64,000 nucleotides of DNA from Streptomyces marianii. Its GTDB lineage: Bacteria > Actinomycetota > Actinomycetes > Streptomycetales > Streptomycetaceae. The notes under the pieces are model-generated. The model made no database searches. It had not been told where the DNA came from and saw only the letters and a list, made by a program, of their open reading frames with translations. Position 1 is the first letter of the stretch. Each line of letters opens with the position of its first letter. Position numbers and translations under genes: made by a program. The DNA lies in the NCBI RefSeq assembly GCF_005795905.1, contig NZ_VAWE01000001.1, positions 5,259,001-5,323,000 of the forward strand, given 5' to 3'. Positions 1-64,000 of the stretch are shown here, in pieces.

Positions 1-744
1 CTTCACTACGAGCACGCCGTGGCCTTCCCTCCCCGGCATCTGGTCAACCCCAAGGCGCACCAGCACCACTTCCGCCCGGAGAACGTCGGGCTCCAGTTCG
101 AGCGACTGAGGTACCCCAACAATCCGCAGCATCCGCTGCCCGAGGCGTCACTGGCGGACCTGGAGAAGCTCGCCGCGGGTACGGAGCCACCACCGTGGCC
201 GGAGGCACTGGCGGCCGTGATGCGTTTCACCGCGGGGCTGCGCGGCCCCGGCGACGAGGGGGAGTCCCGCGACTCCGGGCGGGTGAACCGGTGGGCTCCG
301 ACCGGCGGCAACCTGGGCTCGCCGCATGTCTACGCGCTGCTGCGGGGCGTCCCCGGCCTCCCCGACGGCGTCCACTACTACGACGCCGCCGACCACGCCC
401 TCACCGCCATGCACCCGCACACCGACCACCTGGGCACGCTCCTCGCGGCACTGGGCGGGGACGCCGACGGCGGGGAGCGGCCCGGCGCGCACCTGGTCCT
501 GGCCTCGGACGTCGGCCGCGTCGCCCGGAAGTACGGTCCGTTCGCCTACCGCGTGGGGAACCTCGACACCGGGTGCGCCCTGGCCCAGCTCGCCCTCACG
601 GCCCGGGCGATCGGGCTGGCACACGGCCTGCTGGACCCCCACCCCCTGCAACGGCACCGGGAGCTCCTCGTGGGCGCCGGCGGTCCCGCGCTCATCACCG
701 CCGCCGTGCGGCTCCAGGACGAAGGGAGCGGCTCATGCCGCTGA
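1..744 (+). CDS. SagB-type dehydrogenase (nitroreductase fold), 5' end cut by window
   Basis: The frame is open from base 1 (Leu-His-Tyr-Glu-His...), so the true start lies upstream. The visible 247 residues contain the SagB-type signature around RWAPTGGNLGSPHVYAL, matching the family pattern PSxGNLxPxxxY that lines the FMN site, and a later GxLDTGCALAQLALTARAIGL stretch typical of the second half of the nitroreductase fold. Family role: FMN-dependent oxidation of azolines to azoles in thiazole/oxazole-modified peptides or thiopeptides. The stop overlaps the next gene by 10 bases, so it is translated as part of an operon with the following modification genes. The azoline-forming YcaO partner is not in the window. 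The specific substrate is inferred to be the peptides encoded at 6264-7269. Confidence 0.85.
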   Translation, partial: LHYEHAVAFPPRHLVNPKAHQHHFRPENVGLQFERLRYPNNPQHPLPEASLADLEKLAAGTEPPPWPEALAAVMRFTAGLRGPGDEGESRDSGRVNRWAPTGGNLGSPHVYALLRGVPGLPDGVHYYDAADHALTAMHPHTDHLGTLLAALGGDADGGERPGAHLVLASDVGRVARKYGPFAYRVGNLDTGCALAQLALTARAIGLAHGLLDPHPLQRHRELLVGAGGPALITAAVRLQDEGSGSCR

Positions 745-1463
745 TCGACACGGCCGGCCTCACCGAGCAACTGCTGGCCGCACCGCCCCCCGCATCCGCA
801 TCCGCATCCGCATCCGCCTCCGCCTCCGCCTCCGCCGACGTCCGGCCCGGCGCGGCTCCCCCGCTGCCCGGTGACCCGGTCCATGCGCTGCGCCGCCGCA
901 GCGCGCAACGGCACTGGGCGCCCGAACCGCTGGACGGGGACGTCCTCGTCAAGGCCCTCGCTTACGCCTTCGAGCAGGACGGGCGGCTGTGGCGGTCGGC
1001 CTTCCCCACGCTGCCGACGCCGACCGCGACCGTGCTGGTCCAGAGACTCCTCGACGTTCCGGAGGGCTGCCACCGCTACGAGCCCGAGGGGCGGCGGCTG
1101 GTGCCCGAGCCGCGTGCCCTGCCGCCCCTCGCGGACCTGGTGCTGCAACTGGAGTTCGCCGAGGCACCGGCCCTGGTGGTGGTGCACGGCGATCTGGCGG
1201 CGGCACTCGAACGGCGTGGTGCGGGGGGCCACCGGCTGCTGCTGGCACGCGGCGCGGCGCTGGCCCACTCCGCATGGCTCGCGGCCCTCTCCCTGGGAGC
1301 CGTCGGCTCCGTGTTCGCCGGTGTGCTCGGAGCGGCGGGACGCACCCATCTCGGCCTCGACGGGTCCGGCCGGGCACAGCTGATCGGCCTGGCGCTCGGT
1401 TCCCCCCGCCGGGTGCGGCCGGCCCCGGCCCCGGCGCCGGGCGACCGGACCGGGGAGTGGTGA
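735..1463 (+). CDS. second nitroreductase/SagB-like protein with Ser-Ala repeat
   Basis: ATG at 735 overlaps the upstream SagB gene (stop at 744). The 242-residue product has an N-terminal low-complexity run of alternating Ser-Ala (about residues 19-34), then LRRRSAQRHWAPEPL, which resembles the opening helix of nitroreductases (RRSxRxF...PL), and a C-terminal ALAHSAWLAALSLGAVGSVFAG helix plus LIGLALGSPRR, the usual last strand of the fold. Family knowledge suggests an FMN-dependent oxidoreductase acting on the same RiPP. Many clusters carry a second, divergent SagB-like copy that may be structural rather than catalytic. I cannot tell which this is. The stop TGA shares one base with the next ATG. 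Confidence 0.7.
   Translation: MPLIDTAGLTEQLLAAPPPASASASASASASASADVRPGAAPPLPGDPVHALRRRSAQRHWAPEPLDGDVLVKALAYAFEQDGRLWRSAFPTLPTPTATVLVQRLLDVPEGCHRYEPEGRRLVPEPRALPPLADLVLQLEFAEAPALVVVHGDLAAALERRGAGGHRLLLARGAALAHSAWLAALSLGAVGSVFAGVLGAAGRTHLGLDGSGRAQLIGLALGSPRRVRPAPAPAPGDRTGEW
787..838 (+). repeat. hexanucleotide repeat coding for Ser-Ala
   Basis: About five copies of a CCGCAT-type hexamer followed by four of CCGCCT encode an in-frame Ser-Ala run inside the second nitroreductase-like gene. Because the unit is 6 bases long, slippage would change linker length without shifting the frame. Confidence 0.85.
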
Positions 1464-2602
1464 TGGCCCGCTCATCCACCCATGTGGCCTCCGGCAGCGC
1501 CCAGCCGTCCTGGCTGGACACCGAGCGCCCGGCCATGCGCCCCGACGTCGAGATCACCGAAGGGCTGAACCGGGAACCGCTCGCCTACGACCCCGTCAAC
1601 CGCCACTACACCCGGCTGTCGAGCAGCGGGGCCGCGATCCTCACGGCCCTTGACGGCTCCATGACCGGAAGGGAGTTCGCCGCCCGGGCCACTGGCGCGG
1701 GACGCGGTGACGGCTCCACCGAGCAGGTGGTGCTGGACTTCCTCGGGGAACTGCGCGCCGCCGGACTGCTGACCGTGCCGCCCGCCCGTGGCCGGGACGC
1801 CTCGGCCGTGCGCTTCGCACGCCGCGGTCACATGCCGCGCCTGCCGCTGGTGGGTGCCGGGGTGCGCGCCGTGCTGGACCCGCCCGCCTCGCTGCTCCGC
1901 CGCGCACCGCGGCCGTTCGCCGCGCTGTGGCTCGCCGCGGCGGTCCTCGCGGTGTGGGGGGCGGGATCGGTGCTCGCCGCTCCGCTCGCGGCCGGCGGTC
2001 CCGATCTGTCCCTTCCGGTGTGGGGCTGGACGGTCGTCGTCTGCGGCATGCTGCTGCAGACGACCCTGCACGAGCTGGCCCACGGACTGGCGTGCCGCTA
2101 CTACGGCGTCCCCGTCCGGGAGATCGGCGTCGGCCTTCTCTTCTACCTGGTCCCGGTGGCCTATGTGGACCGCACCGACGCCCACCGGCTCCCCGGACGC
2201 GGCTCCCGGGTGGTCATCGCCCTGGCCGGAGTGGCCCAGGACGTGCTGTGGCTGGGCGGCTGGTCGGCGCTGTCGCTCTACGCCGAGGGGCAGTTCGGGC
2301 AGCTCTGCCTGCTGATGGTCTGGCTGCAGATCGGCCTGCTGCTGGCGAACCTGAACCCACTGCTCCCCACCGACGGGTACCACGCGCTGGAGTCGGCCAT
2401 GGGCGCGCTGAACCTGCGCTCGCGCGCCTTCACCGCTCTGCGGTGCCGGGTGCTGCGGCAGCCGCCGCCGAGCTGGCTCGCCGTCCGTAGCCGCTCCCGG
2501 CAGCTGCACTACCAGGTGTTCGGACTCGTCTGCCTCGCCTACGCGCTGCTCGTCGCGGTCTTCTGCGCACGCTCTCTGCTCCTGCTGTTCGGGGGCGCGT
2601 GA
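1463..2602 (+). CDS. PqqD-like (RRE) domain fused to M50 site-2-protease-like membrane peptidase
   Basis: 379 residues. Residues about 27-105 look like a PqqD-type RiPP recognition element (MRPDVEITEGLNREPLAYDP, then SGAAILTALDGSMTGREFA and an LGELRAAGLL helix). The rest is a polytopic membrane domain with roughly five to six hydrophobic segments. It contains the zinc-metalloprotease motif HELAH at residues 203-207 and the distal NLNPLLPTDGYHALE motif, whose Asp is the usual third zinc ligand of M50/S2P enzymes. A leader-binding domain on a membrane protease suggests leader removal or maturation at the membrane; that coupling is inference. One-base overlaps (ATGA type) join it to both neighbours, so it is core to the operon. 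Confidence 0.82.
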   Translation: MARSSTHVASGSAQPSWLDTERPAMRPDVEITEGLNREPLAYDPVNRHYTRLSSSGAAILTALDGSMTGREFAARATGAGRGDGSTEQVVLDFLGELRAAGLLTVPPARGRDASAVRFARRGHMPRLPLVGAGVRAVLDPPASLLRRAPRPFAALWLAAAVLAVWGAGSVLAAPLAAGGPDLSLPVWGWTVVVCGMLLQTTLHELAHGLACRYYGVPVREIGVGLLFYLVPVAYVDRTDAHRLPGRGSRVVIALAGVAQDVLWLGGWSALSLYAEGQFGQLCLLMVWLQIGLLLANLNPLLPTDGYHALESAMGALNLRSRAFTALRCRVLRQPPPSWLAVRSRSRQLHYQVFGLVCLAYALLVAVFCARSLLLLFGGA

Positions 2603-5235
2603 TGACGACCTCGGCCGCGAGGCAGTCCCCGTCCTCGACACCTACGCAGTCCCCGTCGTCGGCTCAGTCCCCGTCCTCGGCTCAGTCCCCGTCCTTGGCG
2701 CAGTCCTCGGCCGCGAGGCAGTCCCCGTCCTCGACACCTACGCAGTCCCCGTCGTCGGCTCAGTCCCCGACCGCGACGCGAGCCGTGGACGGGCCCGCCG
2801 CCGGACACCCCCTGGCCGTGGGCCCGGCCCTGAGCAGGGTCGCCGGACTCCCGGCGGCCGCTGTGGCACCGCTGGCGGCCGAAGAGGTCGCCGAGGTGCT
2901 GGACGGGATCGCCGCGGCCCGCCGGGAGCTGGCAGCCCTCGCACCGACGGTGACCGGTCTGCTGCACGAGGCCGTGCCGCTGATGCCGACCACCGGCGCG
3001 CGCCGGTCGGTGCTGCGCTGGCGGAGAGCCGCGCACGCCGGGAGACCGGACCTGGTGCCGCCGGAGCTGCTCGCGCAGGTCCGCGAGGCGCTCGCGGCAA
3101 GGGACGCCTCGGCACTGGAACGCTGGGCGGAACGGTCCGGGGCCCTGGCCGAGCTGCGGCAGCTGCTGGGCCGGCGTGCCGGGGCCGCGGAGGCCGCCGA
3201 GGAGCGGACACTGCGGCACCTCATGAGCCTGCCCGCCGTCTCGAGCGCGCTGGCACTCGTCTCGCCCGTGTTCTCCCGTCGTGTACGGCAGCCGGACGGG
3301 CGGCCGCTGGACCGGGGAGAGCGCCTGACCGCGTACGGGTACGCCGTACGGTCCGCGCTGAAGGCCAGTCCGTTGTCCTCGCTCACCCATGTCTCGGTAC
3401 CGGGAGAGGATCACGGCGCACGGGTCCGGGTCGGCCTGCACCCCTTGGCCGGCCGGGCGCTGCTGCGGGCCGCGGCCGTCCGGGACGGGGTACGCGGCCT
3501 GGTCCGCTGGCGGGTCAACGGCTCCCTGCGCGCGGCGGGCCCCGCCGCCCGCCTGAGCGAGCCACGGCAGTCGGTGACCGATGGCTGGGCCTGGTCGGAC
3601 GACGAGGTCCTGGACGCCAGCGGGAGGGAGGACCTGTTCGCGGCCCTGCGCGAGCCGGGGAGGCTGCCCGCCGTCCGGCTGGCCCGCTATCTGGAGGCCG
3701 GCCTGCTGGACATCGACGACCCCTGTCCGCAGGACGGGCTCCTGGACTGGCTCGCCACGGCACTGGCCGCATCCCGTGACCCGTCGGACCTCCGGGCGGC
3801 CATGCGGCTGCGGACCGCGGCGGGCGAGCTGTCGGTCATCGCAGGCGGCGACCCGTCGGTCCGGGCCGACGCGCTGGTACGGCTGCGCGAAGCGCTGGGG
3901 GACGCCCTCGGGGCGCTCGGCGCCGCCGACGACTGGCCGCTGAACGACGTCACCCTGGTCTACGAGGACCGGGCCGGCACCCCGCCGGCCCGCCCGCTGG
4001 ACGCCGAGCGGGCCGCGTCGCTGCGGCGCCATGCCGGGGCCGCGTGCGACAGCCTGCGGGTGTCCCCCGAGTACCAGGCGCTCACGGACGCGTTCGTGGC
4101 GCGGTTCGGCCCGGACGGTGTCTGCGACGACGTGTTCGGCTTCTGCCAGGAGCTGGCCGCCTTCGGAATCCCCGGCGGGCCCGGAGCCCCCGGCGGGCCC
4201 GGCGCTCCCGGAGCCTCGGGAGCCCCTTTCGGCTCCGCCCCCGGCACGGCCCGCCGCCCCGCCCGTCCGGGGCGGTCGAGCGGCCTCCCCTCGGTCGCGG
4301 TCGTCGCCCAGGAGTGCGACGCGGACGGTGACGGCCCGCACCTCGTCGTCAACCAGGTCTCATCGGGCACGGGAGGGCTGGTCGCCCGCTTCCACCGGCT
4401 GTACGACTCCGCCGACGGCACGGGCCCGGCCGGCTTCGCCGAGCGGCTCCGCGCCTGGGTGCGCACCCTTCATCCGGACGCCGAGTGCCTGGAGTTCGTC
4501 CCGGCACGCGAGGCCAATCCCCTGCAGGGGGACAGCTGCGGCCTGCTTCCGGCGCTGCACTGGCCCACCGCGCCGCGCCGGTCCGGTCCGGGCGTACCGG
4601 TGGAGGAGCTGGAACTGGTGCACGACGGCAGGCGGAACGCCCTGGAACTGCGCCGCCGGAGCGGCACACCGGTGGCCCCCGTCTACCTCGGCACCGTCCC
4701 GCGCCATCTGGTGGGCGGAGCGGCCCGGTTCCTGCTCGTCCTGGCGGACCCCTGGTGGCTGCCCCCGGGTCTCGCCGACGGCACGCGCCCCGACGACCCG
4801 CCGGGGCTGGGACGCGCCGTGTCGGCACGGCACGTCGTGGCGGGCGCGGCGGTCCGGCGGGCGCACTGGCGGTGGGAGGCGTCCGAGGTACCGCGCCGGG
4901 AACCGGGTGAGGAACTGGCGGTCTTCCTCGAACGGGTGGACGCCTGGCGGCGCGCCCACGGCATGCCCGCCGAGGTGTACGTCAGGGGTGAGAGCGGCTC
5001 CCCGCAGCGCGGGGACAGGGCCCGCAAACCCCTGTGGCTGGCCTTCGCCTCCCCCACGGGACTGGACCTGCTGGACCGCCTGACCGAACGGCCCGGAACG
5101 GTGGTGGTGTTCGCCGAGTGCCTTCCGCGGCGCCCCGTCGGGGAGGGACCAGGCGCCCATGTGGTCGAGCACTGCGTGCACTTCGCCCGCCCGGCGCGGG
5201 GCACGGAACCGGAAGGGTGCCGAGATGGCAGCTGA
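2602..5235 (+). CDS. LanB-type dehydratase, N-terminal (glutamylation) protein of a split pair
   Basis: 877 residues. Similarity is to the N-terminal part of lantibiotic dehydratases, which use glutamyl-tRNA to glutamylate Ser/Thr of the precursor; recognisable stretches include SSLTHVSV, VYEDRAGT, EYQALTDAFVARFG and LVVNQVSSGTGGL. The elimination domain is absent here and encoded by the next gene, as in thiopeptide and goadsporin-type systems. Two oddities: residues 4-56 are a Ser/Pro/Gln-rich extension with an internal 96-base duplication, and about residues 522-540 form a collagen-like Gly-Pro-rich insert. Start ATG 2602 (GTG 2599 is an alternative) overlaps the upstream stop, and the 3' end overlaps the next gene by 11 bases. 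Confidence 0.88.
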   Translation: MTTSAARQSPSSTPTQSPSSAQSPSSAQSPSLAQSSAARQSPSSTPTQSPSSAQSPTATRAVDGPAAGHPLAVGPALSRVAGLPAAAVAPLAAEEVAEVLDGIAAARRELAALAPTVTGLLHEAVPLMPTTGARRSVLRWRRAAHAGRPDLVPPELLAQVREALAARDASALERWAERSGALAELRQLLGRRAGAAEAAEERTLRHLMSLPAVSSALALVSPVFSRRVRQPDGRPLDRGERLTAYGYAVRSALKASPLSSLTHVSVPGEDHGARVRVGLHPLAGRALLRAAAVRDGVRGLVRWRVNGSLRAAGPAARLSEPRQSVTDGWAWSDDEVLDASGREDLFAALREPGRLPAVRLARYLEAGLLDIDDPCPQDGLLDWLATALAASRDPSDLRAAMRLRTAAGELSVIAGGDPSVRADALVRLREALGDALGALGAADDWPLNDVTLVYEDRAGTPPARPLDAERAASLRRHAGAACDSLRVSPEYQALTDAFVARFGPDGVCDDVFGFCQELAAFGIPGGPGAPGGPGAPGASGAPFGSAPGTARRPARPGRSSGLPSVAVVAQECDADGDGPHLVVNQVSSGTGGLVARFHRLYDSADGTGPAGFAERLRAWVRTLHPDAECLEFVPAREANPLQGDSCGLLPALHWPTAPRRSGPGVPVEELELVHDGRRNALELRRRSGTPVAPVYLGTVPRHLVGGAARFLLVLADPWWLPPGLADGTRPDDPPGLGRAVSARHVVAGAAVRRAHWRWEASEVPRREPGEELAVFLERVDAWRRAHGMPAEVYVRGESGSPQRGDRARKPLWLAFASPTGLDLLDRLTERPGTVVVFAECLPRRPVGEGPGAHVVEHCVHFARPARGTEPEGCRDGS
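2609..2769 (+). repeat. 65-bp perfect direct repeat (period 96 bp) in the LanB 5' end
   Basis: Bases 2609-2673 recur at 2705-2769. The 96-base period is a multiple of three, so the duplication adds 32 codons (AARQSPSSTPTQSPSSAQSP type) and keeps the frame. The region between also contains shorter CAGTCCCCGTC(C/G)TCGGCT units. Confidence 0.93.
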
Positions 5236-6178
5236 GGAATGGCTCTACGCCCGTGTCCACCACACCGGACACCGGGACGGCGAACTCCTGCTCACCGACC
5301 TGGTCCCGAGCTGGGTCGAGGCGGCTGAGCACGCGGGCGTCCGGCGGTGGTTCTTCCTCCGCTACGCCGATGCGAGCGGCCCGCATCTGCGGGTGCGCTT
5401 CCGCGGCACCCCCGACGCGCTCGACGGCTGCTGGGAGGCCGGCCGCGCCCTGTGGAAGGAGCACGTCCGCCCGCCCGACCGGGGGGAGGTCCACCGGCTG
5501 CACCCGCTGGCGGAGGAGGGTCTGCCCGGTCGCGGCAGCCGCCGGCTCAGCCTGGGCCTCTACGGCCGGGAGCACCACTACTACGGATCGCCTCCGGCCG
5601 TCGACATCGCCGAGGAGGTCTTCCAGGCCAGCAGCGAGCTGTGCCTCGACGCGGTCCGGGCGACCGGGGCGGACCGCACGGCCAGGGCGCATCTCGCGGT
5701 ACGGGTGATGCGGTCCTGCATGGGCTCGCTGGGGCTGCGACAGCGCGAGCGGGTCTGGCGGCTGCACTGGGGCCACTGGACCGGCGTCCTCGCCGGGGAC
5801 CCGGAGTCGCTCCGGGAGACGGAGCGCATCGCCGAACGATGGCCGGCGGTCGCACGACCGTCCGCCGGTGTCCGGGAGGCCGCGCGGCCGGTCGCCGCCT
5901 CCGCCGGTGCCGGGTCCGCCGCCGAGCTGCCCGCGGCAGCGGACGCGCTGGGCCGCGACCTCGCGGACGGTGTGCGCCGGGCCCTGCTCGCGGACCCCTC
6001 CGCCGTCGCCTCGCGGCTGCTGCTGATGCAGCTCCACATGACGCTCAACCGGCTCGGCTTCCTCCCCCTCGAAGAGGCCGTGCTCGGGCGGGTGGCGGCG
6101 CGGGCGGAGCGTCCCGCCTCCCCCCGGCTCCCTCCGGCGCTTCACGGCGCCTCCTCCGGCAACACCACCGCCCGTTAG
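5225..6178 (+). CDS. thiopeptide-type / SpaB_C domain protein (split LanB C-terminal half)
   Basis: 317 residues. It begins MAAEEWLYARVHHTGHRDGELL and continues RWFFLRYADASGPHLRVRFRG, the hallmark of the SpaB C-terminal family, whose members either eliminate glutamate to give dehydroamino acids or, as stand-alone paralogs in thiopeptide clusters, catalyse the [4+2] pyridine-forming cycloaddition. Which applies cannot be decided from sequence. Only one such protein is in the window, so elimination for the adjacent LanB half is the simpler reading. The C-terminal part holds MQLHMTLNRLGFLPLEEAVL, also typical of the family. ATG 5225 overlaps the LanB stop by 11 bases. Confidence 0.85.
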   Translation: MAAEEWLYARVHHTGHRDGELLLTDLVPSWVEAAEHAGVRRWFFLRYADASGPHLRVRFRGTPDALDGCWEAGRALWKEHVRPPDRGEVHRLHPLAEEGLPGRGSRRLSLGLYGREHHYYGSPPAVDIAEEVFQASSELCLDAVRATGADRTARAHLAVRVMRSCMGSLGLRQRERVWRLHWGHWTGVLAGDPESLRETERIAERWPAVARPSAGVREAARPVAASAGAGSAAELPAAADALGRDLADGVRRALLADPSAVASRLLLMQLHMTLNRLGFLPLEEAVLGRVAARAERPASPRLPPALHGASSGNTTAR

Positions 6179-6263
6179 CGGGCCCCGAGACCCGGCGCAC
6201 GACAGGGCGCCGTAGCGGCCCCGTCCGGGGCCGCAGCGTGAAGATCACGAAAGGAACAGCGTG

Positions 6264-6428
6264 ATGAACGAACTCGATCTGCGCATCGAGCAGGAGCACC
6301 CCGAGATCGAGGTGCTCCCCGACACCCGGTCCGCGGGCTCCTGCGCCGGTTCTGCCAGCACGGCCGGGTCCTTCTCCTGCCCGGCGGGCTCCATCGGGAG
6401 CGTCGGCTCGGCCAGCAGCGCCGGCTGA
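6264..6428 (+). CDS. RiPP precursor peptide 1
   Basis: 54 residues starting at ATG 6264, 85 bases after the SpaB_C gene, with an AAAGGAACAG ribosome site. The leader is MNELDLRIEQEHPEIEVLPD; the core (TRSAGSCAGSASTAGS... ending SASSAG) is almost entirely Ser, Ala, Gly, Thr with two Cys. It shares the leader motif with three downstream peptides and resembles the family annotated as thiazolylpeptide-type bacteriocin precursors. Cleavage is probably near the LPD/TRSAG boundary, which is inference. The Ser/Thr/Cys content suits azole formation plus dehydration. Confidence 0.88.
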   Translation: MNELDLRIEQEHPEIEVLPDTRSAGSCAGSASTAGSFSCPAGSIGSVGSASSAG

Positions 6429-6464
6429 CACGGATCGTCCGTATCCGTCCGCACGGACCCGACC

Positions 6465-6488
6465 GCGGCTCCGGAACCCCGGAGCCGC
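6465..6488 (+). terminator. perfect 10-bp hairpin between precursors 1 and 2
   Basis: GCGGCTCCGG (6465-6474), loop AACC, CCGGAGCCGC (6479-6488). There is no U-tract after it, and it lies 28 bases before the next ATG. It may attenuate or stabilise rather than end the transcript. Confidence 0.6.
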
Positions 6489-6515
6489 ACCACCTCGACA
6501 CGACAGGAGACCGCA

Positions 6516-6674
6516 ATGAACGACCTCGACCTGCGTCTGGACCAGGAGATGCCCGAACTGGAGGTGCTCCCCGAGGAGTACTCGGCCGGGAACGTGTCCT
6601 GCGCCGCCACCGTCGGCTCCGGTTCCTGCCCGGCCATGACCTGGGGGACCGCGAGCACCCTGAGCTCCAAGTAG
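6516..6674 (+). CDS. RiPP precursor peptide 2
   Basis: 52 residues from ATG 6516, preceded by GACAGGAGACCGCA. The leader MNDLDLRLDQEMPELEVLPE is close to that of peptide 1. The core starts about EYSAGNVSCAATVGSGSCPA and ends with a Met-Thr-Trp-Gly segment and SSK. It has two Cys, and it is the only one of the four cores with Trp and Met. Same inferred modification route as its neighbours. Confidence 0.88.
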   Translation: MNDLDLRLDQEMPELEVLPEEYSAGNVSCAATVGSGSCPAMTWGTASTLSSK

Positions 6675-6773
6675 CCCGCCCCACCACGGCAGGCCGGGGC
6701 GCGTGATCCCGGTCGGCCCCAGCAGACGAGCCGGCGGACACGCCGGTCACACGAGTAACGAGCAAGGAGACGC

Positions 6774-6953
6774 ATGGACAGGTTGCCCGACACCGACGTA
6801 CTGGAACTCGTGCTGGAGCGCGAACTCCCCGAGCTGGAGGTGCTGCCGGCCGGCTACGCCCCGGGCAGCACCCTCGGCAGCGCGGGGAGCATCAGCTGCG
6901 CGTCCTGCCCCGCCGCCTCGATCAGCAGCGCGTCGACCGCCAGCAGCCACTGA
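6774..6953 (+). CDS. RiPP precursor peptide 3
   Basis: 59 residues from ATG 6774 with AGCAAGGAGACGC just upstream, an excellent ribosome site. The leader MDRLPDTDVLELVLERELPE diverges at its start but keeps PELEVLP. The core GYAPGSTLGSAGSISCASCP and the following Ser/Ala/Thr stretch end in SSH and contain two Cys close together (CASC). The gene is in a different frame from a longer overlapping open frame, so only the conserved leader and ribosome site identify it. Confidence 0.88.
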   Translation: MDRLPDTDVLELVLERELPELEVLPAGYAPGSTLGSAGSISCASCPAASISSASTASSH

Positions 6954-7083
6954 GCAGGACGACGGAACGGCGACGGACCAGCGCCGCTCGCCGCCCCCGT
7001 CGAGCCGAGGCGGCTCCGAGGACAGGCCGCCGCCGTCGGCCCGGCGGACCCCCCACACACGGACCTTCGTACAGGAGAAGAAC

Positions 7084-7269
7084 ATGAACGACATCACCCC
7101 GGCTTCCGGCCCGGTACTCGACCTGCGCCTCGATCAGGAGGCGCCGGAGCTGGAGGTGCTGCCGGCGGCCCACTCGCCCGGCAGCACCGTCGGCTGCGCC
7201 GGAACCGGCAGCTCCATCTCCACGCCGTCGGGATGCTTCAGCAGCGCGGGCACGGCAAGCAGCGTGTGA
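7084..7269 (+). CDS. RiPP precursor peptide 4
   Basis: 61 residues from ATG 7084, with CAGGAGAAGAAC upstream. The leader has a longer front (MNDITPASGPV) followed by LDLRLDQEAPELEVLP. The core AAHSPGSTVGCAGTGSSIST... contains two Cys, a Pro and a Phe and ends SSV. It is the last gene of the biosynthetic run, since the next gene is an unrelated regulator after a 339-base gap. Confidence 0.88.
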   Translation: MNDITPASGPVLDLRLDQEAPELEVLPAAHSPGSTVGCAGTGSSISTPSGCFSSAGTASSV

Positions 7270-7608
7270 GCGCCTGCCATCCCGCAGGCCGTTGACGGAC
7301 GGCCGGTGAACGGGCCCGCGCCCGTCACCTGAGGACGTCCCGGCCGCCGGGGCGGCCGACCCGCGCCCACGAGGGCGCGGGCCGGTCGCCCCTCCCAGGC
7401 CTCCGCAGCGGATGCGGGGGCTCATGGCCGGCCCGGCGCGCGCCACGTTCCCCCGCCTGTCGCGCCGGGCCGGTCTCCGCCCCTTCCGCCCAACACCGGG
7501 GTCCGCACGGCCCGTCGACCGGTTCCGGTCACGGAGCGATGTCGATTGCTCTACGCTCGGTAGTGGCCGCCGCGAGGTGACGGCGACTCTGCACCGGGGG
7601 AGTTGGGC
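7270..7608. other. intergenic region between RiPP precursors and XRE regulator
   Basis: 339 bases without a credible gene. It must hold the 3' end of the RiPP transcript and the promoter of the XRE gene. A TGTCGATTGCTCTACGCTCG stretch near 7539-7558 is less GC-rich than its surroundings and may be promoter. I see no strong terminator hairpin. Confidence 0.5.
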
Positions 7609-8433
7609 GTGGCGATCGAGGACAACCCGCAGTCCCGTGAGACGTACGGCGTGGAGCTCAGGCGCCGTCGTGAGGCGGCCGGTCTCACCCAGGAGGAGCT
7701 GAGCCGGCGCGTGGTCATGTCCCGCACCCACATCGCGCACATCGAGGCGGGCAGGCGCAGGCCGGATGTCGAGGACGCGCGGCGGCTGGACGGCGTGCTG
7801 GACAGCGGTGGTTTCTTCGAGCGCTTCCTGCCGTCGCTGAAGGAGGGCAAGGTCGCGGAGCACTTCGCGGAGGCGCTGGAGCTGGAGCGCCGGGCGAAGG
7901 TGATCCGGGAGTACGCGCCGAAGCTGGTTCCGGGCGTCCTCCAGACGGCGGCGTACGCCCGGGAGGTGCTCGGGTCCGGTTTTCCGGCCAAGACGGCCGA
8001 GGAGCGCGACAGACTGCTCGCGACACGCCTTGAACGCTCCGTCATCCTGGCCGACTTCCACGCTCCGGTGTTCTGGGCGCTGCTGGACGAGGCGGTGCTG
8101 CGTCGTCCCATCGGTGGTCCGGACGTCATGGGCGAACAACTCAGGCACGTTGCGGACTTGGGCGAGAGCCATCGCATCCGAGTGCATGTGCTCCCCTTCA
8201 CGGCCGGTTTCCACGCCCTGGTGGAGGGCTTCGTCTCGCTCATGTGGTTCGACGATCTGCCACCGGTCGCGTACGTGGAGGGCCTGAAGACGGGGCGAGT
8301 GCTCGAAGTCCCTTCCGTGGTGCGCGATTGCCAGGTCGCATACGATCACGCACTGGGGGACGCGCTCTCGCACCGCGAGTCCCTGGCTCTGATCAGGTCT
8401 GTCGCGGAGGAGTACGAGCATGCACAGTCATGA
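7609..8433 (+). CDS. XRE-family regulator with DUF5753 domain
   Basis: 274 residues from GTG 7609. This start fits the GGGGGAG ribosome site at 7596-7602; the TTG at 7603 would be too close to it. The N-terminal helix-turn-helix reads LRRRREAAGLTQEELSRRVVMSRTHIAHIEAGRRRPD (residues about 14-50, given here in outline). The C-terminal two thirds (YAPKLVPGVLQTAAYAREVL, RLERSVIL, PFTAGFHALVEGF, DRESLALI-like end) is the DUF5753 domain typical of Streptomyces regulators paired with DUF397 proteins, as in the WhiJ-like systems. The gene overlaps the next by 14 bases. Its nearness to the RiPP genes suggests but does not prove that it regulates them. Confidence 0.9.
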   Translation: MAIEDNPQSRETYGVELRRRREAAGLTQEELSRRVVMSRTHIAHIEAGRRRPDVEDARRLDGVLDSGGFFERFLPSLKEGKVAEHFAEALELERRAKVIREYAPKLVPGVLQTAAYAREVLGSGFPAKTAEERDRLLATRLERSVILADFHAPVFWALLDEAVLRRPIGGPDVMGEQLRHVADLGESHRIRVHVLPFTAGFHALVEGFVSLMWFDDLPPVAYVEGLKTGRVLEVPSVVRDCQVAYDHALGDALSHRESLALIRSVAEEYEHAQS

Positions 8434-8644
8434 GCAGGTCGTCCCCGACGCCGCCGCCATGTGGCGCAAGTCCAGCTACAGCGGCGGCAGCAGCGGCGAC
8501 TGCGTCGAAGTCAACGACTCCTGCCCCACCCGCGTCCCCGTCCGGGACAGCAAGAACCCCCGTGGTCCCGTCGTCGTTTTCGGCGCGTCCGCCTGGACGG
8601 CCTTCGTCGGCTCCCTCAAGGCCCATCCGTGCAACCCTGCGTGA
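8420..8644 (+). CDS. DUF397 domain protein (partner of the XRE regulator)
   Basis: 74 residues from ATG 8420, overlapping the XRE stop. MWRKSSYSGGSSGDCVEVND, then VPVRDSKNPRGPVVVFGASAWTAFVGSLK, is the diagnostic DUF397 layout. Such proteins are encoded next to XRE/DUF5753 regulators in very many Streptomyces loci and in known cases modulate or antagonise them. No transmembrane or signal segment is present. Confidence 0.93.
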   Translation: MHSHEQVVPDAAAMWRKSSYSGGSSGDCVEVNDSCPTRVPVRDSKNPRGPVVVFGASAWTAFVGSLKAHPCNPA

Positions 8645-8964
8645 CCGCGGTTGTCGTTGCCGTGATTCGCGGGCGGGAAGCGGCAATCCGCCGACGTCTC
8701 GCTTTGTCGACAAGGTAACCGGCCGCAGGCGAGGCGTAGTTCCCCTCTTACGTCACAGTTATGCGCCCCACCTCGGTCAACTGGCCTTATTTCGGGCATC
8801 GCACGAGCAATGAAACTTGACGCGTCCGCGGAAACTGGGAAGGCTGGCGCGCGGCATGCGTACCTGTGGGGCGGGTGTGAGCGGGGAAGCGGAAGCGCGA
8901 CCCTGAGCGGTCACCGCCCCTGACGCTGCACTACAAACGAATCAGCTACTGGGGGTAGCAACAG
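8645..8964. other. intergenic region upstream of the LAETG surface protein
   Basis: 320 bases with no credible gene. TTGACG at 8818-8823 could be a -35 box, but I see no convincing -10 at the right distance. A GGGGGT ribosome site lies just before ATG 8965. Confidence 0.4.
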
Positions 8965-9849
8965 ATGACCAAGAAGACGCGGGTTCGCGTCGCGCGGATA
9001 GCCGCCGGAGCGGTGATCGCCGCCGGTGCTTCCCTGACCGCTGCGGGCGCGGCGCAGGCCCTCGGTGCCGGTGACCTGGGCGTCAGCGCTGAGGTGACGC
9101 AGGAGGGTGCTGAGATCGGTCTCGGCATCCGTGAGGGCGAGGACGCCGGGACCAGCCTCGGTCAGACGAGCGGCGGCACCACTGACGGTGGTGCGACCGA
9201 CGGTGGTGCGACCGACGGTGGGGCCACTGACGGTGGTGCGACCGACGGCGGGGCCACGGACGGTGGAGCCGCGGACGGTGGAGCCACGGACGGTGGAGCG
9301 ACCGACGGTGGAGTGACCGACGGCGGCACCACTGACGGTGGAGCGACCGACGGTGGTGCGACCGACGGTGGTGCGACCGACGGTGGTGCGACCGACGGTG
9401 GGGCCACGGACGGTGGTGCGACCGACGGCGGTAACGCCAATTCCGGCGGTAACGCCAACTCGGGTGGCAACGCCAATTCCGGTGGCAACGCCAATTCCGG
9501 CGGTAACGCCAACTCGGGCGGTAACGCCAACTCCGGCGGCGCCACCGGCGGTGACCAGGGCGGTTCCACCGAGGGCTCCGCGACCACCGGCGGTTCCGCC
9601 GCGACCGGTGGCGGCGACGGCGGCTCCGACGGCTGCACCGTGAGCATCGAGGGTGCCGAGTGCGCCGACAACACCGACACCGACTCCGCCGGCTCCCAGC
9701 CGGTCGAGCAGGGCAAGGCCAAGGAGGAGCTGGCCGAGACCGGCGCCGCCGAGACCACGTTCCTGCTGGTCGGCGCCGCGACGATGATCGCCGGCGGCAT
9801 CGGCTTCCGTATGCTGCCCCGCCTCGTCGGCGGCCGCGCCGCTGTCTGA
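8965..9849 (+). CDS. sortase-anchored (LAETG) surface protein with TDGGA and NANSGG repeats
   Basis: 294 residues. The signal peptide [32 protein letters not shown] (residues 1-32, positions only approximate for cleavage) is followed by a short globular part. Then come about 17 copies of a five-residue TDGGA-type repeat (residues about 72-156), six NANSGG repeats (about 157-194), a Gly/Ser linker, a Cys-containing segment ([19 protein letters not shown]), and a C-terminal LAETG sorting motif with a hydrophobic helix and an [10 protein letters not shown] tail. LAxTG is the motif used by Streptomyces class E sortases, so the protein is predicted to be covalently attached to peptidoglycan. Function is unknown; the repeats look like a flexible stalk. 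A 17-bp terminator follows. Confidence 0.9.
9174..9540 (+). repeat. in-frame tandem repeats: 15-bp TDGGA units then 18-bp NANSGG units
   Basis: About 17 degenerate copies of GACGGTGGTGCGACC-type units are followed by six copies of an 18-base unit encoding NANSGG. All are in frame, so copy-number change would alter stalk length only. Confidence 0.92.
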
Positions 9850-9917
9850 TCGGGCCTGTTCGTCCTCGATCCACGCGATCGGATGTGACGCACGGTAGTG
9901 ATCCGTCACAACTTGTG

Positions 9918-9955
9918 ACAGGGGTCCGGGAGCCTGTCGGCTCTCGGGCCCCTGT
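9918..9955 (+). terminator. 17-bp stem terminator, probably bidirectional
   Basis: ACAGGGGTCCGGGAGCC (9918-9934), loop TGTC, GGCTCTCGGGCCCCTGT (9939-9955). It pairs throughout, with two G-U pairs. It lies between the convergent LAETG gene and the small zinc-ribbon gene on the other strand. Confidence 0.85.
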
Positions 9956-9959
9956 GCGT

Positions 9960-9997
9960 TCCCGTGTGATCCCGTGTGATCCCGTGCGTTCCCGTGG
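9960..9997 (+). repeat. short 10-bp tandem repeat (CCCGTGTGAT type)
   Basis: Four imperfect consecutive units (CCCGTGTGAT twice, CCCGTGCGTT, CCCGTGGGG) in the non-coding gap between the terminator and the small minus-strand gene. No function seen. Confidence 0.7.
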
Positions 9998-10031
9998 GGT
10001 TTCGGCGCCTGGTCCGGCTCCGGCCGGCCCG

Positions 10032-10223
10032 TCAGGCGGTCTGGTGCGCCAGAAGGGCCAGCGCCGCCACGAGCACCACCAGCAGCGCCACCAGCGCCAC
10101 AGGGTTCAGGCCCGCGAAGGGGCCCTGCTGCTGCAGGCGCTCGCGACTGGCCCGGCAGACGGGGCAGCGGCCCTCCGCGACGGGCGCGGCGCAGTTGGCG
10201 CACACCAGTCGGTCGTAGGTCAT
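10032..10223 (-). CDS. small zinc-ribbon plus single-helix membrane protein
   Basis: 63 residues. Two CxxC pairs (CANCAAP at about residues 8-14 and CPVCRAS at about 20-26) form a likely zinc ribbon. After a short linker a hydrophobic helix, ALVALLVVLVAALALLA, spans nearly the whole C-terminal third. The layout is a cytoplasmic zinc knuckle tethered to the membrane. Function is unknown. It is divergent from ftsE and convergent with the LAETG gene. Confidence 0.75.
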   Translation of the reverse strand: MTYDRLVCANCAAPVAEGRCPVCRASRERLQQQGPFAGLNPVALVALLVVLVAALALLAHQTA

Positions 10224-10528
10224 GCGCTCTCCTCCTCCCGCGCGGCGGAGCCGCCGGCGGAGTCCGTTCTCTCAGCGTTCCTCGGCGGTTCTCCGCGTGT
10301 CTCTCCGCGCAACGCTCCGGGAACCGCATCCGTTCCCGGTACCACTGTGCCAGCTCGCGAGCGATTCGGCGCGCCCCGTCGGGTCACACCCCTTCCGGGA
10401 GGCTCGGGTGCGCGGCAAGCGAGGGGTATCCATCCGACAAATCGCGCAACTCCGGGCGGTGACTGCACGCGCCATCCTCGTTCGCGTATGGTCACGCACA
10501 CATACTCCCGGCCGACCGTGGTGCACTC
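10224..10528. other. divergent intergenic region upstream of ftsE
   Basis: 305 bases between a minus-strand small gene and ftsE. A TATGGT hexamer at 10487-10492, 37 bases before the ftsE GTG, is the best -10 candidate. I see no clear Shine-Dalgarno for ftsE, so a short leader is possible. Confidence 0.4.
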
Positions 10529-11218
10529 GTGATCCGATTCGACAACGTCTCCAAGAGCTATCCCAAGCAGAACCGCCCAGCCCTGCGCGACGTCTCCCTG
10601 GAGATCGAGAAGGGGGAGTTCGTCTTCCTCGTGGGCTCGTCCGGTTCCGGCAAGTCGACCTTCCTGCGGCTGATCCTCCGCGAGGAGCGCACCAGCCACG
10701 GCCAGGTGCACGTCCTCGGCAAGGACCTCGCGCGCCTGTCCAACTGGAAGGTGCCCCACATGCGCCGGCAGCTCGGCACCGTCTTCCAGGACTTCCGCCT
10801 GCTGCCGAACAAGACCGTCGCGGAGAACGTGGCCTTCGCGCAGGAGGTCATCGGCAAGCCGCGCGGTGAGATCCGCAAGGCCGTTCCCCAGGTCCTCGAC
10901 CTGGTCGGTCTCGGCGGCAAGGAGGACCGGATGCCCGGTGAGCTCTCCGGAGGCGAGCAGCAGCGCGTGGCGATCGCCCGGGCCTTCGTCAACCGCCCCA
11001 TGCTGCTGATCGCCGACGAGCCGACCGGCAATCTCGACCCCCAGACCTCCGTCGGCATCATGAAGCTGCTGGACCGGATCAACAGGACCGGCACCACGGT
11101 GGTGATGGCCACCCACGACCAGAACATCGTCGACCAGATGCGCAAGCGCGTCATCGAGCTCGAACAGGGCCGGCTCGTACGCGACCAGGCGCGCGGTGTC
11201 TACGGCTACCAGCACTGA
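10529..11218 (+). CDS. ftsE: cell division ATP-binding protein FtsE
   Basis: 229 residues from GTG 10529. ABC ATPase with Walker [10 protein letters not shown] (residues 36-44), Q-loop [13 protein letters not shown], signature LSGGEQQR, Walker B LLIADEP and switch MATHD. FtsE pairs with FtsX; in other bacteria the complex sits at the septum and controls peptidoglycan hydrolases. ftsX follows after 41 bases, so the two form an operon. Confidence 0.97.
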
Positions 11219-11259
11219 GCAGGTACTGAGCAGGTAGAGGAAAGGCTGAAACACTCGCC

Positions 11260-12177
11260 ATGCGCGCCCAGTTCGTACTGTCGGAGATCGGCGTCGGTCT
11301 CCGCCGCAATCTGACGATGACCTTCGCGGTGATCGTCTCCGTGGCCCTGTCGCTCGCCCTCTTCGGTGGCGCCCTGCTCATGCGTGAACAGGTCAGCACC
11401 ATGAAGGACTTCTGGTACGACAAGGTCAACGTCTCCATCTACCTCTGCAACAAGAACGACGCGGAGACGGACGAGAAGTGCTCGAAGGGTGCCGTCACCG
11501 CCGAGCAGCGGGAGCAGATCAAGTCCGACCTCGCGGACATGAGCATCGTCGAGAAGGTCCACCACGAGTCCGCCGACGAGGCCTACAAGCACTACCGCGA
11601 GCAGTACAGCGACACGGCCATCGCCACCGTCATCACGCCCGACCAGATGCAGGAGTCGTTCCGGGTCAAGCTGAAGGACCCGGAGAAGTACAAGGTCGTG
11701 GCGACCGCCTTCGCCGGCCGTGACGGCGTCCAGTCCATCCAGGACCAGCGCGGCATCCTGGAGAACCTCTTCAACATGATGCGGGGCATGAACGTCGCGG
11801 CCCTCTTCGTCATGGGGCTGATGCTCGTCATCGCCCTGATGCTGATCGTCAACACCGTGCGGGTGTCGGCGTTCAGCCGCCGGCGTGAGACGGGGATCAT
11901 GCGTCTCGTGGGGGCGTCCAGCTTCTACATCCAGATGCCGTTCATCATGGAGGCCGCCTTCGCCGGTCTGCTCGGCGGTCTGGTCGCCTGCGTGATGCTC
12001 CTGGTCGGCCGGTACTTCCTCATCGACGGCGGGCTGGCCCTCTCCGAGAAGATGCCGTTGGTCAACTTCATCGGCTGGGACGCCGTGATAGCGGTACTGC
12101 CGCTCGTCCTCGTGATCGGGCTGCTGATGCCCTCCATGGCCGCTTTCATCGCGTTGCGCAAGTACCTGAAGGTGTGA
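11260..12177 (+). CDS. ftsX: cell division protein FtsX
   Basis: 305 residues with the FtsX layout: one membrane helix near residues 20-42 (TFAVIVSVALSLALFGGALL), a large extracytoplasmic domain (about 43-165) including the PKD-like region with two Cys (LCNKNDAETDEKC), and then three membrane helices starting at about 172 (NVAALFVMGLMLVIALML). The characteristic NTVRVSAFSRRRETGIMRLVGAS precedes the last helices. It is the membrane partner of FtsE and is inferred to activate cell-wall hydrolases from outside. It is followed by a strong terminator. Confidence 0.97.
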   Translation: MRAQFVLSEIGVGLRRNLTMTFAVIVSVALSLALFGGALLMREQVSTMKDFWYDKVNVSIYLCNKNDAETDEKCSKGAVTAEQREQIKSDLADMSIVEKVHHESADEAYKHYREQYSDTAIATVITPDQMQESFRVKLKDPEKYKVVATAFAGRDGVQSIQDQRGILENLFNMMRGMNVAALFVMGLMLVIALMLIVNTVRVSAFSRRRETGIMRLVGASSFYIQMPFIMEAAFAGLLGGLVACVMLLVGRYFLIDGGLALSEKMPLVNFIGWDAVIAVLPLVLVIGLLMPSMAAFIALRKYLKV

Positions 12178-12187
12178 CGAGCGCCCC

Positions 12188-12221
12188 GGGCGCCGTACGG
12201 GTCAACGACCCTACGGCGCCC
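12188..12221 (+). terminator. terminator after ftsEX
   Basis: GGGCGCCGTA(C)GGG and CCCTACGGCGCCC form a 13-bp stem with one bulged C and a seven-base loop, followed by TTCGCTTGT. Confidence 0.85.
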
Positions 12222-12245
12222 TTCGCTTGTCCTAGAGTGGGCGCC

Positions 12246-13415
12246 ATGCTGGGCCCCGGATCACCCAAGGTGCCCCGTGGCCTGCGCCACGGGGCGGTCC
12301 TGACGCTGGTGTTCGCCGGCGCCCTCGTCACCGGTTCCGCGACGGGCCTGCTGCCCAGCGGTGAGGGCGAGCCGCCCGAGCCCCGCGTGCGGGCCGCCGC
12401 CGCCACGGTCGACCGCGAGGAGATCGCGCGGGCCGCCGCCGAGGCCGCCGCGGACGGCAAGTCCGGCGCCAAGGCCGCGGAAGAGGTCGTGAGCCGCAGC
12501 GGGGACCGCTGGGGCGCCGTGTACGACAAGGGCGAGTACGAGGAGTTCGCGCGCGCCCTCGACGGTTCGTACACCGGTGTCGGCCTGTGGGCCAGGCGCG
12601 GTGCCGACGGCCGGGTCGAGGTCGCCCGCCTGCAGCGCGGCGGTCCCGCCGACAGGGCCGGCATCCGCGTCGGCGACCAGCTGCGCACGGTCGACGGCGC
12701 CCGGATAGACGGCCGGCCGGTCAGCGAGGTGGTCCGGCTGCTGCGCGGTGACGGCAAGAGCGCCGGCGCCGGCTCGTCCGTCGTGCTCGGTCTCCAGCGC
12801 GGTGACCGCACCTGGGACCGGACGCTGCAGCGGGCCCGGCTCGCCACCGAGGCGGTCACCGTCCGCAAGCTCGGCGGCGAGGCCGTGCTGATCAAGGTCG
12901 CCGCCTTCACCAAGGGCGCCGGGGAGCGGGTGCGGCAGGCGGTGGAGTCGGCTCCCGAGGGCGCCGGGGTCCTGCTGGACCTGCGGGGCAACGGCGGCGG
13001 TCTGGTCTCCGAGGCCGTCACGGCGGCGTCCGCCTTCCTGGACGGAGGGCTGGTCGCCACGTATGACGTGCGCGGCGAGCAGAAGGCCCTCTACGCCCGG
13101 CCCGGCGGGGACACCGAGCGCCCCGTCGTCGCCCTCGTGGACGGCGGCACGATGAGCGCGGCCGAGCTGGTCACGGGCGCCCTCAAGGACCGCGGTCGCG
13201 CCGTGACCGTCGGTGCCCGCACCTTCGGCAAAGGGTCGGTGCAGATGCCGGAGCGGCTGCCCGACGGGTCCGTCGCCGAGCTCACCGTCGGTCACTACCG
13301 CACCCCGTCCGGTCACGACGTCGACGGTCGGGGCATCACCCCCGACCTGGCCGTGAGCGAGCGGGCGGAGGAGCGGGCCCAGACGGTATTGAGTGGCCTC
13401 GGGGCGGGGTCGTAG
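12246..13415 (+). CDS. C-terminal processing peptidase (S41) with PDZ domain
   Basis: 389 residues from ATG 12246 (GTG 12237 is an alternative). An N-terminal membrane anchor or signal helix (HGAVLTLVFAGALVTGSATGLL) leads into an Ala-rich helical region. A PDZ domain (GVGLWARRGADGRVEVARLQ through VGDQLRTVDGARI) and the S41 catalytic core follow, with serine in GGTMSAAEL and lysine in RTFGKGSVQ, the Ser-Lys dyad of tail-specific proteases. It acts outside the membrane on unstructured C termini. It sits in the conserved order ftsEX, protease, smpB, ssrA. Confidence 0.95.
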   Translation: MLGPGSPKVPRGLRHGAVLTLVFAGALVTGSATGLLPSGEGEPPEPRVRAAAATVDREEIARAAAEAAADGKSGAKAAEEVVSRSGDRWGAVYDKGEYEEFARALDGSYTGVGLWARRGADGRVEVARLQRGGPADRAGIRVGDQLRTVDGARIDGRPVSEVVRLLRGDGKSAGAGSSVVLGLQRGDRTWDRTLQRARLATEAVTVRKLGGEAVLIKVAAFTKGAGERVRQAVESAPEGAGVLLDLRGNGGGLVSEAVTAASAFLDGGLVATYDVRGEQKALYARPGGDTERPVVALVDGGTMSAAELVTGALKDRGRAVTVGARTFGKGSVQMPERLPDGSVAELTVGHYRTPSGHDVDGRGITPDLAVSERAEERAQTVLSGLGAGS

Positions 13416-13433
13416 TGCGAAAATGACCGCACT

Positions 13434-13913
13434 ATGGCTAAGGAAAAAGGGCGCAAGCTGATCGCGCAGAACAAGAAGGCGCGGCACGACTACCACATCC
13501 TCGACACCTACGAGTGCGGTCTCGTGCTGATGGGCACAGAGGTGAAGTCGCTGCGTCAGGGACGGGCCTCGCTGGCGGACGGGTTCGTCCACATCGACGG
13601 CCACGAGGCGTGGCTGCACAACGTCCACGTGCCGGAGTACAGCCAGGGCACCTGGACCAACCACAGCGCCCGGCGGAAGCGGAAGCTGCTGCTGCACCGG
13701 GCGGAGATCGACAAGCTGGAGTCCAAGTCCCAGGAGACGGGGCACACGATCGTGCCGCTCGCCCTGTACTTCAAGGACGGCCGGGCCAAGGTCGAGATCG
13801 CCCTCGCGAAGGGCAAGAAGGAGTACGACAAGCGGCAGACCCTGCGGGAGAAGCAGGACCGCCGCGAGGCCGACCGGGCGATGTCCGCGGCGCGGCGGCG
13901 GCAGCGGGCCTGA
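13434..13913 (+). CDS. smpB: SsrA-binding protein SmpB
   Basis: 159 residues. [20 protein letters not shown] followed by [16 protein letters not shown] is the canonical SmpB start, and the basic C-terminal tail [21 protein letters not shown] is the part that enters the ribosomal mRNA channel. SmpB delivers tmRNA to stalled ribosomes. Its RNA partner is encoded immediately downstream. Confidence 0.99.
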
Positions 13914-13957
13914 GCCCGACGGACGGAATACGCTGGCACGGTCGTGCGTTGGTCACG

Positions 13958-13963
13958 TACGAT
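13958..13963 (+). promoter_or_regulatory. candidate -10 box (TACGAT) for ssrA
   Basis: TACGAT lies 45 bases before the mature tmRNA end. No good -35 is visible at 17-18 bases; CTGGCA at 13933 is 19 bases away. Weak prediction. Confidence 0.35.
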
Positions 13964-14007
13964 GGCTCCTGCCCTCCCCGAGGGGGCGGGTTTTGAAAAA
14001 ACAACAT

Positions 14008-14377
14008 GGGGATGATCGGTTTCGACAGCGGCTGTCGAAGCAGGGGAAGCGTGTCGAGGAAGCGGCAATGATCTCGTAAACCATATGTCGCAACCAATAA
14101 TCGCCAACACCAAGCGCGATTCCTTCGCCCTCGCTGCCTAAGTAGCGACTTGCGAAGTGTCAGCCCGGGGCTGTTCCCGACCCGGATCCTGGCATCAGCT
14201 AGGGAACTGAACCTCTAGGCCCGGTCACGGGGTGTAGAGGGAAAACAAACAGTGACTGAGCCCGTCGGAGACTTGTCCGCGTGATCTCCGGGGCCGAGAA
14301 AATCGCAGCGGACTGCACACGGAGAAGCCCTGATTCCGCACCGTTGGACGCGGGTTCGATTCCCGCCATCTCCACCA
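14008..14377 (+). ncRNA. ssrA: tmRNA (ssrA)
   Basis: 370 bases. The 5' end GGGGATGATCGGTTTCGAC pairs with the 3' end ATCTCCACCA to make the tRNA-like acceptor stem, and GGTTCGATTCCC forms the T arm. The tag frame starts GCC at 14103 and reads ANTKRDSFALAA followed by TAA at 14139-14141; the final ALAA is the usual protease-recognition end. The RNA rescues stalled ribosomes with SmpB. The 12-residue tag seems short for a streptomycete. Mature ends are inferred from base pairing. Confidence 0.97.
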
Positions 14378-14425
14378 GTGGAACATCCGGGGGCCCGCCC
14401 CCGGACACCGCACCCCATGTGGGCG

Positions 14426-14453
14426 AGGCCCGGCTGTCATGACAGCCGGGCCT
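14426..14453. terminator. 28-bp perfect palindrome, bidirectional terminator
   Basis: AGGCCCGGCTGTCA followed directly by its exact reverse complement. It serves ssrA on the plus strand and overlaps the last codons and stop of the convergent MFS gene. Confidence 0.88.
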
Positions 14454-15696
14454 TCGTCGTGCGGGCCGGCAGCAGCGCCAGGGCCAGGGCCAGGGCGGCC
14501 GCCGTGACCGGGATCGCGTAGCCGGGGGCCGCGCCCGCGTGCTCCACCGTCCAGCCCCCCGCCGCCGAACCGGCCGCGATCCCGCCGAGCAGCGCCGTCA
14601 CGGCCAGGGTCATGCCCTCGTTCAGCTGCCCCGACGGGGTGATGCGCTGGATCGTGGTCATGCCGGTCACCATGGTCGGCGCCGTCGCCATTCCGCCGAG
14701 CAGGAGCGCACCCGCGACGGCGAGCAGGGAGCCCGTGCCGGCCGCGGCGAGCAGCGGCAGAGCCATGAGGACCGTCATCGCGGCCAGACAGGTCCGCAGC
14801 CGGGCGGTACGGCGGACCCGGCCGTAGGCGAGGCCCGCGAGACACGAGCCGGCGGCCTGGAGGGCCAGTACCGCACCCGCCGCCGGACCGTCCACGAAGG
14901 CGATCGTGACGACCTCCGTCGAGCCGAAGACGGCTCCCGTGGCGAGGAAGACGGCGAGCATCGGGACCATGCCGGGTGTGCGCAGCGGGGAGCGGGGCCG
15001 CACGGTCCTGTCCGGCACGGGCGGCTCGGTGGACCGCTGGGCCGCGAACAGGACCACGCCCGTCAGCAGCAGCCCCGCCCCGACCAGGGTCCCGGCCTCC
15101 GGGAACAGTCCCGCGCAGAGCCAGGCGGCGAGCACCGGCCCGAGCATGAAGCACAGCTCGTCGGCGGCCTGCTCGAAGGAGTTCGCGGTGTGCCGGGCGG
15201 CCGGGTCGTCCTTCAGCAGGTGCGCCCAGCGGGCCCGGGACATCCCGCCGGTGTTGGGCGTCGTGGCGGTCGCGGCGTACGCGGCGAACAGCGTCCAGCC
15301 GGGGGCGTTGTGACGGACGCACAGCACCAGGGCGAGTGAGCCGAGCACGGCGAGCACGGTGGCCGGGACGGCGACGCGGGCCTGCCCGTGGCGGTCGACC
15401 AGCCGCGCGGTCCAGGGGGCGACGATCGCGGTGGCGGCCAGGCCGGTCGCCGTGACGGCGCCGGCGAGGGCGTACGAGCCGCGCTGCCCCGCAATCATGA
15501 TCACGGCGCTGACGCTGAACATGCCCATGGGCAGCCGGGCGAGGAGGTTCCCGGCGGTGAAGGCCCGGGCCCCGGGGACGGCGAAGAGCCGGCGGTACGG
15601 GCCCGGCGGCCGGGTGGGGTCCGGCTCCCGCTTCCGGGACACCAGGACCAGGGTCCCGCCGGACGTGGTCATTCGGGGTGAGTTCGACTGTGGCAT
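14437..15696 (-). CDS. MFS transporter (drug/metabolite efflux type)
   Basis: 419 residues with about 12 hydrophobic segments. It reads ARLPMGMFSVSAVIMIAGQ near the N terminus and TARLVDRHGQARVAV at the loop 2-3 position, where the MFS G-x-x-x-D-R-x-G-R-R motif lies. The start is either 15696 or ATG 15672 (MTTSGG). It is divergent from a LysR gene that is now broken, the classic arrangement of a LysR regulator and its transporter target, so its expression may have lost control. Substrate unknown. Confidence 0.88.
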   Translation of the reverse strand: MPQSNSPRMTTSGGTLVLVSRKREPDPTRPPGPYRRLFAVPGARAFTAGNLLARLPMGMFSVSAVIMIAGQRGSYALAGAVTATGLAATAIVAPWTARLVDRHGQARVAVPATVLAVLGSLALVLCVRHNAPGWTLFAAYAATATTPNTGGMSRARWAHLLKDDPAARHTANSFEQAADELCFMLGPVLAAWLCAGLFPEAGTLVGAGLLLTGVVLFAAQRSTEPPVPDRTVRPRSPLRTPGMVPMLAVFLATGAVFGSTEVVTIAFVDGPAAGAVLALQAAGSCLAGLAYGRVRRTARLRTCLAAMTVLMALPLLAAAGTGSLLAVAGALLLGGMATAPTMVTGMTTIQRITPSGQLNEGMTLAVTALLGGIAAGSAAGGWTVEHAGAAPGYAIPVTAAALALALALLPARTTKARLS

Positions 15697-15779
15697 GGAT
15701 CAAGGTTCAGGTCGGAGCCCCTCAGGGGTCCAACACCTGTTCGGACCCCATTGACGCACTCCTGTTGTAAGTTCTCGGG

Positions 15780-16361
15780 GTGCCCCAGGACCTCGAACCC
15801 CGTCTGCTCCGCGCCTTCCTCGCGGTCGCCGCCGAACTGCACTTCACCCGGGCCGCCGCCGGGCTGTACGTCGCCCAGCAGGCGCTCAGCCGCGACATCC
15901 GGCGGCTGGAGCGGGCGGTGGGGTCCGAGCTCTTCGTCAGGACCACCCGGCAGGTGCGGCTCACCGCCGAGGGCGAGCGGCTGCTGCCGTACGCACGGCG
16001 GGTGCTGGACGCCCACGACGCCCTGGCCTCCGCCTTCGCCGACACGGAGCGGCCGCTGCTCGTCGACGTGGGCGCCCCGGTGGGGACGGCCCACCGGGTG
16101 CTCGGCGAGGCCCGCAGCGCGGCCCCCGGCCTGGAGTTCGTGGCCCGCTACCTCAGCGGGCTCACCGGCGCGGCCGCGGAGATCGTCGCCGGCCGGCTCG
16201 ACGTCTCCTTCGGCAGGATCGCCGGGATCGACGCGGCGCTGCGCTCCGAACTGGCCCACGAGCCGGTGCGCTACGAGCGGATGGCCGTACTGCTCCACGA
16301 CGCCCATCCGCTCGCGGCGCTCGACGCGGTGCCGGTGGACGCCCTGGCCGGGGGGCGGTTT
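15780..16361 (+). pseudogene. LysR-family regulator, 5' fragment (interrupted by IS30-type element)
   Basis: About 194 residues starting from GTG 15780. The winged helix-turn-helix LLRAFLAVAAELHFTRAAAG through VAQQALSRDIRRLERAVGSELF is complete, followed by the start of the ligand-binding domain up to DALAGGRF. The frame then runs into the insertion sequence at CTAG 16362-16365. The 3' part of the gene resumes at 17655. The fragment may still be translated, ending inside the element. Confidence 0.93.
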
Positions 16362-16365
16362 CTAG
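16362..16365. repeat. CTAG target duplication, left copy (IS30 element)
   Basis: CTAG occurs directly outside both inverted repeats of the element (also 17651-17654). A four-base duplication is one reading; the other is that CTAG belongs to the terminal repeats. Confidence 0.7.
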
Positions 16366-17650
16366 CGGTCGTCGCAACACGTGGTTGTGTTGATCAGGCC
16401 GTGAGCAGTTTATGCAGGCGCTCGGCTGGGGTTTCCCAGCCGAGTGTTTTGCGTGGGCGGCGGTTGAGCTGGTCGGCGACGGCGGCCAGGTGCGCGGGGG
16501 TGTGGACCGACAGGTCGGTGCCCTTGGGGAAGTACTGCCGCAGCAGGCCGTTGGTGTTCTCGTTCGAGCCGCGCTGCCAGGGGCTGGCGGGGTCGCAGAA
16601 GTAGACCGGGATGTCGGTGGCGAGGGTGAACTCGCCGTGCCGGGCCATCTCACTGCCCTGGTCCCAGGTCAGGGACCGCTTCAGGTGGGCGGGCAGGGTC
16701 TGGACGGTGGATGTCAGGGAGGTCAGGACGCTCTCGGCGCCGTGGTCGCCGGGCAGGTGCAGGAGCATGACGTAGCGGGTGGCGCGTTCGACCAGGGTGC
16801 CGATCGCGGACTTGCCGTCCTTGCCGATGATCAGGTCGCCCTCCCAGTGACCGGGCACGGCCCGGTCCTCGATCTCAGCGGGCCGTTCGCTGATCATGAC
16901 CATCGGGGTGGTGAAACGCGGCTGGCGGCAGTTCGCCTGCCTCTGCGGCCTGCGGCGGGCCCGCCCGGAGCGCAGGGCGCCTGCGAGCTCGCGCCGCAGC
17001 TGGCCTCTGCCCTGGACGTAGAGGGCCTGGTAGACGGTCTCGTGGACCACGTGCATCTCCGGCCGGTCGGGGAACTGTGCCCGCAGAGCGTGGCATATCT
17101 GCTCCGGGCTCCACTTCTCGTCCAGCATTGCCTGGACAGCGGCCCGAAGCTCGGGGTTCTCGCTGATCTTGCGGCTCTTGGGGCGGGGCCGGCGTGCATC
17201 GGCGCGGGCCTGGGCTGCGTGAGGGCGGTAGTGCCACCGGCCGCGTGCGCCGTCCGTTCGGTTGCGGCGGATCTCCCGGCTGACCGTGGACGGGCTGCGG
17301 CCCAGCTCCGCGGCGATCGCCCGCACCGTGGCCTTCTCCCGCAACCGGTCGGCGATGTGGATCCGCTCCTCCTCGCGCAGGTACCTGGACGTGCCGGAAG
17401 GCGGCGCCACCGCGGAAATCGGTGGTGCCGCCTTCTGCCGACGGTCGGCGCTGCGGCCGTTACGCCACTTGTTGCCGGTTCGCCGGTCAACACCGACGAT
17501 CCGGCAGGCTTCCGTGTTGCTGTATCCCTGCTGCACGAGCCGGGAGTATGCCTCCCGCTCCCGGCGCAGCTTCACAGGCCCCTGCGCGGTCCGCACCTTG
17601 CGGATCTCGAAGTCCATCGCACCCCTTGAGCTGGGGTGTTGCGACGACCA
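16366..17650 (-). mobile_element. IS30-family insertion sequence (1285 bp)
   Basis: Terminal inverted repeats: GGTCGTCGCAACAC at 16367-16380 matches the reverse complement of 17636-17649 over 14 bases without mismatch, and CTAG flanks both sides. One transposase gene fills nearly all of the element, on the minus strand. It sits inside the LysR gene. Confidence 0.92.
16394..17617 (-). CDS. IS30-family transposase
   Basis: 407 residues. The N-terminal helix-turn-helix region includes AAELGRSPSTVSREIRRN, the IS30 signature. The DDE catalytic region shows GHWEGDLIIGKDGKSAIGTL (first Asp), LTWDQGSEMARH (second Asp) and SPWQRGSNENTNGLLRQYFP (Glu). Length and motifs look intact, so the element may still be mobile. 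Confidence 0.97.
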   Translation of the reverse strand: MDFEIRKVRTAQGPVKLRREREAYSRLVQQGYSNTEACRIVGVDRRTGNKWRNGRSADRRQKAAPPISAVAPPSGTSRYLREEERIHIADRLREKATVRAIAAELGRSPSTVSREIRRNRTDGARGRWHYRPHAAQARADARRPRPKSRKISENPELRAAVQAMLDEKWSPEQICHALRAQFPDRPEMHVVHETVYQALYVQGRGQLRRELAGALRSGRARRRPQRQANCRQPRFTTPMVMISERPAEIEDRAVPGHWEGDLIIGKDGKSAIGTLVERATRYVMLLHLPGDHGAESVLTSLTSTVQTLPAHLKRSLTWDQGSEMARHGEFTLATDIPVYFCDPASPWQRGSNENTNGLLRQYFPKGTDLSVHTPAHLAAVADQLNRRPRKTLGWETPAERLHKLLTA

Positions 17651-17654
17651 CTAG
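17651..17654. repeat. CTAG target duplication, right copy (IS30 element)
   Basis: Right partner of the CTAG at 16362-16365. Confidence 0.7.
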
Positions 17655-18057
17655 AACCTAAGGGGAGACCCTGTACGCCGGCGCGGGCAACGCGGCCACC
17701 GCGGAGTGGACGGACCTCGCCGCCCGGCTCTTCGCCGGCCGCGGAATACGCATGGCGGCTCCCTTCCCCGAGATAGCGGGGCAGGAGGAGTTCGTCCGGG
17801 TGGTGCGCAAACAGGGCTGGTCGGTGCTGGCGAGCACCGAGTTCCTCCCCGTGCCGGGCATGGTCGTCCGGCCGCTCGTCGACCCCGTGCCGCTGTCACC
17901 GGTCTCGCTGGTCCGGCGGCGCGGGCTGAGCCACGCCGGCCTCGGCGTGCTGCGCTCCGTCATGGCCGAACTCGCCGCGTCGGGAGGGTGGCTGGACGTG
18001 CCGCCGGACGGCTGGCTGCCGGACGAGGACCGGGCCGCTATGGCGCGGAACACCTGA
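17655..18057 (+). pseudogene. LysR-family regulator, 3' fragment
   Basis: The downstream frame reads LYAGAGNAATAEWTDLAARL through PFPEIAGQEEFVRVVRKQGW and ends RAAMARNT at TGA 18055-18057, the C-terminal half of a LysR effector domain. In this frame TAA lies at 17659-17661, and the frame differs from that of the 5' fragment even if the insertion is removed with one CTAG. A second lesion, probably a lost base in the GGGG at 17662-17665, is therefore likely. Internal ATG 17752 could start a fragment but has no domain of its own. Confidence 0.88.
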
Positions 18058-18216
18058 CTCCGCGGCCCGGTCGTCAGCCGCGTGCGCTACATTCGTGGTC
18101 CGGGTGCAACGTGGTAGGGGTGCTCGGCCCGGGTTTAGGGGGCCCGGTCCGACGGCAGGCGTCCGGTTCCGCCGGCGCTCCCACCTCTCCGTTCAGTGGG
18201 GGAAGAGCGTACAGCA

Positions 18217-18939
18217 GTGGAAAACAGGCAAGAAAAGTCCCGAATAGGGCACAGTCATGACCCCAACGAGGTCACGATCCAGATCGACAGCGTGGAGTTC
18301 AGGAATCTCCAGGCTGCCCGGATGAACCCCGAGGCCCCTCAGGAAGACGCCGACGGGCCCGTGTTCGTCGACGAGAGCGGCCGTCGCAGCAAGAAGTTCC
18401 GCCGTATCGGATGGGTGCTGGCGCTCGTCTGCGCGGGCTATGCCGTGACCCTCGTGGTCGCCCTCATCGGCGGCAACTCCAACGCGCCGTCGCTCCTCAT
18501 CCCCGGGCCGGCGGACGACAAGGCGGACACCGCCGAGGAGACCCCCGGACCCTCCGAGGCCCCCTCCGCCCCCGCCGGTGCCGAGGTCGTCGCCGGCGTC
18601 CCCTCGCCCTCCGGCAGCCCGGCAGCGGTGCCGCGGCAGTCCGCCGGGTCCGCCGGCGAGCCGGGCGGCGGCCTGAGCAGCAGCCCGTCGGGCGCCTCCG
18701 GCAGCGGCGCGGCCACCACCACCGGCGGCGCCGGCACCGGCGGGGCGACGACCGACCCGAAGCCCACCGTGTCCACGGCACCGGGCGGCCCGGGAGGCGC
18801 CGGGGGATCGGGCGGCACCGGCGGCGAGGAGCCGCCGCCGGACCCGGTCGAACCCACACCCAGCGAGACCGCGACGGAAGAACCCACCGGCGAGCCGGTG
18901 GCACAGGGCCAGCAGCTGGCCGGGGAAGGTGCCGGCTAG
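18217..18939 (+). CDS. matA: MatA-like membrane protein of the mycelial aggregation locus
   Basis: 240 residues from GTG 18217 (GTG 18196 is an alternative, adding seven residues). A cytoplasmic N terminus (NEVTIQIDSVEFRNLQAARM, VDESGRRSKKFRRIGW) is followed by a single membrane helix, VLALVCAGYAVTLVVALIGG (about residues 68-87), and then a long Pro/Gly/Ser/Thr-rich outer tail. Position and layout match matA, which together with matB is needed for extracellular poly-beta-1,6-N-acetylglucosamine-like polymer and pellet formation in Streptomyces; this is known for the locus, not shown here. Its TAG stop is part of the CTAG into which the next element inserted; without the insert, TAG would be followed directly by the matB ATG. 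Confidence 0.78.
   Translation: MENRQEKSRIGHSHDPNEVTIQIDSVEFRNLQAARMNPEAPQEDADGPVFVDESGRRSKKFRRIGWVLALVCAGYAVTLVVALIGGNSNAPSLLIPGPADDKADTAEETPGPSEAPSAPAGAEVVAGVPSPSGSPAAVPRQSAGSAGEPGGGLSSSPSGASGSGAATTTGGAGTGGATTDPKPTVSTAPGGPGGAGGSGGTGGEEPPPDPVEPTPSETATEEPTGEPVAQGQQLAGEGAG
18936..18939. repeat. CTAG target duplication, left copy (matA/matB element)
   Basis: CTAG at the matA stop, repeated at 21450-21453 just before the matB ATG. Confidence 0.78.
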
Positions 18940-19079
18940 GAGCGTGGGTCAGTAACGAGCAAGCGGCTCGGCTTCTGTGGTCGGCGGATCGGTTGCGGAG
19001 GGCCTGTCGGGGTCTGTGGGGCTTCGGTGGGGGTCTGCCAGGTGCAGGGCTCGTGGTGTGGCCGGGGAGGCCTGGTGGG

Positions 19080-20597
19080 TTACCCGGTCAGGCCGGCGAG
19101 CCCGGCGGTCCCGGCGTGTCGGAAGATCTTGCGAAGGTTGTGGCAGGCCGCCAGCAGTCGCCATTCACCACGGGCACCGTCCTCGCCGCGCAGGAGGAGC
19201 TGGCGGCCGTCCTGGCAAGTCATGATCTGTCCGAAGACGGGTTCGACGATGGCCTTGCGGCGGCTGTAGGCGGCCTTGCCCGGCTTGGTCCGCAGCTTGT
19301 GGGCCATGCGCTCTTTGAGTGTGGCGTCCTTGGGTATGCGTCCGCGCGGTGCGGGCGGGACCTGCTCGTCGTGGGTCAGCCGGCCGGTGGCCATGAAGGT
19401 GTCGGTGCCGCAGGCCAGATGGCGCTCTCGCGCTGCTTCGAGGTTGGTCTCGGAGCAGTAGCCGGCGTCGACCAGGGCCTGCTTGGGATGAACGCCGGTG
19501 TTGGCGGCGGACTGGTCGAGCATCGTGGTGTAGTTCAGCGCATCCGAAGGGTTTGTCGTCACGTCGGCGGCGGTGATGACCTGGTGTTCTTCGTCGACGA
19601 CGGCTTGGGCGTTGTAGGCCTGGATGTAGGCGCCGTCGCTGTTCTTCATGATCCGCGAGTCGGGGTCGGTGAAGTTGGCCTGCGCCTTCGGCTTGGGGCG
19701 TGCCGCCTTGGCGGCCTTCTCCCCGGCGCTGGTGACGGCCTGCCCGTCGTGGATGTCGGCGCGCTCTTGACGGCGGCGTTCCTTGTCCTCGGCATGCTTG
19801 CGGGCCTTGTCAGCGGCCTCGGCCTCAATCTGCGTGCGGGCGGCCTGCAGCTTCGCCAGGCGCTTCTCACGCCGGTCCAGTTCGGCGGGCAGGTCCGTCT
19901 CCTTGCCGTCCACGCCGAAGGCGTGGTCCTCGGCTTCATCGATGGCCTCCGCGTCGGCCAGCAGGGCCTGGGCCTGTGCCTCCAGCTGTGCGATCTCGGC
20001 CTCGATGCGTTCTTCCTTGTCGACCAGGCGACCGTAGCTCATCGCCTTGTGCTTGGAGGCGCTGGCCTCAAGTTTCGTGCCGTCCAGCGCGACGCGTCCC
20101 ATCTTGACCATGCCGAGCTTGGTCGCGAGGTGCAGCGACTGGGCGAACAGACCGGCGAGCGCATCGAGGTGGCGGCGGCGAAACCGGGCGATCGAGCGGA
20201 AGTCCGGTTCCTGGCCGGCGGCCAGGAACCGGAACGCGACGTCGTCGGCCAGGCGGCGCTCGATCGCCCGTGAGGAGCGCACCCCGGTGGTGTATCCGTA
20301 GATCAGCAGCCGCACCATCAGCCGCGGGTCGTAGGGCGGGTAGCCGCGCTTTTCGGTGTAGTCCGCCAGGACCGGCCCGAGGTCGAGCACCTCGTCGACC
20401 AGGTCGGCGACGAACCGGGCCAGGTGGTCCTCGGGCAGCCAGTCGTCCAGCGACGGCGGCAACAGCAGGACCTGGCGTGGGTCGAACGCCCGGAACGTCT
20501 TGTTCACCGCGGTCGGACGGCCCTGCGGCCGTTTCTTACCGACCGGCTCGACCTCGAACAGCCCATCCCCATCACGCATACCGAGATCATCCCGCAT
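19080..20597 (-). CDS. IS1182-family transposase
   Basis: 505 residues. RQVLLLPPSLDDWLPEDHLA near the N terminus and YPPYDPRLMVRLLIYGYTTG are diagnostic. The first catalytic Asp lies in GRVALDGTKLEA, the second in QALVDAGYCSE, and the Glu in RRKAIVEPVFGQIM, so the DDE set is complete. A charged coiled coil (about residues 175-290) separates the first two. The frame is intact, so the element may be mobile. Confidence 0.95.
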   Translation of the reverse strand: MRDDLGMRDGDGLFEVEPVGKKRPQGRPTAVNKTFRAFDPRQVLLLPPSLDDWLPEDHLARFVADLVDEVLDLGPVLADYTEKRGYPPYDPRLMVRLLIYGYTTGVRSSRAIERRLADDVAFRFLAAGQEPDFRSIARFRRRHLDALAGLFAQSLHLATKLGMVKMGRVALDGTKLEASASKHKAMSYGRLVDKEERIEAEIAQLEAQAQALLADAEAIDEAEDHAFGVDGKETDLPAELDRREKRLAKLQAARTQIEAEAADKARKHAEDKERRRQERADIHDGQAVTSAGEKAAKAARPKPKAQANFTDPDSRIMKNSDGAYIQAYNAQAVVDEEHQVITAADVTTNPSDALNYTTMLDQSAANTGVHPKQALVDAGYCSETNLEAARERHLACGTDTFMATGRLTHDEQVPPAPRGRIPKDATLKERMAHKLRTKPGKAAYSRRKAIVEPVFGQIMTCQDGRQLLLRGEDGARGEWRLLAACHNLRKIFRHAGTAGLAGLTG

Positions 20598-20637
20598 GAA
20601 TGGTCACGAGATATGGATGAGGGCGCCGGATGCCTGT

Positions 20638-21276
20638 TCAGGCGGTCGCCGACCGGAGCTGGTGGGGCATGCTCCAGCCCTCGGCGAGTCTCGACGGGTG
20701 AACGTTGCGTCCCCCGCCGAAGAACTCGCAGAACTTCATGATCAGAGGGTCCCAGCCGAGCGGGTCCACGTAGTGCGTCCCCGGGATGACCAGGTTTTCC
20801 TCGACATGGGCGCGAAGGACCTCGACCTCGAAGGCGGTGGCATGCGGTTCGGGACCGCCGAAAGGATGGGCCGCGACGACCCTGCATTCCATCTGGACCG
20901 GGCATTCCGCAACCCTGGGGGCCCGGACCAGATCCGATGCCTGCTCGGTCAACTGCGCGGTCGAGAACTTGTCCGGCTCGTACCGGTAGCCCTGCTTCGC
21001 CTTGTAGTCCGGCATGGCCGGCTTCCCGGTGGTGAGCGCGATCCGGTCGACGGCATCGACCATCGCCGACGAGGGCAGATTGAGCACGCATTCGCCTTCC
21101 CGCAGCAGGTTCGCGGTGGTCTGGGCGTTGTTGCCGAGACCGAGCATGCAGGACTGGTCCAGCCACCACGCTGAGGACATCGGCGCGAGGTTCGCAGTGC
21201 CGTCCTCGTTGAGTGAGCTGATCAGCACCACCGGAGTTCCGAAGTACAAGACCTTGAGCCCGGGGACGACGTGCAT
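20638..21276 (-). CDS. flavin reductase-like FMN-binding protein (transposon passenger)
   Basis: 212 residues beginning MHVVPGLKVLYFGTPVVLIS. The N-terminal strand-loop SSLNEDGTANLAPMSSAWWL fits the FMN-binding split barrel of the flavin reductase-like family, followed by LGNNAQTTANLLREGECVLN. Members reduce flavin or act as flavin-dependent oxidoreductases; the substrate is unknown. The gene lies inside the inverted repeats of the element, 40 bases upstream of the transposase on the same strand. Confidence 0.85.
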   Translation of the reverse strand: MHVVPGLKVLYFGTPVVLISSLNEDGTANLAPMSSAWWLDQSCMLGLGNNAQTTANLLREGECVLNLPSSAMVDAVDRIALTTGKPAMPDYKAKQGYRYEPDKFSTAQLTEQASDLVRAPRVAECPVQMECRVVAAHPFGGPEPHATAFEVEVLRAHVEENLVIPGTHYVDPLGWDPLIMKFCEFFGGGRNVHPSRLAEGWSMPHQLRSATA

Positions 21277-21449
21277 GCGCTGTGCCTTTCGCGGAGTGCC
21301 AGACGGACAGGTCCGCGATCAGGAACACGAACCGTCGCCGACTCTCTCGCGAGCGAGACGCCAACTCTGGCGGCAATACGACATCAAGTTTCGGGCGAGC
21401 AGAGCAGTCGCCCGATGACAGGCCCGGCGTTGATTACTGGGACACGCTC

Positions 21450-21453
21450 CTAG
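21450..21453. repeat. CTAG target duplication, right copy (matA/matB element)
   Basis: Right partner of 18936-18939; the matB ATG starts at the very next base. Confidence 0.78.
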
Positions 21454-23652
21454 ATGACCGCCTCCGGCCGACGGGCCGTCCGGCGACAGAAGAGCGCCGG
21501 GCGGTCCGCCGTTCGGCGCAGGCTTCCCATGCGCTATCTGCTGCCCTCGCTCTTCCTCGTCGCGCTCCTCGCGATGCTCATGCTGCGCGGCTATGTGCAC
21601 AGCGAGATCCTCGCCGACCACCGGGTGCGCCCCCCGGTCTCCAGCGGCCAGGTGCCCGAGCAGATACTGAACGGCGGCCCCGTCATCGACGCCCGCACCC
21701 CCGGCGCGCCCAAGGCGCTCAGCGTCCCGGACAAGAACCTGGTGCTGACCTTCGACGACGGGCCCGACCCGGTGTGGACGCCGAAGGTCCTCGACAAGCT
21801 GAAGCAGTACGACGCCCATGCGGTGTTCTTCGTGACCGGCACGATGGCCTCCCGCCATCCGGACCTGGTGCGGCGGATGGTCGCGGAGGGCCACGAACTC
21901 GGCCTGCACACCTTCAACCACCCCGATCTGGCGCTCCAGACGCAGAGCCGGATCGACTGGGAGCTCTCGCAGAACCAGCTGGCGCTCGCGGGCGCGGCCG
22001 GCATCCGCACCTCGCTGTTCCGTCCTCCGTACTCGTCGTTCTCGGCCGCCCTGGACGACAAGTCCTGGCCGGTCACCGAGTACATCGGCAGCCGCGGCTA
22101 CATCACCGCGTTCAACGACACGGACAGCGAGGACTGGAAGCGCCCGGGCGTCGAAGCGATCATCAAGCGGGCCACTCCCGAGGGCACCAAGGGCTCCATC
22201 GTGCTGATGCACGACTCCGGCGGTGACCGCTCCCAGACCGTGGCCGCCCTCGGTCGCCTCCTGCCCGACATGAAGGAGCGCGGCTACCGGTTCGTGAACC
22301 TCACCGAGGCCCTCGGCGCGCCCAGCGCCCACACGCCGGTCGCCGGACCGGAGCTGTGGAAGGGCAAGGCGTGGGTCGGCGCCGTCGCCGTCTCCGAGCG
22401 GACCACCTCGGCGCTGACCGTGGGCCTCGCCGCGATCGGTGTCCTGGTCTTCCTCCGCTTCGGCCTGATGCTGCTGCTCTCCTTCGGCCACGCCCGCAAG
22501 GTGCGCCGCCGCCGCTTCCGCTGGGGCCCGGCCGTCACCGAACCCGTGACGGTGCTGGTCCCCGCCTACAACGAGAAGGAGTGCATCGAGAACACGGTGC
22601 GCTCGCTGATGGAGAGCGACCACCCGATCGAGGTCATCGTCATCGACGACGGCTCGTCGGACGGCACCGCCGACATCGTCGACGACATGTGGCTGCCCAA
22701 CGTCAGGGTCGTCCGCCAGGCCAACGCGGGCAAGCCGGAAGCCCTCAACAACGGCATCCGCAACGCCCGCCACGACATCATCGTGATGATGGACGGGGAC
22801 ACCGTCTTCGAGCCGTCCACCGTCCGCGAGCTGGTCCAGCCCTTCGGCGACCCGCGCGTCGGCGCGGTCGCCGGCAACGCCAAGGTCGGCAACCGGGACA
22901 GCCTGATCGGCGCCTGGCAGCACATCGAGTACGTGATGGGCTTCAACCTCGACCGCCGGATGTACGACGTGCTGCGGTGCATGCCGACGATCCCCGGTGC
23001 GGTCGGCGCCTTCCGCCTCCAGGCCCTGGAGCGGGTCGGCGGCATGAGCGACGACACCCTCGCCGAGGACACCGACATCACCATGGCCATCCACCGCGAC
23101 GGCTGGCGTGTGGTCTACGCGGAGCGGGCCCGCGCCTGGACCGAGGCACCGGAGTCCGTGCAGCAGCTGTGGTCCCAGCGCTACCGCTGGTCGTACGGCA
23201 CGATGCAGGCGATCTGGAAGCACCGCCGCTCCGTGATCGAGAGCGGCCCCTCCGGCCGCTTCGGCCGGGTCGGCCTGCCGCTCGTCTCGCTGTTCATGGT
23301 GCTGTTCCCGCTGCTCGCCCCGCTGATCGACGTCTTCCTGCTCTACGGGCTCGTCTTCGGCCCCACGCAGAAGACGGTCGTCGCCTGGCTCGGCGTCCTC
23401 GCCATCCAGGCCGTGTGCGCCGCCTACGCGTTCCGGCTCGACAGGGAACGCATGGTGCACCTGATCTCCCTGCCCCTCCAGCAACTCCTGTACCGGCAGC
23501 TCATGTACGTGGTGCTGCTCCAGTCCTGGATCACCGCCCTCACCGGCGGCCGGCTCCGCTGGCAGAAGCTGCGGCGCACCGGAGTGGTGGAGGCGCCGGG
23601 TTCGATACCGAACCAGCGACAGGGCAGTGACGAGCGGAGGCCGGTCGGATGA
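21454..23652 (+). CDS. matB: MatB-like bifunctional polysaccharide deacetylase / glycosyltransferase
   Basis: 732 residues. A basic N terminus and a membrane helix (residues about 26-45) lead to a NodB-type deacetylase domain with TFDDGPDPVWTP and ELGLHTFNHPDL (metal-binding Asp and His residues). A second helix near 320-345 precedes a family-2 glycosyltransferase with LVPAYNEKECIENTVRSLM, VIDDGSSDGTAD, MMDGDT, AEDTDIT and the processive Q(R/Q)xRW motif SQRYRWSYG, then C-terminal membrane helices. The product would be a partly deacetylated extracellular amino-sugar polymer. ATG 21454 directly follows the inserted element, so the ancestral ribosome site GGGGAAGG at 18922-18929 is now 2.5 kb away; only a weak GGGAC (21439-21443) is near. 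ATG 21532 is an alternative start. Confidence 0.9.
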   Translation: MTASGRRAVRRQKSAGRSAVRRRLPMRYLLPSLFLVALLAMLMLRGYVHSEILADHRVRPPVSSGQVPEQILNGGPVIDARTPGAPKALSVPDKNLVLTFDDGPDPVWTPKVLDKLKQYDAHAVFFVTGTMASRHPDLVRRMVAEGHELGLHTFNHPDLALQTQSRIDWELSQNQLALAGAAGIRTSLFRPPYSSFSAALDDKSWPVTEYIGSRGYITAFNDTDSEDWKRPGVEAIIKRATPEGTKGSIVLMHDSGGDRSQTVAALGRLLPDMKERGYRFVNLTEALGAPSAHTPVAGPELWKGKAWVGAVAVSERTTSALTVGLAAIGVLVFLRFGLMLLLSFGHARKVRRRRFRWGPAVTEPVTVLVPAYNEKECIENTVRSLMESDHPIEVIVIDDGSSDGTADIVDDMWLPNVRVVRQANAGKPEALNNGIRNARHDIIVMMDGDTVFEPSTVRELVQPFGDPRVGAVAGNAKVGNRDSLIGAWQHIEYVMGFNLDRRMYDVLRCMPTIPGAVGAFRLQALERVGGMSDDTLAEDTDITMAIHRDGWRVVYAERARAWTEAPESVQQLWSQRYRWSYGTMQAIWKHRRSVIESGPSGRFGRVGLPLVSLFMVLFPLLAPLIDVFLLYGLVFGPTQKTVVAWLGVLAIQAVCAAYAFRLDRERMVHLISLPLQQLLYRQLMYVVLLQSWITALTGGRLRWQKLRRTGVVEAPGSIPNQRQGSDERRPVG

Positions 23653-24926
23653 CCTCGCCCTCGCTCGACATGGGCGGCGGCACCCCACCGGCCGGGGCAC
23701 GGCACCGGGCCGGTGCGACCGCACCCGCGGCCCCGCAGGCCGCGCCCGCCGCCGCTGCGAAGCGGCCGGGCCGGGACCGCTACCTCGACCTGCTGCGGTC
23801 CATCGCCCTGGTCCGCGTCATCGTCTACCACATCTTCGGCTGGGCCTGGCTGACGGTGCTCTTCCCGTCCATGGGCGTGATGTTCGCGCTCGCCGGCTCG
23901 CTGATGGCCCGCTCGCTGGCGCGGCCCGCGTGGGGTGTCATCCGCGGCCGCGTCCGGCGGCTGCTGCCGCCGATGTGGGCGTTCTCGGCCTTCGTCCTCC
24001 CCGTGATCTTCTACTTCGGCTGGAAGCCGGTGAAGGAGGAGGGGATCTGGTGGTTCGTCAAGCTGGCCTGGTACATCGTTCCGGTCGGCGCACCGCCGTA
24101 CCCCTGGCACAGCGGTGACGCCTCGGGACTGCTCGAGGACACCTGGGCGGTCCAGGCGGCCGGCCCGCTCTGGTACATCCGTGCCTATCTGTGGTTCGTG
24201 ATCGCCTCGCCGCTGCTGCTGTGGGCCTTCCGCAGGCTGCCGTGGGCGACGCTGTTCGCCCCGCTCGCGCTCACCGCGGTCGTCGGCTCCGGGCTGTTCA
24301 AGATCCCCGGCGAGACCGGCAACGTCATCACCGACTTCGCCACCTACGGATCGTGCTGGGTGCTCGGCTTCGCCCACCAGGAGGGCATGTTCGAGAAGCT
24401 CCCGCGGTACGTCTTCGTGTCCGTGTCCTCGCTGATCATGGCCTTCGGCCTGTGGTGGGCGTCGGGGCACCTGGGCCCGGACGGGTGGGACCTCAACGAC
24501 ATCCCGCTCGCCCAGGCCACCTGGTCGTTCGGCTTCTGTGTGATCCTGCTCGCGTACTCCCCGTCGTGGCAGCGGCTCCCCGGGAGGCTCGCGCACTTCG
24601 ACAGCCTGGTCACCCTGTCCAACAACCGGGCCGTGACGATCTACCTCTGGCACAACCTGCTGATCATGGCGACGATCCCGGTCATCGATCTGCTCTGGAG
24701 GATCCCGGGCGTCTGGCCGACGTACTCGGTCTATCTGGAGCGGGCGTACCCCGTCCTCATGCTGATCGTCGTCTTCCCGCTGATCGGGCTGATGATCATG
24801 GCTGTGGGCTGGCTGGAGGACGTCGCGGCCAAGCGCCCCGCCCGGCTCTGGCCGAACGGCGCGACGCGCGAGAAGGCGTCGCGGGGCAGGTCGGTCCGCG
24901 GACGGGGGCGCTCACACCGCGCCTGA
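23649..24926 (+). CDS. membrane acyltransferase (acyltransferase-3 family)
   Basis: 425 residues. ATG 23649 overlaps the matB stop (ATGA). After an Ala-rich N terminus, RYLDLLRSIALVRVIVYHIF carries the family's conserved arginine and catalytic-type histidine in the first membrane helix. About ten helices follow, with the typical AGPLWYIRAYLWFVIASPLL and NNRAVTIYLWHNLLI segments. Members O-acylate extracytoplasmic sugars, so a role in decorating the MatB polymer is a reasonable inference from coupling. Confidence 0.88.
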   Translation: MTSPSLDMGGGTPPAGARHRAGATAPAAPQAAPAAAAKRPGRDRYLDLLRSIALVRVIVYHIFGWAWLTVLFPSMGVMFALAGSLMARSLARPAWGVIRGRVRRLLPPMWAFSAFVLPVIFYFGWKPVKEEGIWWFVKLAWYIVPVGAPPYPWHSGDASGLLEDTWAVQAAGPLWYIRAYLWFVIASPLLLWAFRRLPWATLFAPLALTAVVGSGLFKIPGETGNVITDFATYGSCWVLGFAHQEGMFEKLPRYVFVSVSSLIMAFGLWWASGHLGPDGWDLNDIPLAQATWSFGFCVILLAYSPSWQRLPGRLAHFDSLVTLSNNRAVTIYLWHNLLIMATIPVIDLLWRIPGVWPTYSVYLERAYPVLMLIVVFPLIGLMIMAVGWLEDVAAKRPARLWPNGATREKASRGRSVRGRGRSHRA

Positions 24927-24965
24927 GCACCGGGTGAGGGCAAGGTTCCACCGCGGTCATCTCAC

Positions 24966-24981
24966 GCCACGGAGCTGAAAC
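24966..24981 (+). promoter_or_regulatory. candidate GlnR-type half-box upstream of narK
   Basis: GCCAC-N6-GAAAC resembles one half of the actinobacterial GlnR consensus (gTnAC-N6-GaAAC). A second half-box is not clear. It lies 53 bases before the narK ATG. Confidence 0.4.
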
Positions 24982-25033
24982 CCGCCATGCCTAGCGTCGG
25001 GTCCACTACCCGGAGCATCAGTGGAGGCACGCC

Positions 25034-26386
25034 ATGGCCGGCAGGTGGATCGAGCAGTGGGACCCGGAGGACGAGACCTTCTGGGAGGCGGAAGGCAAGC
25101 ACATCGCCAAGCGGAACCTGATCTTTTCGGTGATCTCCGAGCACATCGGATTCTCCGTATGGAGCATGTTCTCGGTGATGGCTCTCTTCATGGGGCCCCA
25201 GTACGGCATCGACCCGGCGGGGAAGTTCTTCCTGGTCGCCGTCGCCTCGCTGGTCGGCGCGGCGCTGCGGGTGCCCTACGGATTCGCGGTCGCCCGGTTC
25301 GGCGGCCGGAACTGGACGATCGTCAGTGCCGGCATGCTGCTGGTGCCGACCACCGCCCTGTTCGCCGTCATGGAACCGGGAACCTCGTATACCACCTTCA
25401 TGGTGGTCGCGATCCTCACCGGCGTCGGCGGGGCGAACTTCGCCTCCTCCATGACCAACATCAACAGCTTCTATCCGCTGCGCCTCAAGGGCTGGGCGCT
25501 CGGCATGAACGCGGGCGGCGGCAACATCGGCGTGGCCGTGGTGCAGTTGCTCGGTCTGCTGGTCATCGCGACCGCCGGAGCCACGCAGCCGCGGCTGCTG
25601 GTGGGCCTCTACATTCCGCTGATCATCGTGGCCACCGTGCTCAGCGCCACGTACATGAACAACCTCGGCCCGGTGAAGAACGACTCCGGCGCCGCCAAGG
25701 AGGCCGTCCGGGACAGCCACACCTGGATCATGTCCTTCCTCTACATCGGCACGTTCGGTTCCTTCATCGGCTACAGCTTCGCCTTCGGACTCGTCCTGCA
25801 GAACCAGTTCGGCCGCACCCCGCTGCAGGCCGCCTCGCTCACCTTCGTCGGCCCGCTGCTCGGTTCGCTCATCCGTCCCGTCGGCGGCCATCTCGCCGAC
25901 CGGCTCGGCGGGGCGAGGGTGACGCTGTGGAACTTCGCCCTCATGACCGTGGCGGTCGGCGTGGTCGTCGCCGCCTCCGTGCAGAAGTCGCTGGCCCTGT
26001 TCATCGCCGGATTCATCGTCCTGTTCATCCTCACCGGCATCGGCAACGGGTCGACCTACAAGATGATCCCCGGTATCTACCGGACCAAGGCGCAAGCCAA
26101 GGGCCTCATGGGCGAGGATGCCCAGATCTACGCCCGACGGCTGTCGGGGGCGACCATGGCCCTGATCGGCGCGGTCGGTGCCTTCGGAGGGCTCGGCATC
26201 AACCTCGCCCTTCGGCAGTCCTTCCTCACCTCGGGGAGCGGCACGAGCGCCTTCGTGGTCTTCCTCGGCTACTACGTGCTGTGTTTCGCGGTCACCTGGG
26301 CGGTATACCTTCGCAAGCCCGCACGCACCGCCGCACCGGCCGCGACGACCGAGAAGAAGCCGCAGCTCAGCTACGCCGAGGTGTGA
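25034..26386 (+). CDS. narK: NarK-type nitrate/nitrite MFS transporter
   Basis: 450 residues. The N terminus WIEQWDPEDETFWEAEGKHI is typical of actinobacterial NarK2 proteins. About 12 helices are present, with the nitrate signatures GVGGANFASSMTNINSFYPL and GIGNGSTYKMIPGIY; each carries the conserved Gly/Asn pattern of the nitrate-nitrite porter family. It could import nitrate or exchange it for nitrite. An AGTGGAGG ribosome site lies upstream. The NnaR-like regulator follows, supporting a role in nitrate assimilation. Confidence 0.92.
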   Translation: MAGRWIEQWDPEDETFWEAEGKHIAKRNLIFSVISEHIGFSVWSMFSVMALFMGPQYGIDPAGKFFLVAVASLVGAALRVPYGFAVARFGGRNWTIVSAGMLLVPTTALFAVMEPGTSYTTFMVVAILTGVGGANFASSMTNINSFYPLRLKGWALGMNAGGGNIGVAVVQLLGLLVIATAGATQPRLLVGLYIPLIIVATVLSATYMNNLGPVKNDSGAAKEAVRDSHTWIMSFLYIGTFGSFIGYSFAFGLVLQNQFGRTPLQAASLTFVGPLLGSLIRPVGGHLADRLGGARVTLWNFALMTVAVGVVVAASVQKSLALFIAGFIVLFILTGIGNGSTYKMIPGIYRTKAQAKGLMGEDAQIYARRLSGATMALIGAVGAFGGLGINLALRQSFLTSGSGTSAFVVFLGYYVLCFAVTWAVYLRKPARTAAPAATTEKKPQLSYAEV

Positions 26387-26461
26387 GCGGGAGTGCCTCG
26401 TAACCACGGGGAAACGCAGCCGATCCGAGCCTGTCACGCGTCCTTGCCAGGCTCGGTCGGC

Positions 26462-27616
26462 ATGTACCACGAACAGCACGCCGCTGCCGCGGTCGCCCCG
26501 CTCTCGGGCTTCACGGTCGGGGTCACGGCGGCCAGGCGCGCGGACGAACTGGGCGCGTTGCTGCAGCGCCGCGGGGCGACGGTGCTCCACGCACCCGCCC
26601 TGCGGATCGTGCCGCTCGCGGACGACGGCGAGTTGCTCGCCGCCACCAAGGAGCTCATCGACAACGCCCCGGACGTGGTGGTCGCCACCACGGCGATCGG
26701 GTTCCGGGGCTGGGTGGAGGCCGCCGACGGCTGGGGCTACGGCGAGGAACTGCTCGCCTGCCTGCGCGGCGTCGAGCTCCTGGCCCGCGGCCCGAAGGTG
26801 AAGGGCGCGATCCGGGCGGCCGGGCTGACGGAGGAGTGGTCGCCCACGTCCGAGTCGATGGCCGAGGTGCTCGACCGGCTCCTCGACGAGGGCGTCGCGG
26901 ACCGCCGGGTGGCGCTGCAACTGCACGGCGAACCGCTTCCCGGGTTCGTGGAGGCGCTACGGGCCGGGGGCGCCGAGGTCGTCGTCGTCCCCGTCTACCG
27001 GTGGATGCCCCCGGACGACCTCGCTCCGCTGGACCGGCTGCTCGACGCGACGGTGGGGCGGTCCCTGGACGCCGTGACGTTCACCAGCGCCCCGGCCGCG
27101 GCGTCGCTGTTCTCCCGTGCCGAGGACCGTGGACTGCTGCCGGAGCTGCTCGACGCGCTCGCCCACGACGTGCTGCCGGCCTGCGTGGGACCGGTCACGG
27201 CCCTTCCGCTCCAGGCGCGCGGGCTGGACACGGTCCAGCCCGACCGCTTCCGGCTGGGCCCGCTCGTCCAGCTGCTCTGCCTCGAACTGCCCTCGCGGGC
27301 CCGGACCTTGCCGGTGGCCGGCCGCCAGGTCGAGATCCGCGGCCATGCCGTCCTCGTCGACGGCGACGTACGGCCGGTGCCTCCGGCGGGGATGTCGCTG
27401 CTCAACGCCCTGGCCCGCCGCCCCGGCTGGGTCGTATCCCGCGCGGACCTGCTGCGTGCCCTGCCCGGCGCCGGCCGTGACGAGCACGCCGTGGAGACGG
27501 CCATGGCCCGCCTCCGCACGGCCCTCGGCGACCCCAACCTCATCCAGACCGTGGTGAAGCGCGGCTACCGGCTGGCACTCGACCCGGCGGTCGACACCAA
27601 GTACGCGGACGCCTGA
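26462..27616 (+). CDS. nnaR: NnaR-like regulator: HemD-like domain plus winged helix
   Basis: 384 residues from ATG 26462 (an upstream in-frame start at 26393 is less likely). Residues about 15-270 resemble uroporphyrinogen-III synthase (GFTVGVTAARRADELGALLQ, TSAPAAASLF), and residues about 280-375 form an OmpR-type winged helix (LLNALARRPGWVVSRADLL, VETAMARLRTALGDPNLIQT, KRGYRL). This fusion is known in Streptomyces as NnaR, an activator of nitrate/nitrite assimilation genes acting with GlnR. The position next to narK agrees. It is often mis-annotated as a haem enzyme. Confidence 0.88.
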   Translation: MYHEQHAAAAVAPLSGFTVGVTAARRADELGALLQRRGATVLHAPALRIVPLADDGELLAATKELIDNAPDVVVATTAIGFRGWVEAADGWGYGEELLACLRGVELLARGPKVKGAIRAAGLTEEWSPTSESMAEVLDRLLDEGVADRRVALQLHGEPLPGFVEALRAGGAEVVVVPVYRWMPPDDLAPLDRLLDATVGRSLDAVTFTSAPAAASLFSRAEDRGLLPELLDALAHDVLPACVGPVTALPLQARGLDTVQPDRFRLGPLVQLLCLELPSRARTLPVAGRQVEIRGHAVLVDGDVRPVPPAGMSLLNALARRPGWVVSRADLLRALPGAGRDEHAVETAMARLRTALGDPNLIQTVVKRGYRLALDPAVDTKYADA

Positions 27617-27882
27617 CGGCGGTTGCGGGGGCGCGAGGGCCGGCCCCGCACGCGGGGGCGGGCGGCCACGGGCGGGTGGCCCGGCGCCCGGGCCGGCACG
27701 TCGCGACGGGTCGCCCCGGCGGCCACGCCGCCGCCGGCGGGCCAGGCGCGGGGACATCCGCCTGAGGGGTCCGTCGTCCCGCGTGGGATCGGGGCGCGTC
27801 CGGGGCACGTGGGACCCGCCCGACGCCCGGGGGTCGTTCCCGGGGGGTTCCCGGGGCGTGCCCGCACGGGCACCCTGAACTC

Positions 27883-28476
27883 ATGGGCATCGGCTCGTAC
27901 GACGGGCGGTTCGACTCGGGGCGCGTCTGCCTGGATCTCGTGGCGGCGGGGCCGGAGGATCCCGGAGGGCTCGGGCGGTGGCTCATGGCGGCCGGACTGC
28001 TGCCGCCGGGCACTCCCCTGGGCGCCGTGACCGCGTGGTGGGTGCCCCCGTTCCGTGAACTGCGCGCCTGTGTGGAGGGCTTGGTGGACGCCCAGATCGA
28101 CCACCGTACGGGCGTACCCGCTCCCGGACGCCGCGATGGTCGGGACGGCGCCCTCGTACGGCTCAACGCGTTCGCCTCCGCCTCCGCCCCGCCCGCCGTC
28201 ACGGCCGTGCGCGACGACGAGGGCGAGCTCGTCCGGGCCCCGCTCGCCCGCCCCGAATGCGCCGCGCTGCTCGCCGCCGTCGCCCGCGACGCGGTGGACC
28301 TGCTCACCGATCCCGAGGCCCGTTCCAGGCTCCGCCGCTGCGAGGGCGAAGGCTGCCGCCGTGTGTATCTGGACACATCCCGGGGCCGGCGCCGTCGCTG
28401 GTGTTCAAGCGAGATGTGCGGCAATCGGGAGCGCGTGGCGCGGCACCGGCGTCGCGCGGCGCTCTCGAGGGCCTGA
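27883..28476 (+). CDS. CGNR zinc-finger protein (ABATE domain)
   Basis: 197 residues. The N-terminal part (SGRVCLDLVAAGPEDPGGLG) is the ABATE domain. The C-terminal zinc finger reads RRCEGEGCRRVYLDTSRGRR followed by RWCSSEMCGNRERVARHR, holding the four cysteines and the CGNR motif. Such proteins are predicted DNA-binding regulators of stress or catabolic genes; the target is unknown. The 266-base upstream gap is GC-rich without a clear promoter. Confidence 0.92.
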   Translation: MGIGSYDGRFDSGRVCLDLVAAGPEDPGGLGRWLMAAGLLPPGTPLGAVTAWWVPPFRELRACVEGLVDAQIDHRTGVPAPGRRDGRDGALVRLNAFASASAPPAVTAVRDDEGELVRAPLARPECAALLAAVARDAVDLLTDPEARSRLRRCEGEGCRRVYLDTSRGRRRRWCSSEMCGNRERVARHRRRAALSRA

Positions 28477-28576
28477 CAGGCGATCATTTCGCGATGCTAT
28501 GACCGGTATTGCCGGCCGAATCGGCGAGGCGCCGGCCGGCATCCCAAAAGATCTTGAAAGTTTTTCCCGGTCGCGT

Positions 28577-28607
28577 TGAGTCGATCGGCGGGCCGCTCCG
28601 TAGTGAT
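28577..28607 (+). promoter_or_regulatory. candidate sigma-70-type promoter for the ECF sigma gene
   Basis: TTGAGT near 28577 and TAGTGAT near 28601, about 19 bases apart, lie some 55 bases before GTG 28662. The spacer is a little long; tentative. Confidence 0.3.
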
Positions 28608-28661
28608 GGACGACAGACAAGCAGTCAGACACTCAGACAGGGTCTCGACCGGGAGGTTCAG

Positions 28662-29249
28662 GTGCGCAAGGATGCCGCCGTGGCCGATGACCGTTCAGGC
28701 AGGGCCCGGCATCGCGCCGACTCGTCGCGCACCAGCACATCCGTCCCTGACGAGGAGCTGATGCGCGTGCTTTATCAGGAGCACGCCGGACCTCTCCTCG
28801 CCTATGTGCTCCGCCTCGTGGCCGGCGACCGCCAGCGTGCCGAGGACGTGGTACAGGAGACGCTCATCCGTGCCTGGAAGAACGCCGGTCAGCTCAATCG
28901 GGCGACCGGCTCTGTCCGACCCTGGCTGGTGACGGTCGCACGGCGTATCGTCATCGACGGTCACCGCAGCCGGCAAGCCCGGCCGCAGGAGGTCGATCCG
29001 TCGCCGCTGGAGGTCATGCCCGCGGAGGACGAGATCGACAAGGCGTTGTGGCTGATGACGCTATCCGATGCGCTCGATGATTTGACCCCTGCTCACAGGG
29101 AAGTACTCGTCGAGACGTATTTCAAAGGGCGTACGGTCAATGAGGCGGCCGAGAAGCTCGGCATACCCAGCGGGACCGTGCGGTCCCGTGTGTTCTACGC
29201 ACTGCGTTCCATGAAGCTCGCTCTGGAGGAGAGGGGGGTCACGGCATGA
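28662..29249 (+). CDS. sigU: ECF RNA polymerase sigma factor (SigU-like)
   Basis: 195 residues from GTG 28662, which has GGGAGG five bases upstream. Region 2 is YVLRLVAGDRQRAEDVVQET followed by RPWLVTVARRIVIDGHR. Region 4 is LTPAHREVLVETYFKGRTVN then AAEKLGIPSGTVRSRVFYAL. The gene overlaps the downstream anti-sigma gene by four bases (ATGA). Gene order relative to helD, malic enzyme and HU matches S. coelicolor sigU, whose release from RsuA affects differentiation and secretion; that identity is by synteny from memory. Confidence 0.9.
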   Translation: MRKDAAVADDRSGRARHRADSSRTSTSVPDEELMRVLYQEHAGPLLAYVLRLVAGDRQRAEDVVQETLIRAWKNAGQLNRATGSVRPWLVTVARRIVIDGHRSRQARPQEVDPSPLEVMPAEDEIDKALWLMTLSDALDDLTPAHREVLVETYFKGRTVNEAAEKLGIPSGTVRSRVFYALRSMKLALEERGVTA

Positions 29250-30097
29250 ACAGGCAGGACCAGTCCGGGCAGTTCGGACAGTCCGAAGAGGGGTCGGTCC
29301 ACGAGACGGCCGGGGCGTATGTCCTCGGCATCCTCGACGACGCGGAAGCCACCGCGTTCGAGGCGCACCTGGCCGGCTGCGACATCTGTGCCGCCCACCT
29401 CGAGGAGTTCGCGGGCATGGAGCCGATGCTGGCGATGCTCGCCGAGGCCCCGGTGCAGCCGGGCGTGCCTCAGCAACCCACCGTGCTGCCCTTCGACAGC
29501 AGGATCATGCAGCCGCCGTCCCGGCCCGCCGTCACGGTCCCGACGGCGCCGAGTCCGCAGCTGCTGGACCGGCTCGTGGACGAGGTCGCGGTGAAGCGCT
29601 CCCGGAAGCGCCGTCGCAGCATGTACATGATCGCGGCTTCGGCCGTGCTGATCCTCGGCGGTCCGGCCGTCGCGGTGGTCGTCACCCAGGACGACGCCAC
29701 GGCGGGCAACGTCGCGGCACCGCACCCGACCAGCCCCGCGGAGAACGAGTTCTTCGACGGCATGGCGGAGAAGGTCGAGGCGACGGACGCGGTCACCAAG
29801 GTCACCGCCACCGTCGGCCTGGAGGAGAAGGGCTGGGGCACCCACGCGGTCCTGGAGCTCAAGAACGTCAAGGGCCCCCAGAAGTGCAGTCTCGTCGCCG
29901 TCTCCAAGGGCGGTGAGGAGGAGGTCGTGACCTCCTGGTCCGTCCCCGAGCGCGGGTACGGCATCGTCGACAGCACGAACAAGGAGGCCAAGAAGCCCCT
30001 GTACATCCATGGCGGCGCCGCCATGGACCGCAACGAGATCGATCACTTCGAGGTCCGCACCTTCGACGGGAAGCGCCTCGTGGAGGTCGGCGCCTGA
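29246..30097 (+). CDS. rsuA: membrane anti-sigma factor with zinc-binding domain (RsuA-like)
   Basis: 283 residues. The cytoplasmic N terminus carries HLAGCDICAAHLEEF, the His-x3-Cys-x2-Cys zinc motif of ZAS anti-sigma factors (about residues 41-48). One membrane helix, SMYMIAASAVLILGGPAVAVVV, spans about residues 125-146, with an outer C-terminal domain of about 135 residues. It should hold the sigma factor at the membrane until a signal outside releases it. It is translationally coupled to the sigma gene. Confidence 0.92.
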   Translation: MNRQDQSGQFGQSEEGSVHETAGAYVLGILDDAEATAFEAHLAGCDICAAHLEEFAGMEPMLAMLAEAPVQPGVPQQPTVLPFDSRIMQPPSRPAVTVPTAPSPQLLDRLVDEVAVKRSRKRRRSMYMIAASAVLILGGPAVAVVVTQDDATAGNVAAPHPTSPAENEFFDGMAEKVEATDAVTKVTATVGLEEKGWGTHAVLELKNVKGPQKCSLVAVSKGGEEEVVTSWSVPERGYGIVDSTNKEAKKPLYIHGGAAMDRNEIDHFEVRTFDGKRLVEVGA

Positions 30098-30144
30098 ACC
30101 ACGGACACCCGGACCACGACAGCGGACCTTCCGCCTGACATAAC

Positions 30145-30196
30145 GGCCCCCTTCGCGTACGGTTGACGGCTGCCCAGTGCACGTCAGAAGGGGGCC
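30145..30196 (+). promoter_or_regulatory. inverted repeat that includes the helD ribosome site
   Basis: GGCCCCCTTC (30145-30154) is the exact reverse complement of GAAGGGGGCC (30187-30196); the second arm contains the Shine-Dalgarno sequence of GTG 30200. The loop is 32 bases. It could hide the ribosome site if both arms are transcribed. Confidence 0.5.
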
Positions 30197-30199
30197 ACG

Positions 30200-32485
30200 G
30201 TGGCCGCGCAGGAAGCCGCTGTCGACTCGGTCCGGGACCGCGAGATCCTTGTCGAACAGGACCATCTGGATCAGGTGTACCACCGCCTCGAGGAGAAGAT
30301 CCACGAGGCGGAGTTCCTGATGGACGACGCCGCCAAACGCGGCCAGGTCGGCACGCCCGGCGCGCTCGCCGAGCGGGACGCCCAGGTGTTCCGGGCCGGG
30401 ATCCACCTCAACCGGCTCAACAGCGAGTTCGAGGACTTCCTCTTCGGCCGGATCGACCTGCTGCGCGGCAAGGACGGCAAGAAGGGGCCTGACGGGGCGT
30501 ACACCTCCGTCGAGCCGGCCGAGGACGCCGTGCGGGCGGACGGGACGGGGCAGTACGCCGACATCGCCGAGACGCTGCACATCGGCCGGATCGGCGTGCT
30601 CGACGCCGACTACGCGCCCCTGGTCATCGACTGGCGCGCCCCGGCCGCGGCGCCCTTCTACCGCTCCACCCCCGTCGACCCCGGCCGTGTCGTGCGCCGC
30701 CGCGTCATCCGCTCCAAGGGCCGCCGTGTCCTGGGCGTCGAGGACGACCTGATGCGCCCCGAGCTGACCGCACGCCTCGGCGGTCAGGAGCTGCCGGTCA
30801 TCGGCGACGGCGCCCTGATGGCGGCGCTCGGCCAGGCCCGCACCCACACCATGCGGGACATCGTGTCCTCCATCCAGGCCGAGCAGGACCTGGTGATCAG
30901 GGCGCCCGCCGCCTCGGTCACGGAGGTCTCCGGCGGCCCGGGCACCGGAAAGACGGCCGTCGCGCTCCACCGGGCCGCGTACCTGCTCTACCAGGACCGG
31001 CGCCGGTACGCGGGCGGCATCCTGGTCGTCTCCCCGACCCCGCTGCTCGTCGCCTACACCGAGGGCGTGCTGCCCTCGCTGGGCGAGGAGGGGCAGGTCG
31101 CGATCCGGGCGGTGGGCTCCCTGGTGGACGGGGCCGAGGCCGCCACGTACGACGATCCGCCCGTCGCCCGCGTCAAGGGCTCGCTGCGGATGCTGAAGGT
31201 GCTGCGCAAGGCGGCCCGCGGCGCCCTGGAGCTCGGCGAGACCCCCGACCGGCTGCGGGTGGTGGCGTTCGGCCGCCGGCTGGAACTGGAGTCCGACGAG
31301 CTCCAGCGCATCCGCCACAACGTCCTGGGCGGCACCGCGCCGGTCAACCTGCTGCGGCCGCGCGCCCGGAGACTGCTCCTGGACGCGCTGTACGCGAAGT
31401 CGGGCGCGGCCGGCCGGCACACCGACCCGGAGCTGGCCGCCGAGCTGCGCTCCTCCTTCGACGACGACGTCAGCTCGGAGGACTCGTTCGTCGACTTCCT
31501 CGACGCCTGGTGGCCCGAGCTGACGCCGCTCGGGGTGCTCGCCGCGATGGCCGACGAGCGCCGGCTCGGCCGCTGGTCACGACGGGTCCTCAACCCCGGC
31601 GAGGTGCGAAGACTCGCCCGCAGTCTCAGACGTGACGGCCTGTCCGCGCACGACGTCGCGGCCCTCGACGAACTGCAGGCCATCCTCGGCACCCCGGTCC
31701 GCCCGAAGAAGAAGCGCGAGGCCGATCCGCTGGACCAGCTCACCGGGCTGGAGGAGCTGATGCCGCAGCGCGAGGAATCCCAGCGCGAGCGGGCCGAGCG
31801 GCTGGCGGCGGAGCGCACCGAGTACGCGCACGTCATCGTCGACGAGGCGCAGGACCTCACGCCCATGCAGTGGCGGATGATCGGCCGCCGCGGCCGGCAC
31901 GCCACCTGGACGATCGTGGGCGACCCCGCCCAGTCGTCATGGTCGGACCCGGACGAGGCCGCCGAGGCCCGCGACGACGCCCTCGGTACCCGGCCGCGCC
32001 GGCGGTTCGAACTCACCGTGAACTACCGCAACCCGTCCGAGGTCGCCGAGCTCGCCGCCCGGGTGCTGACGCTGGCCATGCCGGGAATGGTGGCGCCCCG
32101 CGCCGTCCGCTCGACGGGCCTGCGACCCCGGTTCGCGGTGGCGCGCGACGACCTGGAGCGGACCGTCCGTCTGGAGACCCGGCGTCTGCTGGACGAGGTG
32201 GACGGCACCGTCGGCGTCGTGGTCGCGATGGACCGGCGCGCGGAGGCCGCCCGCTGGCTCGACGGCCTCGGCGACCGTGCGGTCGCCCTCGGTTCGCTCG
32301 AGGCGAAGGGCCTGGAATACGACGCGACGGTGGTCGTCTCGCCCGCGGAGATCGCCGACGAGTCGCCGGCCGGCCTGCGGGTGCTGTACGTGGCGCTGAC
32401 CCGCGCCACCCAGCAGCTCACCGTGGTCTCGGGCAGGCGCGACGAGCCGGACGCGGACGGGGTCCCGGACCTGCTGAGGGACTGA
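30200..32485 (+). CDS. helR: HelD/HelR-type UvrD-like RNA polymerase recycling motor
   Basis: 761 residues from GTG 30200. The N-terminal long coiled coil (residues about 14-90, LDQVYHRLEEKIHEAEFLMD) is the arm that enters the RNA polymerase secondary channel in HelD proteins. Superfamily-1 motifs follow: SGGPGTGKTAVALHRAAYLL (Walker A), HVIVDEAQDLTPMQWRMIGR (motif II), SWSDPDEA, VNYRNPSEVAELA (motif IV) and VLYVALTRATQQLTVVSGR (motif VI). In Streptomyces a homolog (HelR) dissociates stalled or rifamycin-bound polymerase and gives rifamycin tolerance. I see no copy of the rifamycin-associated element upstream, but I recall it only roughly. Confidence 0.9.
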   Translation: MAAQEAAVDSVRDREILVEQDHLDQVYHRLEEKIHEAEFLMDDAAKRGQVGTPGALAERDAQVFRAGIHLNRLNSEFEDFLFGRIDLLRGKDGKKGPDGAYTSVEPAEDAVRADGTGQYADIAETLHIGRIGVLDADYAPLVIDWRAPAAAPFYRSTPVDPGRVVRRRVIRSKGRRVLGVEDDLMRPELTARLGGQELPVIGDGALMAALGQARTHTMRDIVSSIQAEQDLVIRAPAASVTEVSGGPGTGKTAVALHRAAYLLYQDRRRYAGGILVVSPTPLLVAYTEGVLPSLGEEGQVAIRAVGSLVDGAEAATYDDPPVARVKGSLRMLKVLRKAARGALELGETPDRLRVVAFGRRLELESDELQRIRHNVLGGTAPVNLLRPRARRLLLDALYAKSGAAGRHTDPELAAELRSSFDDDVSSEDSFVDFLDAWWPELTPLGVLAAMADERRLGRWSRRVLNPGEVRRLARSLRRDGLSAHDVAALDELQAILGTPVRPKKKREADPLDQLTGLEELMPQREESQRERAERLAAERTEYAHVIVDEAQDLTPMQWRMIGRRGRHATWTIVGDPAQSSWSDPDEAAEARDDALGTRPRRRFELTVNYRNPSEVAELAARVLTLAMPGMVAPRAVRSTGLRPRFAVARDDLERTVRLETRRLLDEVDGTVGVVVAMDRRAEAARWLDGLGDRAVALGSLEAKGLEYDATVVVSPAEIADESPAGLRVLYVALTRATQQLTVVSGRRDEPDADGVPDLLRD

Positions 32486-32616
32486 GGGCCCGCCCGGACC
32501 TGCCGGGGCGCGTCCCGGTCCCGTTGACGGACTGCGGGCCGGACGGGGCGGGCGGACGGCCGAACGGGGTCAACTCGCGGAGCGGGGAATCACCTTCTGG
32601 GACTCTTTGTTAGCCT

Positions 32617-32765
32617 GTGTGTGGCACCGGCCCGATCCAAGCCCCCGGGCCCAACCTTCGTCCCTCAGAGGGACCACTTGCCGCGAGGCGAGCATGGCGG
32701 GTCGGTGTCACCAGAGCGTCGGGAAGAGGTCCGCGTCACCACGGTGACGCGGACCTCTTCCGTTT
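32617..32765 (+). ncRNA. candidate small RNA ending in a 19-bp stem terminator
   Basis: A TAGCCT hexamer at 32611-32616 could be a -10, with GGAAT at 32586-32590 upstream. The region then shows a small hairpin GTCCCTCAGAGGGAC near 32661-32675 and ends in the terminator at 32722-32761. There is no open frame with a ribosome site. From memory a small RNA (scr2952) was reported in this interval of S. coelicolor; I cannot verify identity. Confidence 0.4.
32722..32761 (+). terminator. 19-bp perfect stem terminator
   Basis: GGAAGAGGTCCGCGTCACC, then AC, then its exact reverse complement, followed by GTTTCTCC. It stands far from the helR stop (237 bases), so it more likely ends a transcript that starts in the gap. 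Confidence 0.85.
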
Positions 32766-32935
32766 CTCCGCTCTTCTACTTCTCCGCGACTTCTCGTATG
32801 GTGGAAAAAGTTTTCCAAAACCAAAACGACCAGTATTACCTGCTACTGGCAGGTAGGTGCGACCATCGGATGGCCCCGCCCGGTCACCACCGGGCGGTGC
32901 GGCAACGAAGCTAGGGAAAGCAGAGGAACTCGGCC

Positions 32936-34369
32936 ATGGCAACGGCGCCCAGCGTCTCGTACTCGATGACGGTCCGGCTGGAGGTGCCCGCGAGCGGAAC
33001 CGCGGTCTCGCAGCTCACCACCGCCGTGGAGTCCTCCGGCGGCTCGGTCACCGGTCTCGACGTCACCGCGTCCGGCCACGAGAAGCTCCGGATCGACGTC
33101 ACCATCGCGGCGACCTCCACGACGCACGCGGACGAGATCGTCGAGAAGCTGAACGGCATCGAGGGCGTCACCCTCGGCAAGGTGTCCGACCGGACCTTCC
33201 TCATGCACCTCGGCGGCAAGATCGAGATGCAGTCCAAGCACCCCATCCGCAACCGTGACGACCTCTCCATGGTCTACACCCCGGGCGTGGCCCGCGTGTG
33301 CATGGCCATCGCCGAGAACCCCGAGGACGCCCGCCGCCTCACCATCAAGCGCAACTCCGTCGCCGTCGTGACGGACGGTTCCGCCGTGCTCGGCCTCGGC
33401 AACATCGGCCCGAAGGCCGCCCTGCCCGTCATGGAGGGCAAGGCGGCCCTCTTCAAGCGGTTCGCCGGCATCGACGCCTGGCCGATCTGTCTGGACACCC
33501 AGGACACCGACGCCATCGTCGAGATCGTCAAGGCCATCGCCCCGGGCTTCGCAGGCATCAACCTGGAGGACATCTCGGCGCCCCGCTGCTTCGAGATCGA
33601 GGCACGGCTGCGCGAGGCCCTCGACATCCCGGTCTTCCACGACGATCAGCACGGCACCGCGATCGTCGTGCTCGCCGCCCTCACCAACGCACTGCGCGTG
33701 GTGGGCAAGGCGGTTGAGGACGTCCGGGTCGTGATGTCCGGCGCCGGCGCGGCCGGTACGGCCATCCTGAAGCTGCTCATCGCGGCGGGTGTCAAGCACG
33801 CCGTCGTCGCCGACATCCACGGCGTCGTGCACGCCGGCCGCGAGGACCTCGTGGACGCCGCGCCCGGGTCGGCGCTGCGCTGGATCGGCGACAACACCAA
33901 CCCCGACGGTGTCACCGGCACGCTCAGGGAAGCGGTGCGCGGCGCCGACGTGTTCATCGGGGTCTCCGCCCCGAACGTGCTGGGTGCGGAGGACGTCGCG
34001 GGGATGGCGGACGACGCGATCGTGTTCGCGCTCGCGAACCCCGACCCCGAGGTGGACCCGGCAATCGCCCGGCAGACCGCGGCAGTTGTGGCCACCGGCC
34101 GCAGCGACTTCCCGAACCAGATCAACAACGTGTTGGTGTTCCCGGGTGTCTTCCGAGGCCTCCTGGACGCGCAGTCGCGCACCGTCAACACGGAGATGAT
34201 GCTCGCCGCGGCAACGGCGCTGGCGGACGTCGTCACCGAGGACGAGCTCAACCCGAACTACATCATCCCGTCCGTCTTCAACGACAAGGTCGCGGGTGCC
34301 GTCGCCGGGGCCGTCCGGGACGCCGCGCGGGCGGCGGGCGCGGCTGTGACGGGCCCCACCCCGTACTGA
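32936..34369 (+). CDS. NAD(P)-dependent malic enzyme with N-terminal ACT-like domain
   Basis: 477 residues. Residues about 8-80 form an ACT-like fold (SMTVRLEVPASGTAVSQLTT) absent from minimal malic enzymes. The catalytic part has SMVYTPGVARVCMAI, the lysine-bearing KRNSVAVVTDGSAVLGLGNI, the metal-binding INLEDISAPRCFEIE and FHDDQHGTAIV, and the Rossmann motif MSGAGAAGTAIL. It converts malate to pyruvate and CO2 with NAD(P). Length suits a bacterial short malic enzyme plus regulatory domain. Confidence 0.95.
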   Translation: MATAPSVSYSMTVRLEVPASGTAVSQLTTAVESSGGSVTGLDVTASGHEKLRIDVTIAATSTTHADEIVEKLNGIEGVTLGKVSDRTFLMHLGGKIEMQSKHPIRNRDDLSMVYTPGVARVCMAIAENPEDARRLTIKRNSVAVVTDGSAVLGLGNIGPKAALPVMEGKAALFKRFAGIDAWPICLDTQDTDAIVEIVKAIAPGFAGINLEDISAPRCFEIEARLREALDIPVFHDDQHGTAIVVLAALTNALRVVGKAVEDVRVVMSGAGAAGTAILKLLIAAGVKHAVVADIHGVVHAGREDLVDAAPGSALRWIGDNTNPDGVTGTLREAVRGADVFIGVSAPNVLGAEDVAGMADDAIVFALANPDPEVDPAIARQTAAVVATGRSDFPNQINNVLVFPGVFRGLLDAQSRTVNTEMMLAAATALADVVTEDELNPNYIIPSVFNDKVAGAVAGAVRDAARAAGAAVTGPTPY

Positions 34370-34722
34370 GTCCGGCGCGTCGCGAGTCGCGGGCCCGGAA
34401 AACCGCCCTTAGGGTGGCGGACCATGGGCCCGCTACGGGCCGCACGACTTCGGAGGATCCGTCCTCCGGAGGTCTTTCGGACCGTCTCGGCTCCGTGGAG
34501 TCCGCAGGGAGTCGACGGAACGTCACCGGAACGAGCCAGTGGCGCTTTTCGTGTGACTCCGGAGGGTGCCGGATTGGCTTTCCCGCCGCTGGTGGGGGCA
34601 GGATGCTCAATTGGGCGCGAGGGTCTGACGGCAGACCCGGGTCCGGGGAACTGTCCGAGGGCCCTGGCAGCATCGGCTTCGATCTCACGCCTCACAGGCA
34701 AGAAGAACACGGGAGTAAGAAC
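34370..34722. other. long leader/promoter region of the HU gene
   Basis: 353 bases without a credible gene; an in-frame extension of HU from 34414 lacks any domain. It contains a CGGAGG/CCTCCG palindrome around 34451-34466 (GGAGGATCCGTCCTCC) and a GGGAGTAAGAAC ribosome site before ATG 34723. Confidence 0.5.
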
Positions 34723-35004
34723 ATGAACCGCAGTGAGCTGGTGGCCGCGCTGGCCGACCGTGCCGAGGTGACCCGCAAGGACGCCGACGCTGTGCTGGCC
34801 GCCTTCGCCGAGGTCGTCGGCGAGATCGTCGCCAAGGGCGACGAGAAGGTCACCATCCCCGGTTTCCTGACCTTCGAGCGCACCCACCGTGCCGCTCGCA
34901 CCGCTCGTAACCCGCAGACCGGCGACCCGATCCAGATCCCGGCCGGCTACAGCGTGAAGGTCTCCGCGGGCTCCAAGCTCAAGGAAGCCGCGAAGGGCAA
35001 GTAA
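34723..35004 (+). CDS. hupA: HU-family nucleoid protein (HupA-like)
   Basis: 93 residues from ATG 34723, preceded by GGGAGTAAGAAC. MNRSELVAALADRAEVTRKD and the DNA-binding arm GFLTFERTHRAARTARNPQT followed by GDPIQIPA are classic HU. There is no Lys/Ala-rich C-terminal tail, so this is the short housekeeping type rather than the long sporulation HupS type. It bends and compacts DNA as a dimer. Confidence 0.97.
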   Translation: MNRSELVAALADRAEVTRKDADAVLAAFAEVVGEIVAKGDEKVTIPGFLTFERTHRAARTARNPQTGDPIQIPAGYSVKVSAGSKLKEAAKGK

Positions 35005-35011
35005 GCCTCAG

Positions 35012-35058
35012 AGCGCGAGGGCGGCCACTTCCCGTCGGGGGGTGGCCGCCCTCGCGCT
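35012..35058 (+). terminator. 17-bp stem terminator after HU gene
   Basis: AGCGCGAGGGCGGCCAC (35012-35028) and its exact complement GTGGCCGCCCTCGCGCT (35042-35058), loop of 13. Confidence 0.88.
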
Positions 35059-35566
35059 GTCGGGGGCCGCGAGGGACCACGGCGCTCCCGCTCACGGCCT
35101 CGCGCGCCGGGGTCGCCGAGGAGGCGCCTCAAGGAGGCGTGCGTTGCCCACCATGGCGGCGGGCGGGGCGCGCGGGACCGTGCGCGGCCCCGCGCGCCGA
35201 CGCGTGAGGCCTTCGGTGCGGGTGAGGGCGTGTCCCCCGTGCGCGGTGCCAGGGCAGTGGGCGCGCGGGGCCGGCCGCGCAGGGAGGAGCGTGTCTGCGG
35301 CCGCGTGCGGGGGCGGGTGCGGCCTGCGGTCGGGTGCGGAGGCCGGGTGCGGACGGTGACTGTCCGTGGTGGTGCCGGGATGGGGCCCGCGCAGGGCGGT
35401 GCGGCCTGCGCAGTCCGTGTACGGAGGCGCCCGTACGCGATCGCGCGCGGAGGCAGCGCCACGGTCGCGCAGGGACGGGGCGCCCGCCTCCGTCGCGTAC
35501 GGGAACGCGCCGAACGCCGGTCCGGGCCGCTGGGCGGCCGGACGGCGCTCGGAGAAGCGGGTGGGG
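35059..35566. other. 508-base GC-rich region between HU terminator and murA 3' end
   Basis: Open frames run through it on both strands, but none has a recognisable domain, and composition favours Arg/Gly/Ala in all frames. I see no RNA gene or mobile-element end. It is the 3' flank of both converging genes. Confidence 0.45.
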
Positions 35567-36907
35567 TCAGACGACCGCGCCGCGCGGCAACTCGACCTTC
35601 GCTCCGAGCTCGACGAGCTTCTCCATGAAGTTCTCGTAGCCGCGGTTGATCAGGTCGATGCCGTGCACCCGGGACGTGCCCTGCGCCGCCAGCGCCGCGA
35701 TCAGGTACGAGAAACCGCCGCGCAGGTCGGGGATCACCAGATCCGAGCCCTGGAGCTTCGTCGGGCCGGACACGACCGCCGAGTGCAGGAAGTTCCGCTG
35801 GCCGAAGCGGCAGTCCGAGCCGCCCAGGCACTCCCGGTACAGCTGGATGTGCGCACCCATCTGGTTGAGCGCCGAGGTGAAGCCGAGCCGCGACTCGTAC
35901 ACCGTCTCGTGCACGATCGACAGGCCCGCCGCCTGCGTGAGCGCCACCACCAGGGGCTGCTGCCAGTCCGTCTGGAAGCCGGGGTGCACGTCGGTCTCCA
36001 GGGCGATCGCGTTGAGGGAGCCGCCCGGGTGCCAGAAGCGGATGCCCTCGTCGTCGATCTCGAAGGCGCCGCCGACCTTCCGGTAGGTGTTGAGGAAGGT
36101 CATCATCGAGCGCTGCTGCGCGCCGCGCACGTAGATGTTGCCCTCGGTCGCCAGCGCCGCCGAGGCCCAGGACGCCGCCTCCAGCCGGTCCGGGAGCGCC
36201 CGGTGGGTGTAGCCGCCGAGGCGGTCCACACCGGTGATCCGGATGGTCCGGTCGGTGTCCATCGAAATGATCGCGCCCATTTTCTGCAGGACGCAGATCA
36301 GGTCCTCGATCTCCGGCTCCACCGCCGCGTTCGACAGCTCCGTGACGCCCTCCGCCAGCACCGCGGTCAGCAGCACCTGCTCGGTGGAGCCGACCGACGG
36401 GTACGGCAGGCGGATCTTGCATCCGCGAAGCCGCTGCGGGGCCTCCAGGTACTGCCCGTCCGCCCGCTTCTCGATCTTCGCGCCGAACTGCCGCAGCACG
36501 TCGAAGTGGAAGTCGATCGGCCGGCCGCCGATGTCGCAGCCGCCCAGACCCGGGATGAAGGCGTGCCCGAGCCGGTGCAGCAGCGGGCCGCAGAACAGGA
36601 TCGGGATGCGCGAGGAACCGGCGTGGGCATCGATGTCCGCGACGTTCGCGCTCTCGACGTGCGTCGGGTCGAGCACCAGTTCGCCGGGCTCGTCCCCGGG
36701 CCGCACCGTCACGCCGTGCAGCTGCAGCAGCCCGCGCACCACCCGCACGTCGCGGATGTCGGGCACGTTGCGCAGCCGGCTCGGCTCGCTGCCGAGCAGC
36801 GCGGCGACCATAGCCTTCGGCACCAGGTTCTTGGCGCCGCGGACGCGGATCTCGCCCTCCAGCGGGGCTCCGCCGTGGACAAGCAGTACATCGTCTGTGC
36901 CGGTCAT
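35567..36907 (-). CDS. murA: UDP-N-acetylglucosamine 1-carboxyvinyltransferase MurA
   Basis: 446 residues. Conserved Lys26-Asn27 lies in RVRGAKNLVP, and the catalytic Cys124 (fosfomycin target) in GLGGCDIGGRP. It also has DRLEAASWASAALATEGNIY and QTDWQQPLVVALTQA of the second lobe. The enzyme adds enolpyruvate to UDP-GlcNAc, the first committed step of peptidoglycan synthesis. Cys rather than Asp at the active site predicts fosfomycin sensitivity of this copy. Transcribed alone on the minus strand. Confidence 0.97.
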   Translation of the reverse strand: MTGTDDVLLVHGGAPLEGEIRVRGAKNLVPKAMVAALLGSEPSRLRNVPDIRDVRVVRGLLQLHGVTVRPGDEPGELVLDPTHVESANVADIDAHAGSSRIPILFCGPLLHRLGHAFIPGLGGCDIGGRPIDFHFDVLRQFGAKIEKRADGQYLEAPQRLRGCKIRLPYPSVGSTEQVLLTAVLAEGVTELSNAAVEPEIEDLICVLQKMGAIISMDTDRTIRITGVDRLGGYTHRALPDRLEAASWASAALATEGNIYVRGAQQRSMMTFLNTYRKVGGAFEIDDEGIRFWHPGGSLNAIALETDVHPGFQTDWQQPLVVALTQAAGLSIVHETVYESRLGFTSALNQMGAHIQLYRECLGGSDCRFGQRNFLHSAVVSGPTKLQGSDLVIPDLRGGFSYLIAALAAQGTSRVHGIDLINRGYENFMEKLVELGAKVELPRGAVV

Positions 36908-37187
36908 GAATCTCGCGTTCCGGAGGGTCCTCCCAGTGGAGCCGGGGGAGGAGTTCGGGCAGGGGCCAGAGAAAAGGTTAAGGCCCTCCTACCCCTGTCC
37001 CGTAAGGCCAAGGGCACATCGCAGGTGTAATGAATTCGGCACAATACGTTCTGTTTCGGTGCGTGTTCGGAGGGTCACCATCCGCTTCGCTGCGGCGGGC
37101 GCGCCCTCCCGCTGCCGCGGTGCGCCCTGAGCTGCGTCGGTCCGGACCGGGACGCCCGCTCCCCGCGGAGGGCGAAGATGCGGGATC

Positions 37188-37757
37188 ATGTCTCCCATGA
37201 CCGAGGTGTCCTCCCTCACAGGGCGGCTGCTCGTCGCCACTCCGGCCCTCGCGGACCCGAACTTCGACCGCGCGGTGCTGCTCCTGCTCGACCACGACGA
37301 GGAGGGATCCCTCGGCGTGGTCCTCAACCGGCCCACTCCCGTCGGCGTCGGCGACATCCTGGAGCCCTGGGCGGGTCTGGCCGGTGAGCCCGGCGTGGTC
37401 TTCCAGGGCGGTCCCGTCTCCCTCGACTCGGCGCTCGGCCTCGCCGTCATCCCCGGTGACGAGGGGCCGCTCGGCTGGCGCAGGGTCCACGGGGCGATCG
37501 GCCTCGTCGACCTGGAGGCCCCGCCCGAGCTGCTCGCCGCCTCGCTGGGTTCGCTGCGGATCTTCGCGGGTTACGCGGGCTGGGGTCCGGGTCAGCTGGA
37601 GGACGAGCTGAGCGAGGGTGCCTGGTACGTCGTGGAGTCCGAGCCCGGTGACGTCTCCTCCCCGCGGCCGGAGTCGCTGTGGCGGTCCGTGCTTCGACGG
37701 CAGCGCAGCGAACTCGCGATGGTGGCCACCTATCCGGACGACCCGTCGCTGAACTGA
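37188..37757 (+). CDS. YqgE/AlgH family protein (DUF179)
   Basis: 189 residues from ATG 37188; ATG 37197 is equally possible. LTGRLLVATPALADPNFDRA followed by VLLLLDHDEEGSLGVVLNRP is the family signature, with GGPVSLDSALGLAV and IFAGYAGWGPGQLEDEL later. The fold is compact and cytoplasmic; molecular function is unsettled, with links to transcriptional control of alginate genes in Pseudomonas. Confidence 0.95.
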   Translation: MSPMTEVSSLTGRLLVATPALADPNFDRAVLLLLDHDEEGSLGVVLNRPTPVGVGDILEPWAGLAGEPGVVFQGGPVSLDSALGLAVIPGDEGPLGWRRVHGAIGLVDLEAPPELLAASLGSLRIFAGYAGWGPGQLEDELSEGAWYVVESEPGDVSSPRPESLWRSVLRRQRSELAMVATYPDDPSLN

Positions 37758-37787
37758 ATCCGCGCGGCTTGAGTACCCTTGGCACCT

Positions 37788-38075
37788 ATGAGCACTCTCG
37801 AGCCCGAGCGCGGGGCAGGTACGGGCACCCTCGTGGAGCCGACACCCCAGGTGTCGCACGGCGACGGCGACCACGAGCGCTTCGCCCATTACGTCCAGAA
37901 GGACAAGATCATGGCGAGTGCCCTCGACGGCACTCCCGTGGTGGCACTGTGCGGCAAGGTCTGGGTGCCGGGGCGCGACCCCAAGAAGTACCCGGTGTGC
38001 CCGATGTGCAAGGAGATCTACGAGTCCATGGGCTCCGGTGGGGACAAGGACAAGGGCGGCAAGGACAAGAAGTAG
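37788..38075 (+). CDS. DUF3039 small protein
   Basis: 95 residues from ATG 37788, 30 bases after the YqgE stop. HERFAHYVQKDKIMASALDG, then VALCGKVWVPGRDPKKYPVC and PMCKEIYESM, define the actinobacterial DUF3039 family; the Cys in ALCGK and the CPMC pair suggest a zinc site. The Lys/Gly/Asp tail is disordered. Function unknown. Probably cotranscribed with the YqgE gene and followed by a strong terminator. Confidence 0.93.
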   Translation: MSTLEPERGAGTGTLVEPTPQVSHGDGDHERFAHYVQKDKIMASALDGTPVVALCGKVWVPGRDPKKYPVCPMCKEIYESMGSGGDKDKGGKDKK

Positions 38076-38122
38076 CCGGACGGCCGGTCCGCCGGCCTCC
38101 GGACCTCCTTCCGGCTCGGGGA

Positions 38123-38163
38123 CGGCCTCCGGGGCGCACCGCGCTGGTGCGTCCCGGAGGCCG
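38123..38163 (+). terminator. terminator after the DUF3039 gene
   Basis: CGGCCTCCGGGGCGCACC and GGTGCGTCCCGGAGGCCG pair over 18 bp with one G-U, loop GCGCT. Confidence 0.87.
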
Positions 38164-38398
38164 TTCGTGTCGTCCGGCTCCCGTGCGGTGTCTCCCCGGC
38201 CCCGCCCGTCGGGGTGCCGTTGCCCGCCGGCGTCCCGTTGCGGGCCGCGCGTCCGCCGGTCACGGAGTGGTTGAGACCTCTTGTCGCTGCCATGGGGCAG
38301 CCCTGATCTCCTGCGCGCTGTGCATCGCGAGAGAGGTCTCGCACAGGTTGCGGCGTGCCGCCGGAGGGGGTCCGCCGTGAAGCTTCCCGCCCGCATGG

Positions 38399-38969
38399 CC
38401 CCCCCCGTCACCGCCCTTGCCCTGTACTACCGCGCCGACGTCTTCACGGACCTCGGTGTCCGGCCGCCCAGGACCCCCCGGGCCGGGCCCGTCTCCGTCG
38501 CGAAGAAGGTCCGCAAGGCGCGGCCCGAGCTGTACGGACTCGCCGTCGGCGGCGCGTACACCTGCGGCACCATGCCGTTCATCCGGGCGAACGGTGGTGA
38601 GCCGGCGGCGAGCGGCGGCACGTACGAGGGCCGTCGACAACCCGCAGGCGGGCAACGGCATCGAGGCGTACACCTCGCCGTTTCGGGGAAGACGGCTGCC
38701 CGGCCGTCAAGTGCGCGTCGATGGGCGGCAACGCGACCGTCGCCGCGTTCGCCCCCGGCAAGGCGGCGACGGCGATCGGCGATGACTTCAGCCACCCGGC
38801 CGTCGGGGCGGGCGGGGTGAAGGGCGAGTACGCGGTCGTCCCGCTGCCCGCTGCCCGCTGCCTGCTGCCCGCTGTCACCGATGGCTCGAACGCTCCGGCC
38901 TTCACGGCCGGCAGCAACATCGGCGTACTGAAAAGCAGTTCGCACCGCACGCTCGCGGTGGACCTCATG
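38399..38969 (+). pseudogene. relic of a sugar ABC solute-binding protein gene
   Basis: Pieces of one binding protein appear in three frames: ALYYRADVFTDLGVRPPRTP and ARPELYGLAVGGAYTCGTMP (38419 to about 38629), DNPQAGNGIEAYTS (about 38630-38690), and SMGGNATVAAFAPGKAATAI with SNIGVLKSSSHRTLAVDLM (38718-38969). At least two frameshifts and several small gaps separate them; the N-terminal signal and lipobox region is not recognisable. The order and spacing of segments follow family-1 extracellular sugar-binding proteins. It cannot be functional. Confidence 0.85.
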
Positions 38970-38971
38970 AG

Positions 38972-39381
38972 TCGACGCGTACCCGGAGCTCGGAAACACC
39001 GACGTCGCCGACACCGCCGCCCTGTCCGTCCGGGACAACTGGGGCGTCAGCCCGCACGTCCTCGCCCCCACCGAGACCACCCTCCGCTTCTACACAGGGG
39101 TCTTCGAGGAGGTCCTGGAGCTCTTCCCCGCCTCCGTCTCCCCGTTCCTCCGCATCGGGGGCGACGAGTGCCCCAAGGGCCAGTGGAAGGCGTCCCCGGC
39201 CGCCCGAACTGCCCGCCCCCCGCCGGCCGGGACTCCGCGGACTTCGAGCGGCGTATGTCCGCCCACTGCGCCCGGCTTGACGTGCTCGGCGTCGACTACC
39301 GGCCGCTGGGGGCCCGTTGCCGTGGCAGAGGCGACCGGGCGTGCTCGGACGCCCGATCGAGGGGGCGCCCCCAAACGTGTG
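38972..39381 (+). pseudogene. relic of a GH20 beta-N-acetylhexosaminidase gene
   Basis: YPELGNTDVADTAAL and WGVSPHVLAPTETTLRFYTG are followed by FLRIGGDECPKGQW, the GH20 catalytic Asp-Glu motif (here DE in GGDECP), about 38980-39209. The sequence then jumps to the enzyme's extreme C terminus (FERRMSAHCARLDVLGVDYRPL and, in a shifted frame, GPLPWQRR) near 39240-39345. The N-terminal half and most of the barrel are missing. It lies directly behind the binding-protein relic, as if an intervening piece with permease genes was deleted. Confidence 0.82.
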
Positions 39382-39668
39382 AGCCCTGCCCCAACGTGGT
39401 GTTCCGGATACGGCTCCCTGGGACCGTGGAAGCTCACGGGGAAAAGTCGTATTAGGAACGCCTTGGGTCGGCAATCCGCTTGTGACGGCAACGGCGTAGC
39501 AATTCGGGCATTTCCCCTCTTTGGCGAGATTCAGGGCGAATGCGTCCTTCGCGGACCCCCGCGCCGGACCGCTCGCAAGATGTGCCAGAGTTGCCACGTC
39601 CGGGCTGTGAGCACGTACGGTACGGCAACACAGGCGGACAGCCGGGACACCGGGAAGGGGCAGCTGGG

Positions 39669-40547
39669 TTGACCACGCACGCACCGCAGGCGGCGCAGTC
39701 CGTGACGCTGCCGGCCTCGCTCGACGAGGCCGTGGCGGCGCTCACCGCCATGCCCGCCGCTGTGCCGGTCGCAGGCGGCACGGACCTGATGGCTGCCGTC
39801 AACAAGGGCCGGCTCAGGCCCGCGGGCCTCGTCGGGCTCGGCCGCATCAACGAGATCCGCGGCTGGCAGTACCAGGACGGCCACGCCCTGCTCGGCGCCG
39901 GACTCACCCACTCCCGGATGGGCCGGCCCGACTTCGCCGCGCTCATCCCGGCGCTCGCCGCCTCCGCCCGGGCCGCCGGACCCCCGCAGATCCGCAACGC
40001 GGGCACCCTCGGCGGCAACATCGTCACCGCCGCTCCCACCGGCGACGCGCTGCCGGTGCTGGCCGCCCTGGAGGCCGACCTGGTCATCGCGGGACCGGGC
40101 GGGGCGACCCGAGAGGTCCCCGTATCCCATCTGCTGGCCGGTCGCGAAATGCTGGGTCCGGCCGAGCTGATCGGCTTCGTGCGGGTTCCGCTCCTGCACG
40201 CCCCGCAGGTGTTCCTCAAGGCCACCGGGCGCACCGGCCCCGGCCGGGCCACCGCATCCGTCGCCGTCGTCCTCGACCCGGCGCGGCGCGGGGTGCGCTG
40301 CGCGGTCGGCGCGATCGCTCCGATGCCGCTGCGTCCGCTGGAGGCGGAGCGCTGGATCGCCTCGCTGATCGACTGGGACGGCGAGCGCGGACTCGCCCCC
40401 GAGGCGCTTGCCGCGTTCGGTGAGTACGTGGCGGCCGCCTGCATCCCGGACCAGGAGGGCGAAGAGCAACCGCCGCCCGCGGTCCTGCATCTGCGGCGCG
40501 TGGTCGCCGCGCTGGCCCGACGAGCGCTGGGGAGGGCACTGTCGTGA
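39669..40547 (+). CDS. FAD-binding subunit of a molybdenum hydroxylase
   Basis: 292 residues from TTG 39669, with GGGAAGGGGCAGC upstream. VPVAGGTDLMAAVNKGRLRP and RNAGTLGGNIVTAAPTGDAL are the two FAD-binding signatures of the CoxM/XdhB-type medium subunit. It passes electrons between the Fe-S clusters and FAD/NAD. It overlaps the next gene by four bases and begins a three-gene operon. A 287-base gap upstream, behind the GH20 relic, holds no other gene. Confidence 0.93.
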   Translation: MTTHAPQAAQSVTLPASLDEAVAALTAMPAAVPVAGGTDLMAAVNKGRLRPAGLVGLGRINEIRGWQYQDGHALLGAGLTHSRMGRPDFAALIPALAASARAAGPPQIRNAGTLGGNIVTAAPTGDALPVLAALEADLVIAGPGGATREVPVSHLLAGREMLGPAELIGFVRVPLLHAPQVFLKATGRTGPGRATASVAVVLDPARRGVRCAVGAIAPMPLRPLEAERWIASLIDWDGERGLAPEALAAFGEYVAAACIPDQEGEEQPPPAVLHLRRVVAALARRALGRALS

Positions 40548-42532
40548 GCTCCGAGGAGAACGAGTCCCGGGACGCCGCCCCGCACGGTGGCGGCTGGCGG
40601 CCGATCCCGCAGGGCGGCGAGTACGACGCCGAGGCCACGGCCTTCGTCCAGCTGCCGCCCGAGGACATGCTCGACGCACCGCTCGCCGCCCCCGGCCACG
40701 GTTATGTGCCCCCGCAGATCCCGCCCGCGGCCGCGGGCGGCTGGACCGTTCCGGAGCAGACGTCGGACGGCGAGGCGCCGCACCCCTGGACGGAGCCGGA
40801 GGCGGGGCGGTCCCGGAACCCCTACGATCCGTACGCCGGGCAGCAGCCGTACGCCGGTCCCGGTCCGCAGGGCGGACAGGGTCCCCGGGGCGGCCGCGAA
40901 CCGCACGACGCGTACGGCGCGCAGGACCCGCACGGCGCCCCCCAGGCGTACGCCTCACAGGGTCCGTACGGCGAGGGCGAGTCGCACGGCGCACAGGGCC
41001 CGTACGGCGAGGGCGAGTCGCACGCCGGGCACGAGGCGCAACCCGGCCGCGGTCCGCGGGGCGCCGGGGACCCCCGTGGCGGCGAGGGCGCCCAAGACCC
41101 GCACGCCACGGGTCAGTGGACGTTCCCGGAAGCGGAGCAGTCGTCGTCCGGCCCGGCTGCGGCACCCGCCACGGGAGACCTGACCGGCCGGTGGACCATC
41201 CCGGTCGCCCAGGGGGACATCCCGGAGGAATCGGGCGAGTTCACGACGTCCGCCCTGGCCGCCCAGTGGGGCGGCCGTACCCCGCCGGCCACCCTGCCGG
41301 GCGGCGCGCCCGCCCCGTGGGCCACCACGCCCGTCGGCGGCACCCCGGCGGAGGGCACCCCCGTCGGCGGTACACCCGCCTCCGGCACGCCGGTGCCCGG
41401 AGCCGACCACCCCGCCACCCTCCCCGGCGGCGCGCCCGCCCCCTGGGCGACCGAGGCGTACCCCGCCCGCGAGGAGCAGGCCGGCCCCGCCGCCGACCCC
41501 CGCGCCGGGCAGCCCTCCGACGAATCCCGCGCCGGGCAGCCCTCCGACGAGCGGCACGGCCGGCGGGACGCCGAGACGCACCCGGGTGCCGGGGGTGACG
41601 CCTCCGAGGCCGTGGCCGACCCGGAGCAGAGCGCGGGAGACGCCGCGGGCCGCTCCGAAGCCGCCCCCGCCGAAGCCGGCCCCGCCGAAGTCGGCCCCAT
41701 CGGAGCCGGCAGCGCCGAAGTCGGCCCCATCGGAGCCGGCAGCGCCGAAGTCGGCCCCATCGGAGCCGGCAGCGCCGAGGGTTCCGAGAACCGCGGAGCC
41801 CCGGAGTCCGACACGGCCCTGCAGGGCCCGCCCGGATCGCCCGCGGCCGGGGACACCGCCGACCCCGACGCCTCCGCTGCCGAGGAGGACCTCGCGGCCG
41901 CCACCGCGACGACGGCGAACGACGAGCACCCGCACACCTCGTACCTCCTGCGCGTGAACGGCGCCGACCGGCCCGTCACCGACGCGTGGATCGGCGAGTC
42001 CCTGCTCTACGTGCTGCGCGAGCGCCTCGGCCTCGCGGGTGCCAAGGACGGCTGCTCGCAGGGCGAGTGCGGCGCCTGCAACGTCCAGGTCGACGGCCGG
42101 CTCGTGGCCTCCTGCCTGGTGCCCGCGGCGACCGCGGCCGGTTCCGAGGTCCGCACCGTCGAGGGCCTGGCCACCGACGGGGAGCCCTCTGACGTCCAGC
42201 GGGCCCTCGCCGCCTGCGGAGCCGTCCAGTGCGGCTTCTGCATCCCAGGCATGGCCATGACCGTGCACGACCTGCTGGAGGGCAACCACGCCCCCACGGA
42301 AATCGAAACCCGCCAGGCCCTCTCAGGGAACCTCTGCCGCTGCTCCGGCTACCGGGGCGTCCTCGACGCCGTACGCGAGGTGGTCGCCGGACGCGAGGCG
42401 AGCGCCACAGCGGCCGCCGAAGCCGGCGACGAGGCCCGCGAGGGGACCCAGGACGGGGCCCGCATCCCGCACCAGGCGCCGCCGGGCGCCGGTAGTGTGC
42501 AGCCCCACCCGCACGACGGAGGCATGGTGTGA
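40544..42532 (+). CDS. [2Fe-2S] subunit of a molybdenum hydroxylase with long disordered N-terminal extension
   Basis: 662 residues from GTG 40544. Residues about 465-620 are the usual two-cluster small subunit: LLRVNGADRPVTDAWIGESL, CSQGECGACNVQVDGRLVAS with a later Cys (first cluster), then GAVQCGFCIPGMAMT and NLCRCSGYRG (second cluster). All eight Cys are present. The first 460 residues are an unusual Gly/Pro/Gln/Ala/Glu-rich region with several internal repeats and no recognised domain; normal subunits are about 160-200 residues. Short overlaps with both neighbours show coupled translation. Confidence 0.92.
   Translation: MSSEENESRDAAPHGGGWRPIPQGGEYDAEATAFVQLPPEDMLDAPLAAPGHGYVPPQIPPAAAGGWTVPEQTSDGEAPHPWTEPEAGRSRNPYDPYAGQQPYAGPGPQGGQGPRGGREPHDAYGAQDPHGAPQAYASQGPYGEGESHGAQGPYGEGESHAGHEAQPGRGPRGAGDPRGGEGAQDPHATGQWTFPEAEQSSSGPAAAPATGDLTGRWTIPVAQGDIPEESGEFTTSALAAQWGGRTPPATLPGGAPAPWATTPVGGTPAEGTPVGGTPASGTPVPGADHPATLPGGAPAPWATEAYPAREEQAGPAADPRAGQPSDESRAGQPSDERHGRRDAETHPGAGGDASEAVADPEQSAGDAAGRSEAAPAEAGPAEVGPIGAGSAEVGPIGAGSAEVGPIGAGSAEGSENRGAPESDTALQGPPGSPAAGDTADPDASAAEEDLAAATATTANDEHPHTSYLLRVNGADRPVTDAWIGESLLYVLRERLGLAGAKDGCSQGECGACNVQVDGRLVASCLVPAATAAGSEVRTVEGLATDGEPSDVQRALAACGAVQCGFCIPGMAMTVHDLLEGNHAPTEIETRQALSGNLCRCSGYRGVLDAVREVVAGREASATAAAEAGDEAREGTQDGARIPHQAPPGAGSVQPHPHDGGMV
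41686..41775 (+). repeat. three tandem 30-bp units in the Fe-S subunit extension
   Basis: Unit CGAAGTCGGCCCCATCGGAG plus CCGGCAGCGC occurs three times without gaps, encoding AEVGPIGAGS. In frame. Confidence 0.93.
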
Positions 42533-44832
42533 GCAACGACGCGGCGATCGCGGCCCCGGCGGTTGACGGCCCCGAACAGGAGTCGCCCGCTCACGGCCTC
42601 GGTGCCTCTCTCCCGCAGGCCGACGCCGGTGCCAAGACCGAGGGCACCTTCCCGTACGCCTCGGACCTGTGGGCCGAGGGTCTGCTCTGGGCGGCGATCC
42701 TGCGCTCGCCGCACCCACACGCCCGGATCACCGCCATCGACACCTCCGCCGCCGCCGGGATGCCCGGTGTGCGGGCCGTCGTCACCCACACCGACGTGCC
42801 CGGCGACGCCGCCTACGGGCGCGGGGTCGCCGACCGGCCCGTCTTCGCCTCCGACGTCGTCCGCCACCACGGGGAGGCCATCGCCGCGGTCGCCGCGGAC
42901 CACCCCGACGCGGCCCGGCTCGCCGCCGCGGCGATCACCGTCGAGTACGAGGTACTCGAACCGGTCACCGACCCCGAGAAGGCTTTCGCCGCCGAGCCGC
43001 TGCATCCCGACGGCAACCTCGTCCGCCACATCCCGCTGAGCTACGGCGACCCGGACGTCAACGGAGAGGTCGTCGTCGAGGGGCTCTACCGCATCGGCCG
43101 CCAGGACCCCGCCCCCATCGGGGCCGAGGCCGGCCTCGCCGTGCCGCGCCCCGACGGCGGCGTCGAGCTCTACACCGCCTCCACCGACCCGCACACCGAC
43201 CGCGACCTCGCGGCCGCCTGCTTCGGCCTGGAGAAGGAGCGGGTGAAGGTCGTCGTCACCGGCGTGCCCGGCGCGACCGGTGACCGGGAGGATCCGGGCT
43301 TCCAGATCCCGCTCGGGCTGCTCGCCCTGCGCACCGGCTGCCCGGTCAAGCTCGCCGCCACCCGCGAGGAGTCCTTCCTCGGCCACGCCCACCGCCACCC
43401 CGCACTGCTGCGCTACCGCCACCACGCCGACGCCCAAGGCAAGTTGCTGAAGGTCGAGGCGCAGATCCTGCTGGACGCGGGCGCGTACGCCGAGGCCTCC
43501 TCCGAGTCCCTCGCCGCCGCCGTCGCCTTCGCCTGCGGCCCGTACGTCGTGCCGCACGCCTTCATCGAGGGCTGGGCCGTCCGCACCAACAACCCGCCCT
43601 CCGGCCATGTGCGCGGAGAGGGTGCGCTTCAGGTCTGCGCCGCGTACGAGGCCCAGATGGACAAGCTGGCCGCGAAACTGGGCCAGGACCCTGCCGAGGT
43701 CCGGCTCCGCAACGTGCTCGCCACCGGCGACATCCTGCCCACCGGCCAGACCGTCACCTGTCCCGCGCCGGTCGCCGAACTGTTGCAGGCCGTCCGCGAC
43801 TTCCCGCTCCCGCCGCTGCCCAAGGACACCCCCGAGGATGCCTGGCTGCTGCCCGGCGGACCCGAGGGCGCGGGCGAACCCGGCGCGGTGCGGCGCGGCG
43901 TCGGCTACGCGCTCGGCATGGTCCACATGCTCGGCGCGGAAGGCACCGACGAGGTGTCCACGGCCACGGTGAAGGTCCAGGACGGCATGGCCACGGTCAT
44001 CTGCGCGGCCGTCGAGACCGGGCAGGGCTTCTCCACCCTCGCCCGTCAGATCGTGCAGGAGACGCTCGGCATCGAGGAGGTGCACGTCGCCTCCGTCGAC
44101 ACCGACCAGCCCCCGGCGGGCCCGGCCGCCCACGGGCGGCACACCTGGGTCTCCGGCGGCGCGGTCGAGCGTGCCGCCAAGATGGTCCGTACGCAGCTCC
44201 TGCAGCCGCTGGCCCACAAGTTCGGCATGTCCACCGAGCTGCTGCAGATCACCGACGGCAAGATCACCTCGTACGACGGCGTCCTGTCCACGACGGTCAC
44301 CGAGGCCATGGACGGCAAGGAGCTCTGGGCCACCGCCCAGTGCCGTCCGCATCCCACCGAACCCCTCGACGACCACGGCCAGGGTGACGCGTTCGTCGGT
44401 CTCGCCTTCTGCGCGATCCGCGCGGTCGTCGACGTCGACATCGAACTCGGGTCGGTGCGCGTCGTGGAGATGGCCGTCGCCCAGGACGTGGGCCGCATCC
44501 TCAACCCGGCCCAGCTCGCCACCCGGATCGAGGCGGGCGTCACCCAGGGCATCGGTGCCGCGCTCACCGAGAACCTCCGCACCGCCCGCGGCCTGGTCCG
44601 CCACCCCGACCTCACGGGGTACGCCCTGCCGACGGCCCTCGACGCCCCCGACATCCGCATCGTCAAACTCGTCGAGGAGCGCGACGTGGTGGCCCCCTTC
44701 GGCGCGAAGGCGGCCAGTGCCGTCCCGGTCGTCACCTCCCCGGCCGCCGTCGCCTCCGCCGTCCGCGCGGCCACGGGCCGCCCGGTCAACCGGCTCCCGA
44801 TCCGGCCGCAGGCGGCGGTGGCCACGCCGTAG
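42529..44832 (+). CDS. molybdopterin-binding large subunit of xanthine dehydrogenase family, atypical active site
   Basis: 767 residues from GTG 42529. The a/b-hammerhead start (FPYASDLWAEGLLWAAILRS), AAVETGQGFSTLARQIVQET and VAQDVGRILNPAQLATRIEA identify the family. Two motifs deviate. Where relatives have GGGFGGKE, this protein reads GATGDREDPGF (about residues 250-260). Where they have GAKGVGE(A/P)P with the catalytic Glu, it reads GAKAASAVPVV, so Ala731 replaces the Glu. The protein probably folds and may bind the cofactor, but ordinary xanthine hydroxylation is doubtful. It closes the operon. Confidence 0.9.
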   Translation: MSNDAAIAAPAVDGPEQESPAHGLGASLPQADAGAKTEGTFPYASDLWAEGLLWAAILRSPHPHARITAIDTSAAAGMPGVRAVVTHTDVPGDAAYGRGVADRPVFASDVVRHHGEAIAAVAADHPDAARLAAAAITVEYEVLEPVTDPEKAFAAEPLHPDGNLVRHIPLSYGDPDVNGEVVVEGLYRIGRQDPAPIGAEAGLAVPRPDGGVELYTASTDPHTDRDLAAACFGLEKERVKVVVTGVPGATGDREDPGFQIPLGLLALRTGCPVKLAATREESFLGHAHRHPALLRYRHHADAQGKLLKVEAQILLDAGAYAEASSESLAAAVAFACGPYVVPHAFIEGWAVRTNNPPSGHVRGEGALQVCAAYEAQMDKLAAKLGQDPAEVRLRNVLATGDILPTGQTVTCPAPVAELLQAVRDFPLPPLPKDTPEDAWLLPGGPEGAGEPGAVRRGVGYALGMVHMLGAEGTDEVSTATVKVQDGMATVICAAVETGQGFSTLARQIVQETLGIEEVHVASVDTDQPPAGPAAHGRHTWVSGGAVERAAKMVRTQLLQPLAHKFGMSTELLQITDGKITSYDGVLSTTVTEAMDGKELWATAQCRPHPTEPLDDHGQGDAFVGLAFCAIRAVVDVDIELGSVRVVEMAVAQDVGRILNPAQLATRIEAGVTQGIGAALTENLRTARGLVRHPDLTGYALPTALDAPDIRIVKLVEERDVVAPFGAKAASAVPVVTSPAAVASAVRAATGRPVNRLPIRPQAAVATP

Positions 44833-44978
44833 CGGACCGGACCTCCCCGTACGGCACGCCGGAACTCATGCGCGGGTTCGGGCACCGACGCCGACGGGCC
44901 CCGGCCCCACGCGAACGGCCGGGCGGCCTTGCGCCGGGCACTCGGCGGCCGGAGCGGCCCGAGGCCGGGACGACGTGA

Positions 44979-45362
44979 TCAGAGGGGCTGCAACCGGGCG
45001 TGCAGGAGGCAGAACTCGTTGCCTTCCGGGTCGGCCAGGACGTGCCAGTTCTCGTCGCCGGTCTGGCCGACGTCGGCGCGCCTGGCGCCGAGAGCGAGCA
45101 GCCTCTCCAACTCGGCTTCCTGGTCGCGATCGGTGGCGTTGACGTCGATGTGCAGTCGGAGCTTCCCGGTCCGCGGGGCGTTGCCGGGGCTGAGGACGAG
45201 GGTGGGCTGCGGTCCCCCGAAGCCGGCGTCGGGCGGACCGATCTCGATGCTTCCGTCGTCCTCCCGGCCCAGCTCGACGTAACCGAGGACCTGGCTCCAG
45301 AACACGGCGAGCCGCTCCGGATCGGCGCAGTCGATGACCAGTTCACTGATGCGACATGCCAT
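44979..45362 (-). CDS. VOC/glyoxalase-like domain protein
   Basis: 127 residues from ATG 45362. ISELVIDCADPERLAVFWSQ followed by VLGYVELG, and KLRLHIDVNATDRDQEAELE then DPEGNEFCLL, match the vicinal-oxygen-chelate family of the Glyoxalase-like (DUF4865/3-demethylubiquinone methyltransferase-like) type. The metal-ligand positions are only partly kept. Function unknown. It converges with the molybdenum hydroxylase operon. Confidence 0.88.
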   Translation of the reverse strand: MACRISELVIDCADPERLAVFWSQVLGYVELGREDDGSIEIGPPDAGFGGPQPTLVLSPGNAPRTGKLRLHIDVNATDRDQEAELERLLALGARRADVGQTGDENWHVLADPEGNEFCLLHARLQPL

Positions 45363-45720
45363 GGCCGTCAGTGTACGTAGGCAAGTGGGAGAGCCGGCGT
45401 TCGCCCGCGTACGGGGGCGACGCGCTGTCGGCCACCGGCGCGGGCGGGGCGGCGCTCGAGGCGTGCGCGGTGGCCGCGATACGACTGGATAACGGCGTCC
45501 ACGAAGCAGGCCCCACAGAGGAGTACGGCGTCGCGCCGAGGCGGCGCGGGGCCGGGCACCCGAACTCCCGGCCGTCCAGCCCGGACCGGGGCGCCCCCGG
45601 CGGCCGGAAGCGGGCCCACGGCCCCGCACCCCGGCGCCTGCGGACAGGGGTGGCGACGGGCAGTGCCTAGGACCAACGGCCGAGCCGAACCCCGCCCCAC
45701 GACAGGGGCCACCCAGAACC
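45363..45720. other. divergent intergenic region, VOC gene / MFS gene
   Basis: 358 bases. No credible gene; a minus-strand open frame has no domain. TTACTCTTGAGCGC directly before ATG 45742 contains a TACTCT -10-like box only nine bases from that ATG, hinting at a leaderless transcript if 45742 is the start. Confidence 0.4.
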
Positions 45721-47235
45721 ATGCCCCTTACTCTTGAGCGCATGACAGCCCTCGAACAAGGTGACGCGGCCGGGACCGACGGCGCGGCGCTCAAGGAGGC
45801 CGGTGACGGCCGCGGCGGGACCGGGACCGCGACCGATGCCGGCGGCGTGCTCGGGCGCAGCCTGCGCGCCCTCAGTGTCGGCATCGTGTCCGTCGTCCTG
45901 CTGATCGCGTTCGAGGCGACCGCCGTCGGTACGGCCATGCCCGTGGCCGCGCGGGAGCTGGACGGCGTGCCGCTGTACGCGTTCGCCTTCTCCGCGTACT
46001 TCACGACCAGCCTGTTCGGCATGGTGCTGTCGGGGCAGTGGGCCGACCGCAGGGGCCCGCTCGGGCCGCTGACCGCCGGGATCACCGCCTTCGCCCTGGG
46101 GCTCCTGCTGTCCGGTACGGCCGCCACGATGTGGTACTTCATCGCCGGCCGGGCCGTCCAGGGGCTGGGCGGCGGTCTGGTGATCGTCGCGCTGTACGTC
46201 GTCGTCGGCCGGGCCTATCCGGAGCACCTGCGCCCGACGATCATGGCCGCGTTCGCCGCGAGCTGGGTGATCCCATCCGTCGTCGGACCGCTCGCGGCAG
46301 GCACGGTCACCGAACACCTCGGCTGGCGCTGGGTCTTCGTCGGTATCCCCGCTCTCGTCGTCGTCCCGCTCGCGCTCGCCCTGCCGGCGATACGGCGGCG
46401 GGCGTCGGGACCGGTGGACCCGGAGGCGCCCGTTCCGGCGCTGGATCGGCGCAGGATCAGGCTGGCGTTCGGGATCTCCCTCGGGGCGGGAGCACTCCAG
46501 TACGCGGCCCAGGACCTGCGGTGGTTCTCACTGGCCCCGGCCGCGGCGGGCGCCGCGCTGCTCGTGCCGGCCGCGCTCGGGCTGCTGCCGCGCGGCACGT
46601 TCCGCTCGGCGCGCGGGCTGCCGTCGGTGGTGCTGCTGCGTGGCGTGGCCGCCGGGTCGTTCATCGCCGCGGAGTCCTTCGTACCGCTGATGCTGGTGAC
46701 CCAGCGCGGGCTGTCGCCGACGCTGGCCGGCCTGTCGCTCGCGGTGGGCGGGGCGACATGGGCGCTGGGATCCTTCGTCCAGTCCCGGCCCCGGCTGGAA
46801 CCGTACCGGGAGCGGCTGACCGTCACCGGCATGGTGCTCGTCGCGGCGGCGATCGCGACCGCGCCGAGCGTGCTGGTCCCCTCCGTGCCGGTGTGGGTCG
46901 TCGGGGTCGCCTGGGGATGGGGCTGCTTCGGCATGGGCCTGGTCATCTCCTCCACCAGCGTGCTGCTGCTGAAGCTGTCGCCGCCCGCGGAGGCCGGCAC
47001 CAACTCCGCCGCGCTCCAGATCTCCGACGGACTGTCGAACGTCCTCCTGCTGGCCGCGGGCGGCGCCGCCTTCGCCGCTCTGGGCGGGGGAGCGGCGGGC
47101 GGCCACGGTGTGGTCGCGGCAGCGGGGAACGCCGCCCACCCGGCCGCCTTCGCCGCCGTGTTCCTGCCCATGGCGGCGGTCGCGCTGCTCGGCGCCTGGG
47201 TTGCCACACGGCTGCACGAGCGCCGCGCCGACTGA
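45721..47235 (+). CDS. MFS multidrug-type exporter (DHA2-like)
   Basis: 504 residues from ATG 45721, or 497 from ATG 45742. About 14 hydrophobic segments. IAFEATAVGTAMPVAARELD in helix 1 resembles the DHA motif D1, GQWADRRGPLGPL is motif A, and GRAVQGLGGGLVIVALYVVV is typical of helix 4. The middle of the protein (residues about 250-275, DLRWFSLAPAAAGAALLVPA) fits the extra central helices of 14-helix exporters. Substrate unknown; there is no local regulator. Confidence 0.9.
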   Translation: MPLTLERMTALEQGDAAGTDGAALKEAGDGRGGTGTATDAGGVLGRSLRALSVGIVSVVLLIAFEATAVGTAMPVAARELDGVPLYAFAFSAYFTTSLFGMVLSGQWADRRGPLGPLTAGITAFALGLLLSGTAATMWYFIAGRAVQGLGGGLVIVALYVVVGRAYPEHLRPTIMAAFAASWVIPSVVGPLAAGTVTEHLGWRWVFVGIPALVVVPLALALPAIRRRASGPVDPEAPVPALDRRRIRLAFGISLGAGALQYAAQDLRWFSLAPAAAGAALLVPAALGLLPRGTFRSARGLPSVVLLRGVAAGSFIAAESFVPLMLVTQRGLSPTLAGLSLAVGGATWALGSFVQSRPRLEPYRERLTVTGMVLVAAAIATAPSVLVPSVPVWVVGVAWGWGCFGMGLVISSTSVLLLKLSPPAEAGTNSAALQISDGLSNVLLLAAGGAAFAALGGGAAGGHGVVAAAGNAAHPAAFAAVFLPMAAVALLGAWVATRLHERRAD

Positions 47236-47661
47236 TGCCGGGTCCGCCCGGTCGGTGCCCGGTTCGGACCGTTCCGGTGCGTCGTGCCCGGCCCCGCGCC
47301 CGCCCCGAAGGTTCGCCGGCCACCGGTCCTGTCCGGTGACGGTCCGCCGGCCGGGCTGTCGCCGCACCCGCTCCCGAAGGTCCGCCGGCCACCGCCCCGT
47401 CCGGCGCGGAGAACCGGCCTCGATCCGGGGCGCTCCGGTACCGGGGGCTTACGGCGGACGTCCAGCGCACGCCGACCGGGGGCGACGGGTGACGGACGGT
47501 CACACCGCCCTGGGCCGCCGGACGCCCGGAACCCGCGGTCTGTGAGGCGGGTCTCACCCCTTCCCCGCGCGGCCGGTTAAGGCCCTCCCGGGAGCGGCCG
47601 CACCGGTAGGGTGGCCCGGTTGTCGTACGTAACGCCGTAGCCCTGCCTCGAACCGGAGACC
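47236..47661. other. 426-base gap before the helicase gene
   Basis: Holds two near-identical stretches, CCGAAGGTTCGCCGGCCACC (near 47306) and CCGAAGGTCCGCCGGCCACC (near 47375), 69 bases apart. TTGTCG at 47620 may belong to the helicase promoter. No gene or RNA recognised. Confidence 0.5.
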
Positions 47662-49446
47662 GTGTCTACTACCGCCTCCCACCACCTCTCACCCGCCTAT
47701 CCCGGCCGTGCCCCCTGGGGTACGGCCAACAAGCTGCGCGCCTGGCAGCAGGGCGCCATGGAGAAGTACGTCCAGGAACAGCCCCGTGACTTCCTCGCGG
47801 TGGCGACGCCCGGCGCCGGCAAGACGACGTTCGCGCTCACCCTCGCCTCCTGGCTGCTGCACCACCACGTCGTGCAGCAGATCACCGTGGTCGCGCCGAC
47901 CGAGCATCTGAAGAAGCAGTGGGCGGCCGCGGCCGCGCGGATAGGCATCAAGCTCGACCCCGACTACAGCGCCGGTCCGCTGAGCAAGGAGTACGACGGG
48001 GTCGCCGTCACCTACGCCGGTGTCGGCGTGCGCCCGATGCTGCACCGCAACCGCAGCGAGCAGCGCAAGACCCTCGTCATCCTCGACGAGATCCACCACG
48101 CCGGCGACTCCAAGTCGTGGGGCGAGGCGTGCCTGGAGGCGTTCGAACCCGCCACCCGCCGGCTCGCCCTCACCGGTACGCCCTTCCGCTCCGACACCAA
48201 TCCCATCCCCTTCGTCACGTACGAGGAGGGGAACGACGGCATCCGCCGCTCGGCGGCGGACTACACGTACGGCTACGGCAACGCCCTCGCCGACGGCGTC
48301 GTCCGTCCCGTGATCTTCCTGTCCTACAGCGGCAACATGCGCTGGCGCACCAAGGCCGGCGACGAGGTCGCCGCCCGGCTCGGTGAGCCGATGACCAAGG
48401 ACGCCGTCTCCCAGGCCTGGCGCACCGCGCTCGATCCGCGCGGCGACTGGATGCCGAACGTGCTGCGCGCCGCCGACCAGCGGCTGAGCGAGGTCAGAAA
48501 GGCCATCCCGGACGCGGGTGGGCTGGTCATCGCCTCCGATCAGGACTCGGCGCGCGCCTATGCGAAGCTCATCCGGGAGATCACCGGTACGAAGGCGACC
48601 GTCGTGCTGTCCGACGACGCGGGCGCCTCCAAGCGCATCGACGAGTTCAGCGGAAACCAGGACCGCTGGATGGTCGCCGTCCGGATGGTGTCCGAGGGCG
48701 TCGACGTCCCCCGGCTCGCGGTCGGCGTGTACGCCACCACCATCTCCACGCCCCTCTTCTTCGCCCAGGCCGTGGGCCGTTTCGTCCGGTCGCGGCGGCG
48801 CGGCGAGACGGCGTCGGTGTTCCTGCCGACGATCCCGATGCTGCTGAGCTTCGCGAACGAGATGGAGGTCGAGCGGGACCACGCGCTCGACCGGCCGAAG
48901 AAGGAGGGGGAGGAGGACCCCTACGCCGAGTCCGAGCAGGAGATGGACGAGGCGAACAAGCAGCAGGACGAGGACACCGGCGAACAGGACATGCTGCCCT
49001 TCGAGGCGCTGGAGTCCGACGCCGTCTTCGACCGGGTGATGTACAACGGCGCCGAATTCGGTATGCAGGCCCACCCGGGCAGCGAGGAGGAGCAGGACTA
49101 CCTGGGCATTCCGGGGCTGCTGGAGCCGGACCAGGTGCAACTGCTGCTGCAGAAGCGGCAGGCGCGGCAGATCGCGCACAGCCGCAGGAAGCCGGACGCG
49201 GAGGCGGATCTGCTCGAACTGCCCGCAGAGCGCCGGCCCGTGGTCTCGCACAAGGAACTGCTGGAGTTGCGGAAGCAGCTGAACACGATGGTGGGCGCGT
49301 ACGTCCATCAGAGCGGCAAGCCGCACGGAGTGATCCACACCGAGCTGCGGAGGGTGTGCGGGGGGCCGCCGAGCGCGGAGGCGACGGCGGGGCAGATCCG
49401 GGAACGGATCAAGAAGGTGCAGGAGTGGGCCACGCGTATGCGGTGA
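47662..49446 (+). CDS. DEAD/DEAH-box (superfamily 2) helicase
   Basis: 594 residues from GTG 47662. Q-like LRAWQQGAMEKY, Walker A VATPGAGKTTFALTLASWLL, motif Ia VVAPTEHLKKQW, motif II LVILDEIHHAGD (DEIH), motif III LALTGTPFRSD, and the C-terminal lobe motifs VRMVSEGVDVPRLAVGVYAT and QAVGRFVRSRR. The region after residue 415 is acidic (KEGEEDPYAESEQEMDEANK) and unlike standard helicase domains. It resembles stand-alone actinobacterial SF2 helicases related to the XPB/UvrB-like resolvase group; the nucleic-acid substrate is unknown. Confidence 0.92.
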   Translation: MSTTASHHLSPAYPGRAPWGTANKLRAWQQGAMEKYVQEQPRDFLAVATPGAGKTTFALTLASWLLHHHVVQQITVVAPTEHLKKQWAAAAARIGIKLDPDYSAGPLSKEYDGVAVTYAGVGVRPMLHRNRSEQRKTLVILDEIHHAGDSKSWGEACLEAFEPATRRLALTGTPFRSDTNPIPFVTYEEGNDGIRRSAADYTYGYGNALADGVVRPVIFLSYSGNMRWRTKAGDEVAARLGEPMTKDAVSQAWRTALDPRGDWMPNVLRAADQRLSEVRKAIPDAGGLVIASDQDSARAYAKLIREITGTKATVVLSDDAGASKRIDEFSGNQDRWMVAVRMVSEGVDVPRLAVGVYATTISTPLFFAQAVGRFVRSRRRGETASVFLPTIPMLLSFANEMEVERDHALDRPKKEGEEDPYAESEQEMDEANKQQDEDTGEQDMLPFEALESDAVFDRVMYNGAEFGMQAHPGSEEEQDYLGIPGLLEPDQVQLLLQKRQARQIAHSRRKPDAEADLLELPAERRPVVSHKELLELRKQLNTMVGAYVHQSGKPHGVIHTELRRVCGGPPSAEATAGQIRERIKKVQEWATRMR

Positions 49447-50150
49447 GCGTACGCGGAAGCCGACGCCGTTGCGTGGGCGCACGGAGGGGCGACGCCCGCG
49501 AGGTGGGCGTCAGGGGCCGACGCCGTTGCGGTGGGCACACGGAGGCGCCCGTGCGCTGGGCGTCAGGGGTCGACGCTCGTGCGGTGGGCGCACGGAGGGG
49601 TCGACGCCCGTGCGCTGAGCGTCTGGGGTCGACACTCGTGCGGTGGGCGCACGGACGGCTGACGGGCTCGGCCGGATCGCCCGGGCCCCTTCGCGCTTCC
49701 GTACGCCGCCGGTCGCACGGTGGCCCCGGTTCGCGCACTCGACCACCCGTGCACTGAGGCGCGGAACACTCCGCACACCGAAGCATGGGACACCCGGGCG
49801 GTGTCCCCGGGGCGGTGCCGAGGACGCCGTCGCACGCCGAGCAGGCCCGCGCGGAGAGTCCTCTTCGGCGGAGGCCGAAGAGGAAGGTATCCCGTGAAGT
49901 CGCTGGTCGTCCCGACTTGCCCGTCGATAGAGGACGTCATGGGCCTTCGGCGCCCGGATTCTGGACGAGGTCTTCCGCTGAGCGAACCGGCTCGCTACTG
50001 TCCCCGCAAATGAAACGCCCCGTGGCAGCGCCGCCGCGGAGCGCAGCCGGTGTGCCATGGCCTGCCGGCGGCCTCTCCGTGCGTCGCCGATGGGACCGGT
50101 GCCGCTGGCCGCGAGAGCGTCGCCGCACTCATCTCGAAGGAGAGGGCGTC
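49447..50150. other. 704-base region with tandem repeats between helicase and IclR genes
   Basis: The first part (49465-49662) is repetitive (separate entry). The remainder, to the ribosome site AAGGAGAGG before GTG 50151, shows no recognisable gene; a long open frame from 49785 fused to the IclR gene has no domain before residue 123. Confidence 0.5.
49465..49662. repeat. degenerate 53-59 bp tandem repeat
   Basis: TGGGCGCACGG-type anchors occur at 49474, 49532, 49585 and 49644. Between them GTGCGCTGGGCGTCAGGGGT with CGACGC recurs. All units keep the order (C)GTGCGGTGGGCGCACGGAG, then GGTCGACGCCCGTGCGCTG. Each unit contains short inverted repeats, so it could fold in RNA. Confidence 0.8.
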
Positions 50151-50792
50151 GTGACCGCGGAGACCTCCCAGACGCTCGACAGAGGACTGCGCGTCCTCAA
50201 ACTGCTCGCTGACACCGACCACGGTCTGACCGTGACCGAACTGTCCAACCGGCTCGGCGTCAACAGGACCGTCGTCTACCGTCTGCTCGCCACGCTCGAG
50301 CAGCACGCCCTGGTCCGCCGCGACTTGGGCGGCCGGGCCCGGGTGGGGCTGGGTGTGCTCCGCCTCGGCCGTCAGGTGCACCCACTGGTACGGGAGGCGG
50401 CGCTCCCGGCGCTGCGCTCGCTCGCCGAGGACATCGGCGCGACCGCCCATCTCACGCTGGTCGACGGGGCGGAGGCGCTCGCGGTGGCGGTCGTCGAACC
50501 GACGTGGACGGACTACCACGTGGCGTACCGGGCCGGGTTCCGTCACCCGCTGGACCGGGGAGCCGCCGGCAAGGCGATCCTCGCCGCCCGCCAGGGAGGT
50601 CTCACCGAGCCCGCGTACACCCTCACGCACGGCGAACTGGAGGCGGGCGCGAGCGGAGCCGCCGCCGCACTCGTCGGGGTGACCGGCATAGAGGGCAGCG
50701 TCGGCGTCGTCATGCTGGCGGACTCGGTCCCCGAACGCGTGGGACCGCGAGTGGTGGACGCGGCGCGCGAGGTCGCGGACGCGCTGCGCTGA
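50151..50792 (+). CDS. IclR-family transcriptional regulator
   Basis: 213 residues from GTG 50151, with AAGGAGAGGGCGTC upstream. The winged helix SQTLDRGLRVLKLLADTDHG with TVTELSNRLGVNRTVVYRLL is typical of IclR. The C-terminal effector domain (GATAHLTLVDGAEALAVAVV, HPLDRGAAGKAILAA) is complete though slightly short. Effector and targets unknown; it is not divergent from a metabolic operon. Confidence 0.94.
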   Translation: MTAETSQTLDRGLRVLKLLADTDHGLTVTELSNRLGVNRTVVYRLLATLEQHALVRRDLGGRARVGLGVLRLGRQVHPLVREAALPALRSLAEDIGATAHLTLVDGAEALAVAVVEPTWTDYHVAYRAGFRHPLDRGAAGKAILAARQGGLTEPAYTLTHGELEAGASGAAAALVGVTGIEGSVGVVMLADSVPERVGPRVVDAAREVADALR

Positions 50793-50926
50793 GCGCCGGG
50801 CCGCCGCGGCCGCCGCGGCCGTCGGGCCGCCGAGCGGCCTTTGCGTCCCCGGCCGCGGGCGCGGGCCCGGTCGGACCGGGCCCGGCCCCGGTCCGGGGGC
50901 GCCGGGCGGACCGATACATTGACAGC

Positions 50927-51724
50927 GTGTTCTCTCGCCTCTCGCGTCTCTCCCGTCCCCGGGTCCTCGCCGTCTGCGCCGTGCCCGTCGCCGCGCTGCT
51001 GGCGGTGGCGGCGTTCGCGCCCCTGCCGTTCACCGTGGCCCAGCCCGGCCAGACCACGAACGTGCTGGGGTTCGACCGGGGCAAGCCGGTGATCACGATC
51101 ACCGGAGCGCCGGTCCGGCCGACGCGGGGTCAGCTGCGGATGACGACCATCGTGGCGACCGGGCCCTCGGTCGACGTCGATCTCGGCGACGTGGCGGACG
51201 CGTGGATCCGGAAGGACCGGGCCGTGCTGCCGCACGACTCCGTCTACCCCTCCGGGCAGTCCGACGAGGAGATCGAGAAGCACAACACCGCCGAGATGCG
51301 GAAGTCCCAGAACAGCGCGGTGGACGCGGCCCTGGGCTACCTCAAGGAGGACCCGGCGAAGGTGAAGGTCACCCTGCACCTCGCCGATGTCGGCGGCCCG
51401 AGCGCGGGGCTCCTCTTCTCCCTCGGCATCGTGGACAAGCTCGCGGGCGACGGCGCGGGCGGTGATCTCACGGGCGGCCGGAACATCGCGGGCACGGGCA
51501 CGATCGACGCCGACGGCAAGGTCGGTGCGGTCGGCGGGGTGGCCCTGAAGACCCAGGCCGCGGCGCGTGACGGCGCCACCGTGTTCCTCGTCCCGAAGGC
51601 GGAGTGCGCCATCGCGCAGGAGCAGTTGCCCGAGGGCATGACGCTGGTTCCGGTCACCGAGCTGACGGACGCGGTGTCGTCGCTCAAGGCCCTGCAGAAG
51701 GGCGGCGACGTCCCCAGGTGCTGA
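50927..51724 (+). CDS. membrane-anchored Lon-like (S16) protease
   Basis: 265 residues from GTG 50927. A membrane helix (PRVLAVCAVPVAALLAVAAFAPL, residues about 9-31) precedes the body. The S16 catalytic serine is in VGGPSAGLLFSLG and the lysine about 46 residues later in GAVGGVALKTQAAARDGATV, spaced as in Lon. There is no AAA+ domain, and the region between the helix and the protease lacks a clear PDZ domain, which the related YlbL proteins have. It is likely anchored with the protease outside the membrane. Confidence 0.88.
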   Translation: MFSRLSRLSRPRVLAVCAVPVAALLAVAAFAPLPFTVAQPGQTTNVLGFDRGKPVITITGAPVRPTRGQLRMTTIVATGPSVDVDLGDVADAWIRKDRAVLPHDSVYPSGQSDEEIEKHNTAEMRKSQNSAVDAALGYLKEDPAKVKVTLHLADVGGPSAGLLFSLGIVDKLAGDGAGGDLTGGRNIAGTGTIDADGKVGAVGGVALKTQAAARDGATVFLVPKAECAIAQEQLPEGMTLVPVTELTDAVSSLKALQKGGDVPRC

Positions 51725-51960
51725 CGGGCCGGTGGCGCGACGCCCCGCCCCTCGCCCTCCTCTCCGGAGTCCTTCCGGGCGCCTTGCCGGCCCTCCTTCC
51801 CGCCCTCCCCGCGGCCCTCCTCCCGGTCCTCCGCCTTCCGGGACCCGGCGCCCTCGCGCGCACCCTCGCCCATCCGGCCCCCCGCCCCACCCACCCCGCG
51901 GCGCGTGACGGCGCCGGAGGTCGGGCCGGGCCGCGGCGCCCCGGCATCTCCTCACCGGTG

Positions 51961-53702
<1,742 letters not shown>

Positions 53703-53729
53703 GCCCGCAAGGAGTCCGGCTCCGTCCCC

Positions 53730-53761
53730 GCGGTCCCACGGAACCTGACCCGTGGGGCCGC
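53730..53761 (+). terminator. terminator after hppD
   Basis: GCGGTCCCACGG (53730-53741) pairs with CCGTGGGGCCGC (53750-53761) with one G-U and an eight-base loop. Confidence 0.8.
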
Positions 53762-53796
53762 GCGGCGTCCGGTACGGGGCTAGCTAGGGTCGCCTC

Positions 53797-53895
53797 ATGG
53801 CCAGGATCAACGACGTCGGCGGCATGCAGGGCTTCGGGCCCATCGACACGGCCGACGACACGGAGCCCTTCCACGCCGACTGGGAGGCCCGGGTC
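53797..53895 (+). pseudogene. N-terminal fragment of nitrile hydratase beta subunit
   Basis: ATG 53797 opens MARINDVGGMQGFGPIDTAD and continues EPFHADWEARV, the standard start of the nitrile hydratase beta (or accessory) subunit. After residue 33 the sequence becomes Arg/Pro/Ser-rich and loses all similarity, so about 180 residues of the gene are missing. No alpha-subunit piece is visible nearby. Confidence 0.72.
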
Positions 53896-54061
53896 TCGCG
53901 GCCCCCGCGGGCCGGCATCCGCCCGTCCGCCCCGAGCCGCTTTCGTCCCCCCACCCCGAACCGCTCCGATCGGCAGTCCGCCCGGCCCCGGCGCTTCCGG
54001 GAGCCGGTTCCGGTGCCGAGCGGGCCCGGCCGTACACGACCGCCCGGCCCCGGACGAGGCG
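53896..54061. other. non-coding gap after the nitrile hydratase fragment
   Basis: 166 bases of GC-rich sequence without a recognisable feature, up to the 3' end of the minus-strand TPR gene. Confidence 0.4.
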
Positions 54062-55699
54062 TCAGGTCCCTGACGGTTCGCCGTCATGGGTCTCCCGCGG
54101 ACTCCCGGCCCGCCGGCTCGCCTGCGGATCACGCGGAGCACGGGAGTCGCCGTCGCGGGGCCGGGCGGTCCCGGAATCGCGGGGCTCGCCGGAGGCGTCC
54201 CCGCCCGGGCGGCGGGACGGGCGCTCCTCGCGGTCGTCCGCCGCCCCGTCGTCGTCCGGTGCCCCGTCGTCCTCCGGAGGCAGATCCTCGTCCGTCGCCC
54301 ACGGCTCACCCTCGACGTCGACGGGGCCGCCCGGAGGGGGATTGCCCAGGACCGAGACGGCGCGCTTCGCACGCGGCACCAGGAGTGGCGAGAAGTACGG
54401 ATTGAGGCGCAGAGCCTCCCTCAGGTGCCTGCGGGCCGGGCCGTCCTGGCCGAGCGCGCGCTCGATCTCGCCCTGGTGGTACAGGGACAGCGCGCTGCGC
54501 AGCCCGGGCGTCGTCGCACGCTTCAGGTACTTCAGCCCCTCCTGCGCCCGCCCCGCCCGGTACAGCGCCCAGCCCAGCGCGTCCGAGACGTGCGCGCTGC
54601 GGTGCCCCCGCTTCCACTCCTGCGCGAGGCGCTGCACCGCCGCCTTCGCCAGTCCGTGGTCCGCCTCGTACCGCGCCAGCGTCAGCTCCTCGCTCACCCC
54701 GTACTTCCGGGCCTTCGCGGTCAGCCGGCGCACCTTCTCGTAGAAGGCCCGTGCCTCCCCGGCCATGCCCAGCGACTCGTACAGCTCACCCGCCCGCAGG
54801 GCGTACTCGGGCATCGGCGCCCGTTCGATGGCCGCCCCGTAGTCCCGCAGCGCGTCATCCGTGCGGCCGAGCGCCGCCGAGGCCCGTCCCCGCCCCGCCA
54901 GGGACGGATGGTGGCCGGGCTCCAGCCGGAGCGCGGTGTCGAAGTACGCCGCCGCCTGCTTGGGCTCGCCCCGCTCCCAGGCCAGCTCGCCGAGCCGGTG
55001 CAGCGCCGCGGACCGCTCAGCCTTGCCGCCCGACCGGGACGACGCCTCGTCCGCCAGCGCCTCGGCGTCCTCTTGCCTGCCGTTGTCGCGGTGCACCTGG
55101 GAGGCCCGCATCAGGGTCTGCACGGTGCGGGGCCGCAGTTCCTCCAGCGTCTGAAGGGCCTTCGCGGCCGCCCCGTAGGAGCCGAGCCCGCTGTACGCGT
55201 CGATCAGCACCGGATACGCCGTCCACTGCTCCGGCGACCGCGCCCGGACGCTCTCGGCCCAGCGTCGAGCCGTGGCGAAGTCCCGCCGGGCGTTGGCCAG
55301 CGCCGCCATCCCCAGTTGGGCGTCCGCATTGCCCTTCTCGCCCGGCAGCGCCTCCAGCGAACGCCGCAGGGCCTTCTCCGCCCGGCGGAAGTCCGTCCGG
55401 TCGCCCAGCAGGGCGCCCTGCGCCAGGTAGGCCGAGCCGAGCACCGCCCACGACAGGTGGTCGCCGGGATTCCCGGCCAGCCGGTGCTCCTGAGCTGCGA
55501 TCAGCGCCGACAACTCGGCCGCCGACAGGGCCGCCCCGGGGCCCTCCGCCAGTACGGTCCGGGCCGCGGGACCCGGTGCGGGCAGGGGCGGCCCGTCGTC
55601 CCGGCCCGGGCCGACGAGCACGATTCCGGTGGCGACCGCCCCGGCGGCCAGCGAGGCGATCACTGCGTTCCTGGCAAGTGGCGCGTATCGCTTCTTCAT
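54062..55699 (-). CDS. TPR-repeat protein with N-terminal membrane helix
   Basis: 545 residues from ATG 55699 (MKKRYAPLARNAVIASLAAG). A signal-anchor helix lies at about residues 10-30. Tetratricopeptide repeats fill about 60-460, for example AERSAALHRLGELAWERGEP and AAAYFDTALRLEPGHHPSLA and YALRAGELYESLGMAGEARA. The last 90 residues are an acidic/basic disordered tail. It probably scaffolds an extracytoplasmic complex; partner unknown. It overlaps no other gene and is divergent from the GlcD-like oxidase. Confidence 0.9.
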   Translation of the reverse strand: MKKRYAPLARNAVIASLAAGAVATGIVLVGPGRDDGPPLPAPGPAARTVLAEGPGAALSAAELSALIAAQEHRLAGNPGDHLSWAVLGSAYLAQGALLGDRTDFRRAEKALRRSLEALPGEKGNADAQLGMAALANARRDFATARRWAESVRARSPEQWTAYPVLIDAYSGLGSYGAAAKALQTLEELRPRTVQTLMRASQVHRDNGRQEDAEALADEASSRSGGKAERSAALHRLGELAWERGEPKQAAAYFDTALRLEPGHHPSLAGRGRASAALGRTDDALRDYGAAIERAPMPEYALRAGELYESLGMAGEARAFYEKVRRLTAKARKYGVSEELTLARYEADHGLAKAAVQRLAQEWKRGHRSAHVSDALGWALYRAGRAQEGLKYLKRATTPGLRSALSLYHQGEIERALGQDGPARRHLREALRLNPYFSPLLVPRAKRAVSVLGNPPPGGPVDVEGEPWATDEDLPPEDDGAPDDDGAADDREERPSRRPGGDASGEPRDSGTARPRDGDSRAPRDPQASRRAGSPRETHDGEPSGT

Positions 55700-55808
55700 G
55701 GCGATCACTGTGCGCCACCCTCCGGTCCCGTACGAAGTGCCCACCCGGCGGAGCGACGCGGATCGCAGACGGGTTCACACCGATGGCCCCCGGTGCGAAT
55801 CTGGGATC

Positions 55809-57176
55809 ATGGACGATCTCCTCTCCCGGCTCGGCGAGAACCTCCCGCCCGAAGCCCTGATCACCGATCCCGACGTCACGGCCTCGTACCGCAACGACAT
55901 GGCGAGCTTCTGTGACGCGGGCACCCCGGCCGTCGTGGTGCTGCCGCGCACGGTCGAGCAGGTCCAGCACGTCATGCGCACGGCGACAGAACTCCGCGTC
56001 CCCGTCGTGCCGCAGGGGGCCCGCACCGGCCTGTCCGGCGCCGCCAACGCCTCCGACGGCTGCATCGTCCTCTCCCTCGTCAAGATGGACCGCATCCTGG
56101 AGATCAGCCCGGTCGACCGGATCGCCGTCGTGGAGCCCGGTGTCGTCAACGCCGTGCTGTCACGGGCCGTCGGCGAGCACGGGCTGTACTACCCGCCGGA
56201 TCCGTCCAGCTGGGAGACGTGCACCATCGGCGGCAACATCGGCACCGCGTCCGGCGGACTGTGCTGTGTGAAGTACGGCGTCACCGCCGAGTACGTGCTC
56301 GGCCTCGAGGTCGTCCTGGCCGACGGCCGGCTCCTCAGCACCGGCCGCCGCACGGCCAAGGGCGTCGCCGGCTACGACCTCACCCGGCTCTTCGTCGGCT
56401 CGGAGGGGAGCCTCGGCATCGTTGTCAGAGCCGTGCTCGCGCTCCGGCCGAAGCCGCCCCCGCAGCTCGTCCTCGCCGCGGAGTTCCCCTCGGCCGCCAC
56501 CGCGTGCGACGCCGTCTGCGCGATCATGGAGCGGGGCCACACGCCGTCGCTGCTGGAGATCATGGACCGTACGACCATCCGGGCCGTCAACGCGATGGCG
56601 CAGATGGGCCTTCCGGACACCACCGAGGCGCTGCTCCTCGCCGCCTTCGACACCCCCGACCCCGGGCCCGACCTCGCCGCAGTCGGGGAGCTGTGCGCCG
56701 CTGCGGGCGCCACCCAGGTCGTCCCCGCCGAGGACGCGGCCGAATCGGAGCTGCTGCTCCAGGCGCGCCGGCTGTCGCTGACCGCGCTGGAGGCGGTCAG
56801 GAGCGCGACGATGATCGACGACGTCTGCGTACCGCGTTCCCGGCTCGCGGCGATGATCGACGGCACCGCGGCCATCGCGGAGAAGTACGACCTCACCATC
56901 GGCCTCTGCGCCCACGCGGGCGACGGCAACACCCACCCCGTCGTCTGCTTCGACCACCACGACCCCGGCGAATCCGCCCGCGCCCGCGAGTCGTTCGACG
57001 AGATCATGGCCCTCGGCCTGGAGCTCGGCGGCACGATCACCGGCGAACACGGCGTGGGCGTCCTGAAGAAGGAATGGCTGGCCCGCGAACTCGGCCCGGT
57101 CGGTGTCGAGTTGCAGCAGGCGGTCAAGAAGGCCTTCGACCCGCTCGGCATCCTCAACCCCGGCAAGCTGTTCTAG
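55809..57176 (+). CDS. FAD-binding oxidase of the GlcD/D-lactate dehydrogenase family
   Basis: 455 residues from ATG 55809. The PCMH FAD-binding region shows VVPQGARTGLSGAANASDGC, PPDPSSWETCTIGGNIGTAS, TGRRTAKGVAGYDLTRLFVG and SEGSLGIV. The C-terminal domain has CAHAGDGNTHPVVCFD and GTITGEHGVGVLKKEWL, with the His and Glu used by 2-hydroxyacid oxidases. Likely substrates are glycolate or D-lactate. No Fe-S subunit gene is adjacent. Confidence 0.95.
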   Translation: MDDLLSRLGENLPPEALITDPDVTASYRNDMASFCDAGTPAVVVLPRTVEQVQHVMRTATELRVPVVPQGARTGLSGAANASDGCIVLSLVKMDRILEISPVDRIAVVEPGVVNAVLSRAVGEHGLYYPPDPSSWETCTIGGNIGTASGGLCCVKYGVTAEYVLGLEVVLADGRLLSTGRRTAKGVAGYDLTRLFVGSEGSLGIVVRAVLALRPKPPPQLVLAAEFPSAATACDAVCAIMERGHTPSLLEIMDRTTIRAVNAMAQMGLPDTTEALLLAAFDTPDPGPDLAAVGELCAAAGATQVVPAEDAAESELLLQARRLSLTALEAVRSATMIDDVCVPRSRLAAMIDGTAAIAEKYDLTIGLCAHAGDGNTHPVVCFDHHDPGESARARESFDEIMALGLELGGTITGEHGVGVLKKEWLARELGPVGVELQQAVKKAFDPLGILNPGKLF

Positions 57177-57249
57177 GTGTCCCCGTCACGTCAGTGACGC
57201 GTTCCCCCGGCCCGGCGTCCGTCTGCCACGTCCGGCAACCGTCTTCCGT

Positions 57250-57330
57250 GTCCACGGGCCCGTCCCCGTCCACGGGCCCGTACCCGTCCGTGTCCACGGG
57301 CCCGTACCCGTCCCCGTCCCCGTCCCCGGG
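57250..57330. repeat. short GC-rich tandem repeats (TCCACGGGCCCGT)
   Basis: TCCACGGGCCCGT starts at 57251, 57269 and 57293, separated by CCCGTCC-type hexamers. ACGGGCCCGT is itself palindromic, so the block forms several alternative hairpins between the convergent oxidase and ssgG genes. Confidence 0.85.
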
Positions 57331-57377
57331 CCGGCACCGCGGACACCGCCTTGCAGCCCTTCCCGCCGCCACTCCGG

Positions 57378-57881
57378 CTACGCCTCACCGTCCTTCGGCT
57401 CTTCCGAGGGACGGGACCCGTCGCCGCCGAGGGCTGGGGAGGGGCCGCGGCCGTGGAGACCGTCGGCCGGGGCCGGAGCGAGCAGCTCCGCCAGCTCGGC
57501 CTCGAACCCGAGGTGCTCGGGTTCCGTCCCCGGCGGCACCGCTCGCAGCGTCCGCTCCAGCCACGCCGACACCTGCGCGGAGGGGGCCTCCAGCAGGGCC
57601 TCGCCTTCCGGCGAGCTCAGCGCTATGTGGATGACGCTGCGCCCGCCCTCCCTCGTGGGCCAGACGCGGACGTCGCCCTCGCCGCACGCCCGGAAGACCC
57701 CCTCCACCATGAGTTCACGGGCGAACGTCCAGTGCACGGGGTGCTCGGACCCGATGTGGAAGGTGATGTGCACGGCATACGCGTCATCTCCCCGGTAGGT
57801 GAGCCTGGCCGGCACGGGGACACTGCGCTCCGGCGACAGGACAAGCTTGAGCTCCAGCTCTCGTTCCACCACGGTGTGCAT
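57378..57881 (-). CDS. ssgG: SsgA-like sporulation protein (SsgG)
   Basis: 167 residues from ATG 57881 (MHTVVERELELKLVLSPERS). VPVPARLTYRGDDAYAVHIT with FHIGSEHPVHWTFARELMVE and GRSVIHIALSSPEGEALLEA are the conserved core of the SsgA-like family, which is unique to morphologically complex actinomycetes and guides septum placement during sporulation. The Gly/Pro-rich C-terminal tail of about 40 residues is extra. Assignment to ssgG rather than another paralog rests on gene order (near hppD and the M6 protease) recalled from S. coelicolor. Confidence 0.88.
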   Translation of the reverse strand: MHTVVERELELKLVLSPERSVPVPARLTYRGDDAYAVHITFHIGSEHPVHWTFARELMVEGVFRACGEGDVRVWPTREGGRSVIHIALSSPEGEALLEAPSAQVSAWLERTLRAVPPGTEPEHLGFEAELAELLAPAPADGLHGRGPSPALGGDGSRPSEEPKDGEA

Positions 57882-58146
57882 GAGACTGCGACTTCCTTTC
57901 CTGGTACGAGGCCCCGGGGCGGGCCACGCAGGGAGAGAGCGCCATCCCCGCCGACTATTACGCGACTTCCGCCCCCAACTTCTCAGTGACCGCGCTCGCG
58001 GTCGCGGCAGTGCGGCACAGTGATACCGGAAAGTGGGCCTTACGCCGGGACGGGCCCAGCACGGCGCGCCGGTCTGATAGATGTGGACCCTTAAATCGAC
58101 CCCCTCGACCCCCTCGACGCCCTCCAGGAGATACGGGACCACGGTG

Positions 58147-59685
58147 ATGAGCGCCCCCACCCCGGCAACCGGCGACGGCAGCCCCACGCCTGGCTACTAC
58201 CCCGATCCGTCCATCCCGGGATACGTCCGGTACTGGAACGGCACGGCGTGGGTGCCGGGCACGAGCCGGCCGGCGCCCAAGGACGGCGAGACGATGCCGG
58301 CGTCACCGCCCTCGGCACACGCGACCTCCGCGCCGCCCGCGGCTGTGGTGCCGCCCGCCCCGTCCGTGCCGACGGTCGAGGAGACGGGGCCCGTCTTCCT
58401 GGACGAGGCCCCGGATCCGTCCGCCGGCGGCCGCCCGGACCCGTCCGCCGCCTGGGGGGCCGACGCCTCGCGCCAGTCGGGCTTCGGCGGCGACCGCGAC
58501 CGCCGGGTCTCCTGGGGTTCCGCACCCCAGGACCCGCGCGCCGGAGGGCTGCCGGGCTCCGGTGCGGACGCCTCGGCACCGGTCGCGGGCCAGGCCTGGG
58601 ACAGAACGGACGCCAGGGTCCAGGACCCTCGTGCGGCAGGCGCGGCGGGAGCGGGCACGGGCGACGGTGGGGGACCGCCCGGAGTCCGGTTCGGCCGGCC
58701 GGCCGGCAGGCAGGCGCTCGACGACGACCCGGAGCCGGCGGGCGCCGTGCCGGACCCGACCGGTGGCGCCCTGCCCGGTGTGCGCAGTGTCGGCGGGCCC
58801 GCCGAGGAGCCGGAGCGGCCGGTGTCCGACGGCACGGTCACCACCCGTGTCGCCCAGGGTTCGCAGCGCGGCACGCCGACCGCCGAGGGCACGATGTCGA
58901 TCCGTACGAGGACGTCCTCTCCGCAGCAGCCCGCGCAGCCAACGGCACAGACGCAGGCCCCCGCCCAGGCGCCGGCGCAGCCGCAGGTGCCGGCCCAGCA
59001 GCCGGCGCCCACGCCCCCGGCTCGGCAGCCGCAGGAGCCGGAGCCGCAGCAGCCGCCCGTGTCCGCGGGGCCGGGCGGTGGGTCCGCCTCCTGGGCGCAG
59101 CAGGTCCACCGGCTGGCGCAGACCCCCGAGGAGGAGCCGCCGGTCGTTCCCTGGAAACCCCCGGTCAGCGATCCGTTCCTGCTGGCCGCTCAGGCCCAGG
59201 CCTCGGCCCGGCCCGCGAAGCTCGGCCGGCGTTTCGCGGCCCGGCTGATCGACACCGCCGTCCTGGGCGCGCTCGTGGCCGCCTCCTCGTACCCGTTCGT
59301 CTCCGCGGCGCTCGCGCACATCGACGAGAAGATCCAGGCGGCGAAGCTGTCCGGGGAGACGGTCACGGTCTGGCTGATCGACGGTACGACCGCCTTCCAT
59401 CTCGGGCTCTCGCTCATCACGATGCTCGTGCTCGGCACGCTCTACGAGGCGCTGCCGACCTCCAGGTGGGGTCGTACGCTCGGCAAGCGGCTGCTGGGGC
59501 TCCAGGTGCGGGACATCGAGTCGCACGAGCCGCCGTCGTTCGTGGCGGCCCTGCTGCGCTGGCTGGTGCACGGCTTCCTGGGCGTGCTCGTCGTCGGTGT
59601 CCTCAACGTGTTGTGGTGCGTGTTCGACCGCCCGTGGCGGCAGTGCTGGCACGACAAGGCGGCGCGTACGTTCGTGGCCGGCTGA
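58147..59685 (+). CDS. RDD-family membrane protein with DUF2510 domain
   Basis: 512 residues from ATG 58147 (GTG 58144 also possible). The N-terminal TPGYYPDPSIPGYVRYWNGT with AWV is a DUF2510 domain. Residues about 45-360 are disordered (Pro, Gly, Ala, Gln-rich), and the C-terminal 150 residues form the RDD domain with three to four helices: RRFAARLIDTAVLGALVAAS (Arg-Asp), GRTLGKRLLGLQVRD and WHDKAARTFV. RDD proteins are linked to transport or chaperone roles in the membrane; function here is unknown. It is divergent from ssgG. Confidence 0.92.
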   Translation: MSAPTPATGDGSPTPGYYPDPSIPGYVRYWNGTAWVPGTSRPAPKDGETMPASPPSAHATSAPPAAVVPPAPSVPTVEETGPVFLDEAPDPSAGGRPDPSAAWGADASRQSGFGGDRDRRVSWGSAPQDPRAGGLPGSGADASAPVAGQAWDRTDARVQDPRAAGAAGAGTGDGGGPPGVRFGRPAGRQALDDDPEPAGAVPDPTGGALPGVRSVGGPAEEPERPVSDGTVTTRVAQGSQRGTPTAEGTMSIRTRTSSPQQPAQPTAQTQAPAQAPAQPQVPAQQPAPTPPARQPQEPEPQQPPVSAGPGGGSASWAQQVHRLAQTPEEEPPVVPWKPPVSDPFLLAAQAQASARPAKLGRRFAARLIDTAVLGALVAASSYPFVSAALAHIDEKIQAAKLSGETVTVWLIDGTTAFHLGLSLITMLVLGTLYEALPTSRWGRTLGKRLLGLQVRDIESHEPPSFVAALLRWLVHGFLGVLVVGVLNVLWCVFDRPWRQCWHDKAARTFVAG

Positions 59686-59715
59686 CGCCCCGTTCGTCCC
59701 GTTGGCCCTGCCGTC

Positions 59716-59745
59716 CCCCGAACGGCTCTTGAGCCGTTGCGGGGC
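59716..59745 (+). terminator. terminator between the two RDD genes
   Basis: CCCCGA-ACGGCTC and GAGCCGTTGCGGGG pair around a short TT loop with one bulge. Confidence 0.65.
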
Positions 59746-59771
59746 CCGGTGGGGCGGGGTGCACTGCCCCC

Positions 59772-60575
59772 ATGAGCAACGACCAGCCGCCCGGCCCGCC
59801 GCCCGAGGACGATCCGTTCCGCAAGAGGCCGCAGCAGCCGCAGGAGCCCACGCCCCCGGGCGGGCAACCGCCCCCCGGCGGTCCTCCGCCGAGCGAGGGT
59901 CCCCACGGTGCGCCGCCGCCCGGTGGCGGCGGTCCCTACGGCACCCCGCCGCCCGGTGGAGGCCCGCACGGAGCCCCGCCTCCCGGCGGTCCTCCACCGC
60001 CGGGTGCCGGCTCGCCGTACGGCTCGCCCTACGGTGCCCCGCCGCCGCACGATCCGCACGCCTACGGGGGCGACCCCTACGGAGGGGGCGATCCGCTCCA
60101 GGGGATGCCCCCGCTGGCCGACTCCGGCAAGCGCATCCTCGCGCGCATCATCGACTGGCTGATCGTCGCCATCCCGCTGCTGATCATCGGCATCCCGTTC
60201 GGGATCTACGACAGGGTCGCGTCCGGGGACGGCTTCGACGAGTGGGTGGCGAGCAGCAGCACCGGTGGGCAGTGGGTGTTCCAGCTCATCTCGATCATCG
60301 CCTACGTCGGCTACGACACCCTGATGGTGCGCAGCTCGGGCCAGACACTGGGCAAGAAGCTCATGAACATGCGCGTGGCGATGCTCAACGACGGGAGCAC
60401 GCCCGACACCGGCTCCTCCCTCACGCGCGCCGTGGTGCTCTGGCTGCCGCAGCTGATCTGCTGCCCGTGTCTGTGGCCGCTGATCCTGCTGATCCTCATC
60501 CTGGTGGACAAGCCGTACAAGCAGGGCCTGCACGACAAGGCCGCCAAGACGGTGGTGGTGTCAACGGCGCCCTGA
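59772..60575 (+). CDS. RDD-family membrane protein with Pro/Gly-rich N terminus
   Basis: 267 residues. Residues 1-105 are Pro/Gly-rich (PPPGGGGPYGTPPPGGGPHG type), followed by an RDD domain: KRILARIIDWLIVAIPLLII, SSGQTLGKKLMNMRVAMLND and KQGLHDKAAKTVVV. It is a paralog of the preceding gene, which suggests tandem duplication followed by divergence of the N-terminal part. The intervening hairpin may uncouple their expression. Confidence 0.93.
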   Translation: MSNDQPPGPPPEDDPFRKRPQQPQEPTPPGGQPPPGGPPPSEGPHGAPPPGGGGPYGTPPPGGGPHGAPPPGGPPPPGAGSPYGSPYGAPPPHDPHAYGGDPYGGGDPLQGMPPLADSGKRILARIIDWLIVAIPLLIIGIPFGIYDRVASGDGFDEWVASSSTGGQWVFQLISIIAYVGYDTLMVRSSGQTLGKKLMNMRVAMLNDGSTPDTGSSLTRAVVLWLPQLICCPCLWPLILLILILVDKPYKQGLHDKAAKTVVVSTAP

Positions 60576-60875
60576 GTGCTGCCCGACGCGGTACCGGTCC
60601 GGGGTGGGGGCGACGGGCACCCGGGCCGAGGGCTCCGCGGGGAGGGAGCGGTCCTCGACGGCGGCCGCACGGCCTCGACCGGCCGTGCGCGCCGCCTTGG
60701 TCCTGTCCGGCGCCGGCAGGCTCACGGCGACCAGCAGGCCCAGCGCGAGGGCGGTGACCCCGACGACGGCGACCCCGAGCGCCGTCGTCGCACGGGAGAT
60801 CAGAAGCATGGCGACGGTCGAGACGACGACGGTGGCCGAACCGTAGGCGAGCTGTGCGGCAGTCGGACGCGGCAT
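60561..60875 (-). CDS. small two-helix membrane protein
   Basis: 104 residues from ATG 60875 (MPRPTAAQLAYGSATVVVST); an in-frame start at 60899 would add eight. Two hydrophobic helices (about residues 8-29 and 34-54) are followed by a basic tail. No family recognised. It converges with the RDD gene and overlaps its last 15 bases. Confidence 0.65.
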   Translation of the reverse strand: MPRPTAAQLAYGSATVVVSTVAMLLISRATTALGVAVVGVTALALGLLVAVSLPAPDRTKAARTAGRGRAAAVEDRSLPAEPSARVPVAPTPDRYRVGQHSGRR

Positions 60876-61302
60876 GACGGTTTCCGTCCCTCGAGGCATC
60901 GATGTCGGTGGTGTGTCGCAGAGGGTCGCCCTGTCCGGCGGCCCTACGAGGGTGGATGCCCGAGGGGGACCGGTAGTAAGCGTGACCTAACCCACGGTAC
61001 CGGTGCACTGGGGGCGCATCGAGTCACGCGTCTCACGAACCGGCCCTGCGGGTGCGCCTGTTGACCGGAGGGCCGGGTCGCGAGGGGGGCGCCGCGATGG
61101 ACCAGGCCGTGAACGCGCGAGGCACGTCCGCTATCCGGAACTGTGCTACTGCATAGTGCAGTTGGCCTGTCCAAGTCAAGGTCTGTTTTTTCTCCGTCAA
61201 CTCCGGTCGAATGTCGTCACTTGTGACGCGCTGCCGCGCGCGGATCCACCCCACATTCCTTGGACCCGCGGTACGCCGGCGCGCAGGGGAGGACACCTTC
61301 AA
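60876..61302. other. 427-base region upstream of the M6 protease gene
   Basis: Divergent promoters must lie here. TTGCCTGTCC-rich and lower-GC sequence at 61140-61225 (CTACTGCATAGTGCAGTTGG, then TCTGTTTTTTCTCCGTCAAC) includes the palindrome CTGCATAGTGCAG (61147-61159), a possible operator. A GGGGAGGACACC ribosome site precedes GTG 61303. No gene seen. Confidence 0.55.
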
Positions 61303-63735
61303 GTGACAGGCAAACGACGGGCGATCAGAGCGTCCGCGGTGCTCGTGGCACTGGCCACGACAGGGGCTACGGCCGCGGCATTCACCACGGCCCAGGCAGA
61401 GGACAGGCCCTCCGGGGCCCCAGGAGTGGAGCGCCACGACCCGGCGCCCGGCTCCGACCACAACAAGGCCCAGAAGGGCCAGGTGGACCACGATCTCGAG
61501 GGTCCGTTCAGCAAGCAGCAGGAGGAGCAGCGCCAGGCGGCGCTGGAGCAGGTCATATCCGGGGACGCGACCGTGCAGAAGCGCGGCGCGTCCAAGGTCG
61601 TGAAGCTCGACGCCAAGAAGTACGTCGAGCTCGGCCGGGAGAAGACCGACAAGATCTTCACGATCCTCGTGGAGTTCGGCGACAAGGTCGACGACAGCAC
61701 GATGTTCGACCCGGACGGCGATGGTCCGAAGCCGCCGGTGCAGAAGTACGGCGGCACCCCCGGTCCACTGCACAACAAGATCGCGCAGCCGGACCGCAAG
61801 GTGGACAACTCGACCGCCTGGCAGAAGGACTACAACCGGGAGCACTTCCAGGACCTGTACTTCGGCGAGGGCAAGGACAAGAAGGGGAAGCCCAAGCACT
61901 CGCTGAAGACCTACTACGAGCGCACCTCCTCCGGCCGGTACTCGGTCGAGGGCACCGTCTCGGACTGGGTCAAGGTCGACTGGAACGAGGCCCGCTACGG
62001 CTCCAACTACTGCGGCCAGTCCAACTGCAACAACGTGTGGGACGCGGTCCGTGACGGCGTCACCGCCTGGACCGCCGACCAGAAGGCCAAGGGCCGTACC
62101 GACGCCCAGATCAAGGCGGACCTGGCGCAGTACGACCAGTGGGACCGCTACGACTTCGACGGCGACGGCGACTTCAACGAGGCCGACGGCTACATCGACC
62201 ACTTCCAGATCGTCCACGCGGGCGAGGACGAGTCGGCCGGTGGCGGCGCCGAGGGTGCGAACGCCCTGTGGGCCCACCGCTGGTACGCCTACGGCACCGA
62301 CGCCGGCAAGACCGGCCCGGCGAACAACAAGGCCGGCGGCACCCAGATCGGCAGCACCGGCATCTGGGTCGGCGACTACACCATGCAGCCGGAGAACGGC
62401 GGCCTCGGTGTCTTCGCTCACGAGTACGGTCACGACCTCGGTCTTCCCGACCTGTACGACACCTCCGGCGGCGGCGAGAACTCCACCGGCTTCTGGTCCC
62501 TGATGTCGTCCGGCTCCTGGCTCGGCACGGGCCAGGACGCCATCGGCGACCTGCCCGGCGACATGAACGCCTGGGACAAGCTGCAGCTCGGCTGGCTCAA
62601 CTACACGAAGGCCAAGGCGGCGACGAAGTCCAAGCACAAGCTGGGTGTCGCGGAGTACAACACCAGGAACCCGCAGGCCCTCGTCGTCGAGCTGCCGAAG
62701 AAGAAGGTCACCACCAGCATCGTGAAGCCCGCCGAGGGCTCCATGCAGTGGTGGAGCGACATGGGTGACGACCTCAAGAACACCCTCTCCCGCTCCGTCG
62801 ACCTCACCGGCAAGTCCACGGCGTCCCTGGAGCTCACCGGCTGGTGGGACATCGAGGCCGACTACGACTACCTCTACACCGAGGTGTCGACGGACGGCGG
62901 CGCCAGCTGGACCGCCGTGGACGGCACCGCCGACGGCGCGCCGATCACCCGTGACGCCTCCGACGCACCGGCGCTGACCGGTCCGTCGGGCGCGCACAAG
63001 AAGCTCGTCTACTCGCTCGACGCCTACGCCGGCAAGAAGGTCGACGTCCGCTTCCGCTACCAGACGGACGGCGGCGTGGCGGGCATGGGCTTCGCGGCGG
63101 ACGGCATCGTGGTCTCCGCCGACGGCGCCCCGGTCTTCAGCGACAACGCCGAGACCGAGGTGGCCGGCTGGACCGCCAAGGGCTTCTCCCGCATCGGCGA
63201 GTCCTTCACGGACGAGTACGAGCAGTACTACCTCGCCGAGAACCGCCAGTACGTCTCGTACGACCAGACCCTCAAGGTCGGCCCGTACAACTTCGGCTTC
63301 AAGGCGCCGAAGGACGGCTGGGTGGAGCACTACCCGTACCAGAACGGCCTGCTCGTCTGGCTGTGGGACACCTCGCAGAAGGACAACAACACCAGCCAGC
63401 ACCCCGGCAAGGGGCTGATCCTCCCGGTCGACGCCAACCCCAAGGCCCTCAAGTGGGCCGACGGCACGCTGATGCGCAACCGCATCCAGTCGTTCGACTC
63501 GACCTTCAGCACCTTCCGCTCGGACGCCCTCACCCTGCACAAGGCGGACGTCCCCGCGCGGATCGCCGCCCACAAGGGCAACCCGGTCTTCGATGACCGC
63601 AAGGGTGTCTACTGGTTCGAGGAGAACCCCACCGCTGGTGTTCAGGTCCCGGACACCAACACCAGGATCTCGATCGTCAAGGAGCCGAGGAACGGCCAGA
63701 CGATCACGGTCAAGGTCGGTCCTTCGGTCAAGTAG
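61303..63735 (+). CDS. secreted immune inhibitor A-type metalloprotease (peptidase M6)
   Basis: 810 residues from GTG 61303. Signal peptide at residues 1-32 (RRAIRASAVLVALATTGATA with AAFTTAQA). A propeptide-like region follows to about residue 115. The catalytic domain contains GVFAHEYGHDLGLPDLYDTS, the HExxHxxGxxD zinc motif, and the later SLMSSGSW Met-turn. YDFDGDGDFNEADGYIDHF is a calcium-type Asp-rich loop. The C-terminal 300 residues are two beta-rich domains typical of M6 enzymes. It is exported and degrades extracellular protein. Confidence 0.96.
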   Translation: MTGKRRAIRASAVLVALATTGATAAAFTTAQAEDRPSGAPGVERHDPAPGSDHNKAQKGQVDHDLEGPFSKQQEEQRQAALEQVISGDATVQKRGASKVVKLDAKKYVELGREKTDKIFTILVEFGDKVDDSTMFDPDGDGPKPPVQKYGGTPGPLHNKIAQPDRKVDNSTAWQKDYNREHFQDLYFGEGKDKKGKPKHSLKTYYERTSSGRYSVEGTVSDWVKVDWNEARYGSNYCGQSNCNNVWDAVRDGVTAWTADQKAKGRTDAQIKADLAQYDQWDRYDFDGDGDFNEADGYIDHFQIVHAGEDESAGGGAEGANALWAHRWYAYGTDAGKTGPANNKAGGTQIGSTGIWVGDYTMQPENGGLGVFAHEYGHDLGLPDLYDTSGGGENSTGFWSLMSSGSWLGTGQDAIGDLPGDMNAWDKLQLGWLNYTKAKAATKSKHKLGVAEYNTRNPQALVVELPKKKVTTSIVKPAEGSMQWWSDMGDDLKNTLSRSVDLTGKSTASLELTGWWDIEADYDYLYTEVSTDGGASWTAVDGTADGAPITRDASDAPALTGPSGAHKKLVYSLDAYAGKKVDVRFRYQTDGGVAGMGFAADGIVVSADGAPVFSDNAETEVAGWTAKGFSRIGESFTDEYEQYYLAENRQYVSYDQTLKVGPYNFGFKAPKDGWVEHYPYQNGLLVWLWDTSQKDNNTSQHPGKGLILPVDANPKALKWADGTLMRNRIQSFDSTFSTFRSDALTLHKADVPARIAAHKGNPVFDDRKGVYWFEENPTAGVQVPDTNTRISIVKEPRNGQTITVKVGPSVK

Positions 63736-63751
63736 GACGTAGCACCGCACA

Positions 63752-63794
63752 GGAGCGGGGTGTCCGCGCGCTCGTCGCGCGGGCACCCCGCTCC
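63752..63794 (+). terminator. terminator after the M6 protease gene
   Basis: GGAGCGGGGTGTCCGCGCG and CGCGCGGGCACCCCGCTCC pair over 19 bp with one G-U; loop CTCGT. Confidence 0.87.
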
Positions 63795-64000
63795 GTCGTG
63801 TCGGGCGCGTACCGCCGGAGCGGCCCGCCGGCCGGGTGATCATCCGCGGCGACGGTCTCCGGCCGTCCGGGGACCGGGTCGCGCCATGGCGTCCGTTTGT
63901 TGACGCTCGGGTGACTCCAAGGGTGGGCGAGATGTCCGCAAGGAGCGTTCGGTGGCGCGTCCTCTTGCTGATCAATCATTGAAATCGCAGGTCAGAGCAT
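63795..64000. other. end of window, no gene seen
   Basis: 206 bases after the last terminator. A minus-strand open frame (63728-63979) has no recognisable domain and overlaps the terminator, so I do not call it. Confidence 0.5.

Follow-up and report, generated by a model that had tools for sequence, protein, structure and literature searches.

A Streptomyces marianii operon predicted to make linear azole/dehydroamino peptides of goadsporin type, most likely members of the spongiicolazolicin family

The left edge of the stretch of Streptomyces marianii DNA analyzed in this work (64,000 nucleotides; hereafter, the window) cuts a RiPP operon that we assign, with good confidence, to the biosynthesis of goadsporin-like linear azole/dehydroamino peptides, most likely belonging to the spongiicolazolicin family. 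The goadsporin type is supported by the LanB protein of the operon, which is homologous over its full length to a goadsporin protein, and by the precursor cores, which obey the azole rule.

Organization and distribution of the operon

The operon comprises the following genes, given in window coordinates unless otherwise indicated:

G000:C1:5255927-5257315, some 1.7 kb upstream of the window: YcaO
1..744, + strand: 3' part (C-terminal third) of an RRE-E1-SagB fusion of 585 aa, starting at about -1013 (G000:C1:5257987)
735..1463, + strand: SagB2, a paralogue of nitroreductase fold that lacks the Lys of the Lys-Tyr pair (Pfam Nitroreductase, 30.3 bits)
1460..2602, + strand: RRE (PqqD-like)-M50 membrane metalloprotease, probable leader protease (Pfam M50, 40.6 bits)
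2599..5235, + strand: LanB-type glutamylation protein, GodF homologue (9jhq, E 1.3e-152 with profile)
5225..6178, + strand: SpaB_C (Lant_dehydr_C) protein, probable glutamate elimination (Pfam, 132.4 bits)
6261..6428 (start 6261/6264), + strand: precursor 1, nine triads (RiPP_thiocil 61.7 bits, cut-off 25)
6516..6674, + strand: precursor 2, eight triads (RiPP_thiocil 65.5 bits)
6774..6953, + strand: precursor 3, nine triads (RiPP_thiocil 56.9 bits)
7084..7269, + strand: precursor 4, nine triads (88-95% identical copies in loci L040, L060 and L061)

The preliminary description had placed two SagB-like genes, a PqqD-M50 fusion, LanB, SpaB_C and four precursors in one run, and all of them do lie there on the + strand; the overlaps that it saw between the first five genes are borne out by the coordinates (735-744, 1460-1463, 2599-2602 and 5225-5235). 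The ATG of SagB2 is at 735, and the searches were run with 741-1460, two residues short. As for the cyclodehydratase, thought to be either upstream or absent, it is upstream: YcaO and a small zinc-binding E1-like protein precede the window. The other two functions sought upstream, an exporter and a pyridine synthase, were not recognized in the cluster, among the nine proteins scanned between -4751 and 8433.

Clusters related to it are found in 44 further non-redundant loci of Actinomycetota and Bacillus (48 loci, four of which were dropped as duplicates; L097, with an M50 fragment only, was excluded from the counts). YcaO, the small E1-like protein and RRE-E1-SagB are present in all 44, SagB2 in 43, LanB in 42 and SpaB_C in 42, the last two occurring together. 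The two clusters devoid of LanB and SpaB_C (L079 and L081) encode Gly-Cys cores with 14% Ser+Thr vs. 42% elsewhere. The motif counts given below refer to uncurated frames from BLAST matches, with the SagB2 count repeated on stop-free frames; alignments A2-A5 hold 18-20 rows selected from up to 45, and an over-long LanB (L064) and rows with faulty frames were left out or replaced. The existence of these 44 loci, together with the match of precursors 1-3 (the three that were scanned, all above the cut-off) to the NCBIfam model RiPP_thiocil, argues that the cluster is not a chance assembly.

The spongiicolazolicin producer CWH03 and the RRE-M50 protease

In the genome of CWH03, which produces spongiicolazolicins, locus L060 contains seven enzyme genes, preceding or following them a LuxR gene, and four matching precursors, the proteins being 75-93% identical to those of our operon (YcaO 93%, M50 88%). 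Its LanB is an open frame of 930 aa, 75% identical over the first 519 residues and 80% over the last 353; the C-terminus was missed by blastp and recovered by DNA and genome searches. For S. spongiicola, strains of which reportedly also make spongiicolazolicins, a LanB with 79% identity is on record. Three of the four CWH03 predicted cores have 28 residues, or 29 with the preceding Gly, which agrees, in predicted core length alone, with spongiicolazolicins B and A, linear peptides of 28 and 29 residues according to PMC8838263; tripeptide blocks are described for them, second-hand, in PMC11583998. A second YcaO locus of CWH03 contains three YcaO genes and a SagB, as well as LanB, SpaB_C and RRE-M50 recognized by eye from translations; no Ser/Thr/Cys-rich precursor was found there, and one could lie elsewhere. 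Thus, the same operon in a producer genome, the four matching precursors and the core lengths speak in favor of a likely membership in the spongiicolazolicin family, even though our precursors differ from those of CWH03 at several core positions. Because of this closely related cluster, the operon looks like a good further example of an already known type, and less like a class of its own, and the idea that the whole cluster might be new with respect to described families has largely given way.

A further question concerns the RRE-M50 protein. Its M50 domain scores above the Pfam cut-off and its PqqD domain (20.4 bits) below the cut-off of 23.4; with the model daptide_HExxH it reaches 144.7 bits against a cut-off of 300, which makes it a relative of that protein and not the equivalog. 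We consider it a probable leader protease from its domains, the Pfam match to M50 being in itself no proof of activity or of leader cutting. The HExxH motif is found in 44/44 relatives; since the search for the 44 clusters started from the M50 protein (with a locus scan that used two M50 motifs), the fact that they all possess it, and a good part of the conservation of its motifs, follow from the search itself. The only comparison free of this selection starts from YcaO, with genomes searched for both proteins: all 14 genomes with a YcaO above 380 bits (S. marianii included) have an M50 above 180 bits, and none of the five whose best YcaO is weaker (312-332 bits) has an M50 above 45 bits.

One might therefore regard the RRE-M50 protease as the mark of a new RiPP subclass distinct from spongiicolazolicins: M50 accompanies this YcaO type in those 14/14 genomes and is retained in the two clusters without LanB, and the protease review PMC10885120 assigns M103 to LAPs and M50 to epipeptides and pearlins. 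We consider this improbable, given the 75-93% identical proteins of CWH03 and the fact that daptides already possess this protease type, RRE-fused site-2 proteases that remove leaders being described there (PMC10036551). The same two facts weaken the proposal of a new subtype on account of the membrane protease made in the preliminary description. The RRE-M50 protein may explain how leaders are lost in azole peptides without an ABC-peptidase.

Precursor cores, modifying enzymes and the proposed pathway

Among the precursors of the related clusters, 160/179 contain S-[C/T]-P. When 122 unique cores are anchored at S[C/T]P, Ser, Thr or Cys occupies each of nine evenly spaced positions in 96-100% of cases; the residue after each of them is S/T/C in at most 16%, and the one before is Ser or Thr in 31-100%. 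According to PMC5303826, azoles of goadsporin need X1-(S/T/C)-X2 and Dha needs prior azoles; as read from the aligned cores, the nine-triad pattern is this X-(S/T/C)-X rule. The leaders carry E-x-[LMIV] in 179/181 precursors, followed by Pro in 100 (a loose motif). The predicted cores of our operon have 29/30 (precursor 1), 27/28 (precursor 2) and 28/29 residues (precursors 3 and 4), without and with the preceding Gly, respectively, and end in Gly, Lys, His and Val. In our best reading, each product would be 27-30 residues long and contain eight or nine azoles together with four to six dehydro residues. The [M+H]+ values calculated for the fully modified cores are 2168.75 (29 residues) or 2225.77 (30) for precursor 1, 2341.91 (27) or 2398.93 (28) for precursor 2, 2209.81 (28) or 2266.84 (29) for precursor 3, and 2195.79 (28) or 2252.81 (29) for precursor 4; incompletely modified forms would differ from these in steps of 18.01 or 2.02 Da.

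With the LanB protein, neither Pfam nor NCBIfam gave a match at 1e-3; it does match the structure 9jhq, listed as 'goadsporin biosynthetic protein', which we take to be GodF. The match has E 1.9e-39 with the single sequence; with the 18-row profile the alignment covers positions 7-806 of 825, and 6ec7 (presumably TbtB) follows at 8.3e-49. As for SpaB_C, the 18-row profile finds 5ehk, listed as 'lantibiotic dehydratase' and presumably MibB (2.4e-21), NisB (1.8e-10) and TsrE (1.7e-6), and the single-sequence search TsrE first (8.9e-5) and NisB at 0.098. The operon thus has the split LanB of the goadsporin type, that is, a GodF-type glutamylation protein and an elimination protein.

It is on these data that the thiopeptide (pyritide) alternative, according to which SpaB_C would form a central pyridine and Dha residues would close a macrocycle, has to be weighed. 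The name of the family matched by precursors 1-3, 'thiocillin family RiPP', the first place of TsrE in the single-sequence search, and a BerA-type thiopeptide cluster in the same genome, whose YcaO and RRE-E1-SagB are 43% and 31% identical to those of the operon, are all consistent with it. However, the profile ranks 5ehk and NisB well ahead of TsrE, SpaB_C scores only 26 bits with the pyridine synthase model (cut-off 325), the cores are evenly spaced triads, and the sole SpaB_C of the cluster is needed for elimination: apart from the weak contrary match to TsrE, no pyridine synthase was found beside the elimination protein at the cluster, and the four other Lant_dehydr_C matches of the genome are all more than 570 kb away. 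A thiopeptide product is thus very unlikely, and of the initial suggestion of a thiopeptide- or goadsporin-like azole-plus-dehydro peptide, the goadsporin half stands, also with YcaO and the E1-like protein upstream.

The two SagB proteins of this goadsporin-like operon differ from each other. RRE-E1-SagB scores above the cut-off of NCBIfam cyclo_dehyd_2 and just below that of antibiot_sagB; its profile search matches MusD, TruD, LynD, 3eo7, CyaGox and BmdC, and its model (pLDDT 81.5) retrieves with Foldseek cyanobactin heterocyclases, MccB, a McbBCD chain and ThcOx. The model of SagB2 (pLDDT 87.4) matches 3eo7, BmdC and a McbBCD chain (the McbBCD subunit names are our own reading). A Lys-Tyr pair has a role in McbC; our literature search on this catalytic pair in azoline dehydrogenases yielded no paper. 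This pair is retained by RRE-E1-SagB in 43/44 relatives, whereas the KY dipeptide is absent from SagB2 in 43/43 and the aligned column lacks Lys in 44/44 rows, our own included (stop-free frames). SagB2 is possibly the pseudo-enzyme half of azoline dehydrogenases, with a similar one in the BerA-type cluster. We rejected the idea that such a pair is unique to this family: the BerA-type cluster of S. marianii has a KY/no-KY SagB pair too, and the berninamycin cluster table lists berE1 and berE2 as two dehydrogenase genes (PMC9290621).

On the whole, the following pathway may be proposed. Leaders with the E-x-L-P motif would first be held by the RRE of RRE-E1-SagB. YcaO and the small E1-like protein would next turn the central Ser/Thr/Cys of every X-(S/T/C)-X triad into a heterocycle. 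The resulting azolines would be oxidized by the SagB domain that has the Lys-Tyr pair, SagB2 serving as its structural partner in a heterodimer; LanB and SpaB_C would then glutamylate and eliminate Ser/Thr just before an azole, giving Dha/Dhb. Finally, RRE-M50 would bind the same leader and cut it at the membrane, perhaps with trimming afterwards.

Comparison with other systems and possible significance

The god cluster shares with our operon the GodF-type LanB, SpaB_C, YcaO and SagB, the azole rule and the formation of Dha after that of azoles. Unlike our operon, with its split enzymes, RRE-M50 protease and four precursors, it has a fused cyclodehydratase (YcaO and the E1-like protein are here separate genes), the acetyltransferase GodH and the ABC-peptidase GodB, no counterparts of the latter two being recognized among the nine proteins from -4751 to 8433. 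Berninamycin resembles our operon in having two dehydrogenase genes (berE1/E2) and two YcaO-annotated ones (berG1/G2), and differs in the BerA-type core, a P450 and, in the published cluster, a pyridine-forming gene (PMC9290621); M50 had no match in the 20 kb around the BerA-type cluster of S. marianii.

That the operon encodes a daptide variant in which YcaO and LanB would act as secondary modifiers, such as is reported for some daptide subgroups, is hardly conceivable, in spite of the RRE-fused site-2 protease (MpaP) and of a similar leader motif (ELExMEAP in daptides, ELEVLP-like in our leaders), since the daptide core enzymes (aminotransferase, alcohol dehydrogenase and DUF-RRE) do not occur among the nine proteins scanned and our cores lack the C-terminal Thr. 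In our operon, a core of 28/29 residues needs a cut five or six residues past the motif Pro; daptides, by numbering, are cut directly after it (PMC10036551).

In carnazolamide, a dehydrazole, and in nostatin A, the core is about 30 residues long and its residue 15 is Pro, as in our family. Carnazolamide contains eight azoles and eight Dha, each Dha directly before an azole, and we read the nostatin core as nine triads. They differ in their LanM-type dehydratases, proteusin leaders and unrelated enzymes; membership of our operon among dehydrazoles was rejected, as that class uses LanM-type enzymes and the operon has LanB, with no match to a DUF4135 LanM-type dehydratase among the nine proteins scanned.

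Although the cluster in the window is probably a close relative of a characterized one, the breadth of the family, the nine-triad code and the likeness to nostatin and carnazolamide are new. We tentatively see here, at somewhat less than even chances, a large family of Actinomycetota and Bacillus, barely described in the open-access literature, with a fixed nine-azole blueprint (five triads up to Pro, one linker residue and four triads), an asymmetric dehydrogenase in which one SagB lacks the catalytic Lys, and release by an RRE-guided membrane protease, on whose length, azole number and Pro15 carnazolamide and nostatin would have nearly converged. Such a convergence would point to a common target or shape. 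In view of this similarity in length and in the place of the Pro, one may ask what such poly-azole peptides bind, also because spongiicolazolicins (PMC8838263) and carnazolamide had no antibacterial activity in the tests cited. The triad code itself predicts which residues would become azoles or dehydro residues in more than 100 cores.

Gene content and the SagB pair

The cluster touches the left edge of the window, which spans G000:C1:5259001-5323000 of the 9.0 Mb genome of Streptomyces marianii, and the 20 kb upstream of it were also read. In this stretch we found the following genes (negative positions lie upstream of the window start):

-7348 to -6086, + strand, prfB (named by eye)
-4751 to -3246, + strand, LuxR/AAA regulator
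-3073 or -3046 (better ribosome-binding site) to -1682, + strand, YcaO of the SagD type
-1669 to -1010, + strand, zinc-binding E1-like protein of 219 aa, directly before the fusion gene

The fusion gene, next on the + strand, begins upstream and runs across the window edge. The observation of the cluster in the preliminary description was sound; what it took as the first of two SagB-like proteins is the end of this 585-aa fusion protein. On the 3' side of the precursors the window holds an XRE regulator and a small adjoining gene, then ftsE-ftsX (by eye), and a protein with a long TDGGA repeat (window 8965-9849) sits between the cluster and ftsE.

In a 20-row profile, the first half of the fusion matches the leader-binding/E1 part of MusD, TruD and LynD, and its last part matches SagB-type oxidases; its predicted model (pLDDT 81.5) has structural matches to cyanobactin heterocyclases, MccB, a McbBCD chain and ThcOx. 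Of 44 relatives, 43 retain the Lys-Tyr pair, catalytic in McbC, in the SagB portion of the fusion; the exception is L079 (Arg-Tyr). The second SagB-like protein (SagB2) has a nitroreductase fold in its predicted model (pLDDT 87.4; matches 3eo7, BmdC and a McbBCD chain). BmdC carries the Lys-Tyr pair; the KY dipeptide is absent from SagB2 in 43/43 relatives, and none of the 44 aligned rows, own row included, has Lys at that position (28 Arg, 8 Leu, 8 others).

Distribution and organization of the cluster

An M50 relative above 180 bits occurs in 12 of 295 genus genomes (own included), and the 11 others all harbor the seven enzyme genes in identical order. Nine control loci with lower M50 scores (61-79 bits) are devoid of these genes, L051 among them being a 5.7-kb contig and little informative, with L059, which embeds a different YcaO/LanB/M50 cluster, as the exception. 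When YcaO was searched alone, 21 of 392 genus genomes gave E <1e-90, 16 of these scoring above 380 bits; 12 of the 16 were covered by the M50 search and coincide with the 12 genomes scoring above 180 bits there, G300 and G307 also have one (192 and 198 bits), and G361 and G381 fall outside the M50 test. No M50 above 45 bits was found in the five genomes having only a weaker YcaO (312-332 bits). The RRE-M50 protease thus belongs with this YcaO type and not with its BerA-type cousins.

Scanning 84,980 species (one genome each) with the M50 alignment, using two peptide patterns and hence yielding a lower bound, gave 38 loci, 37 of them with the whole cluster or most of it, in Streptomyces, Kitasatospora, Streptosporangium, Planobispora, Planomonospora, Nonomuraea, Sphaerisporangium, Sphaerimonospora, Actinoplanes, Nesterenkonia, Actinomyces, Patulibacter and Bacillus (two). 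Four duplicates were taken out, leaving 44 clusters for the counts: YcaO, the E1-like protein, the fusion and M50 are present in 44/44, SagB2 in 43 (the DNA of L071 stops before that gene), LanB in 42 and SpaB_C in 42. The gene order is rearranged in L071 and L093. In strain I6 (L061, 11227-13736) LanB is split over two reading frames, an assembly error or a broken gene.

In the YcaO tree the S. marianii cluster and seven others form one clade (support 100/100), G230 being the nearest, followed by CWH03 and strain I6. Precursors located after SpaB_C are found only in this clade (7/44, plus the own cluster); they lie between SagB2 and M50 in 35/44, and before M50 in two, both rearranged loci. 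An ABC-transporter ATPase adjoins 31/44 clusters on the same strand and, on the opposite one, the two clusters of this type found outside Actinomycetota (Bacillus sp. N13C7 and Bacillus atrophaeus; L094, L095). None lies beside the cluster in the seven relatives of the own clade, nor was one recognised in the S. marianii cluster; an ABC-ATPase match 8-9 kb 3' of M50 in L040, L060 and L061 was taken as FtsE.

Precursor cores and the probable spongiicolazolicin link

An iterated profile seeded with the four own precursors retrieved 181 precursor ORFs (E <1e-3; start codons as found, uncurated) from 44/44 clusters, 34 of which have four or five. Without the two from L079 and L081, 160 of the remaining 179 precursors carry S-[C/T]-P within the last 34 residues (122 unique tails). 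Relative to this Pro, Ser/Thr/Cys is found at -13 in 96%, at -10, -7, -4 and -1 in 100% each, and at +3, +6, +9 and +12 in 98% each; the -2 and -1 positions are set by the anchor, and the sequences are related, so that the percentages are non-independent trials. The residue after each of the nine positions is Ser/Thr/Cys in 0-16%; the preceding one is Ser or Thr in 31-100% and Gly or Ala in most of the remainder.

This pattern is the X1-(S/T/C)-X2 rule for azoles described for goadsporin (PMC5303826), and a Ser or Thr at X1 would be expected to become Dha or Dhb. LanB matches the goadsporin protein 9jhq along its whole length. The goadsporin-like product previously proposed was a good guess. 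Precursors 1, 3 and 4 have nine triads (the middle residue being the predicted azole) and precursor 2 has eight. Four to six dehydro residues are predicted for them; the raw azole counts of ten (precursor 1) and nine (precursor 2) take in one pre-core residue, left out of the masses.

The Actinoplanes loci L079 and L081, whose available sequence lacks LanB and SpaB_C, have cores rich in Gly-Cys with long repeats, containing 12.3% Ser and 1.9% Thr versus 28.5% and 13.5% elsewhere. This is as expected if LanB acts on core Ser/Thr, the comparison involving a single precursor from each of two related loci; their products are possibly thiazole-only peptides.

L060 is Streptomyces pacificus CWH03. 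According to PMC8838263, spongiicolazolicins A and B (29 and 28 residues) come from Streptomyces sp. CWH03 and had no antibacterial activity in the tests cited there. Compared with the own cluster, its YcaO is 93% identical, M50, the fusion and the E1-like protein 88-89%, LuxR 84%, SagB2 and SpaB_C 76%, and LanB 75-80% in two pieces around a repeat; its four precursors match the own four, and three of the four cores have 28 residues, counted after the Gly preceding the first triad. A LanB recorded for S. spongiicola is 79% identical. At the one other YcaO locus of CWH03, a Ser/Thr/Cys-rich precursor was not seen. On this good but circumstantial evidence, the S. marianii operon quite probably makes spongiicolazolicin-type peptides.

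The nostatin A core and carnazolamide are likewise about 30 residues long, with Dha or Dhb beside azoles (eight azoles in carnazolamide; nine triads in the nostatin core by our own reading) and Pro at position 15, where the first Pro of own cores 1, 3 and 4 and of three of the four CWH03 cores also falls, the count starting at the chosen cut. However, their leaders and dehydratases are unrelated to those of this family; the likeness may be one of convergence.

Proposed maturation and other clusters

In the proposed scheme, the fusion would capture the leader through its RRE, YcaO and its E1-like partner would cyclise the core, and the Lys-Tyr SagB, partnered by SagB2, would carry out the oxidation. 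LanB and SpaB_C would form Dha; the SpaB_C profile resembles the elimination domains of full LanB proteins, and in a single-sequence search TsrE came out on top, at a weak score. Based on its relation to MpaP, the RRE-fused site-2 protease of daptides, and on the reverse YcaO search, we propose the RRE-M50 protein for putative leader removal. It keeps HExxH in 44/44 and NxNxLxPxDG in 41/44, a conservation partly by construction, since the latter motif was itself a scan pattern. The family-level pattern is worth specialist attention.

Other clusters were also noticed. The S. marianii genome harbors a BerA-type thiopeptide cluster (L117, G000:C1:3398000-3408000) beside rpsL-rpsG-fusA-tuf (named by eye), with a precursor whose core is SCTTSSVSTSSSSSSS, a P450 and a SagB pair in which one member has the KY dipeptide and the other lacks it, and without an M50 match. 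Another kind, at G000:C1:645000-665000 (L112, L113) and in CWH03 at G295:C13:113000-132000 (L114, L115), contains three YcaO genes, SagB, LanB, SpaB_C and RRE-M50 as well as an ABC transporter, identified partly by eye; a Ser/Thr/Cys-rich precursor was not found there. Two more Lant_dehydr_C matches lie close together at G000:C1:5837698-5840538, perhaps representing a separate lanthipeptide-type locus.
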